From Tepidanaerobacter syntrophicus (GTDB lineage Bacteria; Bacillota; Thermosediminibacteria; Thermosediminibacterales; Tepidanaerobacteraceae): DNA of 64,000 nucleotides. Positions 1 through 64,000 of the stretch are shown piece by piece. Made by a program: the position numbers and the translations under genes. Where the stretch lies: positions 62,001 to 126,000 of the forward strand of contig NZ_DF977002.1 of NCBI RefSeq assembly GCF_001485475.2, written 5' to 3'. Under the pieces are notes generated by a model, which searched no databases, had not been told where the DNA came from, and was given only the letters and a program-made list of their open reading frames with translations. Every line of letters begins with the position of its first letter. Position 1 is the stretch's first letter.

Positions 1-74
1 ACAACAACCACTATATCAGCTGCGTTTTGCACTTCTTTGATAATATCTTCAGGATAAAACCCCATTTTCTTCAC
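1..74 (-). CDS. dnaG: DNA primase, N-terminal fragment (gene runs off the window)
   Basis: Only the first ~21-24 codons are inside the window. From ATG at 65 the reading is MGFYPEDIIKEVQNAADIVV, which resembles the beginning of bacterial DnaG (a short basic/hydrophobic start, then an E-[IV]-x3-ADIV helix before the zinc-binding domain). An in-frame GTG at 74 is an alternative start, and a GAGG lies just upstream of it. Placement immediately downstream of dgt on the same strand fits, because dgt-dnaG-rpoD is a common Firmicutes order. The 150 bp between this start and the dgt stop are AT-rich with no further gene seen. The assignment rests on a short stretch plus context. Confidence 0.62.
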   Translation of the reverse strand, partial: MKKMGFYPEDIIKEVQNAADIVVV

Positions 75-226
75 CAAACCTCAAAAACTTCCTCAATCAT
101 TAATAAAGTAGTTCTTTTTTGGTTTATTGATTTATCTCTCCTCTTTTCAAATTTACATAAAACATTATTCTACGTTAATACCCATTATTCCTTCTTTTAT
201 TTTTACAAATCTACGAGCAAAATTTT

Positions 227-1231
227 TTATATTTCCAAGGGCCATGATGATGGAACAAAAAACTCTTTGAACTTGCTTATTGCAAAAATATCCGTCATTC
301 CTGCTATATAATCAGCCACCGCTCTTTGAATTCCTGACTCCTGGGATATTTTTACAAATTCTAAAGGCATAAGATCCGGGTTATTAATATAATGTTCGAA
401 TAAGAGTTTGATCATTTCTCTGACTTTGTTTTCCTGGGTCTTTGCAGATGAACCTATATAAACCTTTTCAAAGAGGAATGTTCTCAGTTCCCAAGTTGCA
501 TTAAAAACATTATCACTCATTTTTACTTCGGCTTTTTCATAGCTTGTCTCGATAACATCCTTAATCATTGTATCAATACGCTCTCCGTGCTTTTTGCCTA
601 AAATGGCAACTGATTTTCGCGGCAGGTCCTCTTCTTTAAGTATTCCTGCTCTTTCAGCATCATCAATATCATGATTTATATATGCAATCCAATCAGATAG
701 CCTTACCACATATCCTTCTAATGTTGCAGGTTTTCCCCTTGTGGTATGGTTTCTAATCCCATCTCGCACTTCCCATGTAAGATTAAGCCCTGTGCCTTTT
801 TCCAAAAAATCTACGACTCTAAGGCTTTGCTCTTCATGTCTGAAGCCCTCGTCTAAAAGCTCATTTAGCACTTGTTCGCCCGTATGCCCAAAAGGTGTGT
901 GTCCTAGATCGTGCCCTAATGCAATAGCTTCTGTTAGGTCTTCGTTTAATCTTAAACTTCGAGATATCGTCCGTGCTATCTGAGATACTTCTAGTGTATG
1001 AGTGATACGAGTTCTGTAATGGTCGCCTTCAGGCGAAATAAATACCTGGGTTTTGTGTTTTAATCGTCGGAAAGCTTTTGAGTGAATTATTCTGTCTCGG
1101 TCTCTTTGAAAATCTGTTCTTATACTACATTTTTCCTCCTCTCTGCATCTACCTTTCGTATTACAGCTCAGAGAGGCATAAGGGGAAAGATAATTTCTTT
1201 CAAAGTCCTCCTGTCTTTCGCGAAAATTCAC
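227..1231 (-). CDS. dgt: Deoxyguanosinetriphosphate triphosphohydrolase-like HD protein
   Basis: A 334-residue HD-superfamily dNTP triphosphohydrolase, which would split dNTPs to deoxynucleoside plus tripolyphosphate in the cytosol and so tune dNTP pools. Visible motifs: FQRDRDRIIHSKAFRRLKHK (about 41-60), RITHTLEV with metal-ligand His about 78, and GHDLGHTPFGH with the HD doublet about 107-108. The final metal-binding Asp is probably in the RLSDWIAYINHD stretch near 180. Length fits the clostridial dgt-like group. The start is GTG at 1231, preceded by AAGGAG at good spacing. Three cysteines near residues 23-35 are not part of the catalytic motifs. It lies between ppdK and dnaG on the same strand, but a hairpin separates it from ppdK, so it probably has its own promoter. 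Confidence 0.93.
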   Translation of the reverse strand: MNFRERQEDFERNYLSPYASLSCNTKGRCREEEKCSIRTDFQRDRDRIIHSKAFRRLKHKTQVFISPEGDHYRTRITHTLEVSQIARTISRSLRLNEDLTEAIALGHDLGHTPFGHTGEQVLNELLDEGFRHEEQSLRVVDFLEKGTGLNLTWEVRDGIRNHTTRGKPATLEGYVVRLSDWIAYINHDIDDAERAGILKEEDLPRKSVAILGKKHGERIDTMIKDVIETSYEKAEVKMSDNVFNATWELRTFLFEKVYIGSSAKTQENKVREMIKLLFEHYINNPDLMPLEFVKISQESGIQRAVADYIAGMTDIFAISKFKEFFVPSSWPLEI

Positions 1232-1337
1232 AGGACACCACTCCTTAAAGATTTCCGAATCAGCTTTTGGTCATTCTCGTATATATGATATTCGATATCA
1301 AGATCCCTTTTTCCTCTAATTTATTAAAAAATAGATA

Positions 1338-1376
1338 AAGCAAGAGTGCAACACAATGTAATTGGCACTCTTGCTT
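1338..1376 (-). terminator. Intrinsic terminator hairpin downstream of ppdK
   Basis: A 12-bp perfect inverted repeat (AAGCAAGAGTGC / GCACTCTTGCTT) with a 15-nt loop lies between the ppdK stop and the dgt start. On the minus strand it is followed by TATCTATTTTTT; on the plus strand by TTTTTTGTTTTT. It is therefore potentially bidirectional. The neighbouring genes make the minus direction (end of the ccpN-like-ppsR-ppdK transcript) the relevant one. Confidence 0.75.
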
Positions 1377-1417
1377 TTTTGTTTTTATATTTACGAATAT
1401 AAGCTTTTTAACCTATC

Positions 1418-4072
1418 TTAATTATTATCCTCTCTGGGATTTGTAAGCTGAGCTTGAGCCGCAGCAAGTCGTGCTATAGGTACTCTAAAGGGCGAACAAC
1501 TTACAAAATCAAGCCCTATCATATGACAAAACTCTACCGAACTGGGTTCGCCGCCGTGCTCACCGCAAATACCTATCAGAAGATCAGGTTTTACACTGCG
1601 GCCTTTTTCTACTGCCATCTTCATTAATAAGCCGACTCCATCTCTATCTAAAACAATAAACGGTGAATCGCTTAGTATCTTGTTTTCAATATAATGTGGA
1701 AGTATTTTGCCCTCAGCATCATCTCGGCTAAAGCCGAATGTTGTCTGTGTCAAATCATTTGTTCCAAAAGAGAAGAAATCTGCATAATTTGCAATTTTAT
1801 CAGCAGTAAGGCAAGCTCTCGGCAGCTCAATCATTGTACCTATTAGGTAGTGTACTTTAATTCCTTCTTCTTCAAACACATCTTCTGCTGTTTTTTCTAC
1901 GGCTTCTCTTAGAATTCTAAGTTCGGCCTCATGTCCTACCAATGGTATTTCGATCTCAGGAAGAACTTTTACGCCTTTCTTTGCAAGATTGCATGCTGCT
2001 GTAAGTATCGCTCTAACTTGCATAGTATATATTTCAGGATATAAGAGGCCAAGCCTGCATCCTCTAAGTCCCAACATTGGATTCATTTCGCTTAGCGCAC
2101 GAACTTTCTTTAATATTTCTTGTTTTTCTTCTAATTCTTTGGATGGGCCTTTCGCCTTAAGTTCCATTATTTCAACTATGAGTTCTTCCTCATTAGGCAA
2201 AAATTCATGAAGCGGGGGGTCCAATAATCTTACGGTAACAGGCAGACCTTCCATTGCTTGGAATATGCCTTCAAAATCTTTTTGCTGCATTGGAAGAATC
2301 TTACTCAGTGCTTCTTCCCTTTCTTCTTTGGTCTCCGCCATAATCATCTGCTGAACTACCGGCAGCCGATCCTGAGCCATAAACATATGCTCTGTCCTGC
2401 AAAGGCCTATTCCCTCTGCGCCAAATTCCAATGCCTTTTGAGCATCAGATGGTGTATCAGCATTTGCTCTAACTTTTAGTTTGCGTATTTCATCGGCCCA
2501 AGCAAGAATTTGATTAAATTCTTCAGAAAGCTCAGGATCAATTAACGGAACTTGGCCAAGCATAACCTCTCCTGTTGAACCATCAATAGAAATTATATCA
2601 CCTTTTTTAACTGTAATCTGCCCGACTTTAAACTCTTGTTTTTCATAGTCGATTCGAATACTTTCACAACCTGATACACATGGTTTGCCCATTCCTCTTG
2701 CCACAACAGCAGCATGGCTTGTCATGCCTCCACGGCTTGTAAGTACGCCTTGAGCCGCTACAATACCATGAATATCGTCAGGAGTAGTTTCCGTTCTGAC
2801 AAGGATTATTTTTTCGCCGTTGTTTCCAAGAGCTTCTGCCTCATCCGGATCAAAAACCACACGGCCGCAGGCTGCACCTGGTGAAGCCGGCAATCCTTTG
2901 GCTATTGGCTGCACTTTTGCATTTGGGTCTATTCTGCGGTGTAGTAGGGTCTCTACTTGGCCCGCCGGCACCCTAAGAATTGCTTCCTCTTTAGTTATGA
3001 GGCCTTCCTTTACCATATCAACTGCCACTTTAACGGCTGCTTGTGCTGTGCGTTTGCCGCTGCGGGTCTGCAGCATGTATAGTTTGCCGTTTTCAATGGT
3101 AAATTCTATATCCTGCATATCCCGATAATGTTTTTCAAGTAAGTTGCAAACATTTATAAACTGCTCATAAACCTCAGGCATTACTTCTTTAAGCTGTTTT
3201 ATATCTTGAGGTGTCCTGATACCTGCAACTACGTCTTCGCCCTGAGCATTCATTAAAAATTCGCCATAAACTTCTTTTTCGCCGGTAGAGGGATTCCTTG
3301 TAAATGCAACACCGGTTCCTGAATCATTGCCCTTATTCCCGAATACCATTGCCTGAACATTCACAGCAGTTCCTAAATCATCAGGTATCTTATTAATCCT
3401 GCGGTAGACTTTTGCCCTCTGATTGTTCCAAGATTTAAACACCGCTTCTACTGCCATTAGAAGCTGTTCTTTTGGATCTTGGGGAAAATCTCGCCCAGTC
3501 TCTTCTCTTATCAATTTTTTGTAGCCCTCTATAACTTCCTTCCAGTCTTCAGCATCTAGTTCTGTATCATATGTAGCATTCTTTTTCTTTTTGACCTCAC
3601 TTATTATTTCTTCAAACTTTTCATGAGGAACTTCCATAACTACATTTCCAAACATCTGAATAAATCTTCTGTAGCTGTCATAGGCAAAGCGCTCGTTGCC
3701 GGTTTTCTCTGCAAGCCCTTTTACGCTCTCATCATTTAGGCCTAAGTTAAGTATCGTGTCCATCATACCGGGCATAGATATAGCAGCGCCTGATCTTACG
3801 GACACAAGGAGAGGATCTTTAGGATCTCCAAGCTTTTTGCCCATTTCTTTTTCTAGCTCTTCCAATGCTTGAAAAATCTGGGATAAAATATCCTCCGATA
3901 TTTTTTCACCTTCCTCATAATAGTTCAAGCAAGCTTCCGTGGTAATTGTAAAGCCCATAGGTACAGGCAAACCTATTTTTGTCATTTCTGCCAGATTTGC
4001 GCCTTTTCCTCCAAGTAGCTTGCGCATTTGAGCATTGCCTTCGCGAAAATTGTAAACATATTTTTTTGCCAT
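1418..4072 (-). CDS. ppdK: Pyruvate, phosphate dikinase
   Basis: An 884-residue PPDK, interconverting ATP + Pi + pyruvate with AMP + PPi + PEP. In anaerobes it can run as a PPi-using pyruvate kinase or in gluconeogenesis. The N-terminal ATP-grasp domain begins with GGKGANLAEM (21-30). The swivelling phosphohistidine domain has GGMTSHAAVVARG, with catalytic His about 453 and the regulatory Thr about 451. The C-terminal TIM barrel ends with the PEP-site motif CGEHGG and the catalytic Cys in SCSPFRVP (about 859). ATG start at 4072; its Shine-Dalgarno lies in the last codons of ppsR, whose stop is 2 bp upstream. The preceding ppsR encodes the kinase/phosphorylase that acts on the Thr next to the catalytic His, so enzyme and regulator are co-transcribed. 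Confidence 0.98.
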   Translation of the reverse strand: MAKKYVYNFREGNAQMRKLLGGKGANLAEMTKIGLPVPMGFTITTEACLNYYEEGEKISEDILSQIFQALEELEKEMGKKLGDPKDPLLVSVRSGAAISMPGMMDTILNLGLNDESVKGLAEKTGNERFAYDSYRRFIQMFGNVVMEVPHEKFEEIISEVKKKKNATYDTELDAEDWKEVIEGYKKLIREETGRDFPQDPKEQLLMAVEAVFKSWNNQRAKVYRRINKIPDDLGTAVNVQAMVFGNKGNDSGTGVAFTRNPSTGEKEVYGEFLMNAQGEDVVAGIRTPQDIKQLKEVMPEVYEQFINVCNLLEKHYRDMQDIEFTIENGKLYMLQTRSGKRTAQAAVKVAVDMVKEGLITKEEAILRVPAGQVETLLHRRIDPNAKVQPIAKGLPASPGAACGRVVFDPDEAEALGNNGEKIILVRTETTPDDIHGIVAAQGVLTSRGGMTSHAAVVARGMGKPCVSGCESIRIDYEKQEFKVGQITVKKGDIISIDGSTGEVMLGQVPLIDPELSEEFNQILAWADEIRKLKVRANADTPSDAQKALEFGAEGIGLCRTEHMFMAQDRLPVVQQMIMAETKEEREEALSKILPMQQKDFEGIFQAMEGLPVTVRLLDPPLHEFLPNEEELIVEIMELKAKGPSKELEEKQEILKKVRALSEMNPMLGLRGCRLGLLYPEIYTMQVRAILTAACNLAKKGVKVLPEIEIPLVGHEAELRILREAVEKTAEDVFEEEGIKVHYLIGTMIELPRACLTADKIANYADFFSFGTNDLTQTTFGFSRDDAEGKILPHYIENKILSDSPFIVLDRDGVGLLMKMAVEKGRSVKPDLLIGICGEHGGEPSSVEFCHMIGLDFVSCSPFRVPIARLAAAQAQLTNPREDNN

Positions 4073-4074
4073 CT

Positions 4075-4899
4075 TTACATTTCCCCTTTCTGTATTATTT
4101 CCAATATATTACTTGCTATCTCTTCTACTGCTTTATTCGAAACATCAATTTGTGGACATCCGATTTTTTTCATAATGTTTTCAGCATACTCAAGTTCTTC
4201 TTTTATTCTGTCAAGTTGCGCATAGCTTGCTTTTTCGTCAAGTCCCATAGCCTTTAGTCTTTCACGTCTTATTTCATATAATTTTTCCGCAGTTATAGTA
4301 AGACCTACAATTTTATTGGGCGCTAGAGTGAACAATTCATCCGGAGGCGCCACTTCAGGTACGAGCCTTAAATTAGCCACTTTAAGTCTTTTATGAGCAA
4401 GGAACATTGCTAAGGGAGTCTTGGAAGTCCTGGAAACACCGATAAGCACTACATCGGCACGGGAAAGGCCTCTCGGGTCTTTACCGTCATCATACTGCAC
4501 GGCAAATTCTATTGCCTCTACCTTTTTAAAGTAATCTTCATCTGTTCGATGAACTAAGCCAGGCTGCAGATGAGGTTTCACATCAATTATTTTTGAGAAG
4601 GCTTCCATCATGGGTCCCATTAAATCCACAATTGGAATGTTGTTTTCGTTTGCAAGATTTATAAGAAGCTGCCTTACCTCAGGCAGGACGATAGTGCAAA
4701 CAATTATACAGTTGTCCGTATGTTTTGCCTCTTCAATTATGTCTGTCACATATTCACTATCCGTTACATAAGGGATTTTACGGATTTCTACTTTTCCGGA
4801 GTTAAATTGAACCATTGTTGCACGGGTTACAATTTCTGCTGTTTCTCCAATAGAATCTGAAACAACAAAAACCACCGGCTGGTTTTTATCTTCTTTTAT
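4075..4899 (-). CDS. ppsR: Pyruvate phosphate dikinase regulatory protein (bifunctional kinase/phosphorylase)
   Basis: DUF299/PpsR family. It uses ADP to inactivate PPDK by phosphorylating the active-site Thr and Pi to reverse this. Counting from an internal GTG at 4875, the P-loop-like GVSRTSKTP is at about 146-154 and the N-terminal SDSIGETAE motif at 6-14. The GTG at 4875 has no ribosome-binding site. The only good Shine-Dalgarno (AAGGGAGGG) is 30 nt upstream and is followed at 3-6 nt by in-frame ATT (4902) and ATA (4899), which open into KEDKNQPVVFVVSDS. I therefore place the start at the ATA (274 residues); GTG 4875 (266 residues) is the conservative alternative. It sits between the ccpN-like gene and ppdK with 2-15 bp spacers. 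Confidence 0.93.
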   Translation of the reverse strand: MKEDKNQPVVFVVSDSIGETAEIVTRATMVQFNSGKVEIRKIPYVTDSEYVTDIIEEAKHTDNCIIVCTIVLPEVRQLLINLANENNIPIVDLMGPMMEAFSKIIDVKPHLQPGLVHRTDEDYFKKVEAIEFAVQYDDGKDPRGLSRADVVLIGVSRTSKTPLAMFLAHKRLKVANLRLVPEVAPPDELFTLAPNKIVGLTITAEKLYEIRRERLKAMGLDEKASYAQLDRIKEELEYAENIMKKIGCPQIDVSNKAVEEIASNILEIIQKGEM

Positions 4900-4913
4900 A
4901 ATTATCCCTCCCT

Positions 4914-5546
4914 TCAGTTCTTTCCAAGCTCAACAAAAAGTTTAGTAATAGTTGTTTTAGTCACTTTGCCAACTATTTTATACTTTTCTTGACCGTTTTC
5001 TATTACAGCTTTAACCACCGGTAGTGCATCGACTTGATGATCTACAATTTTTCTTGCGGCTTCATATGCGCTTTCCTCGGGAGTTACAGTTACTATATTG
5101 GGCATCCTAGTCATAACAACACCTATAGGTATTTGATGCGTATTAGTATTCCCTATGGCTGTTTTAAGCAAGTCCTTTCGGGAAACTATCCCCTGCAGAT
5201 TCCCCTCATCGTCTGAAACAAATAAGGTGCCCACATCTGTCAAGAATAAGGTAACTATTGCATCATATACAGAAGTGCTTTCTTTTACGATTACCGGAGT
5301 TGCTTTGATTTCGTCTACTTTAATATCAGTTATTTTCTCTGATATTAAAGTATCTACGGCTTTACCGGTAAAGAAATAGCCTACTCTAGGTCTTGCCTCC
5401 AGCACACCAAGCATAGTCAAAACTGCAAGATCCGGTCGCAGTGCCGATCGGGTCAAATTAAGTTTTTCCGCAATTTGTTCGCTTGTAATTGGCTCATTTT
5501 TTTTTACTATATCCACTATCAAAGCCTGTCTTGGTGATAATTTTAT
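4914..5546 (-). CDS. ccpN: CcpN-like transcriptional repressor (HTH plus two CBS domains)
   Basis: An HTH-CBS-CBS regulator of the CcpN/YqzB family, which in Bacillus represses gluconeogenic genes in a nucleotide-dependent way. The winged helix reads SEQIAEKLNLTRSALRPDL, then LTMLGVLEARPRVGY. Two CBS motifs follow (VKESTSVYDAIVTLFL..., VTVTPEESAYEAARKI...). The first ATG-class codon is TTG at 5522, but that start would cut off the family-conserved first helix. Upstream in frame the codons read KLSPRQA, matching the LNKRQ-type start of relatives. The only codon suitably placed after a Shine-Dalgarno (GGGAG, 9-nt gap) is ATA at 5546. It heads the ccpN-like-ppsR-ppdK unit, so it may sense energy state for PEP/pyruvate interconversion (inference). 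The ATA start is also an inference. Confidence 0.88.
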   Translation of the reverse strand: MKLSPRQALIVDIVKKNEPITSEQIAEKLNLTRSALRPDLAVLTMLGVLEARPRVGYFFTGKAVDTLISEKITDIKVDEIKATPVIVKESTSVYDAIVTLFLTDVGTLFVSDDEGNLQGIVSRKDLLKTAIGNTNTHQIPIGVVMTRMPNIVTVTPEESAYEAARKIVDHQVDALPVVKAVIENGQEKYKIVGKVTKTTITKLFVELGKN

Positions 5547-5651
5547 GAGTTTTCACTCCCTTCAAAAACGCACAGGCTGCAAATGCCAACTAATATTATA
5601 CTACAAAACTTTCAAAAATCCTCTTTTTTACAGAAAGAATTATTTTAGGCA

Positions 5652-6404
5652 TTATGAGTGAAAGCTTTGGACGTCTTTTATAAATTGGGTTGTTTTAAGT
5701 TTTTTATCAATATGATATTCTATAAAAAGCTCTAATATCTCCTGTAGCTGCTGTTTAGTATATTCTTTAATTTCAATGTCTTCCAGTTCTTCATAGGTCT
5801 TTGTCAGCATCTTTCTCATTACATTTAAGGTATCTGTAGTAATGTTTACCGCTTTTTTATCTTTTTCGATACAATCTCTGCAGAGAATACCTCCCATTGA
5901 AGGGCTAAAATAAATTATATTAAAATTTTTTTTGCCGCAGTTCACGCACCTAAAAAGTTCCGGTGTAAAACCATTAAGTGCTAAAAGCTTTATTTCATAA
6001 ATCCTGCTTAGTACCTCCGGATTTTCTGATTCCTGCAATAGATACATTGTTTTTAAAAAGAAATCAAAAAGCTGTTTATTTTTATCTTCTAAGGGCGTCG
6101 ATGCTCTCAGAAGCTCTGCAAAATACAATCCATATGCTACAGCCTCTAGGCTCTGGCGTATTCTAAAAAAAGATTCCTTGATTTCGCATTGGCTTACAGA
6201 ATCCAGACTTTTGTTCTCTAAAATCAAAAAATTGCTGTAGCAAAAAAGCTGAGTACCGGCTAAAATGGGACTGCGAGGCCGTCTAACTCCTCTTGCCACA
6301 ACATGGATTTTGCCCTTGTCAGGCGAAAAAAGCGTAAGCACTTTATCTGCTTCGCCTAAATTTCTGTGGCCTAAGACTACGGCATCAGTTCTATAAAGAG
6401 CCAT
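5652..6404 (-). CDS. recO: DNA repair protein RecO
   Basis: A 250-residue RecO, which anneals ssDNA and loads RecA with RecR in recombinational repair. The N-terminal OB fold begins with LYRTDAVVLGHRNLGEADK. The helical C-terminal domain carries a zinc site CVNC...CRDC (Cys about 153, 156, 175, 178), as in many Gram-positive RecO proteins. ATG start with GGAGT upstream. Its neighbours are dgkA (downstream) and the ccpN-like gene. In many Firmicutes era and cdd lie between dgkA and recO; here they do not. Confidence 0.95.
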   Translation of the reverse strand: MALYRTDAVVLGHRNLGEADKVLTLFSPDKGKIHVVARGVRRPRSPILAGTQLFCYSNFLILENKSLDSVSQCEIKESFFRIRQSLEAVAYGLYFAELLRASTPLEDKNKQLFDFFLKTMYLLQESENPEVLSRIYEIKLLALNGFTPELFRCVNCGKKNFNIIYFSPSMGGILCRDCIEKDKKAVNITTDTLNVMRKMLTKTYEELEDIEIKEYTKQQLQEILELFIEYHIDKKLKTTQFIKDVQSFHS

Positions 6405-6439
6405 TTAAAGTTTACTCCTTCATTAATACAATCAGTATT

Positions 6440-6811
6440 TTACATATTTAAAAACATAATTATTTTTTTAAAGAAAACTATGTATCCGACTATTACTGCA
6501 TTTACTGCAGATATGAGCACAGCGCCGGCCGCTACATTTTTAGCAGCTTTAGCTAGCGGATGATATTCTGTGGTATACATATCAACAACTGTCTCAATTG
6601 CTGTATTAATCATTTCTGCAACTAATACCATTGTAACCGTCAAGGAAATCGCTAAGATTTCAGATATGCTAAGTTTGAGTAAAAAACTTAGCAATACGAC
6701 TATTATTGCAGCAAAAAAATGAATTTTTATATTGCGTTGAGTTTTAAATGCGTAAACCACCCCTGCTAAAGCGCATAAAAAACTTTCTCCCAGGCTTCGG
6801 GTTTTTTTCAT
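6440..6811 (-). CDS. dgkA: Diacylglycerol/undecaprenol kinase
   Basis: A small integral membrane kinase of the DgkA family with three predicted membrane helices (roughly residues 15-25, 31-65 and 92-115). Gram-positive members phosphorylate undecaprenol for cell-wall lipid carrier recycling. The family signature EMINTAIE is intact. A TTG at 6820 would add three residues, but the GAGG ribosome site sits directly against it. ATG at 6811 has a 9-nt spacing and is preferred (123 residues). It follows ybeY with a short gap in the same operon. Confidence 0.93.
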   Translation of the reverse strand: MKKTRSLGESFLCALAGVVYAFKTQRNIKIHFFAAIIVVLLSFLLKLSISEILAISLTVTMVLVAEMINTAIETVVDMYTTEYHPLAKAAKNVAAGAVLISAVNAVIVGYIVFFKKIIMFLNM

Positions 6812-6829
6812 CTTAGCCAACCTCTTTTG

Positions 6830-7306
6830 TTATCTTGTTAAACCTATGGATTCTAAAATCTTCTCTTCTTTATTTCTCATAACTGCTCTTTCGCTTTCAG
6901 TCTCATGGTCATAACCCAAAAGATGTAATATGCCGTGAGTTACTAAAAATCCGATCTCCCGTTCTATCGAATGACCATATTCCTCAGCTTGACTCCTAGC
7001 CCTTTCCAATGAAATGACCACATCTCCCAATAACTCTTCTTCTTCACATTCAAAGCTGATATCCGATTCATCCACGCTTTCCCGCATAGCAAAAGAAAGT
7101 ACATCTGTCGGCGCATCGATTGATCTGTAGTTTTTATTAAGATTTTGAATATATTCATCATCTACAAGCACAATACTGACTTCCACATCACCTGACACGT
7201 TTTCAGCTAGTAGTGCAGCATTAATCACCTTCGCTATAAGATCTTCCAGTTCTTTTGAAACCTCAATTTTGTTTTGCATATTGTTTATTATTACATCTGC
7301 CATCAT
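6830..7306 (-). CDS. ybeY: Endoribonuclease YbeY
   Basis: A 158-residue zinc metalloprotein of the UPF0054 family, involved in 16S rRNA 3'-end maturation and ribosome quality control. The diagnostic HGILHLLGYDHE motif (three zinc-binding His at about 124, 128 and 134) is present. The ATG at 7306 overlaps the stop of the upstream pgpH gene, indicating translational coupling. The order phoH-pgpH-ybeY-dgkA matches most Firmicutes. Confidence 0.96.
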   Translation of the reverse strand: MMADVIINNMQNKIEVSKELEDLIAKVINAALLAENVSGDVEVSIVLVDDEYIQNLNKNYRSIDAPTDVLSFAMRESVDESDISFECEEEELLGDVVISLERARSQAEEYGHSIEREIGFLVTHGILHLLGYDHETESERAVMRNKEEKILESIGLTR

Positions 7307-9396
7307 TCCAAGTCCTTTCCTTGTAATTCCCTCAGTTTTTCGGGATATTCGATACGCGTATGAAAAATTCCCGTAAGCACTTTAGAAAAAGCGATTGCTA
7401 TTTTATCAAGGTCTTTTAAGGTTAAATCGCACTCATCTAATTGTCCGTCGGAAAGTTTATCTTTGATTATCTGGCGAATCAATCCCTCGATCTTGCCGGG
7501 AGTAGGATTTGGCATAGACCTAACTGCAGCTTCAACGCAGTCTGCCAGCATTACTATTGCAACTTCTTTTTTCTGAGGCCTAGGGCCTTCATAACGATAT
7601 ATTTCCTTATCTACTTTTTTATCTTTATTGTCACCGTTTTCTTCTAAAGCCTTATTGTAAAAAAATGATAGTAAGGTAGTCCCATGATGCTGCTGAATGA
7701 AATCCTTAATACAGGATGGAAGATGGTATTTATCCGCCGATTCAATCCCATCTTTTACATGCGATGTAATAATTAACGCACTAAGAGCAGGGGTTAATTT
7801 ATCATGAGGATTATCCGACATAAATTGGTTTTCTATAAAAAAATATGGGCGTTTTAATTTACCAATATCGTGATAATCTGCCCCCACCCGGGCAAGTAAG
7901 GCATCTGCACCAACGGCTTCGGCGCCTGCCTCTGCCAAGTTGCCGACTATTACGGAATGATGGTAGGTGCCCGGTGCATCCAGCATTAATTTTCTAAGCA
8001 GTGGCTGGTTCGGATTTGAAAGTTCTAGCAGTTTTATGGCGCTTGTAATTCCAAAGGCAGTTTCTAAAAAAGGAAGCATGCCAATTGCAAGTATGGAAGA
8101 TAAAATCCCATTGACGAGTCCCCAGGCACTTTGCCTTGCTACTTCCAAAAACGTGCTGCTATTATTCAAAAGCAGAAGGCCCGTTATACTAAAAACATTT
8201 ATTGTGCTAATTATCACTCCAGCCTTTGTAAGATCAGATCTTAGCGACACTTTTGTTGAGCAAAAAACTCCTGCAAGCGCCCCTGCAAGCGCAACTAATA
8301 TAAATGAAAAGTCATTTTCAAACATTATCCCACATACCGCACTCATGGCAAAACTTGAAAGTATCGCTATATTGGGATTGATGAGAATAGATATAAGCAT
8401 GCTGCCCGCTGCCAAAGGCACCAGATATTTTGAAATAGGTTTTATCCCTACTGAAATAACCAGAGTAGCGAGTATTATCGTCACAAATAGAGCTAAATAT
8501 ACATTGTTGGCGTATACATTTTTATGAAAAGTATATATGGAGTAGCCTAACATACCTGTAAGGAGAGCCGATATTATGCAAGCTCCGGCAATCAAGCCTA
8601 AATCTGCCCACGGCTCTCCCACAAGTAATCCTAATTCCTTTAGCATTTCTTTATGCTCTTTTGTTATAACTGTTCCTTTTTCAATTAGTACCTGATTTGC
8701 AACAACTTTTACTGGGGCTACGGCTTCCATGGCCTCCCGCTGCTGTTCCTCGGTTGCTTCTCTGTCATATATCATATTAGGCTTAATCGTAAATAAGGCA
8801 ATTTCTTCGCCTATATTTTTATATTCTGCAGGCAGTTTTAGGTCTTTAAACTCATCTATTACATATTTTTTTGTCCTTTCTAATGAATCTTCTTTAACGC
8901 CTTCCTCCATAACTTCTTCAATTACGGCCTTTACTATTGTCTCAAGTTCTTTTAGAGATGTGTCGCTTATCGCAACAAGTTTGTTGTATGATTCATCGGA
9001 TATCTCGGTTGAGATTTCTTCTCTTAATGACTTAATTTTTTCTTCATCAGTCAGGAAATCTTTGTTTCTAATTTCTTTAATGTAATTGAATATATTATCA
9101 GTTTGGTTTTTTACTTCAGCAGTAACGGTTTGATTTAAGGTATATTTTTTGGGGACAGCATCGGCTGCGGCCTGTCGAAGTTTAGTTGTTTCAATTGAAT
9201 TTATTGTATCCTTCTTTGCTATAATATTTTCTTGGAGAACCTCGCCAATTCTTACATCGTATTTTGGAGGAATTGCAGAAAAAAATATCATTGCTGTCAG
9301 TGCTATAAAGAAAAAAAGCCCCAGCGCCACCTTCTGGAACATTGAACTAGTAAGGACTGATTCTATAAATCTCTTGGGAAAAGCAAGCTTTGCCAC
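7303..9396 (-). CDS. pgpH: 7TM-HD cyclic-di-AMP phosphodiesterase (PgpH type)
   Basis: A 697-residue membrane protein with an N-terminal signal/anchor helix (about 20-42) and a large extracytoplasmic 7TMR-HDED-type domain (about 50-270). Six or seven membrane helices follow (about 270-460), then a C-terminal cytosolic HD domain with YHHSVIVGNLAE and GADYHDIGK (HD about 507-508). Listeria and related PgpH proteins hydrolyse c-di-AMP. GTG start at 9396; the GGAG ribosome site overlaps the 3' end of phoH, which ends 10 bp upstream. Activity is assigned by family. Confidence 0.93.
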   Translation of the reverse strand: MAKLAFPKRFIESVLTSSMFQKVALGLFFFIALTAMIFFSAIPPKYDVRIGEVLQENIIAKKDTINSIETTKLRQAAADAVPKKYTLNQTVTAEVKNQTDNIFNYIKEIRNKDFLTDEEKIKSLREEISTEISDESYNKLVAISDTSLKELETIVKAVIEEVMEEGVKEDSLERTKKYVIDEFKDLKLPAEYKNIGEEIALFTIKPNMIYDREATEEQQREAMEAVAPVKVVANQVLIEKGTVITKEHKEMLKELGLLVGEPWADLGLIAGACIISALLTGMLGYSIYTFHKNVYANNVYLALFVTIILATLVISVGIKPISKYLVPLAAGSMLISILINPNIAILSSFAMSAVCGIMFENDFSFILVALAGALAGVFCSTKVSLRSDLTKAGVIISTINVFSITGLLLLNNSSTFLEVARQSAWGLVNGILSSILAIGMLPFLETAFGITSAIKLLELSNPNQPLLRKLMLDAPGTYHHSVIVGNLAEAGAEAVGADALLARVGADYHDIGKLKRPYFFIENQFMSDNPHDKLTPALSALIITSHVKDGIESADKYHLPSCIKDFIQQHHGTTLLSFFYNKALEENGDNKDKKVDKEIYRYEGPRPQKKEVAIVMLADCVEAAVRSMPNPTPGKIEGLIRQIIKDKLSDGQLDECDLTLKDLDKIAIAFSKVLTGIFHTRIEYPEKLRELQGKDLE

Positions 9397-9405
9397 GGTT
9401 ATATA

Positions 9406-10392
9406 TCACTCCACGTTCTTTTTAAGGCGCTTTTCGTCAAACCTTTCATAAGCCTTAATTATTCGCTGAACAACTTCGTGTCTTACTACATCTTTATCAT
9501 CAAGGTATACAAACTGTATTCCTTTTATATCTTTTAATATCTCTCTCACTTCTTCAAGGCCTGAATAAACCCCTTTAGGCAAGTCAACTTGCGTTAAGTC
9601 ACCGGTAACCACTGCTTTTGACCCAAAGCCAAGGCGCGTCAAAAACATCTTCATTTGCTCCGATGTAGTGTTCTGGGCTTCGTCAAGTATAACAAAGGAA
9701 TCATCTAAAGTTCGTCCGCGCATGTAGGCAAGGGGAGCCACTTCAATCAATCCCTTTTCCATGTAACGGCGGAAAGCTTCTACCCCTAAAATATCATATA
9801 AAGCATCATACAGCGGCCTTAAATACGGGTCAACTTTATCTTGAAGGTCTCCCGGCAAAAATCCGAGTTTCTCGCCAGCTTCAACAGCAGGTCTTGTCAA
9901 GATAATTCTGTTGACTTCTTTCTCTTTAAATGCTGTAACTGCCATCGCCATAGCAAGATAGGTTTTACCGGTTCCAGCGGGGCCTATTCCAAAAACTATA
10001 TCGTTTTTCTTCATTGCAAGTGTGTAAAGCTTTTGGCCAATTGTCTTTGGCTTTATCGGTTTTCCACGGTGGGTATAGCATACCACGTCATCATATAATT
10101 CGTTTATCTTTTCTCCCTCTCCATTCTTTGCAAGTCTTACAAAATATTTTACATCATTTGCCGTAGGAGCATCATCTTTTTGCAGCATTTCAACCATCTG
10201 ATTTAAAAGCTGCTCTACGGTTTTAACATCCTTTTCCTCTCCGATTATTGAAATCTCGTCATTGCGAGTTACTATTCTCACATCGAATTGCTCTTCGATA
10301 TATTTTGCATTTATATCGCGGTTGCCAAACAAGGATGTCATTTTATTTATATTATCTACGGCAACCCTGGCTTCTGCTGTGTTATCTCTCAA
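9406..10392 (-). CDS. phoH: PhoH-family ATPase
   Basis: A 328-residue PhoH-like P-loop ATPase, probably acting on RNA; the family is tied to ribosome and rRNA metabolism through its link with YbeY. A KH-like N-terminal region (1-75) precedes Walker A GPAGTGKT (137-144) and Walker B VILDEAQNTT (about 231-240). The start is TTG at 10392, seven bases after GGAGG. It is the first gene of phoH-pgpH-ybeY-dgkA. The sporulation genes yqfC and yqfD, which usually lie directly upstream in spore-formers, are absent: only a 163-bp gap separates phoH from the previous gene. Confidence 0.96.
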   Translation of the reverse strand: MRDNTAEARVAVDNINKMTSLFGNRDINAKYIEEQFDVRIVTRNDEISIIGEEKDVKTVEQLLNQMVEMLQKDDAPTANDVKYFVRLAKNGEGEKINELYDDVVCYTHRGKPIKPKTIGQKLYTLAMKKNDIVFGIGPAGTGKTYLAMAMAVTAFKEKEVNRIILTRPAVEAGEKLGFLPGDLQDKVDPYLRPLYDALYDILGVEAFRRYMEKGLIEVAPLAYMRGRTLDDSFVILDEAQNTTSEQMKMFLTRLGFGSKAVVTGDLTQVDLPKGVYSGLEEVREILKDIKGIQFVYLDDKDVVRHEVVQRIIKAYERFDEKRLKKNVE

Positions 10393-10502
10393 ATTCTTTC
10401 CTCCCTGATATAGATTAATAAATTACTTCGAGAACATTCTGTTTTGTTCTCTTTGTACTTTTAATATACCATAGTATTGAGTAGAATTCCATATTTTATA
10501 GT

Positions 10503-10535
10503 AAAAAACCTTACAGCAGTTAAGCTATAAGGTTT
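10503..10535 (-). terminator. Terminator after the nfeD-floA-hypothetical operon
   Basis: On the minus strand, AAACCTTATAGC and GCTGTAAGGTTT form a 12-bp stem with one mismatch around a 6-nt loop and run directly into TTTTTT. It lies about 20 bp after the stop of the last gene of the operon and before phoH. Confidence 0.8.
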
Positions 10536-10555
10536 AATAATCAAACATTTATTAG

Positions 10556-10960
10556 TCAGCGCCTTTTATTATCCAGTGCTCTCGGTGGTGAAAGTATTTC
10601 ATGCACTATTATCCCTTTAAGAATGCCTTCACGATCAAAAGCATCGGAAAGATCTATGCCCTCCTTAGGTTTTTGCTCATTTTTCACCTCTGTTTGTTTT
10701 TCCGGAAGTCTCGTTTTAATTTGAGCATGTAATAAATTAGGTTTCTCTTCAACTCCTACAGACTCTTCAAAAGCCAAGGCAGCTTCTCCTACTGGATTAT
10801 AAACATCAGCTGTAGGAAGGGGAGGGGTGCTTTTTTGAGCAATGACTTCTTTCTTTGGAATCGGCTTTATATCCGGCTTTTTTGATTTTTGAGATCGTTC
10901 TCGCCCTTTGGCTATCATGCCAAGCACTGCAAGAAGAATTATTACAATTAGATCTTCCAC
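10556..10960 (-). CDS. Hypothetical single-pass membrane protein downstream of floA
   Basis: Function unknown. About 134 residues: an N-terminal membrane helix (LIVIILLAVLGMIA, residues 4-17), then a basic patch, a low-complexity Pro/Glu/Lys linker, and a short C-terminal motif GILKGIIVHEILSPPRAL. Similar C-terminal tails occur in small proteins next to floA in other Clostridia (from memory, not searched). GTG at 10960 is preferred over the adjacent TTG (10963), because AGGTGAT is then 6 bases away. The gene begins 8 bp after floA ends, so all three genes probably form one membrane-associated unit. The topology suggests an inner-membrane anchor with a cytosolic tail that could contact the flotillin. 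Confidence 0.72.
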   Translation of the reverse strand: MEDLIVIILLAVLGMIAKGRERSQKSKKPDIKPIPKKEVIAQKSTPPLPTADVYNPVGEAALAFEESVGVEEKPNLLHAQIKTRLPEKQTEVKNEQKPKEGIDLSDAFDREGILKGIIVHEILSPPRALDNKRR

Positions 10961-10968
10961 CAAATCAC

Positions 10969-11967
10969 CTACTCTTTGTTATGTTGAGAATCATCGTCGG
11001 TTTTAGGTGCAAGTTTTGATATAGAATCCCTCATTTGTGTATCTGCAATGATATTTTTCATATTATAATAATCCAGAACTCCAAGCTTTCCCTGTCTTAG
11101 GGCCTCAGCTAAAGCCTTTGGAACTTCCGCTTCTGCTTCAACAACTTTTGCCCGCATTTCTTGTACCATAGCTTTCATTTCTTGTTCTTTTGCTACTGCC
11201 ATTGCCCTGCGTTCTTCGGCTCGCGCCTGGGCAATGCGCTTATCTGCTTCGGCTTGATCTGTTTGAAGTTGTGCGCCTATGTTTCTGCCTACATCAACAT
11301 CTGCTATGTCTATTGAAAGGATTTCGAAGGCTGTTCCTGAATCAAGGCCTTTATTTAAAACTGTCCGTGATATGGAATCAGGGTTTTCTAAAACGGCTTT
11401 ATGGCTTTCCGCTGAGCCTACTGTTGTAACTATTCCTTCTCCAACTCTTGCAATAATTGTTTCTTCGCCTGCGCCTCCTACCAGTCTGTCAATATTAGCT
11501 CTTACGGTAACCCGGGCTTTCGCTTTCACCTCAATGCCATCTTTGGCTACTGCTGCTACCACAGGGGTTTCGATTACCTTAGGATTTACGCTCATTTGGA
11601 CAGCTTCTAGAACATTTCTACCTGCCAAATCTATAGCTGCGGCTCTTTCGAAGGTAAGTGGAATTTCAGCTCTCTGAGCTGCTATTAAAGCATTTACCAC
11701 TCTGTCTACATTACCGCCTGCAAGATAATGAGCTTCAAGTTTGTCAACTCCCACATCTAATCCGGCCTTCACTGCTTTTATCAATGGATTTACGATCTTA
11801 TGTGGAGGGACGCGGCGAAGTCTCATGCCTATCAAATTGAATATCCCTATTTTTACTCCCGCAGCTAAGGCCGAAATCCAAAGGCCCAAGGGGACAAAGC
11901 TTAAAACAACTGCTAAGAAAATAAAAACTACAGCAACAATTAAAAGCATTCCTATCGTGAATCCCAT
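10969..11967 (-). CDS. floA: Flotillin-like protein FloA
   Basis: A 332-residue flotillin-like protein (YqfA), a scaffold of functional membrane microdomains. Two hydrophobic stretches at the N-terminus (about 4-48) act as hairpin anchors. A PHB/SPFH-type domain with the conserved [20 protein letters not shown] segment follows. Then comes an Ala/Glu-rich coiled-coil region ([20 protein letters not shown], about 243-262) typical of flotillin oligomerisation. ATG start at 11967, 4 bp after nfeD. The NfeD-flotillin pair is a widely conserved operon. Confidence 0.95.
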
Positions 11968-11970
11968 AAA

Positions 11971-13302
11971 TTATTCACTCTCCTTATTGTTAGCATTTCT
12001 TACTATAATCTTGCTTCCCTCAACTTTTATAACTACGATTTCTGAATTTTTTGGTATAAATTCTCCTTCTGCCAAAACATCGACCTTTTCTCCATTTATT
12101 ACCGCTGCACCAGTAGGTCTTAATGGGGTAATTGTTTTACCTTTAGCTCCGAGAAATTCACTTGCATCTTTGCTTGTTGCTACATAACCTTTGGCTTTTT
12201 CTTGTTTTGTGCCTAATATTATACGGTTAAAGATCGGGTTTACGGTAATTCTCTTCATCAAAAAGTATATTATGATGCTACTTGCTGCTATAGCAAAAAT
12301 GACAGATATCAGTGCCTGCTCAAGATTTGGAAAAGCCATTATTATAGCTGCAATTATTGATAAAATCCCTGTTACTCCGAAAACTCCGAAACCAGGCATA
12401 AATATTTCTATTAAAAGAAGTGCCATTCCCAATATAAACAGGCCGAGAACCCAAGCAGGCGCAGCCCCTGCCATGAAGCTTCCGCCAAAAAACAGACCAA
12501 AGGCTATAAGTCCGATTACTCCGGGAATTCCAAAACCCGGTGAGAGTATCTCGGTCACAATGCCTACTATCCCAATCATTAATAAAATCGGTGCTATGTA
12601 GGGATTTGAGGCTACGTGCGCAATTTGTTCCGGAAGGTTCATCTTTGCTCTAATAATCTGGGCATTGCCTTTGTTTTCTGGCAAGATTTTTTGTATAACT
12701 TCGTCTAAATTTTCCACTTGCTCATCTATGAGCCCCAGTTTTAGGGCTTCTTTGGTAGTAAGAGATAAAATCTTGCCCTTTTCTTTTACCCCTTCGATAA
12801 CTATATCTGAATCTGCCATCGCCGCAACCAGCTGTGGATCTCTGCCTCTTGCTTCCGCTACTGCTCTTAGGGCCGAAGACCAATAAGAAATATATTTCTC
12901 CTCATTCGGGCGAGTTTCAGCGGCCCCTATGGTCGCTGCCGGAACTGCCATGATTTTCTCGCAAGATATCGCGATAATAACGCCAGCCGAAGTAGCTTCT
13001 TTATTTATGAATGCAACTGTAGGGATAGATGTGCGAAGAATATTGTTGCTAATTTTTATAGCCGAATTGACTTCGCCACCAGGTGTATCTATTTCAAAAA
13101 TCAGGGCCTTTGCCTGAGTTTTTTCAGCCTCATTTATAGCTCTTTCAGTAAATACAGCAACGCCGTTATCTATTACCCCTTCTACCGGAATAACATATAT
13201 ATATGTCTTGCCATCCGAATTGTTTTCAGCTTTGCATATCTGAAGAAAAGTAAATATCAAGCAAATCGAAACAAATGTGATTAAAGCTTTTTTATATCTC
13301 AT
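11971..13302 (-). CDS. nfeD: NfeD-family membrane-bound serine protease
   Basis: A 443-residue long-form NfeD (YqeZ). A signal peptide (1-25) precedes an extracytoplasmic ClpP-like protease domain with the oxyanion motif DTPGGEVNSA (72-81), Ser nucleophile in ATSAG (about 105) and general-base Lys about 136. About four membrane helices (roughly 235-350) come next, then a C-terminal cytosolic OB-fold NfeD domain (about 370-440, LRPTGAAVINGEKVDVLAEG). Related archaeal stomatin-operon proteases cleave hydrophobic segments of partner proteins; the natural substrate here is unknown. Co-transcribed with floA. Confidence 0.94.
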   Translation of the reverse strand: MRYKKALITFVSICLIFTFLQICKAENNSDGKTYIYVIPVEGVIDNGVAVFTERAINEAEKTQAKALIFEIDTPGGEVNSAIKISNNILRTSIPTVAFINKEATSAGVIIAISCEKIMAVPAATIGAAETRPNEEKYISYWSSALRAVAEARGRDPQLVAAMADSDIVIEGVKEKGKILSLTTKEALKLGLIDEQVENLDEVIQKILPENKGNAQIIRAKMNLPEQIAHVASNPYIAPILLMIGIVGIVTEILSPGFGIPGVIGLIAFGLFFGGSFMAGAAPAWVLGLFILGMALLLIEIFMPGFGVFGVTGILSIIAAIIMAFPNLEQALISVIFAIAASSIIIYFLMKRITVNPIFNRIILGTKQEKAKGYVATSKDASEFLGAKGKTITPLRPTGAAVINGEKVDVLAEGEFIPKNSEIVVIKVEGSKIIVRNANNKESE

Positions 13303-13356
13303 GCTTTTCTCCTTAAATTCTCAATCTGTGTATGTGCTTTCTTGCCTAATTGTTAA

Positions 13357-13388
13357 AAGAGCCTGGTATCACAAGACACCAAGCTCTT
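13357..13388 (-). terminator. Hairpin terminator after rpsU-yqeY
   Basis: On the minus strand AAGAGCTTGGT pairs with ACCAGGCTCTT (11 bp including one G-U) around a 10-nt loop. It is followed by a short TTTTAAC tract between the yqeY stop and the nfeD start. The uridine tract is weak, so read-through into nfeD is possible. Confidence 0.65.
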
Positions 13389-13397
13389 AAATTATAT

Positions 13398-13844
13398 TTA
13401 CTGCTGTAAAAACTTTTTTACAGTCTCACTGACTAAGCTGCCGTCAGCTCTGCCTTTTATTTTGGGCATTACCGCACCCATAACCTTGCCCATATCTTTT
13501 ATACTTGTCGCGCCAACCTCACGAATACTTTGACGCACTATTTCTTCAAGTTCTTCTGCAGTTAATTGCTGAGGGAGATATTTTGATAGAACTTCTATTT
13601 CCTTTTCCAGACTTTCTACAACTTCGGATTTACCTAATCGCTCATATTCGCTAATATCGTTTTTGCGTTTTTTTATTTCCTTTAAAAGAACCTCTACCAC
13701 TTCTTCATCATTTAGCTCGTGGCATTTTTCTTTTTCAGCATAGACAATAGCGGACTTTGCCATCCGAATAACGGAAAGCCTGTCTTTATCTCCTGATTTT
13801 AGAGCAACTTTCATATCTTCATTCAACATATCTTTTAGCGACAT
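13398..13844 (-). CDS. yqeY: GatB/YqeY domain protein
   Basis: A 148-residue stand-alone GatB/YqeY-type helical domain, related to the tRNA-binding tail of the Asp/Glu-tRNA amidotransferase GatB. The precise role of free YqeY is not known. The sequence matches over its full length: LNEDMKVALKSGDKDRLSVIRM at the start, then KYLPQQLTAEELEEIV and the conserved glycine-rich end MGKVMGAVMPKIKGRADGS. ATG start 14 bp after rpsU, so the two form an operon as in most Firmicutes. Confidence 0.95.
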   Translation of the reverse strand: MSLKDMLNEDMKVALKSGDKDRLSVIRMAKSAIVYAEKEKCHELNDEEVVEVLLKEIKKRKNDISEYERLGKSEVVESLEKEIEVLSKYLPQQLTAEELEEIVRQSIREVGATSIKDMGKVMGAVMPKIKGRADGSLVSETVKKFLQQ

Positions 13845-13858
13845 GCCGCATACGCTCC

Positions 13859-14044
13859 TTAAAACTTACGGGTTTTTCTTTTACGGGCTGCTTCGGATTT
13901 TTTCTTGCGTTTAACGCTGGGTTTTTCATAATGTTCGCGTTTCCTCACTTCGGAAAGTACTCCTGACCTTTGACATTTTCTTTTAAATCTGCGAAGCGCG
14001 CTATCAAGCGACTCATTTTCTCCCACTCTTACTTCTTCTGACAT
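13859..14044 (-). CDS. rpsU: 30S ribosomal protein S21
   Basis: A 61-residue bS21, a small basic subunit protein near the anti-Shine-Dalgarno region of 16S rRNA. It shows the family pattern [20 protein letters not shown], then a [15 protein letters not shown] tail. A strong ribosome site (GGAGGGAGGG) precedes the ATG. The gene has its own consensus promoter about 80 bp upstream and heads rpsU-yqeY. Confidence 0.98.
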
Positions 14045-14120
14045 TCTTTATTCCCTCCCTCCGCTGCACTTTCTGCCTTAAACATTGCTTTAATTATATA
14101 ATACGCTGGGATTATAGCTT

Positions 14121-14149
14121 ATTATATGCCTTCATTTTGTTATCGTCAA
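14121..14149 (-). promoter_or_regulatory. SigA-type promoter of rpsU-yqeY
   Basis: On the minus strand TTGACG (14149-14144), a 17-bp spacer and TATAAT (14126-14121) lie about 80 bp upstream of the rpsU start. The -35 begins right next to the hinT stop codon. A second TATAAT-like hexamer follows at 14116-14111. Confidence 0.82.
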
Positions 14150-14151
14150 TA

Positions 14152-14493
14152 TCAACCCGGGGGCCATTTCATAAATCTGCCGCCCAGTAAATGAAAATGC
14201 AAATGAGGGACAGTTTGGCCTCCATCATTACCTGTGTTTACTACTAGCCTGAAACCCTTTTCATCTATCCCAAATTCTCCTGCAAGTTTTTGTGCAAGTT
14301 TGATAATTTGCTCAAGTATTTGTGCGTTCTCGTCGTTTATTTCCATGATTGACTTTAGATGCTGCTTTGGAATCAAAAGGAGATGGATGGGTGCTTGGGG
14401 ATTGGCGTCGTTAATAGCAATTAGATCTTCATCTTCGTAAACAATTTTAGCCGGGATTTCTTTGTTTATTATCTTGCAAAATACACAGTCCAT
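14152..14493 (-). CDS. HIT-family nucleotide hydrolase (HinT-like)
   Basis: A 113-residue histidine-triad protein; HinT-type enzymes hydrolyse adenosine phosphoramidates and aminoacyl-AMP adducts. The triad HLHFHLL gives His at about 97, 99 and 101. An N-terminal CVFC pair (Cys 3 and 6) resembles the zinc-site Cys of many bacterial HIT proteins. ATG start preceded by GGAGGTGG. It lies between mtaB and rpsU; a HIT gene at this spot is common in Clostridia. Confidence 0.94.
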   Translation of the reverse strand: MDCVFCKIINKEIPAKIVYEDEDLIAINDANPQAPIHLLLIPKQHLKSIMEINDENAQILEQIIKLAQKLAGEFGIDEKGFRLVVNTGNDGGQTVPHLHFHLLGGRFMKWPPG

Positions 14494-14591
14494 CGAAATT
14501 CCACCTCCTTACTATTTCGTAATTAAATAAAAGCTTATTTAAATTTATTCAACATCGACTTATCAATTTCCTTCTTTTCGGCAAATATTTT

Positions 14592-15902
14592 TTATGGTTC
14601 TGCTATTTCGCCATAAACACAATCGTTTAGGTTCTTTATTAACTTAACGCAAGCTATTTTATTGTGAAGATCGGCATTTGAAGTCGAGGGTGCTACAACT
14701 TTAATATAGTTTTCAGTAAAACCTTCATAGAGGCCGTTACTTGTTTTATCCTCAAAGAGTACTTTTTGTGAAGAATTTAAAAATTTATTTCGAAAGTTTC
14801 CCTCGAGTTTTTCGCTCAGTTTTAAGAGTTCATGGCATCTTGTACTTTTAATATCTTTTTCAACTTGATTTGTCATAGCGGCTGCCGGTGTTCCTTTGCG
14901 GGGAGAAAAGGGGAACACATGTAGTTTTGAAAAATCGATTGCTTTTATAAAGTTTTTGGTTTGTTCGAATTCTTCATCAGTTTCTCCCGGAAATCCTACA
15001 ATTACATCTGTAGTAATGGATGCATCCGGCAATAATTCTCTTATGCGGCTTACCCTTTCTGCAAATTCAGCTGTAGTATAACGGCGATTCATCCTTTGTA
15101 GAACGCTATCACATCCGCTTTGCAGCGGCACGTGAAAATGATGGCAGAATTTATCTATTTTTGAAAGTCCTAATAGAAATTCGTCAGTAAGTTCTATGAT
15201 TTCTATAGAGCTTAACCTTATTCTTTCGATGCCTTGAATTTTTGCAATTTCAGAGATTACATCCAGCAGACTTGTTTTATCTTTTAAGTCGGTCCCATAC
15301 AAGCCAAGATGAATGCCGGTAAGCACTATTTCTTTAAAGCCATCCTTAGCCAAATTCTCGGCTTCGTTTAGAATGTTATTAAGCATGCGGCTTCTAACCG
15401 GTCCTCTTGCATATGGGATTATACAATAAGAGCAGAACATATTGCAGCCATCTTCTATCTTTAAAAAAGCCCTTGTTTTTTGGCGATGTCCCTTTACTGC
15501 TATTTCCTCAAATGTCTCCTCTTTCATTACATTTTTAATATCGACTACAGGGGCCTCGGTTTTATCTGACTGCTGCAGTAAATCTACAATTTTTTGTCTG
15601 TCTTTAGTCCCTAGAATAACTGATACGCCTGGTATCTTAAGGATTTCGTCGGCATTTGTCTGAGCATAGCAGCCGACTACCGCAACCTTTGCCGTCGGAT
15701 TGCTGCGAATAGCTTTTCGGATGATTTGGCGCGATTTCCTGGCGCTTTCGTTTGTAACATTGCAAGTATTTATAATATAGACATCTGCTTCGCTATCAAA
15801 ATCCACTATGGTATAGCCTCTATTTTCAAAAAGTTCGGCCATCGCTGCCGACTCGTATTGGTTAACTTTACACCCTAATGTGTAAAAAGCTACTTTAGGC
15901 AT
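14592..15902 (-). CDS. mtaB: tRNA t6A37 methylthiotransferase MtaB
   Basis: A 436-residue radical-SAM methylthiotransferase converting t6A37 to ms2t6A in ANN-decoding tRNAs. The N-terminal UPF0004 domain has cluster Cys about 11, 47 and 78 (TLGCKVNQYES, NTCNVTNES, VGCYAQ). The radical SAM motif CNMFCSYC gives Cys about 153, 157 and 160. A C-terminal TRAM-like region ends the protein. CKVNQYES is typical of MtaB rather than MiaB. The ATG overlaps the rsmE stop (TAATG). It is the last gene of the heat-shock-headed operon hrcA...mtaB. Confidence 0.95.
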   Translation of the reverse strand: MPKVAFYTLGCKVNQYESAAMAELFENRGYTIVDFDSEADVYIINTCNVTNESARKSRQIIRKAIRSNPTAKVAVVGCYAQTNADEILKIPGVSVILGTKDRQKIVDLLQQSDKTEAPVVDIKNVMKEETFEEIAVKGHRQKTRAFLKIEDGCNMFCSYCIIPYARGPVRSRMLNNILNEAENLAKDGFKEIVLTGIHLGLYGTDLKDKTSLLDVISEIAKIQGIERIRLSSIEIIELTDEFLLGLSKIDKFCHHFHVPLQSGCDSVLQRMNRRYTTAEFAERVSRIRELLPDASITTDVIVGFPGETDEEFEQTKNFIKAIDFSKLHVFPFSPRKGTPAAAMTNQVEKDIKSTRCHELLKLSEKLEGNFRNKFLNSSQKVLFEDKTSNGLYEGFTENYIKVVAPSTSNADLHNKIACVKLIKNLNDCVYGEIAEP

Positions 15903-16654
15903 TATCTTCCTCCTATGTCGCCTATTTCATACATAATAATGCTGGATACTGCAAATGAAGCAGTCTCTGTTCTCAAAATCCTAGGGCCCAAGCTTACAGG
16001 CGTTGCTCCTATAGCCACTGCCTTTTCTATCTCTTTTTCGGAAAAACCGCCCTCAGGACCTATAAATACCGCAACTTTCGAAGCACCTCTACCTTTATAT
16101 TTTAATACATCTTTTAATGAAGTCTCACGTTCATTTTCCCAGGGAATTATGGTTAGCTGGCAGTCGCCAGTTTTGCTAAGAGCCGTGTCAAAGTCGCATA
16201 TCTCTCTTACTTCTGGTATATTAATCCTCATACATTGTTTTGCGGCCTCCTGAACGATTTTGCTCCATCGCGCTAATTTAAATTCAGATTTAGAAGGCAT
16301 GATATTAGCTACTGTTCGCTCAGTTATCATGGGTACGAATTCGCTTACACCTATTTCTGTGTTTTTCTGGAGTATCCATTCAAACTTTTCACCCTTAGGC
16401 AAGCCGCAATATAATGTAATATAAGGTCGAATTGGATCTGCATTTTTCTTATCTATAATTTCAATTTCGATTATAGGACCTTTAATGTCGATATCTAAAA
16501 TTAAGCCTGTATACTCTATATTTTTGCCATCAGAAATACTTATAATATCGCCTTTTTTATACCTAAGCACTCGGGCAATGTGGTGGGCTTCTTCTCCCGA
16601 AATCCCAGTGTGTTCACCTATATTCAAATCTTTAAATATAAAGAATCTTGGCAT
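15902..16654 (-). CDS. rsmE: 16S rRNA m3U1498 methyltransferase RsmE
   Basis: A SPOUT-class methyltransferase for U1498 of 16S rRNA. I use ATG at 16654 (250 residues, MPRFFIFKDL...), which has GGGGGTG upstream and matches the family start. The longer open frame back to 16738 runs inside prmA and is not homologous. Family motifs visible: HHIARVLRYKKGD near the N-terminus (PUA-like domain) and the knot-forming tail IGPEGGFSEKE ... LGPRILRTETA. It sits between prmA and mtaB, as in Bacillus. Confidence 0.95.
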   Translation of the reverse strand: MPRFFIFKDLNIGEHTGISGEEAHHIARVLRYKKGDIISISDGKNIEYTGLILDIDIKGPIIEIEIIDKKNADPIRPYITLYCGLPKGEKFEWILQKNTEIGVSEFVPMITERTVANIMPSKSEFKLARWSKIVQEAAKQCMRINIPEVREICDFDTALSKTGDCQLTIIPWENERETSLKDVLKYKGRGASKVAVFIGPEGGFSEKEIEKAVAIGATPVSLGPRILRTETASFAVSSIIMYEIGDIGGR

Positions 16655-16673
16655 AAAACAAAACACCCCCATC

Positions 16674-17618
16674 CTACTTGCCGATGGGGGTCTGAGTTGA
16701 CACAAGAGCAACCCATTCGCCCTTTTCAAATTGTTCAACCAAGTCGAAACCGTTCCTTTCTAAAGCTTCAATTACAGAAAGTTTTCGGTCTTTTATAATT
16801 CCGGACGCTATAAATATGCCGCCATCTTTTAAGCATAATGCTGCTTCTTTACTCAAATCGATTATAACGTCGGCTATTATATTGGCAACTATTATATCGG
16901 CTTTAAAATCAATGTCTTTTAATTTATCATTTTTTATAGCCTGAATAACTGTATCCAGTCCGTTCCTTTCGGCATTTTCTTGGGTAATACGTACAGCGTT
17001 TTCATCTGTATCAATTGCTAACACTTGGCTTGCTCCCAGCTTCCCGCTTGCTATGGACAATATGCCGGAACCGCACCCCACATCAATTACTGTCATTCCT
17101 TGTTTTACGTATTTCTCTAAAATTTCAAGGCATAAAACTGTAGTTTCATGTGTGCCTGTGCCGAAGGCCATACCCGGATCCAGTTCTATAACAATTTCTT
17201 CGGGTTTTGGAGTATATGTCTCCCAGGAAGGTTTAATTACAATTCTATTTCCTATATGGGTAGGTTTGTAATATTTTTTCCATGCGGTACTCCAATCGGT
17301 TTCAGAAATAGTTGTTAGAATTATTTCACCCTTACCGATGTTAAGACCATAATTCGGAAGTTCATTTATTCGTTTTCGGATCGTTTCCGCCCTCTCGGCA
17401 AGGCTGCTGTCTTCTACTAAATACCCTGTCACTTGAGCTACTTCAAAATCTAATCCTTCCGGGATTTCTATATAATCCCATTCCTCTGTATCATGAGGGC
17501 GAAGATAGATTTTTGGATCCTCGATAACAACTCCGGCTACGCCGGCTTCGTAAAAAATGTTCGAAACCGCTTCAATGGCCTCTGTTGTAGTCTTTACTCT
17601 TATTTCTACCCAGTTCAT
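16674..17618 (-). CDS. prmA: Ribosomal protein L11 methyltransferase
   Basis: A 314-residue SAM-dependent methyltransferase that trimethylates L11. The N-terminal substrate-recognition domain (1-100) precedes the conserved ELDPGMAFGTGTHETT segment (about 145-160) and SAM-binding motif VIDVGCGSGILSIA (177-190). ATG start with AGGAGGG upstream, about 20 bp after dnaJ. Linkage dnaJ-prmA-rsmE is conserved across Firmicutes. Confidence 0.96.
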   Translation of the reverse strand: MNWVEIRVKTTTEAIEAVSNIFYEAGVAGVVIEDPKIYLRPHDTEEWDYIEIPEGLDFEVAQVTGYLVEDSSLAERAETIRKRINELPNYGLNIGKGEIILTTISETDWSTAWKKYYKPTHIGNRIVIKPSWETYTPKPEEIVIELDPGMAFGTGTHETTVLCLEILEKYVKQGMTVIDVGCGSGILSIASGKLGASQVLAIDTDENAVRITQENAERNGLDTVIQAIKNDKLKDIDFKADIIVANIIADVIIDLSKEAALCLKDGGIFIASGIIKDRKLSVIEALERNGFDLVEQFEKGEWVALVSTQTPIGK

Positions 17619-17638
17619 TTAAACCCTCCTGCTTGATA

Positions 17639-18841
17639 TTATACGCCAAAGGCGCCTTTCATTTTACCAAAAAAACCTTTTGATGAGGATTTTACATCTT
17701 CTCCGCTGATTTTAGCAAACTGCTCCAAAAGCTCTCGCTGTTCCTCAGTTAGATTCTTAGGTATTATCACTTCTGCTTCCACATACATATCCCCTCTGCC
17801 ACGGCCTTTACTGCGCGGCATGCCTTTTGATCTTAAGCGGAATCGAGTTCCCGGCTGTGTTCCTTCCGGTATTTTAAGCTTAACTTTGCCGTCTAAAGTA
17901 GGAACTTCTATTTCGGTTCCCAGAGCTGCCTGGACAAAGGAAATCGGGACTTTATAAACAAGATCGTCTCCTTCTCTTACAAAAAGCTTGTGGGGCTTTA
18001 CCCGAACCACAATATACAGATCTCCTGGAGGTCCGCCGTTTTCTCCCGCTTCACCTTCACCTGCAATACGCAATTTAGAACCGCTATCTACTCCGGGGGG
18101 AATATTTACTTTAATTTTGCGAGCAACTCTTTTTTTCCCAAGGCCGTTGCACTCAGGACATACTTCCTCGATAATACGACCACTGCCACCACATTTTGGA
18201 CATGTAGTTACATTGGTAAAGTGTATATTACCTACTGTTTGAGCTTGCCTTACCTGACCAGTGCCTTGGCATGTGGGACATGTCTTTGCGCCGGTGCCGG
18301 CTTTGGCTCCAGTGCCGGCGCAAGCCTCGCAATTTTCCATACGGTAAAGTTCAATTTCCTTTTCCGCACCAAAGGCGGCTTCTTCAAGAGTTATCTCTAA
18401 TTCATATTGAAGATCGGCTCCCCGCATAGGGGCCTTTCTTCTGCTTTGGCTCCTTCTGGAACCTGTGCTTCCGAAACCTCCGCCGAATATATCAAATATA
18501 TCATCAAAGATACTACCGCCGCCAAAATCACCAAAATCAGTAAAACCACCGAAATTGCTAAATCCACCAAAATTGCCAAATCCACCGGTACCGCTTGTGC
18601 TAAAACCACCTTCACCCATTCCTGCATGACCGAATCGATCATATTGCGCTCTCTTTTCGGGATCGCTAAGAACTTCGTAAGCTTCATTTATTTCCTTGAA
18701 TTTTTCAGTAGCATCCTTATCCTCTTTGTTTACATCAGGATGATATTTACGGGCTAGCTTTCTATATGCTTTTTTTATTTCTTCTTCGGTTGCATCTCTG
18801 CTGACGCCCAACACTTCATAATAATCTCTTTTTTGTGCCAA
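17639..18841 (-). CDS. dnaJ: Chaperone DnaJ
   Basis: A 400-residue class I DnaJ, Hsp40 co-chaperone that stimulates DnaK ATPase. Domains: J domain (1-70) with HPD at 34-36, Gly/Phe-rich region (about 75-125), four CxxCxGxG zinc repeats (C171-C174, C188-C191, C214-C217, C228-C231), then two substrate-binding domains. TTG start at 18841 after GAGGTGATG. Part of the CIRCE-controlled hrcA-grpE-dnaK-dnaJ operon. Confidence 0.98.
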
Positions 18842-18879
18842 TCGGCATCACCTCATCTAAGTCAGCCCGAAAAGAGCCG

Positions 18880-20733
18880 TTAATTATCATCATCCACCAC
18901 TTTATAATCAGCATCTACAACTTTCTCATCGCTTGCAGCGCCGGCTCCCGCATCCTCTTGGCTAGAACCTGAAAAATCATGAGGAGTAGAACCAGCTTGA
19001 GCTCCGCTCTGGTACAATTTGGAAGAAATATCATAGAATACTTTTGTAAGTTCGTCTGTTGCACTTTTGATTCTATTGATATCATCAGATTCGATAGCAG
19101 CTTTCACATCTGCAATCTTATTTCTGACTTTCTCTTCATCTTCTTTGCTAATCTTATCTTTTAAATCAGACAGCATTTTTTCTGATTCGTATACTAACGA
19201 GTCAGCTTTATTTTTTGCCTCGATTTTTTCTCTCTTCTTCTTGTCTTCCTCGGCAAATCTTTCTGCATCTTTTATCATTCGTTCAATTTCATCTTGGCTG
19301 AGGGTTGAAGTCGCAGAAATTGTAATCTTCTGTTCTTTACCTGTTCCGAGGTCTTTAGCGCTTACGCTTACAATACCATTAGCATCTATATCGAAAGTAA
19401 CTTGAATTTGCGGCACTCCTCTTGGAGCCGGCGGAATTCCGGTAAGCTGGAACCTTCCAAGCGTAATATTGTCTGCAGCCATCGGACGTTCGCCTTGAAG
19501 CACATGGATTTCAACACTTGTTTGACCATCTGCTGCAGTTGTAAATATTTGACTCTTGGATGTGGGAATAGTTGTATTCCTATCAATTATCTTCGTAAAT
19601 ACGCCGCCTAAAGTTTCAATTCCAAGAGACAGTGGTGTTACATCAAGGAGAACCACGTCATCTATTTCTCCCATTAAAACCCCGGCTTGAATTGCAGCTC
19701 CAAGGGCTACAACTTCATCCGGATTAAGATCTTTTTGAGGTTCTTTACCCATTAATTTTTTGATTGCTTCTTGTACTGCCGGAATTCTCGTTGAACCGCC
19801 CACTAATATTACTTTATCAATGTCCTTAGGCTCTAAACCGGCATCTGATAATGCCCTCTTTGTAGGACCTAAAGTAGCCTCTACCAGATCTCTTGTAAGT
19901 TCTTCGAATTTTGCTCTAGTTAAGGTCATCTCTAAGTGTTTGGGACCATTCGCGTCTGCTGTAATAAAAGGCAGATTTATCTCAGTGCTTAAAACACTTG
20001 ACAATTCTATCTTGGCTCTTTCAGCTGCTTCTTTCAATCTCTGTAGAGCTATACGATCTTTTCTTAAATCAATACCGTGCTCTTTTTTGAACTCTTCTGC
20101 TATATAATCGATAATGCGTTGATCGAAATCATCGCCGCCAAGTCTAGTGTTTCCACTGGTAGCTTTTACTTCAAATACTCCATCGCCAACTTCAAGGATA
20201 GAGACGTCGAAGGTTCCACCACCTAAGTCAAAGACCAAAATCGTATGATCTCCGGTTTTATCAAGGCCGTAAGCAAGTGCTGCAGCTGTAGGCTCATTTA
20301 TTATTCTGAGCACTTCAAGACCGGCTATTGTACCTGCATCTTTTGTAGCCTGCCGCTGACTGTCTGAAAAATAAGCAGGCACCGTTATAACTGCTTTCGT
20401 AATTTTTTCTCCAAGATAGCTCTCCGCATCTTGTTTCAGTTTTCGCAGAATCATCGCGGATATTTCTTGCGGAGTATAAGTTTTATCATCTATATGAACC
20501 CTATAATCTGTTCCCATATATCTTTTTATTGATTGAATAGTTCTTTCGGGATTGGTTATAGCTTGCCTTTTTGCCAATTGGCCGACTAAAAGTTGACCAT
20601 CTTTTGTAAATGCAACTACCGATGGGGTAAGTCTAGAGCCTTCCGCATTCGGTATTATTACAGGTTTGCCACCTTCCATGTATGCTACTACTGAGTTAGT
20701 TGTTCCAAGATCTATTCCTATTGCTTTAGTCAT
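18880..20733 (-). CDS. dnaK: Chaperone DnaK (Hsp70)
   Basis: A 617-residue Hsp70. The ATPase domain starts [18 protein letters not shown] and contains [13 protein letters not shown] and [11 protein letters not shown]. The substrate-binding domain includes [14 protein letters not shown] and the linker VLLDV. A helical lid follows, with a Gly/Ala/Ser-rich tail. Length is normal for Firmicutes. ATG start. It lies 16 bp after grpE in the heat-shock operon. Confidence 0.99.
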
Positions 20734-20748
20734 ATCAAATCACCCCTT

Positions 20749-21360
20749 TTAATTATTCTTAGAAACTTTAACCATGCTAGGTCTTATTACTTTAGAATTA
20801 TACATATATCCTTTTCTTACAACCTCAACAACTATACCTGGTTCATGTTCATTACTTTCTACAGTCATTATAGCCTCATGGTAGTACGGATCAAAAGGTT
20901 TTCCAAGTGCTTCGATCTCTTTAACACCATGTTTTTCCAGCATTCTTTTAAATTCTTCATATATCATTTCTACGCCTCGATAAAGGTCGCTTTCCTTATC
21001 TTCAATTGCAGACAAAGCTCTTTCAAAGTTGTCAAGAATGGGTAGGATGTCTTTTACTAATTTTTCACCTGCATATTTGTGAATTTCCTGGATATCTCTT
21101 TCAACCCGTTTTCTGTAATTTTCTAAATCGGCCTGGGTTCTTAACCATTTATTTTTATAGTTATCAATTTCCTTTTCTTTAGCCTCAATAATCTGGCTCA
21201 TATCAAGATTTTGTTCCATATTATCAGTTATTTCTCCTTTATTTTCTCCTTGAGCCTCACCATCCGGCCCATTTTTTTGCATGCTATCGTAAGCCTTTCC
21301 TTTAGGCTCTATATTACCTTCTTTATCATTACCGTTACTACAGAAGTTATCCGCAGTCAT
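20749..21360 (-). CDS. grpE: Nucleotide exchange factor GrpE
   Basis: A 203-residue GrpE that releases ADP from DnaK. A disordered acidic N-terminus (1-50) is followed by a long coiled coil (about 55-110; EKEIDNYKNKWLRTQADLEN) and a C-terminal beta domain with the family signature EALGKPFDPYYHEAI and GYMYNSKVIRPSMVKV. ATG start. It follows hrcA after 69 bp. Confidence 0.96.
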   Translation of the reverse strand: MTADNFCSNGNDKEGNIEPKGKAYDSMQKNGPDGEAQGENKGEITDNMEQNLDMSQIIEAKEKEIDNYKNKWLRTQADLENYRKRVERDIQEIHKYAGEKLVKDILPILDNFERALSAIEDKESDLYRGVEMIYEEFKRMLEKHGVKEIEALGKPFDPYYHEAIMTVESNEHEPGIVVEVVRKGYMYNSKVIRPSMVKVSKNN

Positions 21361-21429
21361 GGTATCTCCTTCCCCCTTTCCTTTTTACTCAAGCTGCTTG
21401 TGATCTTGTTGCTTTATAAGCCTTAAATA

Positions 21430-22461
21430 TCATAGCATTTCGGCTATTGTTTTAATAATATAATCTGTAACTTGTTCAAGTATCGATATCGCTCTTGAAT
21501 ATTCCATGCGCGTAGGACCCATTATACTAAATATTCCCACGTTCTTTTTGTTTATAGAAACATCGGCCGTTATTATGCTGAAATCTTGCAGTTCAACAAG
21601 CCTGTTTTCATTGCCGATAGTTACGGTAATTGTATTGGGTCTTGATACTTCCTTTAGGGCTCTTGTAATCAACTCATGATGTTCTAACAATGAGAGGAAA
21701 GTTTTTACCTTTTCTACATCTTGAAATTCCGGATATTCCAGCATTTTTGAACTGCCCGCGGAAATAAGCGGCGCATTTTGCTGCATTTCTTCAAGATTGT
21801 TTAGTAATATTTCCAACAATATATTCAGCAGCTCATCATATTCGATCATTTCATTTCTTATAGCATTCATCAATTCTCCCGTAATTTCTGAGAAAGTTTT
21901 TCCTGTAAGATTGTCGTTTAGTATATTTGATATTCTGGTAAGATCAGAATCTGTAAAGTTCTTAGGCAGATCTATAATATGGTGGCTGATGTTGCCATAA
22001 TTTGTAACAATAAGCAGTAATCCTTTTTCTTCATCAACTCTGCTGACTTGTATGTGTTTTAAGGAGCTGCTTTCAAGTTGTGGCCCCATTATTACTGCAG
22101 TATAGCTTGTAAGTCTTGAAATCACTCGGGCAGCCTGCTTAGTAATTTCTTCTAGATCATTTAATCTTTTTTCAAAAACACGTCTTATTAACTGCTGTTC
22201 CATCTCATTAAGTTTTCGCGAAGGCAGCAAAAAATCCACATAATATCTATATCCCTTATGTGATGGAACTCGTCCTGCCGATGTATGTGGCTGGAATAAA
22301 TAACCTAATTCTTCTAAATCCGCCATTTCATTGCGTATAGTCGCAGGACTTATACCTAGATTATATTTCCTGGCTATCGTTCTAGAGCTGACAGGTTCGA
22401 CAGTTGCAATATATTCCTCAATCACTGCCGCTAGTATCTTTAGTTTCCTCTCATCAAGCAC
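21430..22461 (-). CDS. hrcA: Heat-inducible transcription repressor HrcA
   Basis: A 343-residue repressor that binds CIRCE with GroEL help. The N-terminal winged helix includes SSRTIARKYNLGISPATIRNEM, followed by DLEELGYLFQPHTSAGRVPS; the GAF-like dimerisation domain follows. GTG start at 22461 after AAAGGAGGTGG; this ribosome site abuts the CIRCE operator, so the gene is autoregulated. First gene of hrcA-grpE-dnaK-dnaJ-prmA-rsmE-mtaB. Confidence 0.98.
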   Translation of the reverse strand: MLDERKLKILAAVIEEYIATVEPVSSRTIARKYNLGISPATIRNEMADLEELGYLFQPHTSAGRVPSHKGYRYYVDFLLPSRKLNEMEQQLIRRVFEKRLNDLEEITKQAARVISRLTSYTAVIMGPQLESSSLKHIQVSRVDEEKGLLLIVTNYGNISHHIIDLPKNFTDSDLTRISNILNDNLTGKTFSEITGELMNAIRNEMIEYDELLNILLEILLNNLEEMQQNAPLISAGSSKMLEYPEFQDVEKVKTFLSLLEHHELITRALKEVSRPNTITVTIGNENRLVELQDFSIITADVSINKKNVGIFSIMGPTRMEYSRAISILEQVTDYIIKTIAEML

Positions 22462-22476
22462 CCTGTTCCACCTCCT

Positions 22477-22503
22477 TTAGCACTCTCATCTTTAGAGTGC
22501 TAA
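22477..22503 (-). promoter_or_regulatory. CIRCE operator (HrcA-binding site)
   Basis: A perfect TTAGCACTC-N9-GAGTGCTAA inverted repeat, identical to the CIRCE consensus, lies between the promoter and the hrcA start. It overlaps the transcript leader just upstream of the ribosome-binding site. Confidence 0.98.
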
Positions 22504-22513
22504 ACCTAATATA

Positions 22514-22542
22514 TAAATACCACTTACATTACTTTTTGTCAA
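22514..22542 (-). promoter_or_regulatory. SigA-type promoter of the heat-shock operon
   Basis: TTGACA (22542-22537), 17-bp spacer, then TATTTA (22519-22514) on the minus strand, immediately upstream of CIRCE. It starts 5 bp after the hemW stop, so the operon is separated from lepA-hemW only by this promoter. Confidence 0.8.
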
Positions 22543-22546
22543 GAAT

Positions 22547-23674
22547 TTAAGGTAAAAATTCTGCAAAAACTATATTGGCAAAATCCAATCCCTTTTTGGT
22601 TAATCTGACTTTATCGCCTTTTTCTTCAATAAGTGCTTCTTTTTTCATATTTTCAACAGCATTTTTGTAAACCTGCATAAATTCTGTACCAAATCTCTGT
22701 TTAAAAACTTTTTTATCTATACCTTCCAAAAGACGCAACCCCAAAAAACAAAATTCTGCTTCTTGTTCTCTAATGCTTATATCTTCTCTTTCGGCCACAG
22801 CACTTGATAAGTTTTTCATGGAATAAATATAGTCTTCAATCAGTGGATAATTGTAAAATCTTTGATTTTCTATAAAAGAATGGGCTCCTGCTCCAAGTCC
22901 AAGATACTCCTTATAGCTCCAATAGATTTTATTATGCTCTGATTGTCTTTTCGGCACCGCAAAATTTGAAATCTCGTAGTGTTCGTAACCGCTTTGATTA
23001 AGAATTTTAATCGCTTCATAATACATTTGTCTTTCTTCATCTTCTGAAGGCAATTTAAGTTTTTCTTCTTGCAATAGGCGATAAAATATTGTGCCTTCCT
23101 CAATAGAAAGGGAATAGCACGATATATGCTCAGGATTTAATTCCAAAACTTGTTGTAAGGTTTCCTTAAAATCATTTACAGATTGTGTAGGAAGGCCAAA
23201 AATCAAATCTACGTTAATATTATCAAAACCGATGCGGCGAGCTGCTTCGAAATTTATTTTAAAATCTTTAAAGGTATGAATTCTGCCAATTATTTTTAGT
23301 AATCTGTCTTGAGATGCCTGAAGGCCTATACTTAGCCTATTTACTTTAGCATATTTTAAAGCCAGAAGCTTTTCTTCTGTCAGCGTTCCAGGATTAGCTT
23401 CTATCGTAATTTCAGCATTATCTGATACCGGGATATTTTTGTAAACTGTATGGAAAACATCTTCCAGTTCCTCGGGACTGAGGATGGTAGGCGTCCCGCC
23501 GCCGACAAATATAGTCTGTGCAATATAGTCTTTGTCTTTTAGAGTTTCGATTTCTTTTTTTAAAGCAGAAATATACGAAGATATGAGTTCCGGTTTTGTA
23601 AATGAATTAAAATCACAGTAATTGCATTTTTTAACACAAAAAGGAATATGAATATAAAGTCCTATTGGTTTCAT
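22547..23674 (-). CDS. hemW: Radical SAM protein HemW (heme chaperone-like)
   Basis: A 375-residue HemW/HemN-like protein. The radical SAM motif CVKKCNYC gives Cys at 13, 17 and 20, preceded by GLYIHIPF. The family's extra Cys appears in CNYCDF. VGGGTPT, IEANPGT and the C-terminal HemN_C region (AEFCFLGLRLLEGI) are present. HemW is a heme-binding chaperone rather than a true coproporphyrinogen dehydrogenase. ATG start 2 bp after lepA; the lepA-hemW-hrcA order is conserved. Confidence 0.95.
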   Translation of the reverse strand: MKPIGLYIHIPFCVKKCNYCDFNSFTKPELISSYISALKKEIETLKDKDYIAQTIFVGGGTPTILSPEELEDVFHTVYKNIPVSDNAEITIEANPGTLTEEKLLALKYAKVNRLSIGLQASQDRLLKIIGRIHTFKDFKINFEAARRIGFDNINVDLIFGLPTQSVNDFKETLQQVLELNPEHISCYSLSIEEGTIFYRLLQEEKLKLPSEDEERQMYYEAIKILNQSGYEHYEISNFAVPKRQSEHNKIYWSYKEYLGLGAGAHSFIENQRFYNYPLIEDYIYSMKNLSSAVAEREDISIREQEAEFCFLGLRLLEGIDKKVFKQRFGTEFMQVYKNAVENMKKEALIEEKGDKVRLTKKGLDFANIVFAEFLP

Positions 23675-23675
23675 C

Positions 23676-25478
23676 TTAATCCATCTTCAATACTGACATA
23701 AAGGCTTCTTGTGGAAGTTCTACGTTGCCGATTTTCCGCATTCTCTTTTTGCCTTCTTTTTGCTTTTCTAAAAGTTTTTTCTTACGGGTTATATCTCCGC
23801 CATAGCATTTTGCAAGCACATTTTTCCTTAATGCCTTTACTGTCTCCCGGGCGATTATTTTGCCTCCTATAGCTGCTTGTATAGGAATCTCGAATAAATG
23901 TCTGGGAATAACATCCTTTAATCTTTCTGCTATTTGGCGCCCGCGAATATATGCTTTATCTTTGTGTACGATAAAAGAAAGTGCATCGACGATTTCACCA
24001 TTAATGAGAATATCAAGTTTTACCATCTCGGATTTTCTGTATCCGGTTATTTCATAATCTAGTGAAGCATAGCCTCGAGTTCTTGACTTAAGCTGGTCGA
24101 AAAAGTCATATATAATCTCGGAAAGTGGCATATCGTATCTCAAAATAACCCGCTTTTCATTGATGTATTCCATATCCTTCATTTCCCCACGTCTTTCTTG
24201 GCACAGTTCCATAATAGCACCTACATATTCTGTTGGCAGCATTATAGATGCTCGTACGTAAGGTTCTTCAATATAGTCAATTTCAGAAGGATCAGGGAAA
24301 TTTGTAGGATTATCTATTTCTACTATACTTCCATCGGTCTTAATAACTTTAAAGACAACACTTGGAGCTGTTGTTATAATATTAAGATCATATTCTCGCT
24401 CTAGTCTTTCCTGAATAATATCCATATGCAAAAGGCCTAAAAAGCCGCATCTAAATCCAAAACCTAGGGCAGCAGATATCTCGGGCTCAAAAAATAGTGA
24501 AGCATCGCTGAGTCGAAGTTTGCCGAGAGCATCTTTTAAATCTTCATATTCTTCTCCTTCTGCCGGATATATGCCGCAAAACACCATCGGTACAGCTTTT
24601 TTGTAGCCGGGTAGAGGCTGTTTTGCCGGTTTTTCCGCATCGGTTATTGTATCTCCTACTCGGGTATCGATAACATTTTTTATGCCGGCTGCCACATATC
24701 CTACTTCCCCTGCCTCAAGCAAATCTACCGGCTGCATATCAGGATTGAACATGCCTACCTCTGCTACTTCAAAATTTTTTCCGGTAGACATCATCTTTAT
24801 CATTTGTTTTGCCCTTATGGTTCCATCTATAACTCTGACAAAAGCTACCGCTCCTTTATAAGCATCATAAAGGGAATCAAATATTAAAGCTCTTAGAGGT
24901 AAAGAAGCGGATCCTGTCGGAGCAGGCACGCGTTTGACTACAGCCTCCAATATCTCTTCTATTCCTTCGCCGGTTTTTGCCGAAGCCAATATAGCGTCTT
25001 GGGCATCGAGGCCGATGATATCTTCAATCTCTCGCTTTGTTTCATCAGGATCAGCGCTTGGAAGATCAATCTTATTTATTACAGGAATAATCTCCAAATT
25101 GTGTTCTAAGGCAAGATAAACATTTGCAAGAGTCTGGGCTTCAATACCTTGGGTAGCATCTACCACAAGCAGGGCGCCTTCGCAGGCAGCAAGGCTTCTT
25201 GATACTTCATAGTTAAAGTCTACATGCCCCGGTGTATCTATCAGATTTAAAAGATATTCTTCACCATCTTTAGCCTTGTATATCATTCTCACTGCTTTGG
25301 CCTTTATGGTAATGCCTCTTTCTTTTTCAAGTTCCATCTTATCCATTACTTGCTCTTGCATTTTTCGTTCAGAGATAGTGCCTGTATATTCTAAAAGCCT
25401 ATCAGCAAGTGTTGATTTGCCATGATCTATATGGGCAATAATACAAAAATTTCTTATTCTCTCACGAGGTATGGGCAA
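23676..25478 (-). CDS. lepA: Elongation factor 4 (LepA)
   Basis: A 600-residue translational GTPase that back-translocates or remodels stalled ribosomes. G1 is AHIDHGKST (about 15-23), G3 DTPGHVDF, G4 NKID. LepA-specific C-terminal region: [20 protein letters not shown] and [23 protein letters not shown] start at 25478 with AGGAGG upstream. It is transcribed away from rpsT and is followed by hemW. Confidence 0.98.
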
Positions 25479-25514
25479 TGATGTTCCTCCTCTTAATTTC
25501 TCAACTTAAATCTA

Positions 25515-25543
25515 ATTATATATTTTTAAGCATTTTTTAGCAA
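25515..25543 (-). promoter_or_regulatory. SigA-type promoter of lepA-hemW
   Basis: TTGCTA (25543-25538), 17-bp spacer, TATAAT (25520-25515) on the minus strand, about 37 bp before the lepA start. Confidence 0.78.
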
Positions 25544-25709
25544 TATACCATGTATCAAAGCAGTTAATGCTATTTGGAAGCTGAAATAATTTCTTTTCCG
25601 GAAAATAGTGCTTGCTATCTTGAACGCAGCAAAGGATCCTTGAAAAAGTTGATAAGATTCTTCCCTGTGATTAAAGTGAAAAAGTCCAGTTTAAATATTT
25701 GGCCTTCCC

Positions 25710-25738
25710 TTGCATTTTGGTAAATGACGTGATAAAAT
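25710..25738 (+). promoter_or_regulatory. SigA-type promoter of rpsT
   Basis: TTGCAT (25710-25715), 17-bp spacer, TAAAAT (25733-25738), about 30 bp before the rpsT start. Together with the lepA promoter it defines a divergent 289-bp intergenic region; the ~165 bp between the two promoters show nothing else I recognise. Confidence 0.8.
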
Positions 25739-25767
25739 ATCCCTAGCGTTTAAGGGGGTGAACACAT

Positions 25768-26040
25768 TTGGCAAATATTGCATCGGCAAAGAAGCGTGCA
25801 CGTCAGACAATTAAACGGACGCTTCACAATAACAAGATCAAATCACAGGTAAGATATTCCATAAAGAAATTTTCGGAAGCTATCAGTACAGCTGATTCCG
25901 AGCAAATACAGGCAAGCCTGAGGGAAGCTATTAAGACTATTGATAAAGCTGCATCCAACGGCGTTATTCACAAAAATGCAGCTGCTCGCAAAAAATCAAG
26001 TCTATACAAGAAACTTTCCCAATTAAACAATGCCAGCTAA
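25768..26040 (+). CDS. rpsT: 30S ribosomal protein S20
   Basis: A 90-residue bS20, a helical 16S rRNA-binding protein. It shows the typical start ANIASAKKRARQTIKR and NGVIHKNAAARKKSSLYKKL near the end. TTG start at 25768, seven bases after GGGGGTG. Single-gene transcript with its own promoter and terminator. It is the only ribosomal gene on the plus strand here, divergent from lepA and convergent with holA. Confidence 0.98.
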   Translation: MANIASAKKRARQTIKRTLHNNKIKSQVRYSIKKFSEAISTADSEQIQASLREAIKTIDKAASNGVIHKNAAARKKSSLYKKLSQLNNAS

Positions 26041-26044
26041 ATTA

Positions 26045-26070
26045 GCGTAAGCAAAGCTTACGCATTTTTT
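26045..26070 (+). terminator. Intrinsic terminator of rpsT
   Basis: Perfect 8-bp stem GCGTAAGC-AAA-GCTTACGC followed by ATTTTTTCTTT, starting 4 bp after the rpsT stop. Confidence 0.93.
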
Positions 26071-26101
26071 CTTTATAAAAGATTAAAGCTTACAATATAT
26101 C

Positions 26102-27058
26102 TCAAATAGCTGTTTTAGCCGCTAAAAGTTCAATGCCAATTTTTTCATCGATTTTACCGGTTTTTATCGCAATATCTATTTCTTGACAAAGTTTTAATGC
26201 CTTTTCTAATTCCTCGGCTGAAAAATTTTCGGCTTGAGATATTGCTTTTTTAAGCACAAAAGGATGCATTCCTGTCTTTTTTTGAATCATTTCACGCTCT
26301 ATGCCTTTCATAGATTTTACTGTAAGCAAATTCATTATATGTTTTGATATCATATATAAAATTACCGCTCCCTTTTCTCCTCGCTCCATAAGGTAATTCA
26401 AGGATTTAATAGCCTCTGCAGGTCTTTTAGAACCTATATAGTCCATCATTTCAAATATATTACCTTCAAGGGATTTAGAAAAAATTTCATCTAAATCGTT
26501 TTGTTCAATCTTTACTCTCTCTCCTACAAATGACGCTATCTTCTTTAATTCATTATCTGCCTGATATAAATCTGTGGTATATTCGGCGATAAAGTAAGCG
26601 GTTCTCAAATCTATGCTTTTATTGTAAAGCTTGGCTCTTTTTTGAATCCAAAATGCTTTATCTTTTTGCAAAAGGGGTTTATACTCATAAGCCACGCCGT
26701 TTGCTTGAAAAAACTTAAAAATCTTACTGCGTTTATCGACTTGAGATGTGGTAAATATCAGATAAGTATGTGCAGGCACCCTTTTTAGCCTGTCCAAAAA
26801 CCATTTTTGCCTTTCACTGCTCATCTTGCCTTCATTTTTAAAAAATGATGCATCATAGACAACTACAATTTTCTTTTCGGACATCATAGGAACAGTGTCA
26901 CAAGCATCGAGTATGTCTTCTTCCTTTGCGTTTTTACCGTCGAAAGAGATGAAATTTATAGCTTGTAAGCCCTGAGGGATAGTTTTATTTTTTAAATTAA
27001 CTATTGCTTCATCGATTAGCAGTTTTTCTTCGCCAAAAAAAAGAATAAGGTTTTTCAT
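26102..27058 (-). CDS. holA: DNA polymerase III subunit delta
   Basis: A 318-residue clamp-loader delta subunit. The N-terminal AAA+-like fold starts NLILFFGEEKLLIDEAI. Conserved elements further along are DACDTVPMMSEKKIVVVYDA, LIFTTSQVDKRSK and EGNIFEMMDYIGSKRPAEAI. ATG at 27058 overlaps the comEC stop by 4 bp (ATGA), so translation is coupled. comEC-holA-rpsT synteny is typical of Firmicutes. Confidence 0.95.
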   Translation of the reverse strand: MKNLILFFGEEKLLIDEAIVNLKNKTIPQGLQAINFISFDGKNAKEEDILDACDTVPMMSEKKIVVVYDASFFKNEGKMSSERQKWFLDRLKRVPAHTYLIFTTSQVDKRSKIFKFFQANGVAYEYKPLLQKDKAFWIQKRAKLYNKSIDLRTAYFIAEYTTDLYQADNELKKIASFVGERVKIEQNDLDEIFSKSLEGNIFEMMDYIGSKRPAEAIKSLNYLMERGEKGAVILYMISKHIMNLLTVKSMKGIEREMIQKKTGMHPFVLKKAISQAENFSAEELEKALKLCQEIDIAIKTGKIDEKIGIELLAAKTAI

Positions 27059-29418
27059 AAGAACTTCGGCCCTTCATTAATCGTTTTATATATTTTAACA
27101 TTTTGACCGGAAATTTTAAAGATTATAGCACCGCTGATATCAGTTCGAAAAATCCTTACATTGTTTTCGTCCAACCGATTTAAAACTTCCGGCGTCGGGT
27201 GGCCAAAATTATTATCCTCTCCTACCGAAATCACCGCACATGTCGGCTGAACTTTTTCAAGAAATTCCTTGGATGTAGATGATCTGCTGCCGTGATGGCC
27301 CACTTTAAGTACATCTGCTTTTATGTCAAGCCTCGATGCCACAAGCTCTCTTTCTACCTGGTATTCAAGATCTCCGGTAAAAAGAAAACTTATATCATTG
27401 TATTTCATTTTTAATACAACAGAGTTGTCGTTACTCGATTGGCTCCCTTGTGCAAGCGGATCGGGATTTAACACTTTAAAATGTGCACCGTCTACACTAA
27501 ATCTATCCCCTCTTTGAACTTTTAGCGTTTTGATTCCTCTTTTTCGTGCAATTTCTATCATCTCATTGTATATGTCAACGTCTTCAGGTACTCCATACAT
27601 AATAGCTCCAACGTTCATGGAATCCAAAACAGAAAGCAACCCTTTTGCATGGTCGTCATCAAAGTGGCTAAATATCACCAGGTCAATTTCTTTAATTCCC
27701 TTTGAATAAAGAAACGGAATCACTATATCTTCTCCAGTATCAAAGTCCCCTTCATAATACGGAGGAGCTCCTCCCCCATCAATTAAGATTGTTTTATTTC
27801 CTCTTGTTTTTATCAAAATGCAATCACCCTGTCCCACATCTACAAAAGTCACCTCGAAACTCTTGAAAGGCCCAGCAGAAAAAATCGCAATTATAACAAA
27901 TAAAATCAGTGCTATAGGCTTTTTCCATTTTACATTATTTTTCTCGCTTATCCCGGCAATCTGCAGAATATCAAATAAAAGGAGTAATAACAAAAAATAT
28001 AGGGCTATGATCAAAGGAGAAGGTGTAGAAATTATTACGGAAGCAAAGGGAAATTTAGATGCTGTCATTACAATTTTTTCAATAAGTTTTAGTAAAACAT
28101 ATGGAACCTTGATAAAAAAGGCTCCGACAGCAGGAAATAAGAGACCTGTAATCCCGGATACAAGTCCTGTAATTAGTGCAGCACTTGCCAGCGGCACTAC
28201 GAGAAGATTTGCAATAGATCCCGTAAGCGATATGCTGTTAAAATAGTAGGCGGCAAAAGGCGCTACTGCAAGTTGGGCTGAAATCATTACAGCCAATGGG
28301 TCTTTTAAAAAAGCCGGGATTTTATCAAAAAGTGCCTTTAGTTTCTCAAATAAAACGACAATCCCGCTGACCGCCGCATATGAAAGTTGAAAACTTATCG
28401 AAAAAAGATTTAACGGATTTATAATTAATAAAACTGTCGCAGAAAAACACAATGTGTTTATTGAATCGTTTTTTCTGCCAACAAGTTTTGAAAACATCAA
28501 AGTTATTATCATTATGGCAGCTCTAACCGCAGAAGGTGAAAGTCCTGCCATTGCACTATAAAATATCAGTGCGCCGGTTTTGCTCATAAAAGATATTACA
28601 GGTGGAAGTTTTAATTTATAAGTCAAGAATTCAAGAGCCCCATAAACTATGCCGGCATGAAGGCCGGAAACCGCCAAGATGTGCGCTGCTCCAACGTTTT
28701 TTACTGCTTTCATTGTATCTTTTGGAATTTCATCTTTTATCCCAAGAGTAATTCCCGTCATTATCGGAGAAATGTCCTCGGGAAGATGAAGGCTATAAAA
28801 TGCTGTAAGATGCTGTCTTAAAGAAAAAGCCGCTGCCATAAATGGGTTTTTCCGAGCCTCGGATATCTTTTCTACTTTATCAGAAAACATTTTGGCACCG
28901 ATGCCTTTTTGCAAAAGATATGCTCTGTAATCTATGCCATTTGGATTTCTCCTTTGCTGGGGCAATTTAAGCTTTCCCGAAAACTTTATTATATCACCAT
29001 AGTTATATATACTCTTGTCTTGATTAATAATAGTGGAAAGCCTGATTTTTCCGCTGGCAGGTATGTATTTCCTGTTTTGCAGCACAGAAGACACTTTTAC
29101 ATTATAAATAGCGCGATCGCCTTTTATGGTAGGCGTATCGTTTACTGTTCCTATTACGGTCTGTTGACTTCCTGTAAATTCAGCTATCGTGCCCTTAGAT
29201 GCTAAAATCCTAAAATTGCAGTAACAAATCCCTATTACAAAGATTAAGATGCCGGATAAGACTTTCCTTCTATTGTTTTTGTTTTGCACAATAGTTAAAG
29301 AAACTATTAAAGCCAAAATGATAACAACTGTAGCTATAATACTGATTTTCTCCCTATAAGCTGCTGCTATTATTCCTATGGAGAAATATGTAACAAAAAA
29401 TTGAAAGGGACGATGCAT
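27055..29418 (-). CDS. comEC: DNA internalisation protein ComEC/Rec2
   Basis: A 787-residue membrane protein that forms the DNA uptake channel. An N-terminal pair of helices and an OB-like DUF4131 domain (about 1-180) come first. The polytopic Competence domain (about 215-500) contains AVSGLHAGIVYGALEFL. A metallo-beta-lactamase domain follows, with FVDVGQGDCILI (about 523-534) and FSHFDDDHAKG (about 583-593). All three parts are present, so the gene looks intact. comEA, usually just upstream, is not found: the 150 bp upstream contain no gene. ATG start with AAGGAG. Confidence 0.95.
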   Translation of the reverse strand: MHRPFQFFVTYFSIGIIAAAYREKISIIATVVIILALIVSLTIVQNKNNRRKVLSGILIFVIGICYCNFRILASKGTIAEFTGSQQTVIGTVNDTPTIKGDRAIYNVKVSSVLQNRKYIPASGKIRLSTIINQDKSIYNYGDIIKFSGKLKLPQQRRNPNGIDYRAYLLQKGIGAKMFSDKVEKISEARKNPFMAAAFSLRQHLTAFYSLHLPEDISPIMTGITLGIKDEIPKDTMKAVKNVGAAHILAVSGLHAGIVYGALEFLTYKLKLPPVISFMSKTGALIFYSAMAGLSPSAVRAAIMIITLMFSKLVGRKNDSINTLCFSATVLLIINPLNLFSISFQLSYAAVSGIVVLFEKLKALFDKIPAFLKDPLAVMISAQLAVAPFAAYYFNSISLTGSIANLLVVPLASAALITGLVSGITGLLFPAVGAFFIKVPYVLLKLIEKIVMTASKFPFASVIISTPSPLIIALYFLLLLLLFDILQIAGISEKNNVKWKKPIALILFVIIAIFSAGPFKSFEVTFVDVGQGDCILIKTRGNKTILIDGGGAPPYYEGDFDTGEDIVIPFLYSKGIKEIDLVIFSHFDDDHAKGLLSVLDSMNVGAIMYGVPEDVDIYNEMIEIARKRGIKTLKVQRGDRFSVDGAHFKVLNPDPLAQGSQSSNDNSVVLKMKYNDISFLFTGDLEYQVERELVASRLDIKADVLKVGHHGSRSSTSKEFLEKVQPTCAVISVGEDNNFGHPTPEVLNRLDENNVRIFRTDISGAIIFKISGQNVKIYKTINEGPKFL

Positions 29419-29572
29419 TTATATAACTCCTTAAGATTTTATGAAAAGCCTTATAATCCTTACTTCTTCGGTGGTGTCTAAAATCCCTTTTTAAATTTAA
29501 AATTTAACTAGATAAAAAAGAGGAAAAACCAAATCTCTGGAGAATATATATTATAGAAAATAAATAATAAAC

Positions 29573-29740
29573 TTTTTAGGTGCCTGTAATATATTACGGG
29601 AGAATAGGGAATCAGGTGAAAATCCTGCAGCGGACCCGCCACTGTAAGCAGGGAGCTTTCACAATTGCCACCGAAGATACAAGTCTTTCGGGAAGGCGTG
29701 AATCAGCATTGAACTGCAAGCCAGGAGACCTGCCTAAAAA
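29573..29740 (+). ncRNA. Cobalamin (B12) riboswitch
   Basis: The leader contains the hallmarks of the adenosylcobalamin aptamer in order: P1 strand TTTTTAGGTGCC, the segment GGGAATCAGGTGAAAATCC, the core GCGGACCCGCCACTGTAA, and the B12-box side GCAAGCCAGGAGACCTGCC, closing with CCTAAAAA that pairs back to P1. A terminator hairpin begins about 30 nt downstream. An intervening TTTAGGA can pair with the TCCTAAGA in the 5' arm of that terminator, giving a plausible antiterminator. It controls cobT about 110 bp downstream, presumably switching it off when cobalamin is abundant. Confidence 0.95.
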
Positions 29741-29768
29741 TGTTTATGAGTCTTTAGGATGATGGCAA

Positions 29769-29804
29769 AGTCCTAAGATTGAACTTTCAATCTTAGGACT
29801 TTTT
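29769..29804 (+). terminator. Riboswitch expression-platform terminator before cobT
   Basis: A 14-bp perfect stem (AGTCCTAAGATTGA / TCAATCTTAGGACT) with a 4-nt loop, followed by TTTTTATTTT. Its 5' arm overlaps the candidate antiterminator partner of the riboswitch. Confidence 0.93.
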
Positions 29805-29849
29805 ATTTTACTACAAAATTATTTATTTACCCTAAGGAGGTAATTTGAA

Positions 29850-30902
29850 ATGGACAAGATTGAAGAAACAATTCAAAAAATCGGTCCTTTGGACCAAGAT
29901 GCTATGAAAAAAGCCCAAGCTCGATTAGATGATCTTACAAAACCCCAGGGAAGCTTAGGCATGTTGGAAGCTATTGCAAAACAGATAGCCGGTATAACGC
30001 GCACTCCTATACCTGATTTACCAAAAAAAGCCGCAATTTTAATGGCAGGCGATCATGGAATCGTAAAAGAGGGGGTAGCTCCTTTTCCTCAGGAAGTCAC
30101 ATCCCAAATGCTGTTTAACTTTGTAAACGGTGGAGCTGCCATGAGTGTCCTTACGCGGCACGAAAACGCTAAATTATATGTGGTAGATGTAGGAGTTGCC
30201 CAAGATTTGCCGGACGTGCCTAATATTATAAAGAAAAAGGTTGCCTATGGCACAAGAAACATGGCAGAAGGTCCTGCAATGACTCGTCAAGAAGCCGTCA
30301 AGGCAATCGAGGTAGGCATAGAAGTGGCTGAAATGGCTATAAACGAGGGTGCCGGTTTGACAGCTATAGGTGAAATGGGTATAGGAAATACTAGCCCAAG
30401 TTCTGCTATCGTTGCGGCATATAGTAAAATGCCGGTTAGAGAAGTGGTAGGCAGAGGCACTGGAGTAGATGACGAAAGACTTAAAATAAAAATATCCGCC
30501 ATCGAAAAAGCTCTATCTGTAAATAATCCTGACCCCAGCGATCCGTTAGATGTCCTGTCTAAAGTCGGCGGACTTGAAATAGCAGGTCTTGCAGGGGTAA
30601 TACTTGGATGCGCGGCAAACCGCGTTCCGGTCATCATCGACGGATTTATCTCAGGCGCAGCGGCACTTATTGCAGCACAAATAGCGCCTCTTGCAAAAGA
30701 TTATATGTTGGGTTCTCACCTTTCTGAAGAACCTGGTCATAAAGTGATACTTGACTTTCTAGGCATCAAACCTATCTTGATTATGAACATGAGGCTTGGT
30801 GAAGGCACCGGAGCCGCCCTTGCAATGAATTTAGTAGATGCAAGTCTGAAAATATTAAGGGAAATGGCTACATTTAGTGAAGCCGGTGTTTCTTCAAAAT
30901 AA
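29850..30902 (+). CDS. cobT: Nicotinate-nucleotide--dimethylbenzimidazole phosphoribosyltransferase
   Basis: A 350-residue CobT making alpha-ribazole phosphate for the lower ligand of cobalamin. Conserved elements: KPQGSLGMLEAIAKQIAGI (about 31-49), MAGDHGIVKEGVAPFPQEVT (66-85), GEMGIGNTSPSSA, and the catalytic Glu in RLGEGTGAALAM (about 318). ATG start after AAGGAGG. It is the only cobalamin gene in the window and directly follows a B12 riboswitch, suggesting a role in salvage or remodelling (inference). Confidence 0.98.
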   Translation: MDKIEETIQKIGPLDQDAMKKAQARLDDLTKPQGSLGMLEAIAKQIAGITRTPIPDLPKKAAILMAGDHGIVKEGVAPFPQEVTSQMLFNFVNGGAAMSVLTRHENAKLYVVDVGVAQDLPDVPNIIKKKVAYGTRNMAEGPAMTRQEAVKAIEVGIEVAEMAINEGAGLTAIGEMGIGNTSPSSAIVAAYSKMPVREVVGRGTGVDDERLKIKISAIEKALSVNNPDPSDPLDVLSKVGGLEIAGLAGVILGCAANRVPVIIDGFISGAAALIAAQIAPLAKDYMLGSHLSEEPGHKVILDFLGIKPILIMNMRLGEGTGAALAMNLVDASLKILREMATFSEAGVSSK

Positions 30903-30931
30903 AAAGATATATAAAGTTCACGCTATCTTGC

Positions 30932-30966
30932 ACAAACGGCCACTCATTTTGCGAGTGGTCGTTTGT
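30932..30966 (+). terminator. Probable terminator hairpin after cobT
   Basis: ACAAACGGCCACTC and GAGTGGTCGTTTGT pair over 14 bp (one G-U) with a 7-nt loop, 30 bp after the cobT stop. Only a weak T-rich tract follows (GTATATAATTTT), so termination efficiency is uncertain. Confidence 0.6.
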
Positions 30967-31070
30967 ATATAATTTTATGTATACAAGCTGCTCTTTATTT
31001 TAAAGGTTCAATACTGTATAATTTATTCAAAAAGGCCTAACAAAATACTCAAAATTTCAGGAGGAGTTTT

Positions 31071-31433
31071 ATGTTTTTCTTTGGCATTTTTGGAATCCAA
31101 CAAAAAGAGCGTACAATTAAAGAATTTGATAATGTAATTTGCCCTGAATGTGGTAAGCTCACCAGGGCAGAACTTTGGGAGTCATTTACATACTTTCATT
31201 TTTTCTTTATACCTATTTTTAAATGGAATCGTCAGTATTACATTAAATTAAGGTGCTGCGGAGCCATATTCATGGTAGACCCGGATTATGCCAAAGAGCT
31301 GAAGCGAGATGGTGAAATAGATTTCAACCGTCTTAAAAAGATAAAAATACCAAAAAATATTTGCCCGAATTGTGGAAGCTTTATAAATCCAAGCTTTGCT
31401 TATTGTCCTTTTTGCGGACAAAAGCTGCTTTGA
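31071..31433 (+). CDS. Small zinc-ribbon protein of unknown function
   Basis: A 120-residue protein with two four-Cys zinc sites: CPEC...CC (Cys 24, 27, 62, 63) and CPNC...CPFC (Cys 98, 101, 112, 115). Between the first two cysteine pairs lies an aromatic stretch (FHFFFIPIFKWNRQYYI) that could sit against a membrane. The architecture resembles the zinc-ribbon_15-type proteins common in Firmicutes; no function is known. ATG start after AGGAGGAG. Its last 34 bp overlap the 3' end of dapB on the other strand. Confidence 0.82.
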   Translation: MFFFGIFGIQQKERTIKEFDNVICPECGKLTRAELWESFTYFHFFFIPIFKWNRQYYIKLRCCGAIFMVDPDYAKELKRDGEIDFNRLKKIKIPKNICPNCGSFINPSFAYCPFCGQKLL

Positions 31434-32173
31434 ACCAAATCATCCATAGAGTAATATCCCGGTTTTTGGGCTGCGGTAAACCTTATCGCTTTAAGAGCTC
31501 CGGAGGCCAAAACTTTCCTAGATGTCAAGTTATGTGAAATTGATATGGTCTCATCTTCTCCTATAAAAAGAACAGTGTGTTCCCCGACCAAATTACCGCC
31601 GCGAATGGAATGTATTCCGATTTCGTTTTTGTCACGCTTTTTTCTGACATCTGCTCTATTATAGACATAAAAAGCATCTTTGCGCACTTTTTTTACAGAA
31701 TCAGCAATCATAAGTGCTGTGCCGCTTGGCGCATCTATTTTTTGATTATGGTGCTTTTCAATAATCTCAATATCGTGGTCTGTGAGAACTTCAGTCATTT
31801 GCCTTGTTATGTTGGAAAGTAGCGCTATTCCAAGGCACATATTATGCGAAACAAATACCGGCACGGATTTTGCGGCATTATGAAGCATCTCCTTATGCTC
31901 ATCTGTAAGTCCGGTAGTCCCTATAACAAGTGCTGCATTTTTTTCTACAGCATATTTTGTAAGATTTTTTATAGCAGAAGGATTTGAAAAATCTATTATT
32001 ACATCAGGTACCTCAGGAATTTTATATAAGTCATCATAAATTTTTAAATTCTCGCTGCCTTTTGCAAATAAATCGAATCCTCCTATAACTTTTATATCAT
32101 CTGATGTGTTTATAAGGTCTGTAACGGCCTGTCCCATTTTACCCCCAGCGCCGCTTACTACTACTTTTATCAT
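31400..32173 (-). CDS. dapB: 4-hydroxy-tetrahydrodipicolinate reductase
   Basis: DapB reduces HTPA in lysine/diaminopimelate synthesis using NAD(P)H. Start at ATG 32173 (257 residues), preceded by AAAGGAGG; an upstream in-frame ATG at 32218 would only add a non-homologous leader. Nucleotide-binding GAGGKMGQAV (8-17), GTTGLT (85-90), and catalytic EKHHNQKIDAPSGTA (His 141/142, Lys 145). The C-terminal tail beyond YYSMDDLV is a few residues longer than usual and forms the overlap with the convergent zinc-ribbon gene. It is not clustered with dapA here. Confidence 0.96.
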   Translation of the reverse strand: MIKVVVSGAGGKMGQAVTDLINTSDDIKVIGGFDLFAKGSENLKIYDDLYKIPEVPDVIIDFSNPSAIKNLTKYAVEKNAALVIGTTGLTDEHKEMLHNAAKSVPVFVSHNMCLGIALLSNITRQMTEVLTDHDIEIIEKHHNQKIDAPSGTALMIADSVKKVRKDAFYVYNRADVRKKRDKNEIGIHSIRGGNLVGEHTVLFIGEDETISISHNLTSRKVLASGALKAIRFTAAQKPGYYSMDDLVQSSFCPQKGQ

Positions 32174-32329
32174 ACCTTTAACCTCCTTTAAGTTGCGACA
32201 ATTATTCATTATCAACAATAAAAATTATAATTATTTGTAATAATACCACGTTACTTTTTATTATTCAATAACTATTTTTATATAATTTTAATGCATTTTT
32301 TAAATTTTATATAACAGAAAACATAGAGG

Positions 32330-32410
32330 ACCAGCTAACACAGGGACGGTTCGAGACCGCTGAAAGTACACAGAGACCAGCTAACTACATGAACACAGAG
32401 ACCAGCTAAC
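32330..32410. repeat. Three copies of an 11-bp direct repeat beside the IS110 element
   Basis: GACCAGCTAAC occurs at 32329-32339, 32375-32385 and 32400-32410 (within about 1 bp). The second and third copies sit in a longer shared ACAGAGACCAGCTAACTA. The spacer between copies 1 and 2 contains GGGACGGTTCGAGACCG. The 312-bp gap 32219-32530 otherwise holds only AT-rich sequence and the dapB upstream region. Probably degenerate REP-like material next to the insertion element. Confidence 0.8.
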
Positions 32411-32530
32411 TAAAGTCAAGTCATTTTTTAAAAATAAATTCTAAGAAAAATAGGTATAACAAAGAAGCCTTTAAAAATAACAAACATTTTTACAAAGGCA
32501 AGGAAAAATATTCGCATTTAACATCATAAT

Positions 32531-33787
32531 TTAAGCAGCTTTTGAACGATAAAGCTTAATTTGTTCTTCAGGAGTAATCATAACAAACGGATGCTTGTTT
32601 TTAAGAACCGAAAATATTATTCTAACCAGCTTATTCATTACTGCGCCTAAAGCTTGTTTTTTAGGTTTAGACTTGATCTTCTTTTGGTAATAGTCATAGA
32701 TAACCGGATTAACGCATCTTGCTTTGGAATCTTTTCTAACGGATATAGTGGCCGCAATATAAAGAGCCTTGCGTATATAGGCAGAGCCCCTCTTGGTAAA
32801 TTTATTTTTAGTTCCAACAAAATTACCTGATTGTTTGACACTTGGGTCAATGCCGCAATAAGCCACCAATTGTTTAGCGTTATTAAACCGGCTGATATCG
32901 CCAACCTCGCTTACAATAACAGATGACAGCCTTTTACCAAAGCCCGGAATACTGCTGATTAAAGAAACCTCAGGTATGGTAATTGCAAGCCTTTGAATCA
33001 TCTCATCTAGCTCTGTAAGCTTATCGTTTAAATACTTTAAGTTTTGAGCGTAAATACAGATGACATCATACAGAGCACTTAAAGTTATTCCGGTTTCTTT
33101 AGCATCTTTTGCGCATTGAATAAGCAACTGGTACTTATCTAGAGCATATTTTAAAGACCTTCTGGAGCAAGAACGAATTAAGCTTGCAACATCCTCCTAA
33201 GGCGAGCTTAAAAGCGCATCCGGAGAAGAATATCTTGCAAGCAGTTCAACACAAGTCTTGGAAGAAATGTTAAAAATCCTTGTAAAGCCCGGCAAAACTT
33301 GATCAACAGCAGCTGTTAACTGATTTAGCATACTTATCCTTTGTTCCGACAATGAAAAGTAAGCCCTGGACAATACCTTAAGATTTGCTATAGAATCATC
33401 AAAGGGGCGATGCTGCTGTAAATCACAAACGAAATAAAGCCTGGCCAATTCTTCTGCATCTGCTTTATCATTTTTTACTTTTCGAATCGAAGAATTTTTG
33501 ATAGAATGAGATTGAAGTGGATTAACTAAAAATACTTCAAACTCATTCTTACCAAATAAGTGGACTAGGCGTGTAGAATAGTGTCCGGTGGATTCCAAGA
33601 CGATTACTGGCCTATTTTTAAAAGCCTTCTCCACCTTTTTTAATTTTTCTAAGACAAAATCCAATCCCTCTTTTGTGTTAAATGCTTTAAATGGCTCCAA
33701 ATATTTTTTGCCATCAGGAGAAAGAACACAGTAGTAGCAAAAATCTTTAGCTACATCGACACCAACTACAGGGTTAACATTATTCAT
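32531..33787 (-). pseudogene. IS110-family transposase interrupted by an in-frame TAG
   Basis: Read as one 418-codon frame this is a full-length IS110 transposase: N-terminal RuvC-like DEDD domain (VVGVDVAKDFCYY with first Asp, VIVLESTGHYS, KVKNDKADAEELARL) and C-terminal Tnp_20 domain (ISSIPGFGKRLSSVIVSEVG, then SGNFVGTKNKFTKRGSAYIRKAL with the candidate Ser nucleophile). A single TAG at 33197-33199 follows RYSSPDALLSSP. The codons after it (EDVASLIRSCSRRS...) stay in the same frame for 24 codons up to the part otherwise seen as a separate ORF. So it is a nonsense mutation, not a frameshift. The start is ATG 33787 with GGGGGTTGG upstream. Confidence 0.9.
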
Positions 33788-33963
33788 AAAAACCAACCCC
33801 CAAACAAATATTGTAGAAGGATTATCCATTTCGCTGCCAAAGTTTACAGCCTTGCACGTTAAGCGGGAATAAGCAAATCCCAACCAGCCAAAACGTATAT
33901 ACTTTTTGAAATGGATTAATAGTCTTTGTGCCGGGTATAGAAAAAATCTTCCCTGGGACGGTT
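33788..33963 (-). ncRNA. Candidate bridge-RNA region of the IS110 element
   Basis: About 176 nt of noncoding sequence lie between the presumed left end and the transposase ATG. In the IS110 group the left-end segment upstream of the transposase encodes the bridge RNA that pairs with target and donor DNA (established for IS621). The size fits. The minus strand shows possible short stems, for example around GGGATTTGCTTATTCCC. I could not fold it or identify guide loops, so this is a positional hypothesis only. Confidence 0.35.
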
Positions 33964-34060
33964 GCATTAATATCCTTCAAAAACATTATACTATACTAGA
34001 AAGCTAATATTCGGGTTTTGCTGCATTAAAAAATGGATAACCCTTCTATCTCATATTACA

Positions 34061-34107
34061 AGGGACGGTTCTTTTGTGTTGTCTGACAACACAAAAGAAC
34101 CGTCCCT
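34061..34107. repeat. Perfect 47-bp REP-like palindrome (GGGACGGTTC family)
   Basis: Two 23-bp arms, 34061-34083 and 34085-34107, are perfect reverse complements around a single central T. The outer part is AGGGACGGTTCTTTTGTG. The same GGGACGGTT core appears at 32343 and 33955, flanking the IS110 element. It lies 49 bp upstream of the promoter of the next gene and could fold into a long hairpin in any transcript crossing it. It resembles dispersed palindromes I know from clostridial genomes (not searched). Confidence 0.93.
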
Positions 34108-34155
34108 CTGTGCTATGAGTGCGATGCCTTTCTGCTATCTTGCGGAATTTTTCAT

Positions 34156-34185
34156 TTGACAAAAGAGGCGCCTGATGCCTATAAT
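34156..34185 (+). promoter_or_regulatory. SigA-type promoter of the MazG-like small gene
   Basis: Consensus TTGACA (34156-34161), 18-bp spacer and consensus TATAAT (34180-34185), 35 bp before the GTG start. Confidence 0.85.
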
Positions 34186-34220
34186 AGAAGAAAGATATAC
34201 TATTGCAAGGGGGAGTCCAA

Positions 34221-34616
34221 GTGAAAGATCTTGACTTGGAAGAATTTCAGAATACTGTCACAAATTGTTTAGTCAGACATAAAAGTATCATAGATGTGCT
34301 TGCAAAAATTGATGAAACTTCTGCAAGGGTTAACCGTGCCATATCCAAGTCAGTTACCAGCTGCGGTTGTATACAGATAAACGCAAAAAAGCAGCAGATC
34401 CCCGCTGACATAAGTCTTTGCGAATTGGCTTCATATATGGAAACTCATCTTGACGGGAAGCTTTGCGAAAACTGCAGAGAAGTAATCGAACAGGAAATAG
34501 GAAACCATCTTTTTTATATTGCTGCACTTTGTAATCTTTTAGACCTTAGCCTCAAAGATATTCTGTATGAGGAAAATGAAAAGTTATCAACATTAGGTAT
34601 ATACAATCTATCCTAA
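34221..34616 (+). CDS. Conserved Firmicutes protein resembling a degenerate MazG-type helical domain
   Basis: A 131-residue protein of unknown function. GTG at 34221 is preferred over an in-frame TTG at 34203, because AAGGGGGAG lies just before it. The N-terminal half is helical with TSCGC (Cys 48, 50) at the end. The C-terminal half reads CENCREVIEQEIGNHLFYIA (82-101), followed by ALCNLLDLSLKDIL. This resembles the EIGDxLxYLAxLAxxLGIDLEDIL helix pair of MazG-type NTP pyrophosphatases, but the metal-binding Asp of ExxD is Asn 95, so catalysis is doubtful. The cysteines C82/C85 and C48/C50 could bind metal. The gene has its own consensus promoter and a strong terminator shared with convergent radA. 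Family names such as DUF1573 have been attached to similar proteins because of the SCGC motif (from memory). Confidence 0.75.
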   Translation: MKDLDLEEFQNTVTNCLVRHKSIIDVLAKIDETSARVNRAISKSVTSCGCIQINAKKQQIPADISLCELASYMETHLDGKLCENCREVIEQEIGNHLFYIAALCNLLDLSLKDILYEENEKLSTLGIYNLS

Positions 34617-34644
34617 AAAGCCGACTGAGTTTGCTCGGCTTTTT
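34615..34644 (+). terminator. Bidirectional terminator between the MazG-like gene and radA
   Basis: AAAAAGCCGA and TCGGCTTTTT form a 10-bp stem with a 10-nt loop directly after the stop codon. On the plus strand it is followed by ATTTT. On the minus strand it also ends in TTTTT and lies 5 bp after the radA stop, so it can serve both genes. Confidence 0.9.
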
Positions 34645-34648
34645 ATTT

Positions 34649-35995
34649 TCATTCCAATCCTGCCTCTACAGCCTCTCGTATATTTTTTACTCCATCAATT
34701 TTTATTTCTACGATATTTGATATCTCAGCAGCGTTTTCACTGGGAATTATGGCTCTTGAAAATCCAAGTTTTGCTGCTTCTTTTATGCGTTTTTCCATAT
34801 GATTTACCGCTCTTACTTCTCCTGCAAGACCTACTTCGCCTATTATCACTGTATTTTCTGCCACGGGACGGTTTTTAAAGCTGGATGCTATAGCAAGAAC
34901 TATTGCCAAATCCGCTCCTGGTTCATTTATTTTTATGCCGCCGGCTACATTTACAAATATGTCTTGCTGTGCCAGTATAAATCCCAGCTTCTTTTCTAAA
35001 ACGGCAGTCAGGAGAACTGCTCGATTATAATCTATTCCTGAGGTCTGACGCCTTGGAAGGGTAAATCCTGATTTAGATACAAGGGCCTGAACTTCAACTA
35101 AAAGAGGCCTGGTTCCTTCTAAAATACATACAACAGCGGATCCGGGTGTACCGTTTGGCTTGCCTGAAAGCAAATACTTTGAAGGACTGTCCACCTCGGC
35201 AAGCCCTTTATCCCTCATTTCGAAGATACCTATTTCATTTGTGGAGCCGAAGCGATTCTTAACTGCTCTAAGCAACCTATAGGAATAATATCGCTCGCCT
35301 TCAAAATAGAGCACGCAATCTACCATGTGTTCAAGGAGTTTCGGACCCGCAAGGCTTCCCTCTTTAGTAACATGTCCTACAATAAATATGGCTGAACCCG
35401 TTTCCTTTGCAAGCCTTAGACATTTTACGGTAGCCTCTCTTATTTGGCTTACGCTTCCCGGCCCTGAGGAAATCTGGGGAAAGTATACCGTTTGAATTGA
35501 ATCGATAATCGCTATATCAGGTTTTATCTCGCTAATGACAGCCTCAATCTCATCCATATTATTTTCAGCCATTATATACATAGTGCCATTTTTAATTCCA
35601 AGTCTGTCAGCTCGAAGTTTTATTTGTTTTTCTGATTCTTCGCCCGATATATATAAAACTTTTCTGTTTTTACTTAAATTTCCGCAGATCTGCAGCATGA
35701 GAGTGGATTTTCCGATTCCCGGATCCCCGCCTACTAAAATGAGGCTTCCCGGAACAATCCCGCCTCCAAGCACTCGGTCCAGCTCGCCTATAGATGTCAG
35801 TATCCTTTCTTCCTCAGAATAAACAATATCATTTAGACTTACTGGCTGCTTGTAAGTTCTATGAGTGCTGCCGGCGGGAGATACTATCATCTCTTCTACA
35901 ATACTGTTCCAGCTGCTGCATTCCGGACACTTTCCCATCCATTTAGGTAAAACAGCACCGCACTGCTGACAAATAAAGCGCTTTTTCTCCTTCAA
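34649..35995 (-). CDS. radA: DNA repair protein RadA
   Basis: A 448-residue RadA/Sms, a RecA-like helicase for recombination branch migration. N-terminal zinc finger CQQC...CPEC (Cys 9, 12, 23, 26), Walker A GDPGIGKS (90-97), the RadA-specific KNRFG motif (246-250), and a C-terminal Lon-protease-like domain (about 275-448) without the catalytic Ser/Lys pair. TTG start at 35995 with GGAGGGAG upstream. It follows the ctsR-mcsA-mcsB-clpC operon, as is usual in Firmicutes, but a terminator separates them. Confidence 0.97.
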   Translation of the reverse strand: MKEKKRFICQQCGAVLPKWMGKCPECSSWNSIVEEMIVSPAGSTHRTYKQPVSLNDIVYSEEERILTSIGELDRVLGGGIVPGSLILVGGDPGIGKSTLMLQICGNLSKNRKVLYISGEESEKQIKLRADRLGIKNGTMYIMAENNMDEIEAVISEIKPDIAIIDSIQTVYFPQISSGPGSVSQIREATVKCLRLAKETGSAIFIVGHVTKEGSLAGPKLLEHMVDCVLYFEGERYYSYRLLRAVKNRFGSTNEIGIFEMRDKGLAEVDSPSKYLLSGKPNGTPGSAVVCILEGTRPLLVEVQALVSKSGFTLPRRQTSGIDYNRAVLLTAVLEKKLGFILAQQDIFVNVAGGIKINEPGADLAIVLAIASSFKNRPVAENTVIIGEVGLAGEVRAVNHMEKRIKEAAKLGFSRAIIPSENAAEISNIVEIKIDGVKNIREAVEAGLE

Positions 35996-36019
35996 ACTTC
36001 TCCCTCCAGCTTCTATTCA

Positions 36020-36070
36020 AGTAAAACAGAAGGCAGCTGAAGACTTTTATCCTGTCTTTGCTGCCTTCTG
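36020..36070 (-). terminator. Terminator of the ctsR-mcsA-mcsB-clpC operon
   Basis: On the minus strand CAGAAGGCAGC pairs with GCTGCCTTCTG (11 bp, 22-nt loop, with a second internal AAGAC/GTCTT stem). It is followed by TTTTACTT, 20 bp after the clpC stop and before radA. Confidence 0.8.
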
Positions 36071-36090
36071 CATTAGGATTTTTTTAAGTT

Positions 36091-38529
36091 TTAGCTAAGC
36101 GGTGTAAAAACTTCTTTCCTTTTAAATACATAATCACCGTTTTCGTCTACATCTATCGACACTACATCGCCTTCGGAGATATTGCCTTTTAGCAGTTCTT
36201 CTGAAAGCCTGTCTTCTATCCTCTTTTGAATTACTCGGCGAAGGGGTCTTGCGCCATACATCGGATCATAACCTTCTTTTGCCAGCATATCTTTTGCTCT
36301 GTCCGTAACTTCAATAGAAATTTGTTTTTCACCAAGTCTCTTATTAAGTTCGTCTATCATCAGCGTTACTATTTCTCTGATATGTTCCTCGCTTAATGGA
36401 TGGAAAACTATAATCTCGTCAATTCGGTTTAAAAATTCCGGCTTAAATGTCTTTCTAAGTTCTTCTAGCACCATGCTCTTCATATCTTCATAGTTTTTGC
36501 TTTCTTCCTGCGCCGGTCCAAAACCTAGGGTCTTCGGTTTTTGGATTAGGTTTGCGCCAACATTTGAAGTCATGATCAGGATTGTATTTCTGAAGTCCAC
36601 AGTTCTGCCTTTAGAATCAGTAAGCCTTCCATCTTCCAAAATCTGTAGTAGGATGTTAAAGACATCGGGATGGGCCTTTTCTATTTCATCAAATAGTATT
36701 ACAGAATATGGTCTGCGGCGAACTTTTTCGGTTAATTCTCCGCCTTCTTCATAACCTACATATCCCGGAGGAGCTCCAACAATTCTTGAGACCGCAAATT
36801 TTTCCATATACTCGGACATATCAAGCCTGATTAGCGCATCTTCATCGCCAAACATCGCATCAGCTAAGGCTCTGGCAAGTTCTGTCTTTCCGACACCGGT
36901 AGGACCTAAGAATATAAATGAACCTATGGGTCTTGCCGGATCTTTAAGTCCTGCGTATGCCCTTCTGATAGCTTTTGCAACAGCTTTTACCGCTTCATCT
37001 TGCCCTATAACTCTATTGTGCAAAACTTCTTCAAGTTTTAATAGACGTTCTGACTCCTCTTCGGTAAGCCGGTTTACAGGAATTCCAGTCCACATACCTA
37101 CGATATTTGCGATATCTTCAGCTGTAACTGTGGAATTTTCGAAGTTGTAGTCTTTTTGCCACAGTTCTTTTAGTTTCTCTATCTTCTGCTTTATTTCCTG
37201 TTCTTTATCTCTTAAGGCAGCAGCTTTCTCAAATTCCTGAGCTCTTATAGCAGCATCTTTCTCTTTGCGAATACCTTCTAATTCTTCTTCAAGCTCGCGA
37301 AGCTCCGGCGGCGCCGTCAATGTTTTTAAGCGAACTCTTGAGGCTGCCTCATCAATTAAATCAATGGCCTTATCAGGCAAAAACCTATCGGTAATATACC
37401 TATGCGACAGCTTTGCTGCAGCTTCGATAGCCTCATCAGAGATTTTTACGCGATGATGCGCCTCATATCTGTCTCTGAGCCCTTTTAATATTTCAATAGT
37501 TTCCTCCACAGTGGGTTCTTCAATCATTATAGGCTGGAATCTGCGTTCTAAAGCCGGATCCTTTTCGATATACTTGCGATATTCATCAATTGTAGTAGCC
37601 CCTATTGTCTGGATTTCCCCTCTGGCTAGAGCCGGCTTTAATATATTAGATGCGTCGATAGCGCCTTCTGCGGCACCGGCTCCTATAATTGTATGCATTT
37701 CGTCAATGAATAGGATAACATTGCCTGCTTGTTTTATCTCTGCCATTATTTTTTTCAAGCGCTCTTCAAACTCTCCGCGGAACTTAGTGCCTGCTACAAG
37801 AGATGCCATGTCCAGACTTACCACTCGTTTATCCTTTAGAATCTCCGGGACATCTTGCTCAATAATCTTCTGGGCGAGCCCTTCCACCACCGCCGTTTTC
37901 CCCACACCAGGCTCTCCAATAAGGCATGGGTTGTTTTTGGTACGGCGGGTTAAAACCTGAATAACTCGTTCAATTTCTTTCTCTCGTCCCACTACTGGAT
38001 CTAATTTGCCCTCAGAAGCTAATTCTGTCAAGTCTCTGCCAAATTGATTCAGTGTAGGCGTACTGGAGGATTTCCTAAAATTAGTCTGCCCTTTTGCATC
38101 CATCAAGAGACTTAATACCTCCTCTCGTGCTTTATCAAGGCTTACGCCTAAATTAGTCAGCACTTGGGCCGCGACTCCTTCGCCTTCGCGAATAAGTCCA
38201 AGTAAGATATGCTCAGTGCCTACATAATTATGGCCTAATCTTCTTGATTCATCTATAGCAAGCTCCATTACTCTTTTTGCCCTTGGTGTATAGCCGATGG
38301 GTCCCTGCACTGCAAAGGGTCCTACGCCTATCATCATTTCAACTTGATTCCTGACTTTATCCGCATCAACGCCAAGGTTTTTAAGAGCGCGAGCTGCGAT
38401 TCCTTCATCTTCTCTCAAAAGCCCCAGTAAAAGGTGTTCGGTGCCTACCACATTATGGTTAAGTCGCCTTGCCTCTTCTTGGGCGTGTGCTATTACTTTT
38501 TGTGCTCGTTCGGTAAACCTTCCGTTCAT
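36091..38529 (-). CDS. clpC: ATP-dependent Clp protease ATPase ClpC
   Basis: An 812-residue Hsp100 unfoldase feeding ClpP. Two Clp_N repeats (1-150), AAA1 with GEPGVGKT (about 208-215), a middle domain with UVR motif ([18 protein letters not shown], about 430), AAA2 with GPTGVGKT (about 545), and a C-terminal D2-small domain. With McsA/McsB it degrades arginine-phosphorylated proteins. ATG start; GAGGTGAG overlaps the mcsB end. Under CtsR control through the operon promoter. Confidence 0.98.
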
Positions 38530-38538
38530 ATTCTCACC

Positions 38539-39600
38539 TCATTTTTTTATTTTTTGTCGTATAAAGTTCGCCCTGTATAGGTCTCGCTCAATCGGTGACA
38601 TTTCATTGTTTGAAACTCCCTGAATATAGGCGGGCCCCGTCATAATAAATAAACTGTTTAAAATAACTGGATCTACATCTTCTATAATGCCTAAATCTAC
38701 ACCTAATTTCACATCGGATATATAGCTTAATGCCTCGCTGGATGATATAATTTTTGCATTTGTGAGTATCCCATATGATCGAAGTATTTTATCTTCCAGG
38801 CGTATCCTTGCCTCTCCGGACAGACTCTTTCTTATCTTGCGTTCGCTCATTAATATCTGCCGAGCTACACCCATTACATTTTGAATTATATCAGCTTCTG
38901 ATTTTCCAAGGGTTATTTGGTTAGATATTTGATATAAGTTGCCGTTAGCTTGTGAACCTTCTCCATAAATTCCGCGAACAACAAGTCCGACTTGGGCTAT
39001 TGTGGCAAATATCTGTCCCATTTGATTCATCATCGTAAGTACAGGAAGGTGCATCATTACTGAAGCTCGCATACCTGTACCTACATTAGTAGGACATGCT
39101 GTAAGATACCCTATCTTCTCATCAAATGCAAAATCCAGCTTAGATTCTAAGAGATCGTCTATTTTATCAATTTCTTGAAAGGCTTCATCTAATTGAAGGC
39201 CAGGCATCATCACCTGAATCCTCAAATGGTCTTCTTCGTTTATCATAATACTTATTGTTTCGTCTTGATTGACAACTACTGCGCCATCTGCTGCAGATGC
39301 TAAGTCGGGACTTATTAAATGCAGTTCAGAAAGCAATATCTTCTGCTCATCTGAAAGATCGGCCATTTTATATAACTCAATATCTGCACCCATATTTGGA
39401 TCTGATTTTAAAGTTTCGTAGACATTATTTATGATGGTTTCAGCCGCTTCATCTGATAGAAGATGAGGAAAAGGCACATCGCTTATGTTGCGTGCCAGCC
39501 TAATCCTGCTGCTTACTATTATGTCGCTTTCCGGGCCTGGTGAGCTTATCCATTTGATTTTTGAAGGATCCATCAGTTGTTCTATGCCCATCGCTCTCAT
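38539..39600 (-). CDS. mcsB: Protein-arginine kinase McsB
   Basis: A 353-residue phosphagen-kinase-fold enzyme that phosphorylates Arg residues to mark proteins for ClpCP and to inactivate CtsR. SSRIRLARNISDVPFPH at 30-46; catalytic CPTNVGTGMRASVMMHLP with Cys about 168; nucleotide-binding Arg-rich C-terminal region with an RDLYRANFI end. ATG start, 4 bp after mcsA. Confidence 0.97.
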   Translation of the reverse strand: MRAMGIEQLMDPSKIKWISSPGPESDIIVSSRIRLARNISDVPFPHLLSDEAAETIINNVYETLKSDPNMGADIELYKMADLSDEQKILLSELHLISPDLASAADGAVVVNQDETISIMINEEDHLRIQVMMPGLQLDEAFQEIDKIDDLLESKLDFAFDEKIGYLTACPTNVGTGMRASVMMHLPVLTMMNQMGQIFATIAQVGLVVRGIYGEGSQANGNLYQISNQITLGKSEADIIQNVMGVARQILMSERKIRKSLSGEARIRLEDKILRSYGILTNAKIISSSEALSYISDVKLGVDLGIIEDVDPVILNSLFIMTGPAYIQGVSNNEMSPIERDLYRANFIRQKIKK

Positions 39601-39603
39601 CTC

Positions 39604-40164
39604 CTATTCGCTTTTCGGATTCTCTTCCTTTGTTTCTCTTATTTCTTCCAACTGCTTTATTTTATCTCTTATTACCGCAGCACGTTCATATTCTTCTGCA
39701 TTAACCGCTTCCTGCAGCTCGGCTTTAAGACGATCTATTTCATGCTTAATTCTAAGCTGTCCTCCGGTTCTTCTTGGAACCTTGCCTACATGATAAGTTT
39801 TGCCGTGTATTCTGCGAAGAAGCGGATTTATCTGCTCTTTGAAAGTGGTGTAACATTTGCTGCATCCAAACCTTCCTGTCTGGATAAAATCATCGAAGGT
39901 AAGACCACACCCCTCACATTTAACACCTGTAGATATATTATCAAACTGCTCTCCTGCCGGTTCAAAAAAACTCGAAAGCAGTTTACCCATCGAAAAATCA
40001 GCATCTCCAAAATCGCCTATTCCAAATATGCTAAAGCCCATAGGAAATCCTAAGTGCTTTTGTTTTGCGCATACTTCGCATAGATGCATTTGAACTTTCT
40101 CGTTATTTACTATCTTTGTAATATGAATCGTCGCCGGTCTTACATGGCATTCTTCACACATCAT
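39604..40164 (-). CDS. mcsA: McsA, activator of protein-arginine kinase
   Basis: A 186-residue zinc protein. Two zinc modules: CEEC...CEVC (N-terminal, with HITKIVNN between) and CEGC...CSKC (about 93-118). A C-terminal UVR motif follows (EEYERAAVIRDKIKQLEE) that docks to ClpC/McsB. The ATG overlaps the ctsR stop by 4 bp. It acts with McsB as adaptor for ClpC. Confidence 0.96.
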   Translation of the reverse strand: MMCEECHVRPATIHITKIVNNEKVQMHLCEVCAKQKHLGFPMGFSIFGIGDFGDADFSMGKLLSSFFEPAGEQFDNISTGVKCEGCGLTFDDFIQTGRFGCSKCYTTFKEQINPLLRRIHGKTYHVGKVPRRTGGQLRIKHEIDRLKAELQEAVNAEEYERAAVIRDKIKQLEEIRETKEENPKSE

Positions 40165-40646
40165 TGCTTTTTGCCTCCTTTTCTAGCTTGAAAATCCATT
40201 ATAACTGCGATTATCGCTTTCATAAGTTTTGCTCTAATTAAATCACGGTCTGAAGGTTCTGCCGGCAGATTATATTCATTCATTACCGCCCGCAATATTT
40301 CTTTCTCCCGTTCCGTTATCACATTCTCCTCCCACAGCCTGTTTACAATATCTTTTGCGTCAGAGGCAGAAAGGGAATCGCCGATAAAATCCAGTATGTC
40401 TCTTAAACATTCATTTTCACACATCTTAAGTTTTTTTATTCTTATATACCCTCCGCCGCCTCTGCGGCTTTCCACGAAATATCCGCGCTCTAGCGTAAAG
40501 CGCGTTGTCAATACATAGTTTATCTGGGATGGGGCGCATTGAAACTGATTTGCCATTTCGTTTCTTTGTATTTCTAAGATTCCTTCCGGGATATTATCAA
40601 ACATTTCTTTAATGAAGTCTTCGATTATATCTGACAAATTCGCCAT
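40161..40646 (-). CDS. ctsR: Class III stress repressor CtsR
   Basis: A 161-residue repressor of clp genes. N-terminal winged helix: EIQRNEMANQFQCAPSQINY, followed by TTRFTLERGYFVESRRGGGGY with the glycine-rich heat-sensing wing. A C-terminal helical domain completes it. ATG start with a GGGGATA ribosome site. First gene of its operon; a CtsR box 40 bp upstream shows autoregulation. Confidence 0.97.
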   Translation of the reverse strand: MANLSDIIEDFIKEMFDNIPEGILEIQRNEMANQFQCAPSQINYVLTTRFTLERGYFVESRRGGGGYIRIKKLKMCENECLRDILDFIGDSLSASDAKDIVNRLWEENVITEREKEILRAVMNEYNLPAEPSDRDLIRAKLMKAIIAVIMDFQARKGGKKQ

Positions 40647-40685
40647 AATATCCCCCTTTCCCGCGGATAGTTTTGCCGCTTGATA

Positions 40686-40702
40686 ATTGACTTTCTCTGA
40701 CC
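40686..40702 (-). promoter_or_regulatory. CtsR-binding heptad repeat
   Basis: On the minus strand GGTCAGAGAAAGTCAAT, a close match to the CtsR consensus RGTCAAA-NAN-RGTCAAA. It lies directly downstream of the -10 hexamer, where binding would block initiation. Confidence 0.9.
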
Positions 40703-40711
40703 TTTGATTAT

Positions 40712-40740
40712 ATTATATTGCAACTAGTGAAAATATGCAA
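40712..40740 (-). promoter_or_regulatory. SigA-type promoter of the ctsR operon
   Basis: TTGCAT (40740-40735), 17-bp spacer, TATAAT (40717-40712) on the minus strand, followed 9 bp later by the CtsR box. Confidence 0.82.
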
Positions 40741-40770
40741 GTACTATCTGATTAAATGTAAATATGCAGT

Positions 40771-40798
40771 AAGATTCTTCGCTGCGCTCAGAATTACA
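40771..40798. repeat. Copy 1 of a 28-bp dispersed intergenic repeat
   Basis: The 28 bases AAGATTCTTC-GCTGCGCTCA-GAATTACA match 58690-58717 at 23 of 28 positions. Both copies are intergenic and noncoding. Such CTGCGCTCA-type sequences look like remnants of a dispersed family. Confidence 0.6.
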
Positions 40799-40818
40799 GC
40801 AGAATTAAAAACGTGATT

Positions 40819-40856
40819 AAAAAATGCAGGAGAAGGTTCGTGTCCCTTCTCCTGCA
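40819..40856 (-). terminator. Terminator of the EF-G-like gene
   Basis: On the minus strand GCAGGAGAAGG pairs with CCTTCTCCTGC (11 bp, plus an outer T-A) around an 8-nt loop and is followed by ATTTTTTAA, 16 bp after the stop codon. Confidence 0.93.
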
Positions 40857-40871
40857 TATTAAGCCAAATAA

Positions 40872-42953
40872 CTATTCTTTGTTATTTTTCTGGCTTTGGG
40901 CCTCTGCTATTATTTTCTCTGCGATCTGAGCAGGAACTTCTTCATAATGGCTAAAGGTTGCAGTAAAATGCCCTCTTCCCTGGGTCATTGACCGCAAATC
41001 CGTAGCATAGCGAAGTATTTCAGACATAGGCACTTGAGCTTTGATATGCTGCATTCCATCTTTTTGCTCCATACCTAAAACTCTGCCCCGCCGCTTATTC
41101 AAATCCCCTATAATATCGCCCATATAGCTTTCCGGCACTACAACAGTTAAGTCCATGATAGGCTCTAACAGAACAGGTTTCGCCTGAAGGGCCCCTTTCT
41201 TAAAGGCCATCGAAGCCGCTATTTTAAAAGCCATTTCAGATGAATCTACAGGGTGAAAGGATCCATCATACAAAATTGCCTTTATTCCTATCATCGGATA
41301 ACCTGCAACTACGCCTTCTTTTAGTGCTTCGCGGATACCCTTTTCAACTGCTGGGATATATTGTTTCGGAACAGCGCCGCCAAAAATTTTATCTTCAAAT
41401 TGAAATTCTTCGTTTAAGTCAGTAGGCTGTAACTCAATCCAAACATGGCCGTACTGGCCTCGGCCGCCGCTTTGCTTTTTATGTTTGCCTTCAACTTTTA
41501 CGCTTTCGCGAATCGTCTCGCGATAAGGGATTTTAGGAAGTTCTAAAACTACTTCGGAACCAAACTTATTGGCAAGTCTTGCCGCTAAAACCTCTAAGTG
41601 TATTTCTCCCATTCCTGATACAAGAAGCTGACCTGTTTCCGGATCTTTTGTAACTTCAAAAGTCTTATCTTCTTCCATAAGTCTTGCAAGGCCTGATGAT
41701 ATCTTGTCTTCATCTCCTGATGATTTGGGCTGTGCCGCAAGTGTAAGCACGGGTTTTGGAAATTCTATGGGCTTTAGCAAAACAGGGTGATCCTTGTCTG
41801 CAAGGGTATCATTTGTTGTAGTATACTGCAATTTTGCCACTGCGGCTATGTCGCCGGCTACTACTTCAGACGTATTTTCTTGTTTTTTACCTTTTAATAT
41901 ATAAATTTGCCCGAACTTTTCAGTTTGATTTTGGGTAACATTGTATACCACGCTGTCAGATTTTATGCTGCCTGAAAATACCTTAAACAAGGTTAGTTTT
42001 CCTACATATGGATCTGCCATAGTCTTGAACACAAGCGCTGAGAATGGTTCGGACGTGCTGCACTTTATGGTGATTTCTTCATTTGTGCCCGGTTTTACTC
42101 CTTTTTCTGCCGGTCTTTCTTCCGGAGATGCGGCATATTTGCAAATCATATCCAGTAGTAAATCGATTCCTTTGTTTGTAAGGGACGAGCCGCAAAGCAC
42201 CGGGTATATGAGACCTGATACTATACCTTTATGTAAGCCTTTTTGGATTTCTTCTTCAGTCAGTTCTTCTCCCTCGAGGTATTTTGCCAAAATCTCATCA
42301 TCTGTTTCAGCAATGGCTTCAAGCAGTGCTGTTCTGTTTTCTTCAACAGCATCATTTAAATCCTCTGGAATTGGGCACTCTTTCAGTTTTTTGTCATCAA
42401 AGGCAAATGCTTTTTGAGATATTATATCAACTATACCGCTGAAATTTGCTTCCGAGCCAATGGGAAGCTGCACTAGAACTGCTTTTGGGCCAAAAAATTC
42501 TTTTATTTGGTCGGCAACTTTATAAAAATTGGCATTTTCCCGATCCATCTTATTTATAAAGAATATGCGCGGAAGATTTTCCTTTTCTGCATATTCAAAT
42601 ACTTGCTCAGTTCCAACTTCAACGCCAGATACGGCGCAAACAGCTATAACTGCATTCTCAACTACTCTAAGGGCACTTTTAACCTCGCCTACAAAGTCAA
42701 AGTATCCGGGGGTGTCGACAATATTTATTTTTGTGCCTTTCCATTCACAGGGAGCAATCGCATTATTTATGGAAATTTTCCGTTTAATTTCCTCCGGATC
42801 ATAATCACATACCGTAGTACCTTCATCGATTCTCCCTAATCGATCGATTGCGCCTGAGTTATACAGCATTGCTTCAGCTAAAGATGTCTTTCCGGAGCCG
42901 CTATGACCAATCAGGCCTATGTTCCTTATCATGTCGCTTTTGTAGCTTTTCAA
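40872..42953 (-). CDS. EF-G-like translational GTPase (second, FusA2/TetM-like type)
   Basis: A 693-residue GTPase with EF-G domain order but divergent from canonical EF-G. The P-loop is GHSGSGKT (16-23) instead of the usual GHIDAGKT; G3 is DTPGYFDF and G4 NKMD. EF-G domain IV signature: GGRGQYGHVWIELQP. C-terminal domain V: NKRRGRVLGM. It stands outside an str operon, flanked by ctsR and guaB on the same strand with its own terminator, so it is probably a paralogue of uncertain role (recycling or stress). TTG start at 42953 after GAGGAGGAG. Confidence 0.9.
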   Translation of the reverse strand: MKSYKSDMIRNIGLIGHSGSGKTSLAEAMLYNSGAIDRLGRIDEGTTVCDYDPEEIKRKISINNAIAPCEWKGTKINIVDTPGYFDFVGEVKSALRVVENAVIAVCAVSGVEVGTEQVFEYAEKENLPRIFFINKMDRENANFYKVADQIKEFFGPKAVLVQLPIGSEANFSGIVDIISQKAFAFDDKKLKECPIPEDLNDAVEENRTALLEAIAETDDEILAKYLEGEELTEEEIQKGLHKGIVSGLIYPVLCGSSLTNKGIDLLLDMICKYAASPEERPAEKGVKPGTNEEITIKCSTSEPFSALVFKTMADPYVGKLTLFKVFSGSIKSDSVVYNVTQNQTEKFGQIYILKGKKQENTSEVVAGDIAAVAKLQYTTTNDTLADKDHPVLLKPIEFPKPVLTLAAQPKSSGDEDKISSGLARLMEEDKTFEVTKDPETGQLLVSGMGEIHLEVLAARLANKFGSEVVLELPKIPYRETIRESVKVEGKHKKQSGGRGQYGHVWIELQPTDLNEEFQFEDKIFGGAVPKQYIPAVEKGIREALKEGVVAGYPMIGIKAILYDGSFHPVDSSEMAFKIAASMAFKKGALQAKPVLLEPIMDLTVVVPESYMGDIIGDLNKRRGRVLGMEQKDGMQHIKAQVPMSEILRYATDLRSMTQGRGHFTATFSHYEEVPAQIAEKIIAEAQSQKNNKE

Positions 42954-43138
42954 CCGTATCTCCTCCTCTTAGTAAATAGTGAAATAGTTAATTGCTGAAA
43001 ATATAAACATTGTTTAATTGTATAATTCTATTTTGATAATTTAATTCCTGCTTGTGCTTTTACAAAAATGTCTGCTAATAAAAATAATATCATAGTCCGG
43101 CATCTTGAGCAATGCAAAAGTTATATTTATATAGTCAA

Positions 43139-43164
43139 ACAGGACCGATACTTGTCGATCCTGT
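43139..43164 (-). terminator. Hairpin after guaB
   Basis: ACAGGATCGA and TCGGTCCTGT pair (10 bp, one G-U) with a 6-nt loop on the minus strand, 22 bp after the guaB stop. There is no clear uridine tract, so it may be a weak or factor-assisted terminator. The rest of the 230-bp gap to 42954 is AT-rich and presumably holds the promoter of the EF-G-like gene. Confidence 0.55.
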
Positions 43165-43185
43165 CATATAAATAATTCCCGGATT

Positions 43186-44708
<1,523 letters not shown>

Positions 44709-45300
44709 CGGGGAAATGTATACAAAATAAAGTATGTAAAATTTATAATGCCGCCTTTTCCATGAGAATGAAAATTGATATCAAAAATAAAAATAATTTT
44801 GAAAAAAGAGGAATTTACTTATTTTTGTCGAATATATATTTATTTTATAAAACAAGTCAGTTTACAGGGGTTGATAAAAGCTTATTGCGGAAAGAATTAT
44901 CATAATTTTATGTAAAAAATTTATTTTTATTTCTTGCAAATTACCAAGTAGTTAAACTTGTAAATGAGTGAGCCGCAAAAAGTTTATACAATTCCTCCCT
45001 TAATTTTAAGCACTTTTTCTAAATTGCCGAAAATAAGTAATTTAGTTATATGCCTTTCTTATTTTATTCTATTCTTATTCTATTTAAGTATCCTTTTAAG
45101 TATCCTTATATAAAAATAAAGTTTTTTTTTGCGAGACTAGCTGCTCATCTTTGATGATAAGCAAAACAATTTATAATATTTTTTGTTATTCTTTTTATTG
45201 CATTTGCTATATAATAAAAAGTAAAATGCCTTTATAAACTTTTAGGAATGTATTAATAAAATACCATAAAATTTTGTAAAGTTAACTAGGAGGGATTATT
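44709..45300. other. Divergent intergenic region between guaB and the ABC importer operon
   Basis: About 590 bp, very AT-rich, with no coding signal I trust on either strand (the plus-strand frame through it is only an extension of a guaB shadow). It contains a tandem pair AAGTATCCTT (45086-45095, 45098-45107), T-rich tracts and a TATAAT at 45210-45215 without a well-spaced -35. It probably holds the operon promoter and a regulatory site that I could not identify. No riboswitch motif recognised. Confidence 0.5.
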
Positions 45301-46311
45301 TTGTCTACAGTTCAGGGCGCATCGGAAAGAGCTAATGAAGACGCTATACTTTCTGTAAGAAACCTTGTAACACATTTTTTCGTAAGAGATGGGGAAATAA
45401 GCGCTGTTGAAGGCATAAGCCTCCATGTAAAAAAGGGCGAAACCGTGGCTATAGTTGGTGAATCTGGCTGTGGTAAATCAGTTGCTGCCCTTTCCATGCT
45501 TCGACTAATTCCTTCACCGCCGGGAAAGATACTGGCAGGGAGTGTTTTTTTCGAGGGCAAGGACATATTAAAGATGAGTTCTGCCCAGCTTAGAAATATT
45601 AGAGGCAAGGGAATTGCATTAATACTTCAGGAGCCTATGTCTTCACTTAATCCTTCTTGGACAATAGGGCGCCAAATTATGGAGGCGGTGGAATTAAATC
45701 AGGGTTTAAAAGGAAAAGAGGCACGAGAAAAAGCCCTTGAAATGCTAAGACTTGTAAGAATCCCTGCGCCTGAAAGTAGAATGGAAAACTATCCTCACGA
45801 GCTTTCCGGAGGTATGAAACAGCGTGTCATGATAGCTATAGCTTTAGCATGCAGGCCAAAAGTCCTTATAGCAGATGAGCCTACAACCTCTTTAGATGTT
45901 ACAATACAAGCTCAAATACTCGAATTGATAAAACAGTTAAAGACTGAAATTGGCATGACACTTGTCCTGATAACTCATGACCTTGGCGTTGTCGCAGAGA
46001 TGGCTGACAGAGTTTCTATAATGTATGCGGGCCAAATAATGGAAAATGCTGATGTTTTTAGTATATTCCACAGCCCTGCGCATCCGTATACTAAAGGTAT
46101 TGTAAATACTGTAATGGATTTAAAGAACAAAAACAAAAGACTGGAGGTGATACCAGGAGATCCGCCCAGCCTCTTGAATCCCCCGCCGGGATGTAGGTTT
46201 GCTCCAAGATGCGAATATGTCCAAGACATATGTCGTACCACTACACCCGAATACAAGGAAGTAATTGAAAATTCAGGTCGTTGGGTAAAGTGCCACTTTC
46301 CGTTGTTGTAA
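45301..46311 (+). CDS. Oligopeptide/nickel-type ABC transporter ATPase (OppD-like)
   Basis: A 336-residue ATPase of the Dpp/Opp family. Walker A GESGCGKS (53-60), Q-loop LILQEP, signature LSGGMKQR (168-175), Walker B VLIADEP (188-194), H-loop ITHDLG. The C-terminal oligopeptide extension contains PPGCRFAPRCEYVQDIC, a Cys-rich motif that in some homologues binds an Fe-S cluster. TTG start at 45301 after AGGAGGGA. First gene of a five-gene importer operon, unusual in that the ATPase precedes the binding protein. Confidence 0.94.
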   Translation: MSTVQGASERANEDAILSVRNLVTHFFVRDGEISAVEGISLHVKKGETVAIVGESGCGKSVAALSMLRLIPSPPGKILAGSVFFEGKDILKMSSAQLRNIRGKGIALILQEPMSSLNPSWTIGRQIMEAVELNQGLKGKEAREKALEMLRLVRIPAPESRMENYPHELSGGMKQRVMIAIALACRPKVLIADEPTTSLDVTIQAQILELIKQLKTEIGMTLVLITHDLGVVAEMADRVSIMYAGQIMENADVFSIFHSPAHPYTKGIVNTVMDLKNKNKRLEVIPGDPPSLLNPPPGCRFAPRCEYVQDICRTTTPEYKEVIENSGRWVKCHFPLL

Positions 46312-46374
46312 AGATATAAAGTGAGAAATTTCAAGGTAAAAAATAACAAAATTTGATAAGGGGGAACTGTAAGT

Positions 46375-47913
46375 ATGAGAAAGGGATTACAATTTTTGCT
46401 TATTTTATCACTTGTTGTAACTTTAATAGCAGGATGTGGAGGCTCAAGTTCTCAGCCCACCCAGCAGCCCGGAAAAGAAGGCACAACTTCCACGGCCACA
46501 AAAGATACTATCATAATAGCTCTTCAAGGCGAACCGTCGACTTTAGATCCTCAGTTTGCTGATGACGGTAATATGAGAGCAGTTACTGACAATGTTTTTG
46601 AACGATTGTTAGAGCTTGACGGCAAGACTCTTGAACCAATAAACGGCCTTGCTACAGATATAAAGAGTATAGATGATGTTACATGGCAGCTTACTCTCAG
46701 AGAAGGAGTAAAATTCCACAATGGAGATCCTTTTACGGCAGAAGATGCTGTATTCTCTATAAAAAGAGTAACGGATCCTGCCTATAAGTCACAAATCGCA
46801 GGCAATTTCAATACAATAAAAGATGCAAAAGTTATTGACGACAAAACCATACAGATTGTAACAGACGGACCTGACCCGATACTTCCAAAGCGTCTTACAA
46901 GATTAGATATAGTTGATAAAAAGTATATAGAAAGCAATCCGGATAAAGTAGCAACAGAGCCTATAGGCACAGGACCATACAAGGTAACCAAATGGAACAG
47001 AGGTGTCGATATAACCATCGAGCGAAATGAGGATTATTGGGGTAATAAGCCTCAAATAAAAGGTGCAACATATAGATTTATTCAAGAAAGTTCTACAAGA
47101 CTTTCAGCTTTAAAAGCAGGAGAAATCGACTTAGCTGTAAACATGCTGCCTGAGTATGTGTCCGAACTACCAGCTTATAAGACTTCGGACGGTATTGAAT
47201 TTACTTTTATTCGGTTCAACACTTTGAGGGGACCGATGAAAAGCAAGCTTATGAGGCAAGCCGCCTGTTATGCTGTAGATAAGAAAGCCCTTGCAGACAG
47301 CCTTTATCTAGGTTATGCAAACGTGGCACAGGGACAACTGGCAAAACCCGGATATTTTGGCTACAATGACGAAATTAAAGCCTATCCGTATGATCCCGAA
47401 AAGGCCAAGGCACTGCTTAAAGAGGCAGGTTATAATGGCGAGGTTATAGAGCTTGTATCTGAGCGCGGCAGATGGCTTAAAGATGGAGAACTAACTGAAG
47501 CTGTTGCAGGCATGCTTACCGATGCAGGATTTAACATCAAGCTTACCTTTTTAAGCTGGCAGGAATGGCTAGACACATTATTTAATTTAGACAAGGCTCC
47601 GGATATGATGTTTAGTTCAAATGGAAATGAGCTCTTTGATATGGACAGATTTTATCAGGCTTTAATCAAGACCGGCGGACCTCAGTCTGCTTACTCAAAT
47701 CCTGAGGTCGACAAAATGATTGATGCTGCAAGAAGCGAAATGGATACCGAAAAGCGACTTCAGCTATATAAAGATCTTGCAAAAATCGTATATGAAGATC
47801 CATTCGGGCTGCCTCTTTTAAACTTAAAGGATATCTATGGCATGTCGCCAAACCTTGAATGGGAGCCGAGACAGGACTCCAGAATCACTGTATTTGAGAT
47901 GAAGTTGAAATAG
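46375..47913 (+). CDS. ABC transporter solute-binding lipoprotein (SBP_bac_5 family)
   Basis: A 512-residue extracytoplasmic binding protein of the DppA/OppA/NikA type. Lipoprotein signal with lipobox LIAGC (Cys 21), a Ser/Gln/Pro linker, then the SBP_bac_5 signature region LREGVKFHNGDPFTAEDAVFSI and PIGTGPYKVTKW. Ligand not predictable from sequence alone: peptides, oligosaccharides or nickel are all possible. ATG start after AAGGGGGA. Followed by a hairpin before the permease gene, which would favour higher production of the binding protein. Confidence 0.94.
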   Translation: MRKGLQFLLILSLVVTLIAGCGGSSSQPTQQPGKEGTTSTATKDTIIIALQGEPSTLDPQFADDGNMRAVTDNVFERLLELDGKTLEPINGLATDIKSIDDVTWQLTLREGVKFHNGDPFTAEDAVFSIKRVTDPAYKSQIAGNFNTIKDAKVIDDKTIQIVTDGPDPILPKRLTRLDIVDKKYIESNPDKVATEPIGTGPYKVTKWNRGVDITIERNEDYWGNKPQIKGATYRFIQESSTRLSALKAGEIDLAVNMLPEYVSELPAYKTSDGIEFTFIRFNTLRGPMKSKLMRQAACYAVDKKALADSLYLGYANVAQGQLAKPGYFGYNDEIKAYPYDPEKAKALLKEAGYNGEVIELVSERGRWLKDGELTEAVAGMLTDAGFNIKLTFLSWQEWLDTLFNLDKAPDMMFSSNGNELFDMDRFYQALIKTGGPQSAYSNPEVDKMIDAARSEMDTEKRLQLYKDLAKIVYEDPFGLPLLNLKDIYGMSPNLEWEPRQDSRITVFEMKLK

Positions 47914-47931
47914 AGATATTAGAGATATTAT

Positions 47932-47955
47932 AGGGAGGGCCTAAAAGCCTTCCCT
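47932..47955 (+). terminator. Intra-operon hairpin between binding protein and permease genes
   Basis: AGGGAGGGC and GCCTTCCCT pair over 9 bp (one G-U) around CTAAAA, 18 bp after the binding-protein stop, followed by GCCATTTATTTTTGG. Either an attenuator or an mRNA-stabilising 3' end. Confidence 0.7.
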
Positions 47956-47981
47956 GCCATTTATTTTTGGAGGTTAGGCTA

Positions 47982-48899
47982 ATGAAAAGATACATTATAG
48001 TGCGCCTTCTGTATACAATTGTAGTAATTTTAGGTGTTTCAATACTAGTTTTTGTTGTAACCCACATGGTAGGCAATCCGGTAAATACAATGCTGCCGCT
48101 TCAAGCAACTGAAGCTGAAAGAGCCGCTCTACGTCATCAGCTTGGCCTTGACAAGCCTCTTTTTGAACAATTGACCACATTCTTAGGCAGTATGGTAAAA
48201 CTGGATTTTGGAATATCCTGGTGGCAACAAATACCGGCTTTAGGAATTGTGATAAATAAAATGCCTGCTACTTTTATGCTCGTGAGCGCAGCAATGATTC
48301 TATCAATTGTAGTTGCTATTCCATTGGGGATTTTAGCCGCTTATAAGCCCGGAACTTTTTTAGACAGATTTCTCACTTCCGCTTCACTTATCGGATTGTG
48401 TCTGCCTCCGTTTTGGCTTGGCCTTATGCTTGTTCTATTTTTCGCAGTAAGATTGGGTTGGTTTTTTACATCGGGCTATGGTACATTGCGTCATTTGATT
48501 CTTCCCACCATTACTCTTGCAGTAGTGCCTATGGGGCACCTGGCCCAAATAGTTAGATTTTCCATGGCAGAGCAATTGAACGCTCAATATGCCATAACTG
48601 CTAGAGCTAAGGGAGCAAGCGAAACTGCTGTGCTTTTCGGTCACGCATTGAAAAACGCTGCAACCTCTATTGTTACAATGGGCGGATCGGATTTTGGAAG
48701 ACTCCTTGCCGGCGAAACCGCTGCCGTTGAGGTGGTTTTTGGCTGGCCTGGTTTTGGTACCCTTATTGTAGATACAATAGGCAGGCAGGATTTTCCTCTT
48801 TTGCAGGCTGAAGTATTCTTTGTAGCAGTCGTAATTTGTTTGATTAACTTAATTGTGGATATATCATATGCCTATTTAGATCCAAGAATAAAATATTAG
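47982..48899 (+). CDS. ABC transporter permease, first subunit (DppB/OppB-like)
   Basis: A 305-residue permease with six membrane helices. N-terminal KRYIIVRLLYTIVVILGVSI helix typical of OppB/DppB; the permease EAA-like loop is EQLNAQYAITARAKGASE, which contacts the ATPases. ATG at 47982 is chosen (GGAGG eight bases upstream); an in-frame TTG at 47967 lies before that ribosome site. Confidence 0.95.
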   Translation: MKRYIIVRLLYTIVVILGVSILVFVVTHMVGNPVNTMLPLQATEAERAALRHQLGLDKPLFEQLTTFLGSMVKLDFGISWWQQIPALGIVINKMPATFMLVSAAMILSIVVAIPLGILAAYKPGTFLDRFLTSASLIGLCLPPFWLGLMLVLFFAVRLGWFFTSGYGTLRHLILPTITLAVVPMGHLAQIVRFSMAEQLNAQYAITARAKGASETAVLFGHALKNAATSIVTMGGSDFGRLLAGETAAVEVVFGWPGFGTLIVDTIGRQDFPLLQAEVFFVAVVICLINLIVDISYAYLDPRIKY

Positions 48900-48911
48900 G
48901 GAGGGCTGCAA

Positions 48912-49838
48912 ATGTCTAATAATACACAGCAAGGAATTGATGAGAAAAATAGCAAATCCGAAGTCAAGAAGAATGCATTCCAAAGATTTTTGCAGCACTT
49001 TTCGGGAAACAGCTTAGCGCTAGTTGCTTTTATATTACTCATTTTAATTATTGCTATTAGCATATTTGCACCCTTTATAGCGCCTTATAACCCGGCAAAG
49101 GGCAATATAGTCAACAGGCTGAAGCCTCCTACCTTTGAAAGGCCTGCAGATGGCAGTTTCCCCCATATTCTCGGAACGGATCAGCAGGGCAGGGATGTAC
49201 TATCTAGGCTTATATACGGCGGTAGGGTTTCTATGAGTGTTGGTTTTACGGTAGTTGCTATTGGCGGCACTATAGGAACATTGTTGGGTCTTATTGCAGG
49301 ATATTTCGGTGGTTGGACAGATTTAATAATAATGCGTATCGTTGACGTGGCATCGTCATTTCCCGGACTTCTTATCGCCTTAACTTTCGTTATGGTATTA
49401 GGGCCCGGTCAGGCAAACTTAACAATAGCTTTGCTTTTAGTAGGATGGATGATATATGCTAGAATGGCGCGAAGTCAAGTTTTGACCGCTCGCGAATCTA
49501 CTATGGTTGAAGCTTCAAGGGCTATAGGTTGCAGTATGCCGCGCATCTTATTTAATCATATTCTCCCTAATGTAATTTCTCCATTGATAACCACTTTTGT
49601 TCTTGAAATGGCCCACATGATAAGCGCTGAAGCTAATATGAGTTTCCTCGGTTACGGAATTCAGCCTCCGGCTTCATCTTGGGGCTTGATGATTGGCGAA
49701 GGGCGGCAATATATAACCAGTGCTTGGTGGATAGTGGTATTCCCGGGCTTAATAATCGCTCTTACTGTTTTGTGCTTAAATTTAGTAGGCAACTGGGTCA
49801 GAGAAGAATTTGATCCTCTGCAAAAAGGCCGCCATTGA
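48912..49838 (+). CDS. ABC transporter permease, second subunit (DppC/OppC-like)
   Basis: A 308-residue permease. A cytosolic N-tail with a first helix (about 33-55) is followed by the OppC_N region ([11 protein letters not shown]) and the permease core. [20 protein letters not shown] is the typical OppC/DppC landmark; the EAA-like loop is [16 protein letters not shown]. It starts 12 bp after the first permease. Forms the membrane channel with that subunit. Confidence 0.95.
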
Positions 49839-49851
49839 GGAGGGGTATGGA

Positions 49852-50850
49852 TTGACTGAGAATAATGATAATATCATTGAAGTAAAAAATTTAGTAAAAT
49901 ACTTTCCGCTGCGAGGCGGCTTATTGGGGCAGCCCACTTCTTGGGTCCATGCCGTAGATGATGTAAGTTTTAATATAAAGAGGGGACAAACTTTGGGTCT
50001 CGTAGGTGAAAGCGGCTGTGGCAAAACAACAGTAGGCCGGCTTGTTCTTAAACTTATTGAACCTACTAGTGGAGAAGTGATTTTTAACAGTAAAAATATT
50101 TATGATGAAAAATTTTGGAAGGAAAAGGAATTCCGTAGAAATGCCCAGATCATTTTTCAGGACGCCTTCAGCTCTTTTGACATAAGAAAAAATGTAGAAA
50201 GTATAGTCGGCGAACCTCTTTTAGTTCACGGCATAGCTCAGGGTAAGGAGCTTAAAGAAAAGGTCGATGATTTGCTAAAGTTAGTAGGGCTTAAGCCAGA
50301 GATTGCTAAAGAATATCCTCACACCCTATCAAGCGGCCAAAAGCAATGTGTCGGTATAGCTCGTTCTTTAGCGCTTAATCCGACTTTCGTTGTGGCTGAT
50401 GAGCCTATTTCTGCTTTAGATGTATCGGTTAGAGCTCAAATCTTAAATCTGCTAAAAGATCTTCAAAAAAAATTAAATTTGACTTATTTATTTATCTCTC
50501 ATGATATTCGAGTTGTCTACTATCTTTCTGACTATATTGCGGTCATGTATGTGGGTAAATTGGTGGAAACAGGGCCGGCAGAAGAGGTTTTTGCACATAG
50601 GCTCCACCCATATACAGAGGCTCTTCTAACTGCGGTACCTATTGAAGATCCAAAAATGAGAGCCCCTAAAGAAATCCTTCAAGGCGAGGTGCCTTCGCCG
50701 GTTGATCCGCCGCCAGGCTGCAGGTTCTATCCCAGATGTAAATACGCTATTGCAAAATGTAAAGATGAAAATCCTGAACTTATCGAAAAATCACCGGGGC
50801 ATTTTGTTTCATGCTTTGTAGATTTTCATGGTTCAAAAACAATTATATAA
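49852..50850 (+). CDS. Oligopeptide/nickel-type ABC transporter ATPase (OppF-like)
   Basis: A 332-residue second ATPase. Start at TTG 49852, six bases after GGAGGGG; an upstream in-frame start at 49810 would overlap the permease gene. Walker A GESGCGKT, signature LSSGQKQC (the usual LSGGQ has Ser for the first Gly and Cys after Gln), Walker B VVADEP, H-loop ISHDIR. C-terminal [17 protein letters not shown] resembles the Cys-rich extension of the partner. OppF-type because of the N-terminal VKYFPLRGG element. Last gene of the importer operon. Confidence 0.94.
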
Positions 50851-50898
50851 ACGGTAATGCCATCATTGCATCAGCAGGTAAATATTTGTTATAATAAA

Positions 50899-50942
50899 AA
50901 AGACCTTTACCCTCTTTTACTTCTTACCGGGAAAAGGTCTTT
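50899..50942 (+). terminator. Terminator of the ABC importer operon
   Basis: AAAGACCTTT and AAAGGTCTTT form a 10-bp stem, extended by partial pairing of the interior (ACCC / GGGA), about 48 bp after the last stop codon. The downstream T-tract is short (TTTAGCTTT). Confidence 0.65.
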
Positions 50943-50988
50943 AGCTTTAAAACAACCTTAATATCGCATACAATATAGGAGGAACCTT

Positions 50989-51279
50989 ATGGACTTCAAA
51001 CTTTTTTTGATGGCTTTTGGCATGCTGTTTTTGGCAGAGATGGGAGACAAGACACAGCTTGCCGTATTTACTTTGGTAACCCAATACAAAAAACCGCTTC
51101 CAATTTTTCTTGGCGCATCACTTGCGCTGGTTTTGGTAACTCTTATAGGCGCCTTGTTTGGCGAGGCAGTCTCACGTTATGTGCCCTCTGCATATCTTAA
51201 ACTTGCAGCCGGCATTCTTTTCGTTGGTATAGGCCTCTTTGTTCTAATTGAGGCAGTTCCTGAATTTTTGCATCACTGA
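50989..51279 (+). CDS. Half-size GDT1/TMEM165 (UPF0016) membrane protein
   Basis: A 96-residue protein with three membrane helices (about 3-19, 35-58 and 69-88) and one copy of the family signature E-x-G-D-K-T (AEMGDKTQ, 16-23). GDT1 proteins are cation (Mn2+/Ca2+) exporters that normally contain two such repeats; single-repeat genes in prokaryotes usually occur as adjacent pairs. Here no partner lies next to it, so it may form a homodimer or have a partner elsewhere. ATG start after AGGAGGAA. It converges on the GH4 gene 20 bp away. Confidence 0.85.
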   Translation: MDFKLFLMAFGMLFLAEMGDKTQLAVFTLVTQYKKPLPIFLGASLALVLVTLIGALFGEAVSRYVPSAYLKLAAGILFVGIGLFVLIEAVPEFLHH

Positions 51280-51298
51280 TAGGCGACAAATTTTGATT

Positions 51299-52609
51299 TT
51301 AACCTTGAAATTGGGGCAAAAACTCTTTGTTTTGACGAAGAATATCATCTAAAATCTTTTTTGCAACATCAGCAGATGGCACAAGGGGATGGATAGTTAA
51401 TGCTTGAAGGGCTGTATAGTAATCACCTTTAACGCCTGCTTCGACGGTAAGCTGTTCATAGGCTTTTACCGCCTGCATCAATCCCCTTATCTTTGCTGGC
51501 ACATGACCTACTGTAAGAGGTGATGCTCCATTTTTGCCTATAATACAATTTGTTTCAATCGCCACATCTTCAGGCAAATCTAGAATAGTTCCGTTATTTC
51601 TAACATTGACTGTCTGTATGTCCTTTTTATTATTTGCTATAGAATCTATAAGGTTGCAAGCGGCATAGGAATAAAGAGCGCCGCCTCGCTTTTCAAGTTC
51701 CGGTGGTTTTATATCAAGACTAGGATTTTTATAAAGTTTAAAGAGCTCCTTCTCTATATTTTTTACTACCTCGCCTCGGGTGCCCTCGCTTGAGGCTTCT
51801 TTTATTTCCTCTTCCAACATTTTATCAGACATGTAATAATAGCGATGATAAGGGCAAGGCAGCATGCCTAGAGACTTAATCAAATCTTTATCCCATATCA
51901 AATCCGGTATATTTTTCATGGTAAAATTTTTGCCGGTTATAAGTATATCAAGTAATTTTTCTGTTACATCTTCGCCATCTAAATAAATTTTTTGCCCCCA
52001 TACGAGATGGTTTAATCCGGCAAACTCTATATAAACTCTTTCCATTTCAACTTCGAACACTTGAGCAACATAATTTATCATATTTACGGGCACATTGCAA
52101 AGGCCTACGGCCTTAACTTTTGTATGATTTAAGACCGTTTCTGTAATTATTCCGGAAGGATTAGTAAAATTTATGAGCCAAGCAGAGGGTGCAAGTCTTT
52201 GGATATCTTTACAGATATTCATTATAACAGGAATGGTCCTAAGTGCTTTGGCAAAACCACCGGGGCCTGTGGTTTCTTGTCCGATGACTCCATATTTTAG
52301 AGGTATTTTTTCATCTCTTATACGGGCGTCAAGACCCCCGACTCTAAACTGCGATACTACAAAATCTGCACCCGAAATTGCTTCCTCTTGATTCAGCGTC
52401 AGATGAATATTTATATCAAGCCCTGCTTTTTTTACCATCCTCTCTGCAAGAGCCCCAACTATTTCCAGTTTTTCTTTTCCCTGTTCTATGTCTTCCAAGT
52501 AAATATCACTTACAGGAAGTTCCGGGGCTTTCTTTATAAAGCCGTCGATGAGTTCAGGGGTATAGCTTGAACCTCCACCGATAACTGCTATTTTGTATTT
52601 TTTAGTCAA
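51299..52609 (-). CDS. 6-phospho-beta-glucosidase, GH4 family
   Basis: A 436-residue NAD- and Mn2+-dependent GH4 glycosidase that cleaves PTS-imported phosphorylated disaccharides. Rossmann motif AVIGGGSSYTPEL (8-20). The GH4 metal ligands appear as Cys 171 in GLCNVPVN and His 201 in AGLNHLVWG, which indicates a 6-phospho-beta-glucosidase subgroup rather than alpha-galactosidase. TTG start at 52609 with GAGGAGG upstream. Last gene of the LevR/sigma-54 PTS operon, directly after the MupG-like gene. Confidence 0.94.
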   Translation of the reverse strand: MTKKYKIAVIGGGSSYTPELIDGFIKKAPELPVSDIYLEDIEQGKEKLEIVGALAERMVKKAGLDINIHLTLNQEEAISGADFVVSQFRVGGLDARIRDEKIPLKYGVIGQETTGPGGFAKALRTIPVIMNICKDIQRLAPSAWLINFTNPSGIITETVLNHTKVKAVGLCNVPVNMINYVAQVFEVEMERVYIEFAGLNHLVWGQKIYLDGEDVTEKLLDILITGKNFTMKNIPDLIWDKDLIKSLGMLPCPYHRYYYMSDKMLEEEIKEASSEGTRGEVVKNIEKELFKLYKNPSLDIKPPELEKRGGALYSYAACNLIDSIANNKKDIQTVNVRNNGTILDLPEDVAIETNCIIGKNGASPLTVGHVPAKIRGLMQAVKAYEQLTVEAGVKGDYYTALQALTIHPLVPSADVAKKILDDILRQNKEFLPQFQG

Positions 52610-52629
52610 TTTGTCAAGCCTCCTCTTAT

Positions 52630-53718
52630 TTATTTAAGTTTTAGTTTGAACTTCTGCCATGGCTGAATGTAGTCTAATAAAAATACCTCTTCAGGCGCAA
52701 TTTTTGCAACCACATTTATTTTTCCGCTGTTTTCCATGTCTTTTAATGCTATTTGAAGTTCTCCCGCATATCTTTTGTATTCTGAGCTTGGGATTAAAAT
52801 ATCCCCCTTCTTTATTTGCTTAACGGGATTGAAAACCTTAAAAACATTGTCTTTATACTTTATTCTGCTTAATGTAGACCTTATAAGGTATTCAGAAATA
52901 TCTCCCCTGTTAAAATGGGGCTCCTCTAAAACAATCTTCTTTTCAATGTTGGATATGCCTTCTTCAAGTTCTACATTTAGAGACAATATATTTTTATCAA
53001 GAGACCCTAATGCTCTTAATTCATCTTCTGATGCATAGCAATCTCCTATTATCACTGTATCAATAAGCCCTGTATTAAATAGATCTTTTGCTTGTGTTTC
53101 AATAGGAAGATTACGGTGTTCTTCTAAAGTACAAAGCCCGTCGCTGTCCGGCCAAGGACCAAATGTCGCTCTGCTATGTGATGTAACAAAGGCAGCCGTA
53201 GGTATACTATAATATTTAAAGGCTGCTGAACACTTTTCGAAATGCTTTCTTGAAATGCCGGTATATCTTAACGGATAAAAATTGTGGCAGCCCATGAGAT
53301 TTTCCAAATTAGGCTTATATTCCATAATACTTTCCATATATTTTACACCGGAGCTCATATTTATTTCTATTTTAAGATTGTAAGGATTATATGTCATAAG
53401 GCTTTCCTCAAAGCCGCCGGAACCTGTGTCAAATCGAATTCCATAAAGACCAAGATTATAAAAAAACTCAATATCTTCGAAGGATACTCCTAAATTTTTG
53501 AGCACCTCGGGATTTATATCAGCTATAACTTCCATTTTGTTGCTTTTGGCATACAAACAAACTCTTTTAAATCGTTCAAGCAGTGCTTTATCGTTTTCTA
53601 CAGAGATAAGATTTGTAAATATCCTGGTAAATCCATACTTAAAAGCCTTATCTATATATCTATAATCTTCCTCTTCGCTGCTCTTTGCAGGATATACCGA
53701 AATCCCCAATTCTCTCAT
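52630..53718 (-). CDS. MupG-type 6-phospho-N-acetylmuramidase (DUF871, GH170)
   Basis: A 362-residue protein of the former DUF871/outer-surface-protein family. Staphylococcus MupG, a member, splits MurNAc-6P-GlcNAc taken up by a PTS. TIM-barrel N-terminal part: LGISVYPAKSSEEEDYRYID, then GFTRIFTNL and YGIRFDTGSGG. The C-terminal domain (about 250-362) is cyclophilin-like. The ATG is joined directly to the IIA stop (TAAATG). Its presence suggests the operon handles a cell-wall-derived disaccharide, although family members of other specificity exist. Confidence 0.85.
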   Translation of the reverse strand: MRELGISVYPAKSSEEEDYRYIDKAFKYGFTRIFTNLISVENDKALLERFKRVCLYAKSNKMEVIADINPEVLKNLGVSFEDIEFFYNLGLYGIRFDTGSGGFEESLMTYNPYNLKIEINMSSGVKYMESIMEYKPNLENLMGCHNFYPLRYTGISRKHFEKCSAAFKYYSIPTAAFVTSHSRATFGPWPDSDGLCTLEEHRNLPIETQAKDLFNTGLIDTVIIGDCYASEDELRALGSLDKNILSLNVELEEGISNIEKKIVLEEPHFNRGDISEYLIRSTLSRIKYKDNVFKVFNPVKQIKKGDILIPSSEYKRYAGELQIALKDMENSGKINVVAKIAPEEVFLLDYIQPWQKFKLKLK

Positions 53719-54045
53719 TTAATCACCTTTTTCTTTTAAGCTTCTAAGTTCTTTATAGACCTTAATAAACTCTTTGGCCAATGTATTTATCGTAATTGCA
53801 TTCATTAAATGGTCCTGGGCGTGTACCAGTAATATGGAGATAGAAAAATTCTCTCCGCCGGCTTCTCTGTGTAATAAAGAAGTTTGGATTTTATGTGCCA
53901 TTATAAGCTTTTCATCAGCTTCTTCGAAGCACTCCTCCGCCTTTTCAAATTCATTGGATCTTGCGTATTCTATGGCTTCTATAGAAAGACTTGTGGCCTC
54001 TCCGCTGCATGTTATTAAATTAAGTATATCTTGTTCTAAATCCAT
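53719..54045 (-). CDS. PTS lactose/cellobiose-type EIIA component
   Basis: A 108-residue all-helical trimeric EIIA of the Lac/Cel family. Phosphorylated His is expected at about 75 in LLVHAQDHLMNA. N-terminal NLITCSGEATSLSIEAIEYA. It relays phosphate from HPr to EIIB. ATG start. Gene order IIB-IIC-IIA-mupG-GH4. Confidence 0.95.
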   Translation of the reverse strand: MDLEQDILNLITCSGEATSLSIEAIEYARSNEFEKAEECFEEADEKLIMAHKIQTSLLHREAGGENFSISILLVHAQDHLMNAITINTLAKEFIKVYKELRSLKEKGD

Positions 54046-54080
54046 AAGATAATCTCTCCTTACAAAATTTGTTTATAAAG

Positions 54081-54111
54081 GTGAAAGCAGCGAATTTATT
54101 CGCTGCCTCAC
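54081..54111 (-). terminator. Hairpin between the IIC and IIA genes
   Basis: A perfect GCAGCGAAT-AA-ATTCGCTGC stem (9 bp), extended by GTGA/TCAC outside a small bulge, lies 11 bp after the IIC stop in a 76-bp gap. No T-tract, so more likely an mRNA processing or stability element than a terminator. Confidence 0.55.
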
Positions 54112-54121
54112 CCGGCTGCAA

Positions 54122-55399
54122 TTATTTGCTTGAATCCTTGCTATCTGTCTCTGTAGTTTTTTGTCTATCCAATAATATTACAAAAGGTATATATATTAGG
54201 GTTGCAATAACAAGATTAATTATAGCAAGTATCATTGCTCCCACGCTTCCACCTGTTGCAAGAAAAGCTCCTATTCCAACCGGTGATGTCCATGGAATTG
54301 CAACATATGTCGGCGGAACAAGGCCTATAGCCGTAGCTAAATATGCAATGAGTGTAAGTATCGGTTCAATTATTATAAACGGTATAAATAATATCGGATT
54401 TAGCACTATAGGTAGTCCAAAAATAATTGGTTCATTAATTTGGAATATTCCCGCAGGTAGTGCAAGTTTTGCAAGGCTCTTTAAATCCTGTCTTTTTCTT
54501 GCCACAAGTAATATAGCAATAATTAATCCCAAGGTTGCGCCAGAACCTCCAAGATGAGAATAAGTATCGAAAAACACCCTTGTAATAATGTTTGGAGGAA
54601 CTGCTCCTTGCTGAATCGCCGCGGCATTTGCCTGCAGTGCCGGCAGATAAATGGCATTCATCACAGGATCTAATAAGTTTGCCCCATGAAGACCAAAAAA
54701 CCAAAAAAGCGTTATCAGAAAAGTTGCCAGCATAGCTGAACCTACGCTTTGACCTAGATTTTGAAGCGGAGTCTGGATAGTCTTTAGTATAACATCATAT
54801 AAGCTTACCCCGCCCATGGCAGTTATTATTGACGTTAAAATTCCAAAAACATATACTGTAACAATCCCGGGAATTAGCGCTGCAAAAGCCCTTCCTACGG
54901 CAGGAGGCACGTCTCCCGGAATAGTTATAACAAGATGAGCTTTCGTAAGTTTTACAAAGATCTCTGTTGCTATAAGGGACACCAAAAGACCTGTAAAAAG
55001 TGCAGTGGCGTCAAGATAATTGATTTTGATAAATCCCCATCCTACCCCCTCCGGCGCTTGAGGAAGTGTGATTATAAAGCTTGCTACTGATATTAAGCCT
55101 GCCATCAGTCCATCTTCGTTGTAGCTCTTTGCCAGGTTGTAGCCTATGGAAAACACTATAAGCAAAGTCATTATAGCAAAGGTTCCCCACCAAACTGCGC
55201 CATTTATCGGAACTAAAAACGATAAAGCCGGTATCCATACACATAATGTATTATTAAGAAGAACCGCAAAGGAACCTGCAAGTATTAAAGGCATAATACC
55301 GGCAAAGCCGTCACGTATAGCCACAAGATGTCTTTGAGATCCTATCTTACCCGCTATCGGCACAAAGTGCTCATCCATCCAATTTATAAAAGCCTCCAT
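54122..55399 (-). CDS. PTS lactose/cellobiose-type EIIC permease
   Basis: A 425-residue EIIC of the Lac/Cel family: about ten membrane segments with the conserved PPAVGRAFAALIPG, GLHGANLLDPVMNAIY and NEPIIFGLPIVLNPI motifs. The last two contribute to sugar binding and phosphotransfer. The N-terminus MEAFINWMDEHFVPIAGKIG is typical of CelB. ATG start. Specificity (cellobiose-like versus MurNAc-GlcNAc) cannot be read from sequence. Confidence 0.95.
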   Translation of the reverse strand: MEAFINWMDEHFVPIAGKIGSQRHLVAIRDGFAGIMPLILAGSFAVLLNNTLCVWIPALSFLVPINGAVWWGTFAIMTLLIVFSIGYNLAKSYNEDGLMAGLISVASFIITLPQAPEGVGWGFIKINYLDATALFTGLLVSLIATEIFVKLTKAHLVITIPGDVPPAVGRAFAALIPGIVTVYVFGILTSIITAMGGVSLYDVILKTIQTPLQNLGQSVGSAMLATFLITLFWFFGLHGANLLDPVMNAIYLPALQANAAAIQQGAVPPNIITRVFFDTYSHLGGSGATLGLIIAILLVARKRQDLKSLAKLALPAGIFQINEPIIFGLPIVLNPILFIPFIIIEPILTLIAYLATAIGLVPPTYVAIPWTSPVGIGAFLATGGSVGAMILAIINLVIATLIYIPFVILLDRQKTTETDSKDSSK

Positions 55400-55427
55400 A
55401 AATAAAATCCCCCTTTATAGATTTTAA

Positions 55428-55754
55428 TTATTCGCCTTCCCCTTTTTTCTCCGCTAACTTAAGCGCTTGTTCTAATACTGCTTCTCCGTTCATTGTTCCA
55501 TAATCTTTGCTGTTTATTACATCTAAAGCAATTTTTTTGCCGGCAAGGGTCTTTTTAAGTTCATTGTATAAATATCTTACTTGTGGTCCTAAAAGTAGTA
55601 CATCGGTATCGTCATAATGATTTTTTGCTTCTGCTTGGGATGTAGCAACAATTTCCACATCCGTAAGCCCTTTTTTCTGAGCCGCTTCTTGCATTTTTTT
55701 TACAAGAAGGCTTGTGGAAGACCCTGAAGAGCATACCAGCATGATCCTTTTCAT
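55428..55754 (-). CDS. PTS lactose/cellobiose-type EIIB component
   Basis: A 108-residue EIIB with active-site Cys at about 8 in IMLVCSSGSSTSLLV. ATG at 55754 is chosen: GGAGGTG precedes it, and the longer frame back to 55793 would run through the sigma-54 promoter. First gene of the sugar operon proper; phosphate passes from EIIA to this Cys and then to the sugar. Confidence 0.95.
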   Translation of the reverse strand: MKRIMLVCSSGSSTSLLVKKMQEAAQKKGLTDVEIVATSQAEAKNHYDDTDVLLLGPQVRYLYNELKKTLAGKKIALDVINSKDYGTMNGEAVLEQALKLAEKKGEGE

Positions 55755-55781
55755 ATTTTCACCTCCTTGCTCTTTTATAAG

Positions 55782-55797
55782 AGCAATTCTCATGCCA
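55782..55797 (-). promoter_or_regulatory. Sigma-54 (-24/-12) promoter of the PTS operon
   Basis: On the minus strand TGGCATGAGAATTGCT matches the RpoN consensus TGGCAC-N5-TTGCW with exact GG-to-GC spacing of 12 and one substitution (C to T). It lies 28 bp before the EIIB ATG, between levR and EIIB, exactly where a LevR-type activator would work. Confidence 0.92.
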
Positions 55798-55859
55798 AAG
55801 TTTATATGGAGGCTAAAAAATTTCTAACCATTGGGGGATCTGGGTTTTGCTTAATAAGA

Positions 55860-55885
55860 AAGTGTGTATTAAAAAATACACACTT
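55860..55885 (-). terminator. Terminator after levR
   Basis: AAGTGTGTATT and AATACACACTT form an 11-bp perfect stem with a 4-nt loop, followed on the minus strand by TCTTATT, 10 bp after the levR stop. It isolates levR from the sigma-54-driven PTS genes. Confidence 0.85.
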
Positions 55886-55894
55886 TTTGCACCA

Positions 55895-58615
55895 TTACAC
55901 ACTAGTTGAAAATTGTCTGGTTTCCTCTGCATTTTCAAGAAACATCCTGCAAAGATAAGCATATTCGTGAGGACCTATATCAATATTAAAATAATCTTCA
56001 AGGGGCTTTAAATGGTTTTCTAGAATAACTAGTTCTTTTTTATGCCTTTTTTCATATTCCTGTAAGTTTTCGAAAATGGCTCTTTTGCCGCCTGATGCCA
56101 GTTTTTCAATCAAAAATGCCATATGAAGTATTATACCTATCTTTACTTCTGAAGGAATTAAAAGACCAAGCGCCTTTGAGATGTTTATTACGGATGATTT
56201 TGACATTCTGAAACATTCTTCAGCGTTTACCGCCTTTAGATGCTCGCACAGTGATTGCTCTATCTTTTTATAGGTTTCGACTTCATCTATAAGACTAAGT
56301 AAAAAATCTTTGGCTTTTCCTGTAAGCAAATCCGCGGCAGAAATATACGGAATATCAGGTACTGCAAAATCAAGAGTACCGATTATTGCTATAATGTCAG
56401 AGTTTTGCTTGTGTTTTTTAATGCTTTCTTCGAACTCTCCTTTATTAATAAATTCCTCCGGAATTACTTTTATGCTGCTGTTATTTCTTAAATATTCTTC
56501 TTCAACAATCTTTTTTAATTCCTTAGCTGCTCCTTGGCCGGTAAAACACGCTGTTATTATAACATTTTCTATGTGTGCTGTGCTTTTTCGAAAACCGCCG
56601 GATTCTCTATTATTTATTTTTGATACCGATTCGTATATCTCATCTAAGTCTTTTCCGGTAATTGCTTTATGGCATGCATCTATTACCATTAAAGTGGTTA
56701 CCATGTCAACTGTTTTTATTTTAATATTTGTTTCCTCGGCTATCATGTTGCCAAAATTTTTTAAAGAACCCATATCTACAAAAAGTAAAACGCCCTTGCC
56801 CCTGTCACATTTTATTGCATATTCCTTTATTGTTTTATACATCTTTTCAGGATCCATGGCAAGAGGCATGTCAAGACCTATTACATGCTCTGTTCCCGCT
56901 AGGTCGTTTGCTACTTTGGCCATGCTGCTTGCGGTTGTATCGCCGTGCATTGCTACTAAAACCGCAACTTTACCCTCAAGCTCTTCGCTTTGTAAATCTT
57001 CATCAGGAACAAAAAACATAGCAAGGTAGCCTATCTCATCCAGAGGTGTTTCAATTTTAAACTTCTGATCAATCAGTTTTGCCGCTTCTACAGCTGCTAT
57101 GAATTCATCCGGATAGTTTATTCTTATAAAATTAAGGCGTGGATTATATATTTTCCCTCCGACTTTTATTCTATCTATGGTTTTTTGCAAATGCAAAGCC
57201 AATCCAAAAAAGATCTTTTCGTCCATATATCTGTTTAATTTTATCTCAGCCATATTCAGTATTGCTTCAGTTGTATTTATTACTTCTTCACCTACTATTT
57301 TAGAAATTTCATCTTTATGGTACTTTTCTGCCATATTTTGGATGTATTTTTTGAAGTGTTTTTCTATCTCGTCATTTAAAATTCTATTTATCTCCTGTTC
57401 TTCAATTCCGCTTTTATTTAAAATTTCCAACTTTTCTTCTATGACTTCATAAAAATGCCCCTCGCTGCTGTCCCTTAAAAAGATGGTATGGTAGTCCTTG
57501 TCCGGAGAAAAATAAAGCACTTCCTCGTTGCTGCTTATTAGTGTTTCTATTTCATCGCGGAATTTATGCAGATTCATGATGCCTCTTTTCACATGGAGGG
57601 GAAGGTCTTCTGAAGAAATGAAAAGATACTCCCTGCTTTGAGATTTGTAATTTAAAAATGCCTTTGCGCAAGCTATCTGTATATCATTTTTAAGCTGACC
57701 TATGTTGCCTGCGCAATTATAAAGTAAATATGAAATAAAACAGTTTCTTTCGATGTATATGTCTTTATTTATGCGGGCCGATTCTTCGCTTAAAAAAGCG
57801 CATATTAGGCCGCATCTTTCCGCAAGAGTCTTTTCCCGAAGCGGTGGAAGATTTATAGTTACCGGAATTCGTCTTATGAATGTTTTTAGTAAATAAGATT
57901 GAGGTTCTTCGGTGGTTGCTGCAATTAGGCGTGCTTTTGAAGTGACAACTTTCTCGGTTTCTCCAAGGGGCCTAAAGCAGCCTTTATCCATGTATATGAA
58001 CAGAAGCTCCTGCCCTTGAGGAGGCAGACGATGTATTTCATCTAAAAAAATTATACCGCCGTCAGCCTGTTTTAAAAGACCTGTTTTATCTTCTGCCGCT
58101 CCGGTATAGGCACCTTTTTTAACTCCAAAAAGCTGAGCTATTAAAAGCTGGGGATTATCGGCATAGTCAGCGCAATTAAAACTTATAAAGGGAGCATCAG
58201 AGGACAGTAAATTAGATTCTACGGCAAAACCATATATTGCTTCTGCAAATATAGACTTACCTGCTCCCGTCTCTCCAAGTATAAGTATTGGCAAGCCGTC
58301 AGTAGGGTAAGATATGGCCGCTTTTGCTAGCTGAATGGCAGCTTTTAGACTCATATCTGCTCCTATGAGTCTATCAAGAGAAATTAATGCTTTTGCAGTT
58401 TCTTTCGAGTTTCTCTTTTTTTCTTTAACTTTGTAGAGTACAGGCCTGCCTTTTATTTTTTCAATTTTACCGGCTTTATATAGTTCGTTTAAGTATCTGC
58501 TTACATTGGTTCTGTCTATTCCAATTTTTAAGGCAATATCCGCCGCACAAACTCCGCTCTCTTTGTCTTCTGTTAATTGGACAAGAATATCATACACTTC
58601 GTCAATTTTTTTCAT
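55895..58615 (-). CDS. LevR-type sigma-54-dependent PTS transcriptional activator
   Basis: A 906-residue multidomain regulator (start ATG 58615 with AGGGTGG; the frame could open 9 codons earlier). N-terminal winged helix (about 1-65). AAA+ sigma-54 activator domain with GETGAGKS (about 116) and the sigma-54 contact loop GAYTGA (about 168). First PRD (about 420-530), EIIA-Man-like domain with VLVAMHGDTTASSMA (about 553-567), an EIIB-like segment ITACFTGQG (about 692), and a C-terminal PRD. Phosphorylation on PRD/EIIA His by PTS proteins tunes activity. It stands immediately upstream of the sigma-54 promoter of its target operon. Confidence 0.95.
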   Translation of the reverse strand: MKKIDEVYDILVQLTEDKESGVCAADIALKIGIDRTNVSRYLNELYKAGKIEKIKGRPVLYKVKEKKRNSKETAKALISLDRLIGADMSLKAAIQLAKAAISYPTDGLPILILGETGAGKSIFAEAIYGFAVESNLLSSDAPFISFNCADYADNPQLLIAQLFGVKKGAYTGAAEDKTGLLKQADGGIIFLDEIHRLPPQGQELLFIYMDKGCFRPLGETEKVVTSKARLIAATTEEPQSYLLKTFIRRIPVTINLPPLREKTLAERCGLICAFLSEESARINKDIYIERNCFISYLLYNCAGNIGQLKNDIQIACAKAFLNYKSQSREYLFISSEDLPLHVKRGIMNLHKFRDEIETLISSNEEVLYFSPDKDYHTIFLRDSSEGHFYEVIEEKLEILNKSGIEEQEINRILNDEIEKHFKKYIQNMAEKYHKDEISKIVGEEVINTTEAILNMAEIKLNRYMDEKIFFGLALHLQKTIDRIKVGGKIYNPRLNFIRINYPDEFIAAVEAAKLIDQKFKIETPLDEIGYLAMFFVPDEDLQSEELEGKVAVLVAMHGDTTASSMAKVANDLAGTEHVIGLDMPLAMDPEKMYKTIKEYAIKCDRGKGVLLFVDMGSLKNFGNMIAEETNIKIKTVDMVTTLMVIDACHKAITGKDLDEIYESVSKINNRESGGFRKSTAHIENVIITACFTGQGAAKELKKIVEEEYLRNNSSIKVIPEEFINKGEFEESIKKHKQNSDIIAIIGTLDFAVPDIPYISAADLLTGKAKDFLLSLIDEVETYKKIEQSLCEHLKAVNAEECFRMSKSSVINISKALGLLIPSEVKIGIILHMAFLIEKLASGGKRAIFENLQEYEKRHKKELVILENHLKPLEDYFNIDIGPHEYAYLCRMFLENAEETRQFSTSV

Positions 58616-58689
58616 AAGACCACCCTGCTTATTTTTTAGCACCTTCTAGTGTTTATATTATTATGTAAAGTCAGAAATGTAAAGCCGGA

Positions 58690-58717
58690 AAGATTTTTCA
58701 CTGCGCTCAAAACGACA
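58690..58717. repeat. Copy 2 of a 28-bp dispersed intergenic repeat
   Basis: Matches 40771-40798 at 23 of 28 positions (AAGATTTTTC-ACTGCGCTCA-AAACGACA). It lies in the 247-bp gap upstream of levR, which otherwise shows no gene or recognisable motif. Confidence 0.6.
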
Positions 58718-58866
58718 AATGCTTATACAAAGATCTAACTTGTCAGAGGCGGCTATATACCCGATTTGTAGAGCAGAAAGGACTATAAGGAAATAGCAAA
58801 CGGGATAGTAAAAACCTGCTTTCTAAAGATCTAAGCGATGTATTTTGCTTGTGAAGATAAAAAAGA

Positions 58867-58891
58867 AAAGAGGGAGATATTTTCCCTCTTT
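58867..58891 (-). terminator. Terminator of nrdJ
   Basis: AAAGAGGGA and TCCCTCTTT form a 9-bp perfect stem with a 7-nt loop, followed on the minus strand by TCTTTTTT. The 5' arm overlaps the nrdJ stop codon. Confidence 0.9.
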
Positions 58892-61229
58892 AACTGCATT
58901 TTGAATAACCGCAGCTGCGGCAGACTACACATCCGCCTTCGTGCTCTAACTCGTGGCCGCATTCCGGACATAAGGCTCCATTTGAATTATTTTTGCCGGG
59001 ATTCGGTTTTTTCTTATTAGCCTTTTCTAACTCCTCATTATTGATATCCACATAGCGTTTAATATCGGCTTCGCTTACATCGCTGTTGCCATTTACTACT
59101 ATAGTCTTTCCCATGCTTCTTTCAAGAGCGCGGCCGATAGCATCAGGACATGACAGCACTTTTATATCTTTATTTGTTGCCATTTGTCGCAGTGTGGAGT
59201 GACAGCGAATGCCCTTTAGCTGTTCAACTATAGCTTTTACATCTATCCCTGCCCTGAGAGCCAAGGATATCAGACGGCTAGTAGCTTCTGATTGGGACGG
59301 GCATCCTCCTGCCCTGCCTAAATTTGTAAATACCTCACATATTCCGTTTTCATCTGAATTTACTGTTATATAAAGGTTTCCGCAACCTATTTTTACTTTT
59401 TCCGTGCTGCCATAAGTAACATTGGGCCTTGGCCTGGGCTTTATTTTATCATCCATATTTGCCTCTTCTTGGCTTTCAGTCGTTTCTTCCTTAACTTTCT
59501 TTTCAATCTTTGCGCCTTTATTTAGAACTTGTTCTTCCCTGCTTCTATCTCTATAGATTGTAACACCCTTGCAGCCTAATTCATAAGCTAGTAAATACAC
59601 CTTTTTAACATCTTCACGCGTTGCATTCTGTGGAAAGTTTACGGTTTTTGACACAGCATTATCAGTGTATTTTTGAAATGCCGCCTGCATTTTTACATGC
59701 CACTCAGGCGAAATATCATGAGCTGTAACAAAAACTCTCTTTATATCTTCAGGGACTTCCTCTATGCCTTGCAGCGTGCCTCGTTCTAAGATTTTTTCCA
59801 TTAATTCCTCACTGTAAAGCCCACGCTCTTTTAGAACTTGCTCCAGCATCGGATGGATTTCTACTAATCTTTGATTATCTAATACGTGTCTCTCAAAGGC
59901 TAAGGCAAATACAGGCTCTATGCCGCTGGAAACTCCTGCTATTATACTTATTGTCCCTGTTGGAGCTATTGTGGTCGTTGTGGCATTCCTTAATTTTATG
60001 CCCTTTTCCTTGTAAATACTCTTTTCCCAGTTAGGAAACACCCCCCGCTCCTTAGCAAGCTCGCAGGATGCGTTTTTGGATTCTTTGTCAATAAAGCTCA
60101 TTATCTCTTCGGCAATCTTTAGAGCCTCATCCGAATTATAAGGGATGCCTAAGGCTATGAGCATATCAGCAAATCCCATAACTCCAAGGCCGATTTTTCT
60201 ATTAGAAAGAGTCATCTCTTCAATTTCTTTTAGAGGATAGACGTTTACATCAATCACATCATCTAAAAATCTCACTGCTTTATGAACTGTATCCTTTAAG
60301 TCCTCATAATCAATTTCGATTTTTTCGCCTGATTTTTTCACAAATTTAACTAGATTTATCGAGCCCAAATTGCAGCTTTCAAAAGGCAAAAGGGGCTGCT
60401 CCCCGCAAGGATTGGTGCTTTCAATTTCCCCGACTTCCGGTGTGGGATTGTATTTGTTTATTCTGTCAATAAATATAATACCGGGCTCGCCATTCTTCCA
60501 AGCCATATCCACTATTAAGTCAAACACTTCTCTTGCTTTAAGCTTGCCTGCAACTTTTTTTGTGTGAGGATCGACCAAATCATAAGTTTCATCATTTTTT
60601 AGTGCTTCCATAAACTTATCCGTTATAGCTACACTTATGTTAAAGTTAGTAATTTCTTTATCGTCTTCCTTGCAGCGGATGAAGTCCAAAATATCAGGGT
60701 GATCTACGCGAAGTATGCCCATGTTGGCACCCCTCCTTGTTCCGCCTTGCTTTACAGCTTCTGTTGCCGCATTGAAAACCTTCATAAAGGAAATAGGCCC
60801 TGATGCTACACCCCCTGTAGACTTTACTGTGGCTCCTTTAGGGCGCAGGCGCGAAAAGCTAAATCCTGTTCCCCCGCCGCTTTTATGAATAAGGGCGGCA
60901 TATTTAATGGAATCAAAAATTCCTTCCATTGAGTCTTCCACCGGCAAAACAAAACAAGCCGAAAGCTGCCCCAACTCTCTTCCGGCATTCATTAAGGTAG
61001 GCGAGTTTGGCAAAAATTTAAGTTCCGCCATTATATCATAAAATTTTTCCGCCCACTTATCAGGGTCTGCGCCAGGATATTTAGACTCTGCTTTAGCTAC
61101 CGCCCGGGCTACTCTTTCCATTAGCTCTTCAGGAGTTTCAATAACTTTGCCGTTTTCATCTTTTATGAGATATCGCTTTTCTAAAACTACTCTCGCATTT
61201 TCTGTCAAATTTATCTTCCCTTTTTTCAT
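58890..61229 (-). CDS. nrdJ: Adenosylcobalamin-dependent (class II) ribonucleotide reductase
   Basis: A 779-residue class II RNR that makes deoxynucleotides with a B12-derived radical and needs no oxygen. Active-site features: substrate-site Cys about 92 in GQLSACFVLP, NPCGEQPLLPFESCNLGS (about 272-289) with the radical Cys, and APTGTISIIAGVSSGIEP. The C-terminal part has a TSCPD domain (KIGCGNLYITVNSDENG...) and a terminal zinc/redox Cys cluster CPEC...CVVCRSCGYSKC. ATG start. A candidate NrdR box lies 130 bp upstream. Cobalamin dependence fits with the riboswitch-controlled cobT elsewhere in the window. Confidence 0.97.
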   Translation of the reverse strand: MKKGKINLTENARVVLEKRYLIKDENGKVIETPEELMERVARAVAKAESKYPGADPDKWAEKFYDIMAELKFLPNSPTLMNAGRELGQLSACFVLPVEDSMEGIFDSIKYAALIHKSGGGTGFSFSRLRPKGATVKSTGGVASGPISFMKVFNAATEAVKQGGTRRGANMGILRVDHPDILDFIRCKEDDKEITNFNISVAITDKFMEALKNDETYDLVDPHTKKVAGKLKAREVFDLIVDMAWKNGEPGIIFIDRINKYNPTPEVGEIESTNPCGEQPLLPFESCNLGSINLVKFVKKSGEKIEIDYEDLKDTVHKAVRFLDDVIDVNVYPLKEIEEMTLSNRKIGLGVMGFADMLIALGIPYNSDEALKIAEEIMSFIDKESKNASCELAKERGVFPNWEKSIYKEKGIKLRNATTTTIAPTGTISIIAGVSSGIEPVFALAFERHVLDNQRLVEIHPMLEQVLKERGLYSEELMEKILERGTLQGIEEVPEDIKRVFVTAHDISPEWHVKMQAAFQKYTDNAVSKTVNFPQNATREDVKKVYLLAYELGCKGVTIYRDRSREEQVLNKGAKIEKKVKEETTESQEEANMDDKIKPRPRPNVTYGSTEKVKIGCGNLYITVNSDENGICEVFTNLGRAGGCPSQSEATSRLISLALRAGIDVKAIVEQLKGIRCHSTLRQMATNKDIKVLSCPDAIGRALERSMGKTIVVNGNSDVSEADIKRYVDINNEELEKANKKKPNPGKNNSNGALCPECGHELEHEGGCVVCRSCGYSKCS

Positions 61230-61357
61230 TCAATCATCCCTTTTTTTGGTTTATTAGATTTCTGTGCTTAATTGGAAAAGTATAGTATAATATATAATAT
61301 TGATTAAATTCGTAAAAGTATAATAATACAATACCAAAATAAACAATTCAGAATTTG

Positions 61358-61373
61358 CTACTATATGTAGTAG
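61358..61373. promoter_or_regulatory. Candidate NrdR box upstream of nrdJ
   Basis: CTACTATATGTAGTAG contains the core CTATATGTAG, one base off the NrdR core CTATATATAG, within a 6-bp perfect inverted repeat. A second, degenerate half (ACTACAACTAT, 61392-61402) lies about 32 bp away, the spacing typical of NrdR box pairs. The rest of the 395-bp gap 61230-61624 is AT-rich with TATAAT-like runs and no gene. Confidence 0.6.
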
Positions 61374-61587
61374 TATGCATATTTATATTATACTACAACT
61401 ATGGATTTTAACACCTTCTTTATTTCCTCTCCAGGTTAAAGAAGCTAATTTTTTATAACCAAAATTACTTCTTTCACTTTTTTACGCCATATTATATTAA
61501 TATAAATTGATTAAGGTGTCTATTTATCCGATGAAATATTTCTATATTAAAACAAAACAACATCTCTTCATATTAAAATTAAGAAAT

Positions 61588-61612
61588 AAAAAGACGATCT
61601 TTTAAGATCGTC
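61588..61612 (-). terminator. Terminator of the perR operon
   Basis: GACGATCTT-AA-AAGATCGTC perfect 9-bp stem, followed on the minus strand by TTTTTATTTC, 12 bp after the perR stop. Confidence 0.93.
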
Positions 61613-61624
61613 ACGTCAGCACTC

Positions 61625-62032
61625 CTATTGCTTAAGTTTTTCTTTGCACTCTGAACAGAGTCCATAAAACTCAGTTCTGTGAAAAAAAACCTGGACATTA
61701 TTTTTTTTAGAAACCTCTGAATCTAGTTCTTTATTCACCGGGCATCCTTTAACATCAGATACTTTTCCGCACTGGGTACAGACAAAGTGATAATGATTTT
61801 CCGGATTGCCGTCAAAACGGCTAAATTTGCTGCCGCAGTTTAATTCCAGAATTTCTCCTGCTTCCTTAAGGATGCTCAAGTTTCTATAAACAGTGCCTAA
61901 ACTTATATTTGGCATCTCTTTCTTTACTTGTTCATAAATCCAGTCTGCTGTAGGATGAGTATCAGTGCTTTTTAGAACCTTTAGAATTAAGTCTCTCTGT
62001 TTTGTTTTACGAACAAATCTTTTCCTTTCCAT
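61625..62032 (-). CDS. perR: Peroxide-responsive repressor PerR (Fur family)
   Basis: A 135-residue Fur-family repressor. Winged helix NISLGTVYRNLSIL (42-55). Structural zinc Cys pairs at 85/88 and 126/129. The regulatory metal ligands of Bacillus PerR all have counterparts: His 26, Asp 74, His 80, His 82 and Asp 93. Asp at the last position (Glu in Fur) favours PerR over Fur. ATG start 8 bp after the rubredoxin-like gene. A PerR-box palindrome at the operon promoter indicates autoregulation. Metal-catalysed oxidation of the His ligands would relieve repression. Confidence 0.93.
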   Translation of the reverse strand: MERKRFVRKTKQRDLILKVLKSTDTHPTADWIYEQVKKEMPNISLGTVYRNLSILKEAGEILELNCGSKFSRFDGNPENHYHFVCTQCGKVSDVKGCPVNKELDSEVSKKNNVQVFFHRTEFYGLCSECKEKLKQ

Positions 62033-62040
62033 CTAATCCC

Positions 62041-62169
62041 TCATTTATCTTCCTTTTGAGGTGCTTCTACCTTAACAAATGTATCTTTGGCTTCGCATTC
62101 CGGACATTTTCTAGGCTTACAACGGCTCTCTTTCTCATACCCACAAGCACTGCATTTATATACTGCCAT
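62041..62169 (-). CDS. Small rubredoxin-like protein (RCKP type)
   Basis: A 42-residue protein, MAVYKCSACGYEKESRCKPR at the start, with CxxC pairs at Cys 6/9 and 22/25 that can form a rubredoxin-like Fe/Zn site; the second half is KCPEC plus a short acidic tail. The RCKP motif (16-19) gives this group its name. It is first in an operon with perR, behind a PerR box, so it is probably an electron carrier or metal sensor in peroxide/oxygen defence (inference). ATG start with CGGAGGTG nine bases upstream. Confidence 0.9.
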   Translation of the reverse strand: MAVYKCSACGYEKESRCKPRKCPECEAKDTFVKVEAPQKEDK

Positions 62170-62187
62170 TGAAAAACACCTCCGTAT

Positions 62188-62202
62188 TAGTAATAATTAC
62201 TA
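62188..62202. promoter_or_regulatory. PerR box (7-1-7 palindrome)
   Basis: TAGTAATAATTACTA is a perfect 7-1-7 inverted repeat and matches the PerR consensus TTATAATNATTATAA at 10 of 14 positions. It sits just downstream of the -10 of the rubredoxin-like/perR promoter, overlapping the expected start site. Confidence 0.85.
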
Positions 62203-62211
62203 TTCATATAT

Positions 62212-62240
62212 AGTATATAGCAGGTTTTTTTATATGTCAA
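62212..62240 (-). promoter_or_regulatory. SigA-type promoter of the rubredoxin-like/perR operon
   Basis: TTGACA (62240-62235), 17-bp spacer, TATACT (62217-62212) on the minus strand, followed by the PerR box. Confidence 0.88.
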
Positions 62241-62305
62241 CAATTTAATAGTTTTGGCTAAATATAAAATAATATCGGGCAATTATTTTTTTATTAAAAA
62301 ACTTA

Positions 62306-62333
62306 TTGACTTTTTAAAACAAAAAGTTATAAT
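62306..62333 (+). promoter_or_regulatory. SigA-type promoter of the 41-residue ORF
   Basis: TTGACT (62306-62311), 16-bp spacer, TATAAT (62328-62333), 54 bp before the ATG. It is divergent from the perR promoter, 66 bp away. Confidence 0.78.
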
Positions 62334-62386
62334 AAAAATATACAGTAATACTTGTATACAATTATTCAAATAGGAGGGATCCCGCG

Positions 62387-62512
62387 ATGTTATACAATGA
62401 TAACTCTGCCTTATTAATCAACGAAGAGGAAAAAGAACAGGAAGTTGTATTAGATGTACTAGAAGATTATATGTTGGATTATCTGTATAAATCAGGTTAC
62501 ATGGAATATTAA
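62387..62512 (+). CDS. Small acidic protein of unknown function, 41 residues
   Basis: MLYNDNSALLINEEEKEQEV and then VLDVLEDYMLDYLYKSGYMEY. A short polar start and a Glu-rich stretch precede an amphipathic helix rich in Leu, Asp and Tyr. No cysteines, no signal peptide. Support for expression: a consensus promoter, a strong AGGAGGGAT ribosome site 8 bases upstream of the ATG, and a strong terminator hairpin downstream. I do not recognise the family. It is divergent from the PerR operon; whether it is also peroxide-controlled is unknown. A 12-codon ATG frame at 62525 follows but looks too short to claim. Confidence 0.72.
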   Translation: MLYNDNSALLINEEEKEQEVVLDVLEDYMLDYLYKSGYMEY

Positions 62513-62562
62513 AGGTGATCCATCATGGTTGAAAAAATAGAGATCTTTTCCTTGAATATTTG

Positions 62563-62606
62563 AATCCCGTATACCGATAAAAGCAAATGTCGGAATACGG
62601 GATTTT
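62563..62606 (+). terminator. Terminator of the 41-residue ORF transcript
   Basis: AATCCCGTAT-A-CCGA pairs with TCGG-A-ATACGGGATT: a 14-bp stem with one A-A mismatch and a 12-nt loop, followed by TTTT. Located 50 bp after the ORF. Confidence 0.85.
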
Positions 62607-62646
62607 GGTTAAGGGGGTCTAGAAATTTATAAAATAGCTCTACAAA

Positions 62647-63594
62647 TTAGCGTGGCGGAAGTTCTGGTTCTTCGCCGCAACGCTCCAAAAGTGCAAGCCA
62701 TTCTTTATCTACTTCTTCCTGAATGCGCTTTATTAAGTCCTCATTGCCCGGAGCAAATAAATGTCTAAATCTTCCCTGAGGCTTTAAAAATTCCTCAATA
62801 GGTACATATCTTTTTGGCTTATAATTTAACTTCCATTTGCCGTTTTCCACCTCAAACAATGGCCAAAAGCGCGTTTCAACTGCTTTTTTAGCAATCTCGA
62901 CAATATTTGGAGTATCATATCTCCAGCCTCTAGGACATGGCGATAACATATTTATAAAAGCCGGCCCCTCAGTCTCAAAGGCTTTTGTTGCCTTTTTGTG
63001 CACGTCTTGCCAATTACTTACTGCAGTTTGTGCAACGTAGGGTATCTTGTGGTCTGCCATTATAGCTGTAAGGTCTTTGCGAGGCTGTTGTTTGCCCGGA
63101 ATAACTTTTCCTGCAGGGCTTGTAGTAGTATCAGCACCCATTGGTGTTGCGCTGGAGCGCTGAATCCCTGTATTCATATAGGCCTCGTTGTCAAGGCAAA
63201 CATATACAAGATTATGGCCCCGTTCCATCGCGCCTGAAAGCGACTGCAGACCTATATCATAAGTTCCTCCGTCACCGCCAAACGCTACAAATTTAAAGTC
63301 ATCATTTATTTTGCCTTGCTTTTTAAGAGATTTGTATGCAGCTTCTACGCCACTTAAAGTAGCACCGGTATTTTCAAAAGCATTGTGGATGAAAGAACAG
63401 TTCCACGATGTATATGGATATATAGTAGTAGCAACTTCAAGGCAGCCGGTAGCGCAACCGACTACCACATTTTCATCATCACCGAGGGCATTTAAAATCA
63501 TGCGCACTGATATGCCATGGCCGCAGCCGGCGCAAAGCCTGTGTCCGCCAACAAATCTTTCCTTTGTTTTAGAAAGTTCCTTTAATGTAGCCAT
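62647..63594 (-). CDS. porB: Pyruvate:ferredoxin oxidoreductase beta subunit
   Basis: A 315-residue TPP-binding beta subunit of the multi-subunit PFOR/2-oxoacid oxidoreductase. Cluster-binding Cys in CAGCGHG (21-24) and further Cys in VGCATGC; TPP motif GDGGTYDIGLQSLSGAMERG (about 109-128) and NEAYMNTGIQRSSATP. The acyl substrate fits pyruvate best. ATG start after GGGAGGTG, 12 bp after porA, as in por gene clusters of anaerobes. Confidence 0.93.
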   Translation of the reverse strand: MATLKELSKTKERFVGGHRLCAGCGHGISVRMILNALGDDENVVVGCATGCLEVATTIYPYTSWNCSFIHNAFENTGATLSGVEAAYKSLKKQGKINDDFKFVAFGGDGGTYDIGLQSLSGAMERGHNLVYVCLDNEAYMNTGIQRSSATPMGADTTTSPAGKVIPGKQQPRKDLTAIMADHKIPYVAQTAVSNWQDVHKKATKAFETEGPAFINMLSPCPRGWRYDTPNIVEIAKKAVETRFWPLFEVENGKWKLNYKPKRYVPIEEFLKPQGRFRHLFAPGNEDLIKRIQEEVDKEWLALLERCGEEPELPPR

Positions 63595-63606
63595 TTTCGC
63601 ACCTCC

Positions 63607-64000
63607 CTATTCCCTAAGTCCTAAATATCTTACAAAATTGTCGGCTTTCCCTGTCTTTATTATATCAGCAAGATCATTGTAAACCTTTTCTACATCCTCA
63701 AGCCTTAAATCTCTTCCGCCAAGACCATATACATAGTTTACGACTTTTATATCATTTTTTAAATCATACAGTGAATTCCTTACATCGCCAAACATCGGAC
63801 CTCCAAGGGTCGAGAATGTTTCTGCCCTATCTAGAACCGCAACAGCCTTTACACCCTTTAGTGCATCGGCAATTGCTTCATGAGGGAACGGTCTAAATGC
63901 TCTAGGTTTTAGCACGCCGACTTTCATCCCTTTTGCCCGAAGCTCGTCGCAAACTCCTTTTGCGCTGCCGGCAGCAGAATTCATTACAACGACTGCCATG
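63607..64000 (-). CDS. porA: Pyruvate:ferredoxin oxidoreductase alpha subunit, C-terminal part (5' end outside window)
   Basis: The last ~130 residues of a PorA-like alpha subunit. The domain II end VVVMNSAAGSAKGVCDELRAKGMKVGVLKPRAFRPFPHEAI is followed by AVLDRAETFSTLGGPMFGDV and ends before porB. The open frame continues to the window edge, so the ATG near 63999 is internal and the true start lies beyond 64000. Together with porB it would oxidise pyruvate to acetyl-CoA with reduction of ferredoxin. Confidence 0.9.
   Translation of the reverse strand, partial: MAVVVMNSAAGSAKGVCDELRAKGMKVGVLKPRAFRPFPHEAIADALKGVKAVAVLDRAETFSTLGGPMFGDVRNSLYDLKNDIKVVNYVYGLGGRDLRLEDVEKVYNDLADIIKTGKADNFVRYLGLRE

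Follow-up and report, generated by a model that had tools for sequence, protein, structure and literature searches.

The closest described system is IS621 of E. coli, a member of the IS110 group. As set out in the available part of its description, IS621 carries a bridge RNA in its long left end, and its target is a REP (PMC11208160). It is long established that IS110-type elements insert into REPs, according to the accessible portions of two further sources (PMC1525189, PMC11187229). Here we analyzed an IS110-group element of Tepidanaerobacter syntrophicus, contained in a window of 64,000 nt (the whole stretch of DNA that was analyzed). Judging from sequence comparison, the segment at 33816–33978 on the minus strand is very probably the bridge RNA of this element, guiding it to the foot of a dispersed REP palindrome. 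The observed basis comprises a conserved fold, guide–flank covariation, the element ends, a restored empty target and a link to REP transposases. By analogy with IS621, the RNA would be produced and bound by the recombinase, and strand exchange would follow.

The element and its ends

Comparison of the two genomic copies and of relatives gave the following layout.

32401–34060, minus strand: IS110-group element, 1660 bp without the core dinucleotides
32531–33787, minus strand: IS110 transposase gene (PF01548, PF02371), with an in-frame TAG at 33197–33199
32401–32419, minus strand: right end, TTGACTTTAGTTAGCTGGT
32391–32400, minus strand: right core CT and right target (CTCTGTGTTC)
34061–34062, minus strand: left core dinucleotide CT, a probable assignment from flank comparison
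34061–34107, no strand assigned: REP palindrome with the element at its foot (arms 34061–34083 and 34085–34107; inverted repeat 23/23)

The transposase gene begins with an ATG at 33787–33785 (minus strand), and its product contains both domains (PF01548, 2.1e-32; PF02371, 2.3e-26). The recombinase matches the IS621 structure 8wt6 (8e-21), which is covered mainly in its C-terminal part. In the window the gene consists of two open pieces, split by the single in-frame TAG, whereas a second copy of the element, on another contig (locus L038), has an intact, open gene. The window copy, if mobile at all, would need the enzyme of the other copy. PF01548 has only two matches in the 2.43-Mb genome, and these are the two element copies. 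They are 99.65% identical over 1721 bp, with the likeness running to about 34112.

The original prediction had placed the element end at 33963, separated from the ATG by about 176 nt of noncoding sequence. The stretch is indeed noncoding, but 33963 as an end is ruled out by the 1721-bp likeness of the copies together with the comparison of left junctions. Aligning several copies, which had been proposed as a way to fix the ends, gave 32401–34060. The left end is thus base 34060, where the flanking palindrome starts, and the noncoding left end measures 273 nt upstream of the gene (33788–34060) versus 130 nt downstream (32401–32530). Each of the 31 left junctions tabulated is compatible with flanking DNA running up to a TGTA-type left end, although some need a shift of one or two bases. 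In relatives, readable left ends start with TGTA directly after the flanking DNA, and right ends read TTAGCTGGT then CT, with few exceptions. A DEDD transposase with a C-terminal Transposase_20 domain and a long noncoding left end upstream of its gene assign the element to the IS110 group; in IS1111 this region lies downstream of the gene.

Once the element is circular, TTGACT in the right end and TAATAT (34053–34058) stand 17 nt apart. These hexamers would be the putative –35 and –10 boxes of a circle-junction promoter. All 10 junctions that were typed combine TTGACT with a TA-rich hexamer at a distance of 17 nt, again a pair that only the circle brings together.

Relatives with 49–76% protein identity (best segments) occur in Sporomusa sp. 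KB1 (five copies), S. malonica, a Pelosinus MAG, a Bacillota MAG, G007 (a member of the window organism's own family) and G342. Across 398 genomes of the window's phylum, four have protein matches at E 1e-90 or better. Genomes G219 and G355 (loci L089 and L090) harbor cousins of about 40% protein identity, with the same right end.

Position and fold of the candidate bridge RNA

Two features lie in the noncoding left end.

33816–33978, minus strand: predicted bridge RNA, supported by alignment and consensus fold; the length of 163 nt, like the ends, is that of the covariance-model match
33985–33990, minus strand: TATAAT, a possible –10 box just upstream of the RNA, suggested by sequence

The RNA segment begins 15 nt beyond the originally proposed interval (33788–33963) and leaves 28 nt at the interval's other end uncovered. 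A consensus fold computed with RNAalifold from eight aligned relatives shows two domains, one 5' and one 3'; each contains an internal loop, that of the 5' domain being large. In this fold, 97.2% of cells are paired, and both partners change in 7 of the 44 pairs. Three of these compensated pairs belong to the six-pair stem closing the target loop. None of 500 shuffles reached the covariation score of the fold, and sliding the pair partners by one to three columns lowered pairing to 37–53%. The RNAalifold structure replaced one drawn by hand. Folds of single sequences, computed for the window RNA and the Sporomusa RNA, were unremarkable (z –1.71 and –0.85). The original prediction hinged on a two-loop fold, and a two-domain fold of this kind is common to all eight relatives.

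A search with covariance models had also been suggested. Rfam returned no bridge-RNA match at the gathering threshold. A model built from the eight relatives gives the window segment 166.7 bits, a score that is high by construction since the window is one of the eight training rows. Relatives outside the training set score up to 180.8 bits, and the distant cousins in G219 and G355, also outside it, 51–54 bits. In a sample of 300 genomes from the class to which Sporomusa sp. KB1 belongs, 13 contain matches; three of these (KB1, S. malonica and Pelosinus) had supplied training rows.

Candidate guides and their flanks

Within the predicted RNA, three segments are candidate guides.

33954–33964, minus strand: left target guide, CAACCGTCCCA; 8 of 9 non-core letters equal the left flank, and the last two letters fall at the core position
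33924–33932, minus strand: right target guide, GGCACAAAG; the last two letters complement the core CT
33883–33891, minus strand: probable left donor guide, TTGGCTGGT; differs from the right end TTAGCTGGT by a single, wobble-capable letter

The original prediction held that GGGACGGTT flanks the gene on both sides. The motif is present there, at 32343–32351, 33955–33963 and 34062–34070, but only the copies at 34062 and 32343 belong to flanking DNA. Because the true end is 34060, the copy at 33955–33963 lies inside the element, as the predicted left target guide. One presumed flanking copy is therefore the guide itself, which strengthens the case for a programmed bridge RNA.

In the window, the 5' side of the first loop reads AACCGTCCC, the same as the arm of the palindrome flanking the element. 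Across hosts, loop and flank change together, as seen with CACCTGTCCC in Pelosinus, TACGTCCC in the Bacillota MAG, AAACGTCCC in G606 and TACCTGTCCC in G445. Over 31 insertion sites, the left guide matches its own left flank at 7.06 of 9 positions, compared with 5.84 for shuffled pairs, and none of 20,000 shuffles was as high. This comparison allowed a one-place shift for own and shuffled pairs alike; without the shift, the values were 5.97 and 4.83, again with 0 of 20,000. Sites in one genome share a guide and are thus not independent. We therefore also took one site per distinct REP-type guide (n = 12), a set that guards only in part against this non-independence, and obtained 7.5 versus 6.1 shuffled (0 of 20,000).

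Matches of at least 7 of 9 occur at 25 of the 31 sites. The six others are G520b, G520e, G219, G355, G536 and Smal5. Left guides of G219 and G355 are quite different (CCTTACCCC and ACATTCACT), and the flanks there are of a non-REP type. At G520e (L160), the left guide ATCGAGTAGCC mismatches its own flank CCCCCGTCC while the remaining RNA is conserved; this guide has decayed or been re-programmed after insertion, it would seem. The Smal5 flank appears to resemble the end of a group II intron. A sequence of similar appearance, TTCTACTCGACC, lies directly against the left end in one IS110 copy and as its reverse complement within the RNA region in another (L098, L170).

The right guide, too, pairs better with its own flank than with shuffled ones. 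Pairing in the window amounts to 6 of 7 positions including wobble and 4 of 7 without. Averaged over 21 sites, own pairs reach 4.05 of 7 with wobble (3.20 shuffled; 0 of 20,000 as high) and 3.10 without (2.28 shuffled; 2 of 20,000). With one site per distinct right guide (n = 15), which again corrects in part for shared guides, 24 and 8 of 20,000 shuffles were as high. Fewer than 4 of 7 pairs form at 8 of the 21 sites, even with wobble. The left donor guide, in the second domain, agrees with the right end at 8 of 9 positions in the window; both sides are conserved, so no covariation can be read from them. The left core is CC or CT and the right core CT, which would be compatible with a CT donor core and a target core of either CC or CT. 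A search for loop segments fitting the sequence around GGGACGGTT and the core found a left guide that matches the left flank and a right guide that pairs with the right flank.

These comparisons also bear on a different account of the segment, as a 5' regulatory leader of the transposase mRNA whose match to the palindrome is incidental or came about by gene conversion from the flank. A precedent exists in ISPpu9, whose transposase is regulated by small RNAs and the mRNA 5' region, as reported in the available part of that study (PMC8450116). Yet both sides of the loop track the flanks across many hosts. In addition, the second domain fits the element's right end, and the overall geometry corresponds to the IS621 bridge RNA. 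We consider a leader of this kind very unlikely as the explanation, though the segment may have a regulatory role besides guiding.

For a bridge RNA, the proposed course of events is as follows. One internal loop would offer a left guide equal to the REP arm and a right guide for the DNA at the palindrome foot, and the second RNA domain would match the element's own right end. Together, the RNA and a DEDD/serine recombinase would hold the circular element against the REP. Recombination at the CT (or CC) dinucleotide would then leave the element at the hairpin foot, its left end towards the palindrome.

REP palindromes as probable targets

In the window, the element does sit at the hairpin foot with its left end towards the palindrome, which is left nearly whole. 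The palindrome half-site has 40 matches in the genome at no more than 3 mismatches (29 of them exact), versus 1 for the pattern read backwards. In this genome, a half-site precedes a gene for a REP-associated tyrosine transposase (Y1_Tnp; L178) by 66 nt. Such a gene in KB1 has the half-site on both sides (L078), and a variant stands upstream of one in G007 (L086). Of the three REP-transposase proteins, two fall slightly below the NCBIfam cut-off of 80, with scores of 73.8 and 76.1. Since the palindromes flank REP-associated tyrosine transposase genes, they are REPs. Together with the conserved fold and the covariation across hosts, the identity of left guide and palindrome arm bears out the idea that the guide loops are programmed for a REP-like palindrome.

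Rejoining the two flanks of the element gives GAACCGTCC-CT-CTGTGTTC, a 19-nt target. It is uninterrupted at 2 of 13 other palindrome loci of the genome, and its first 16 nt are present at 9 of the 13. Short fragments of the IS110 element adjoin REP palindromes in a patchwork, at window positions 32368–32387, at about 1215–1280 of L038, and elsewhere in the genome at G000:C6:223939-223975, G000:C8:287637-287686 and G000:C8:300679-300839. Among them are a right end in tandem together with the right target, a right end of 37 nt, 50 nt of transposase gene and a left end of 162 nt.

The site coincides with a break in synteny. In a comparison of window positions 34150–36012 with two related genomes, G001 and G002 (loci L122 and L123), DNA on the right side is colinear with both, whereas the left side, which here carries dapB, is not. 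In both genomes the DNA next to the right-side gene contains neither element nor palindrome. When the window's genome was searched with the DNA left of the site in these relatives (L123:1–1490), no match was returned, a result without evidential weight. Farther away, the window contains a cobalamin riboswitch (RF00174; 29561–29751, plus strand; 122.6 bits).

Such a break is what one might see had homologous recombination or rearrangement among repeats, rather than guided insertion, brought element and REP together, and the left palindrome is nearly the same at both genome copies. But the five copies in Sporomusa KB1 differ in both left and right flanks and have little in common beyond the guide-like stretch. 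Moreover, the palindrome varies across hosts and the guide varies with it. We see only a very slim chance that repeat recombination accounts for the association. The idea that the stretch is an N-terminal coding extension of the transposase, for which the frame is open to an ATG at 33967 and, in both copies of this genome (window and L038) as well as in L088, throughout the RNA, has practically no chance, being ruled out by closure of the frame before the RNA start in 16 of 19 readable loci (20 tried; the motif was not found in L076), with alignment length changes that are not multiples of three.

Relation to known systems

The guided-insertion reading provides a natural series of a dozen or more guide–target pairs in one IS110 lineage, with the guide shifting along with the host REP. 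This series can be used to ask how bridge RNAs are retargeted in nature, how large a core mismatch (CC versus CT) can be tolerated, and whether REPs act as landing sites that do no harm. The balance is even on whether the lineage, in several anaerobic hosts of Firmicutes type, is specialized on REPs that tyrosine transposases produce. If it were, the GTCCC part of the guide would be kept while the outer bases are re-programmed for each host REP variant, and two mobile systems, the REP plus its transposase and the bridge-RNA element, would co-evolve, the first providing the second with harmless landing sites. A literature search gave no description of this IS110 lineage among the matches listed, which is not proof of absence.

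REP-associated tyrosine transposases have been described (PMC2817692, in its available part); here such genes are flanked by the palindromes, and the REPs are the element's target whereas the transposases are not its engine. Specific insertion into REPs is shared with ISPpu9, ISPpu10 and ISPa11 (PMC1525189, PMC11187229). Those elements differ in having mainly Pseudomonas hosts and other REPs, and ISPa11, of the IS1111 group, further in carrying its RNA on the downstream side of the gene, so far as the accessible text of these sources goes. Likeness to IS621, as covered by the available part of its description, extends to an RNA upstream of the gene, two internal loops, a CT core, a junction promoter and a REP target. 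It extends also to the guides, the left one, on the 5' side, equaling the left target and the right one, on the 3' side, complementing the right target. Unlike in IS621, the recombinase is only distantly similar, the REP family and the hosts are others, and the left target core is often CC. RNA-guided insertion into REPs is already known, and the element described here would be another member, whose guides vary from host to host as the REPs do.
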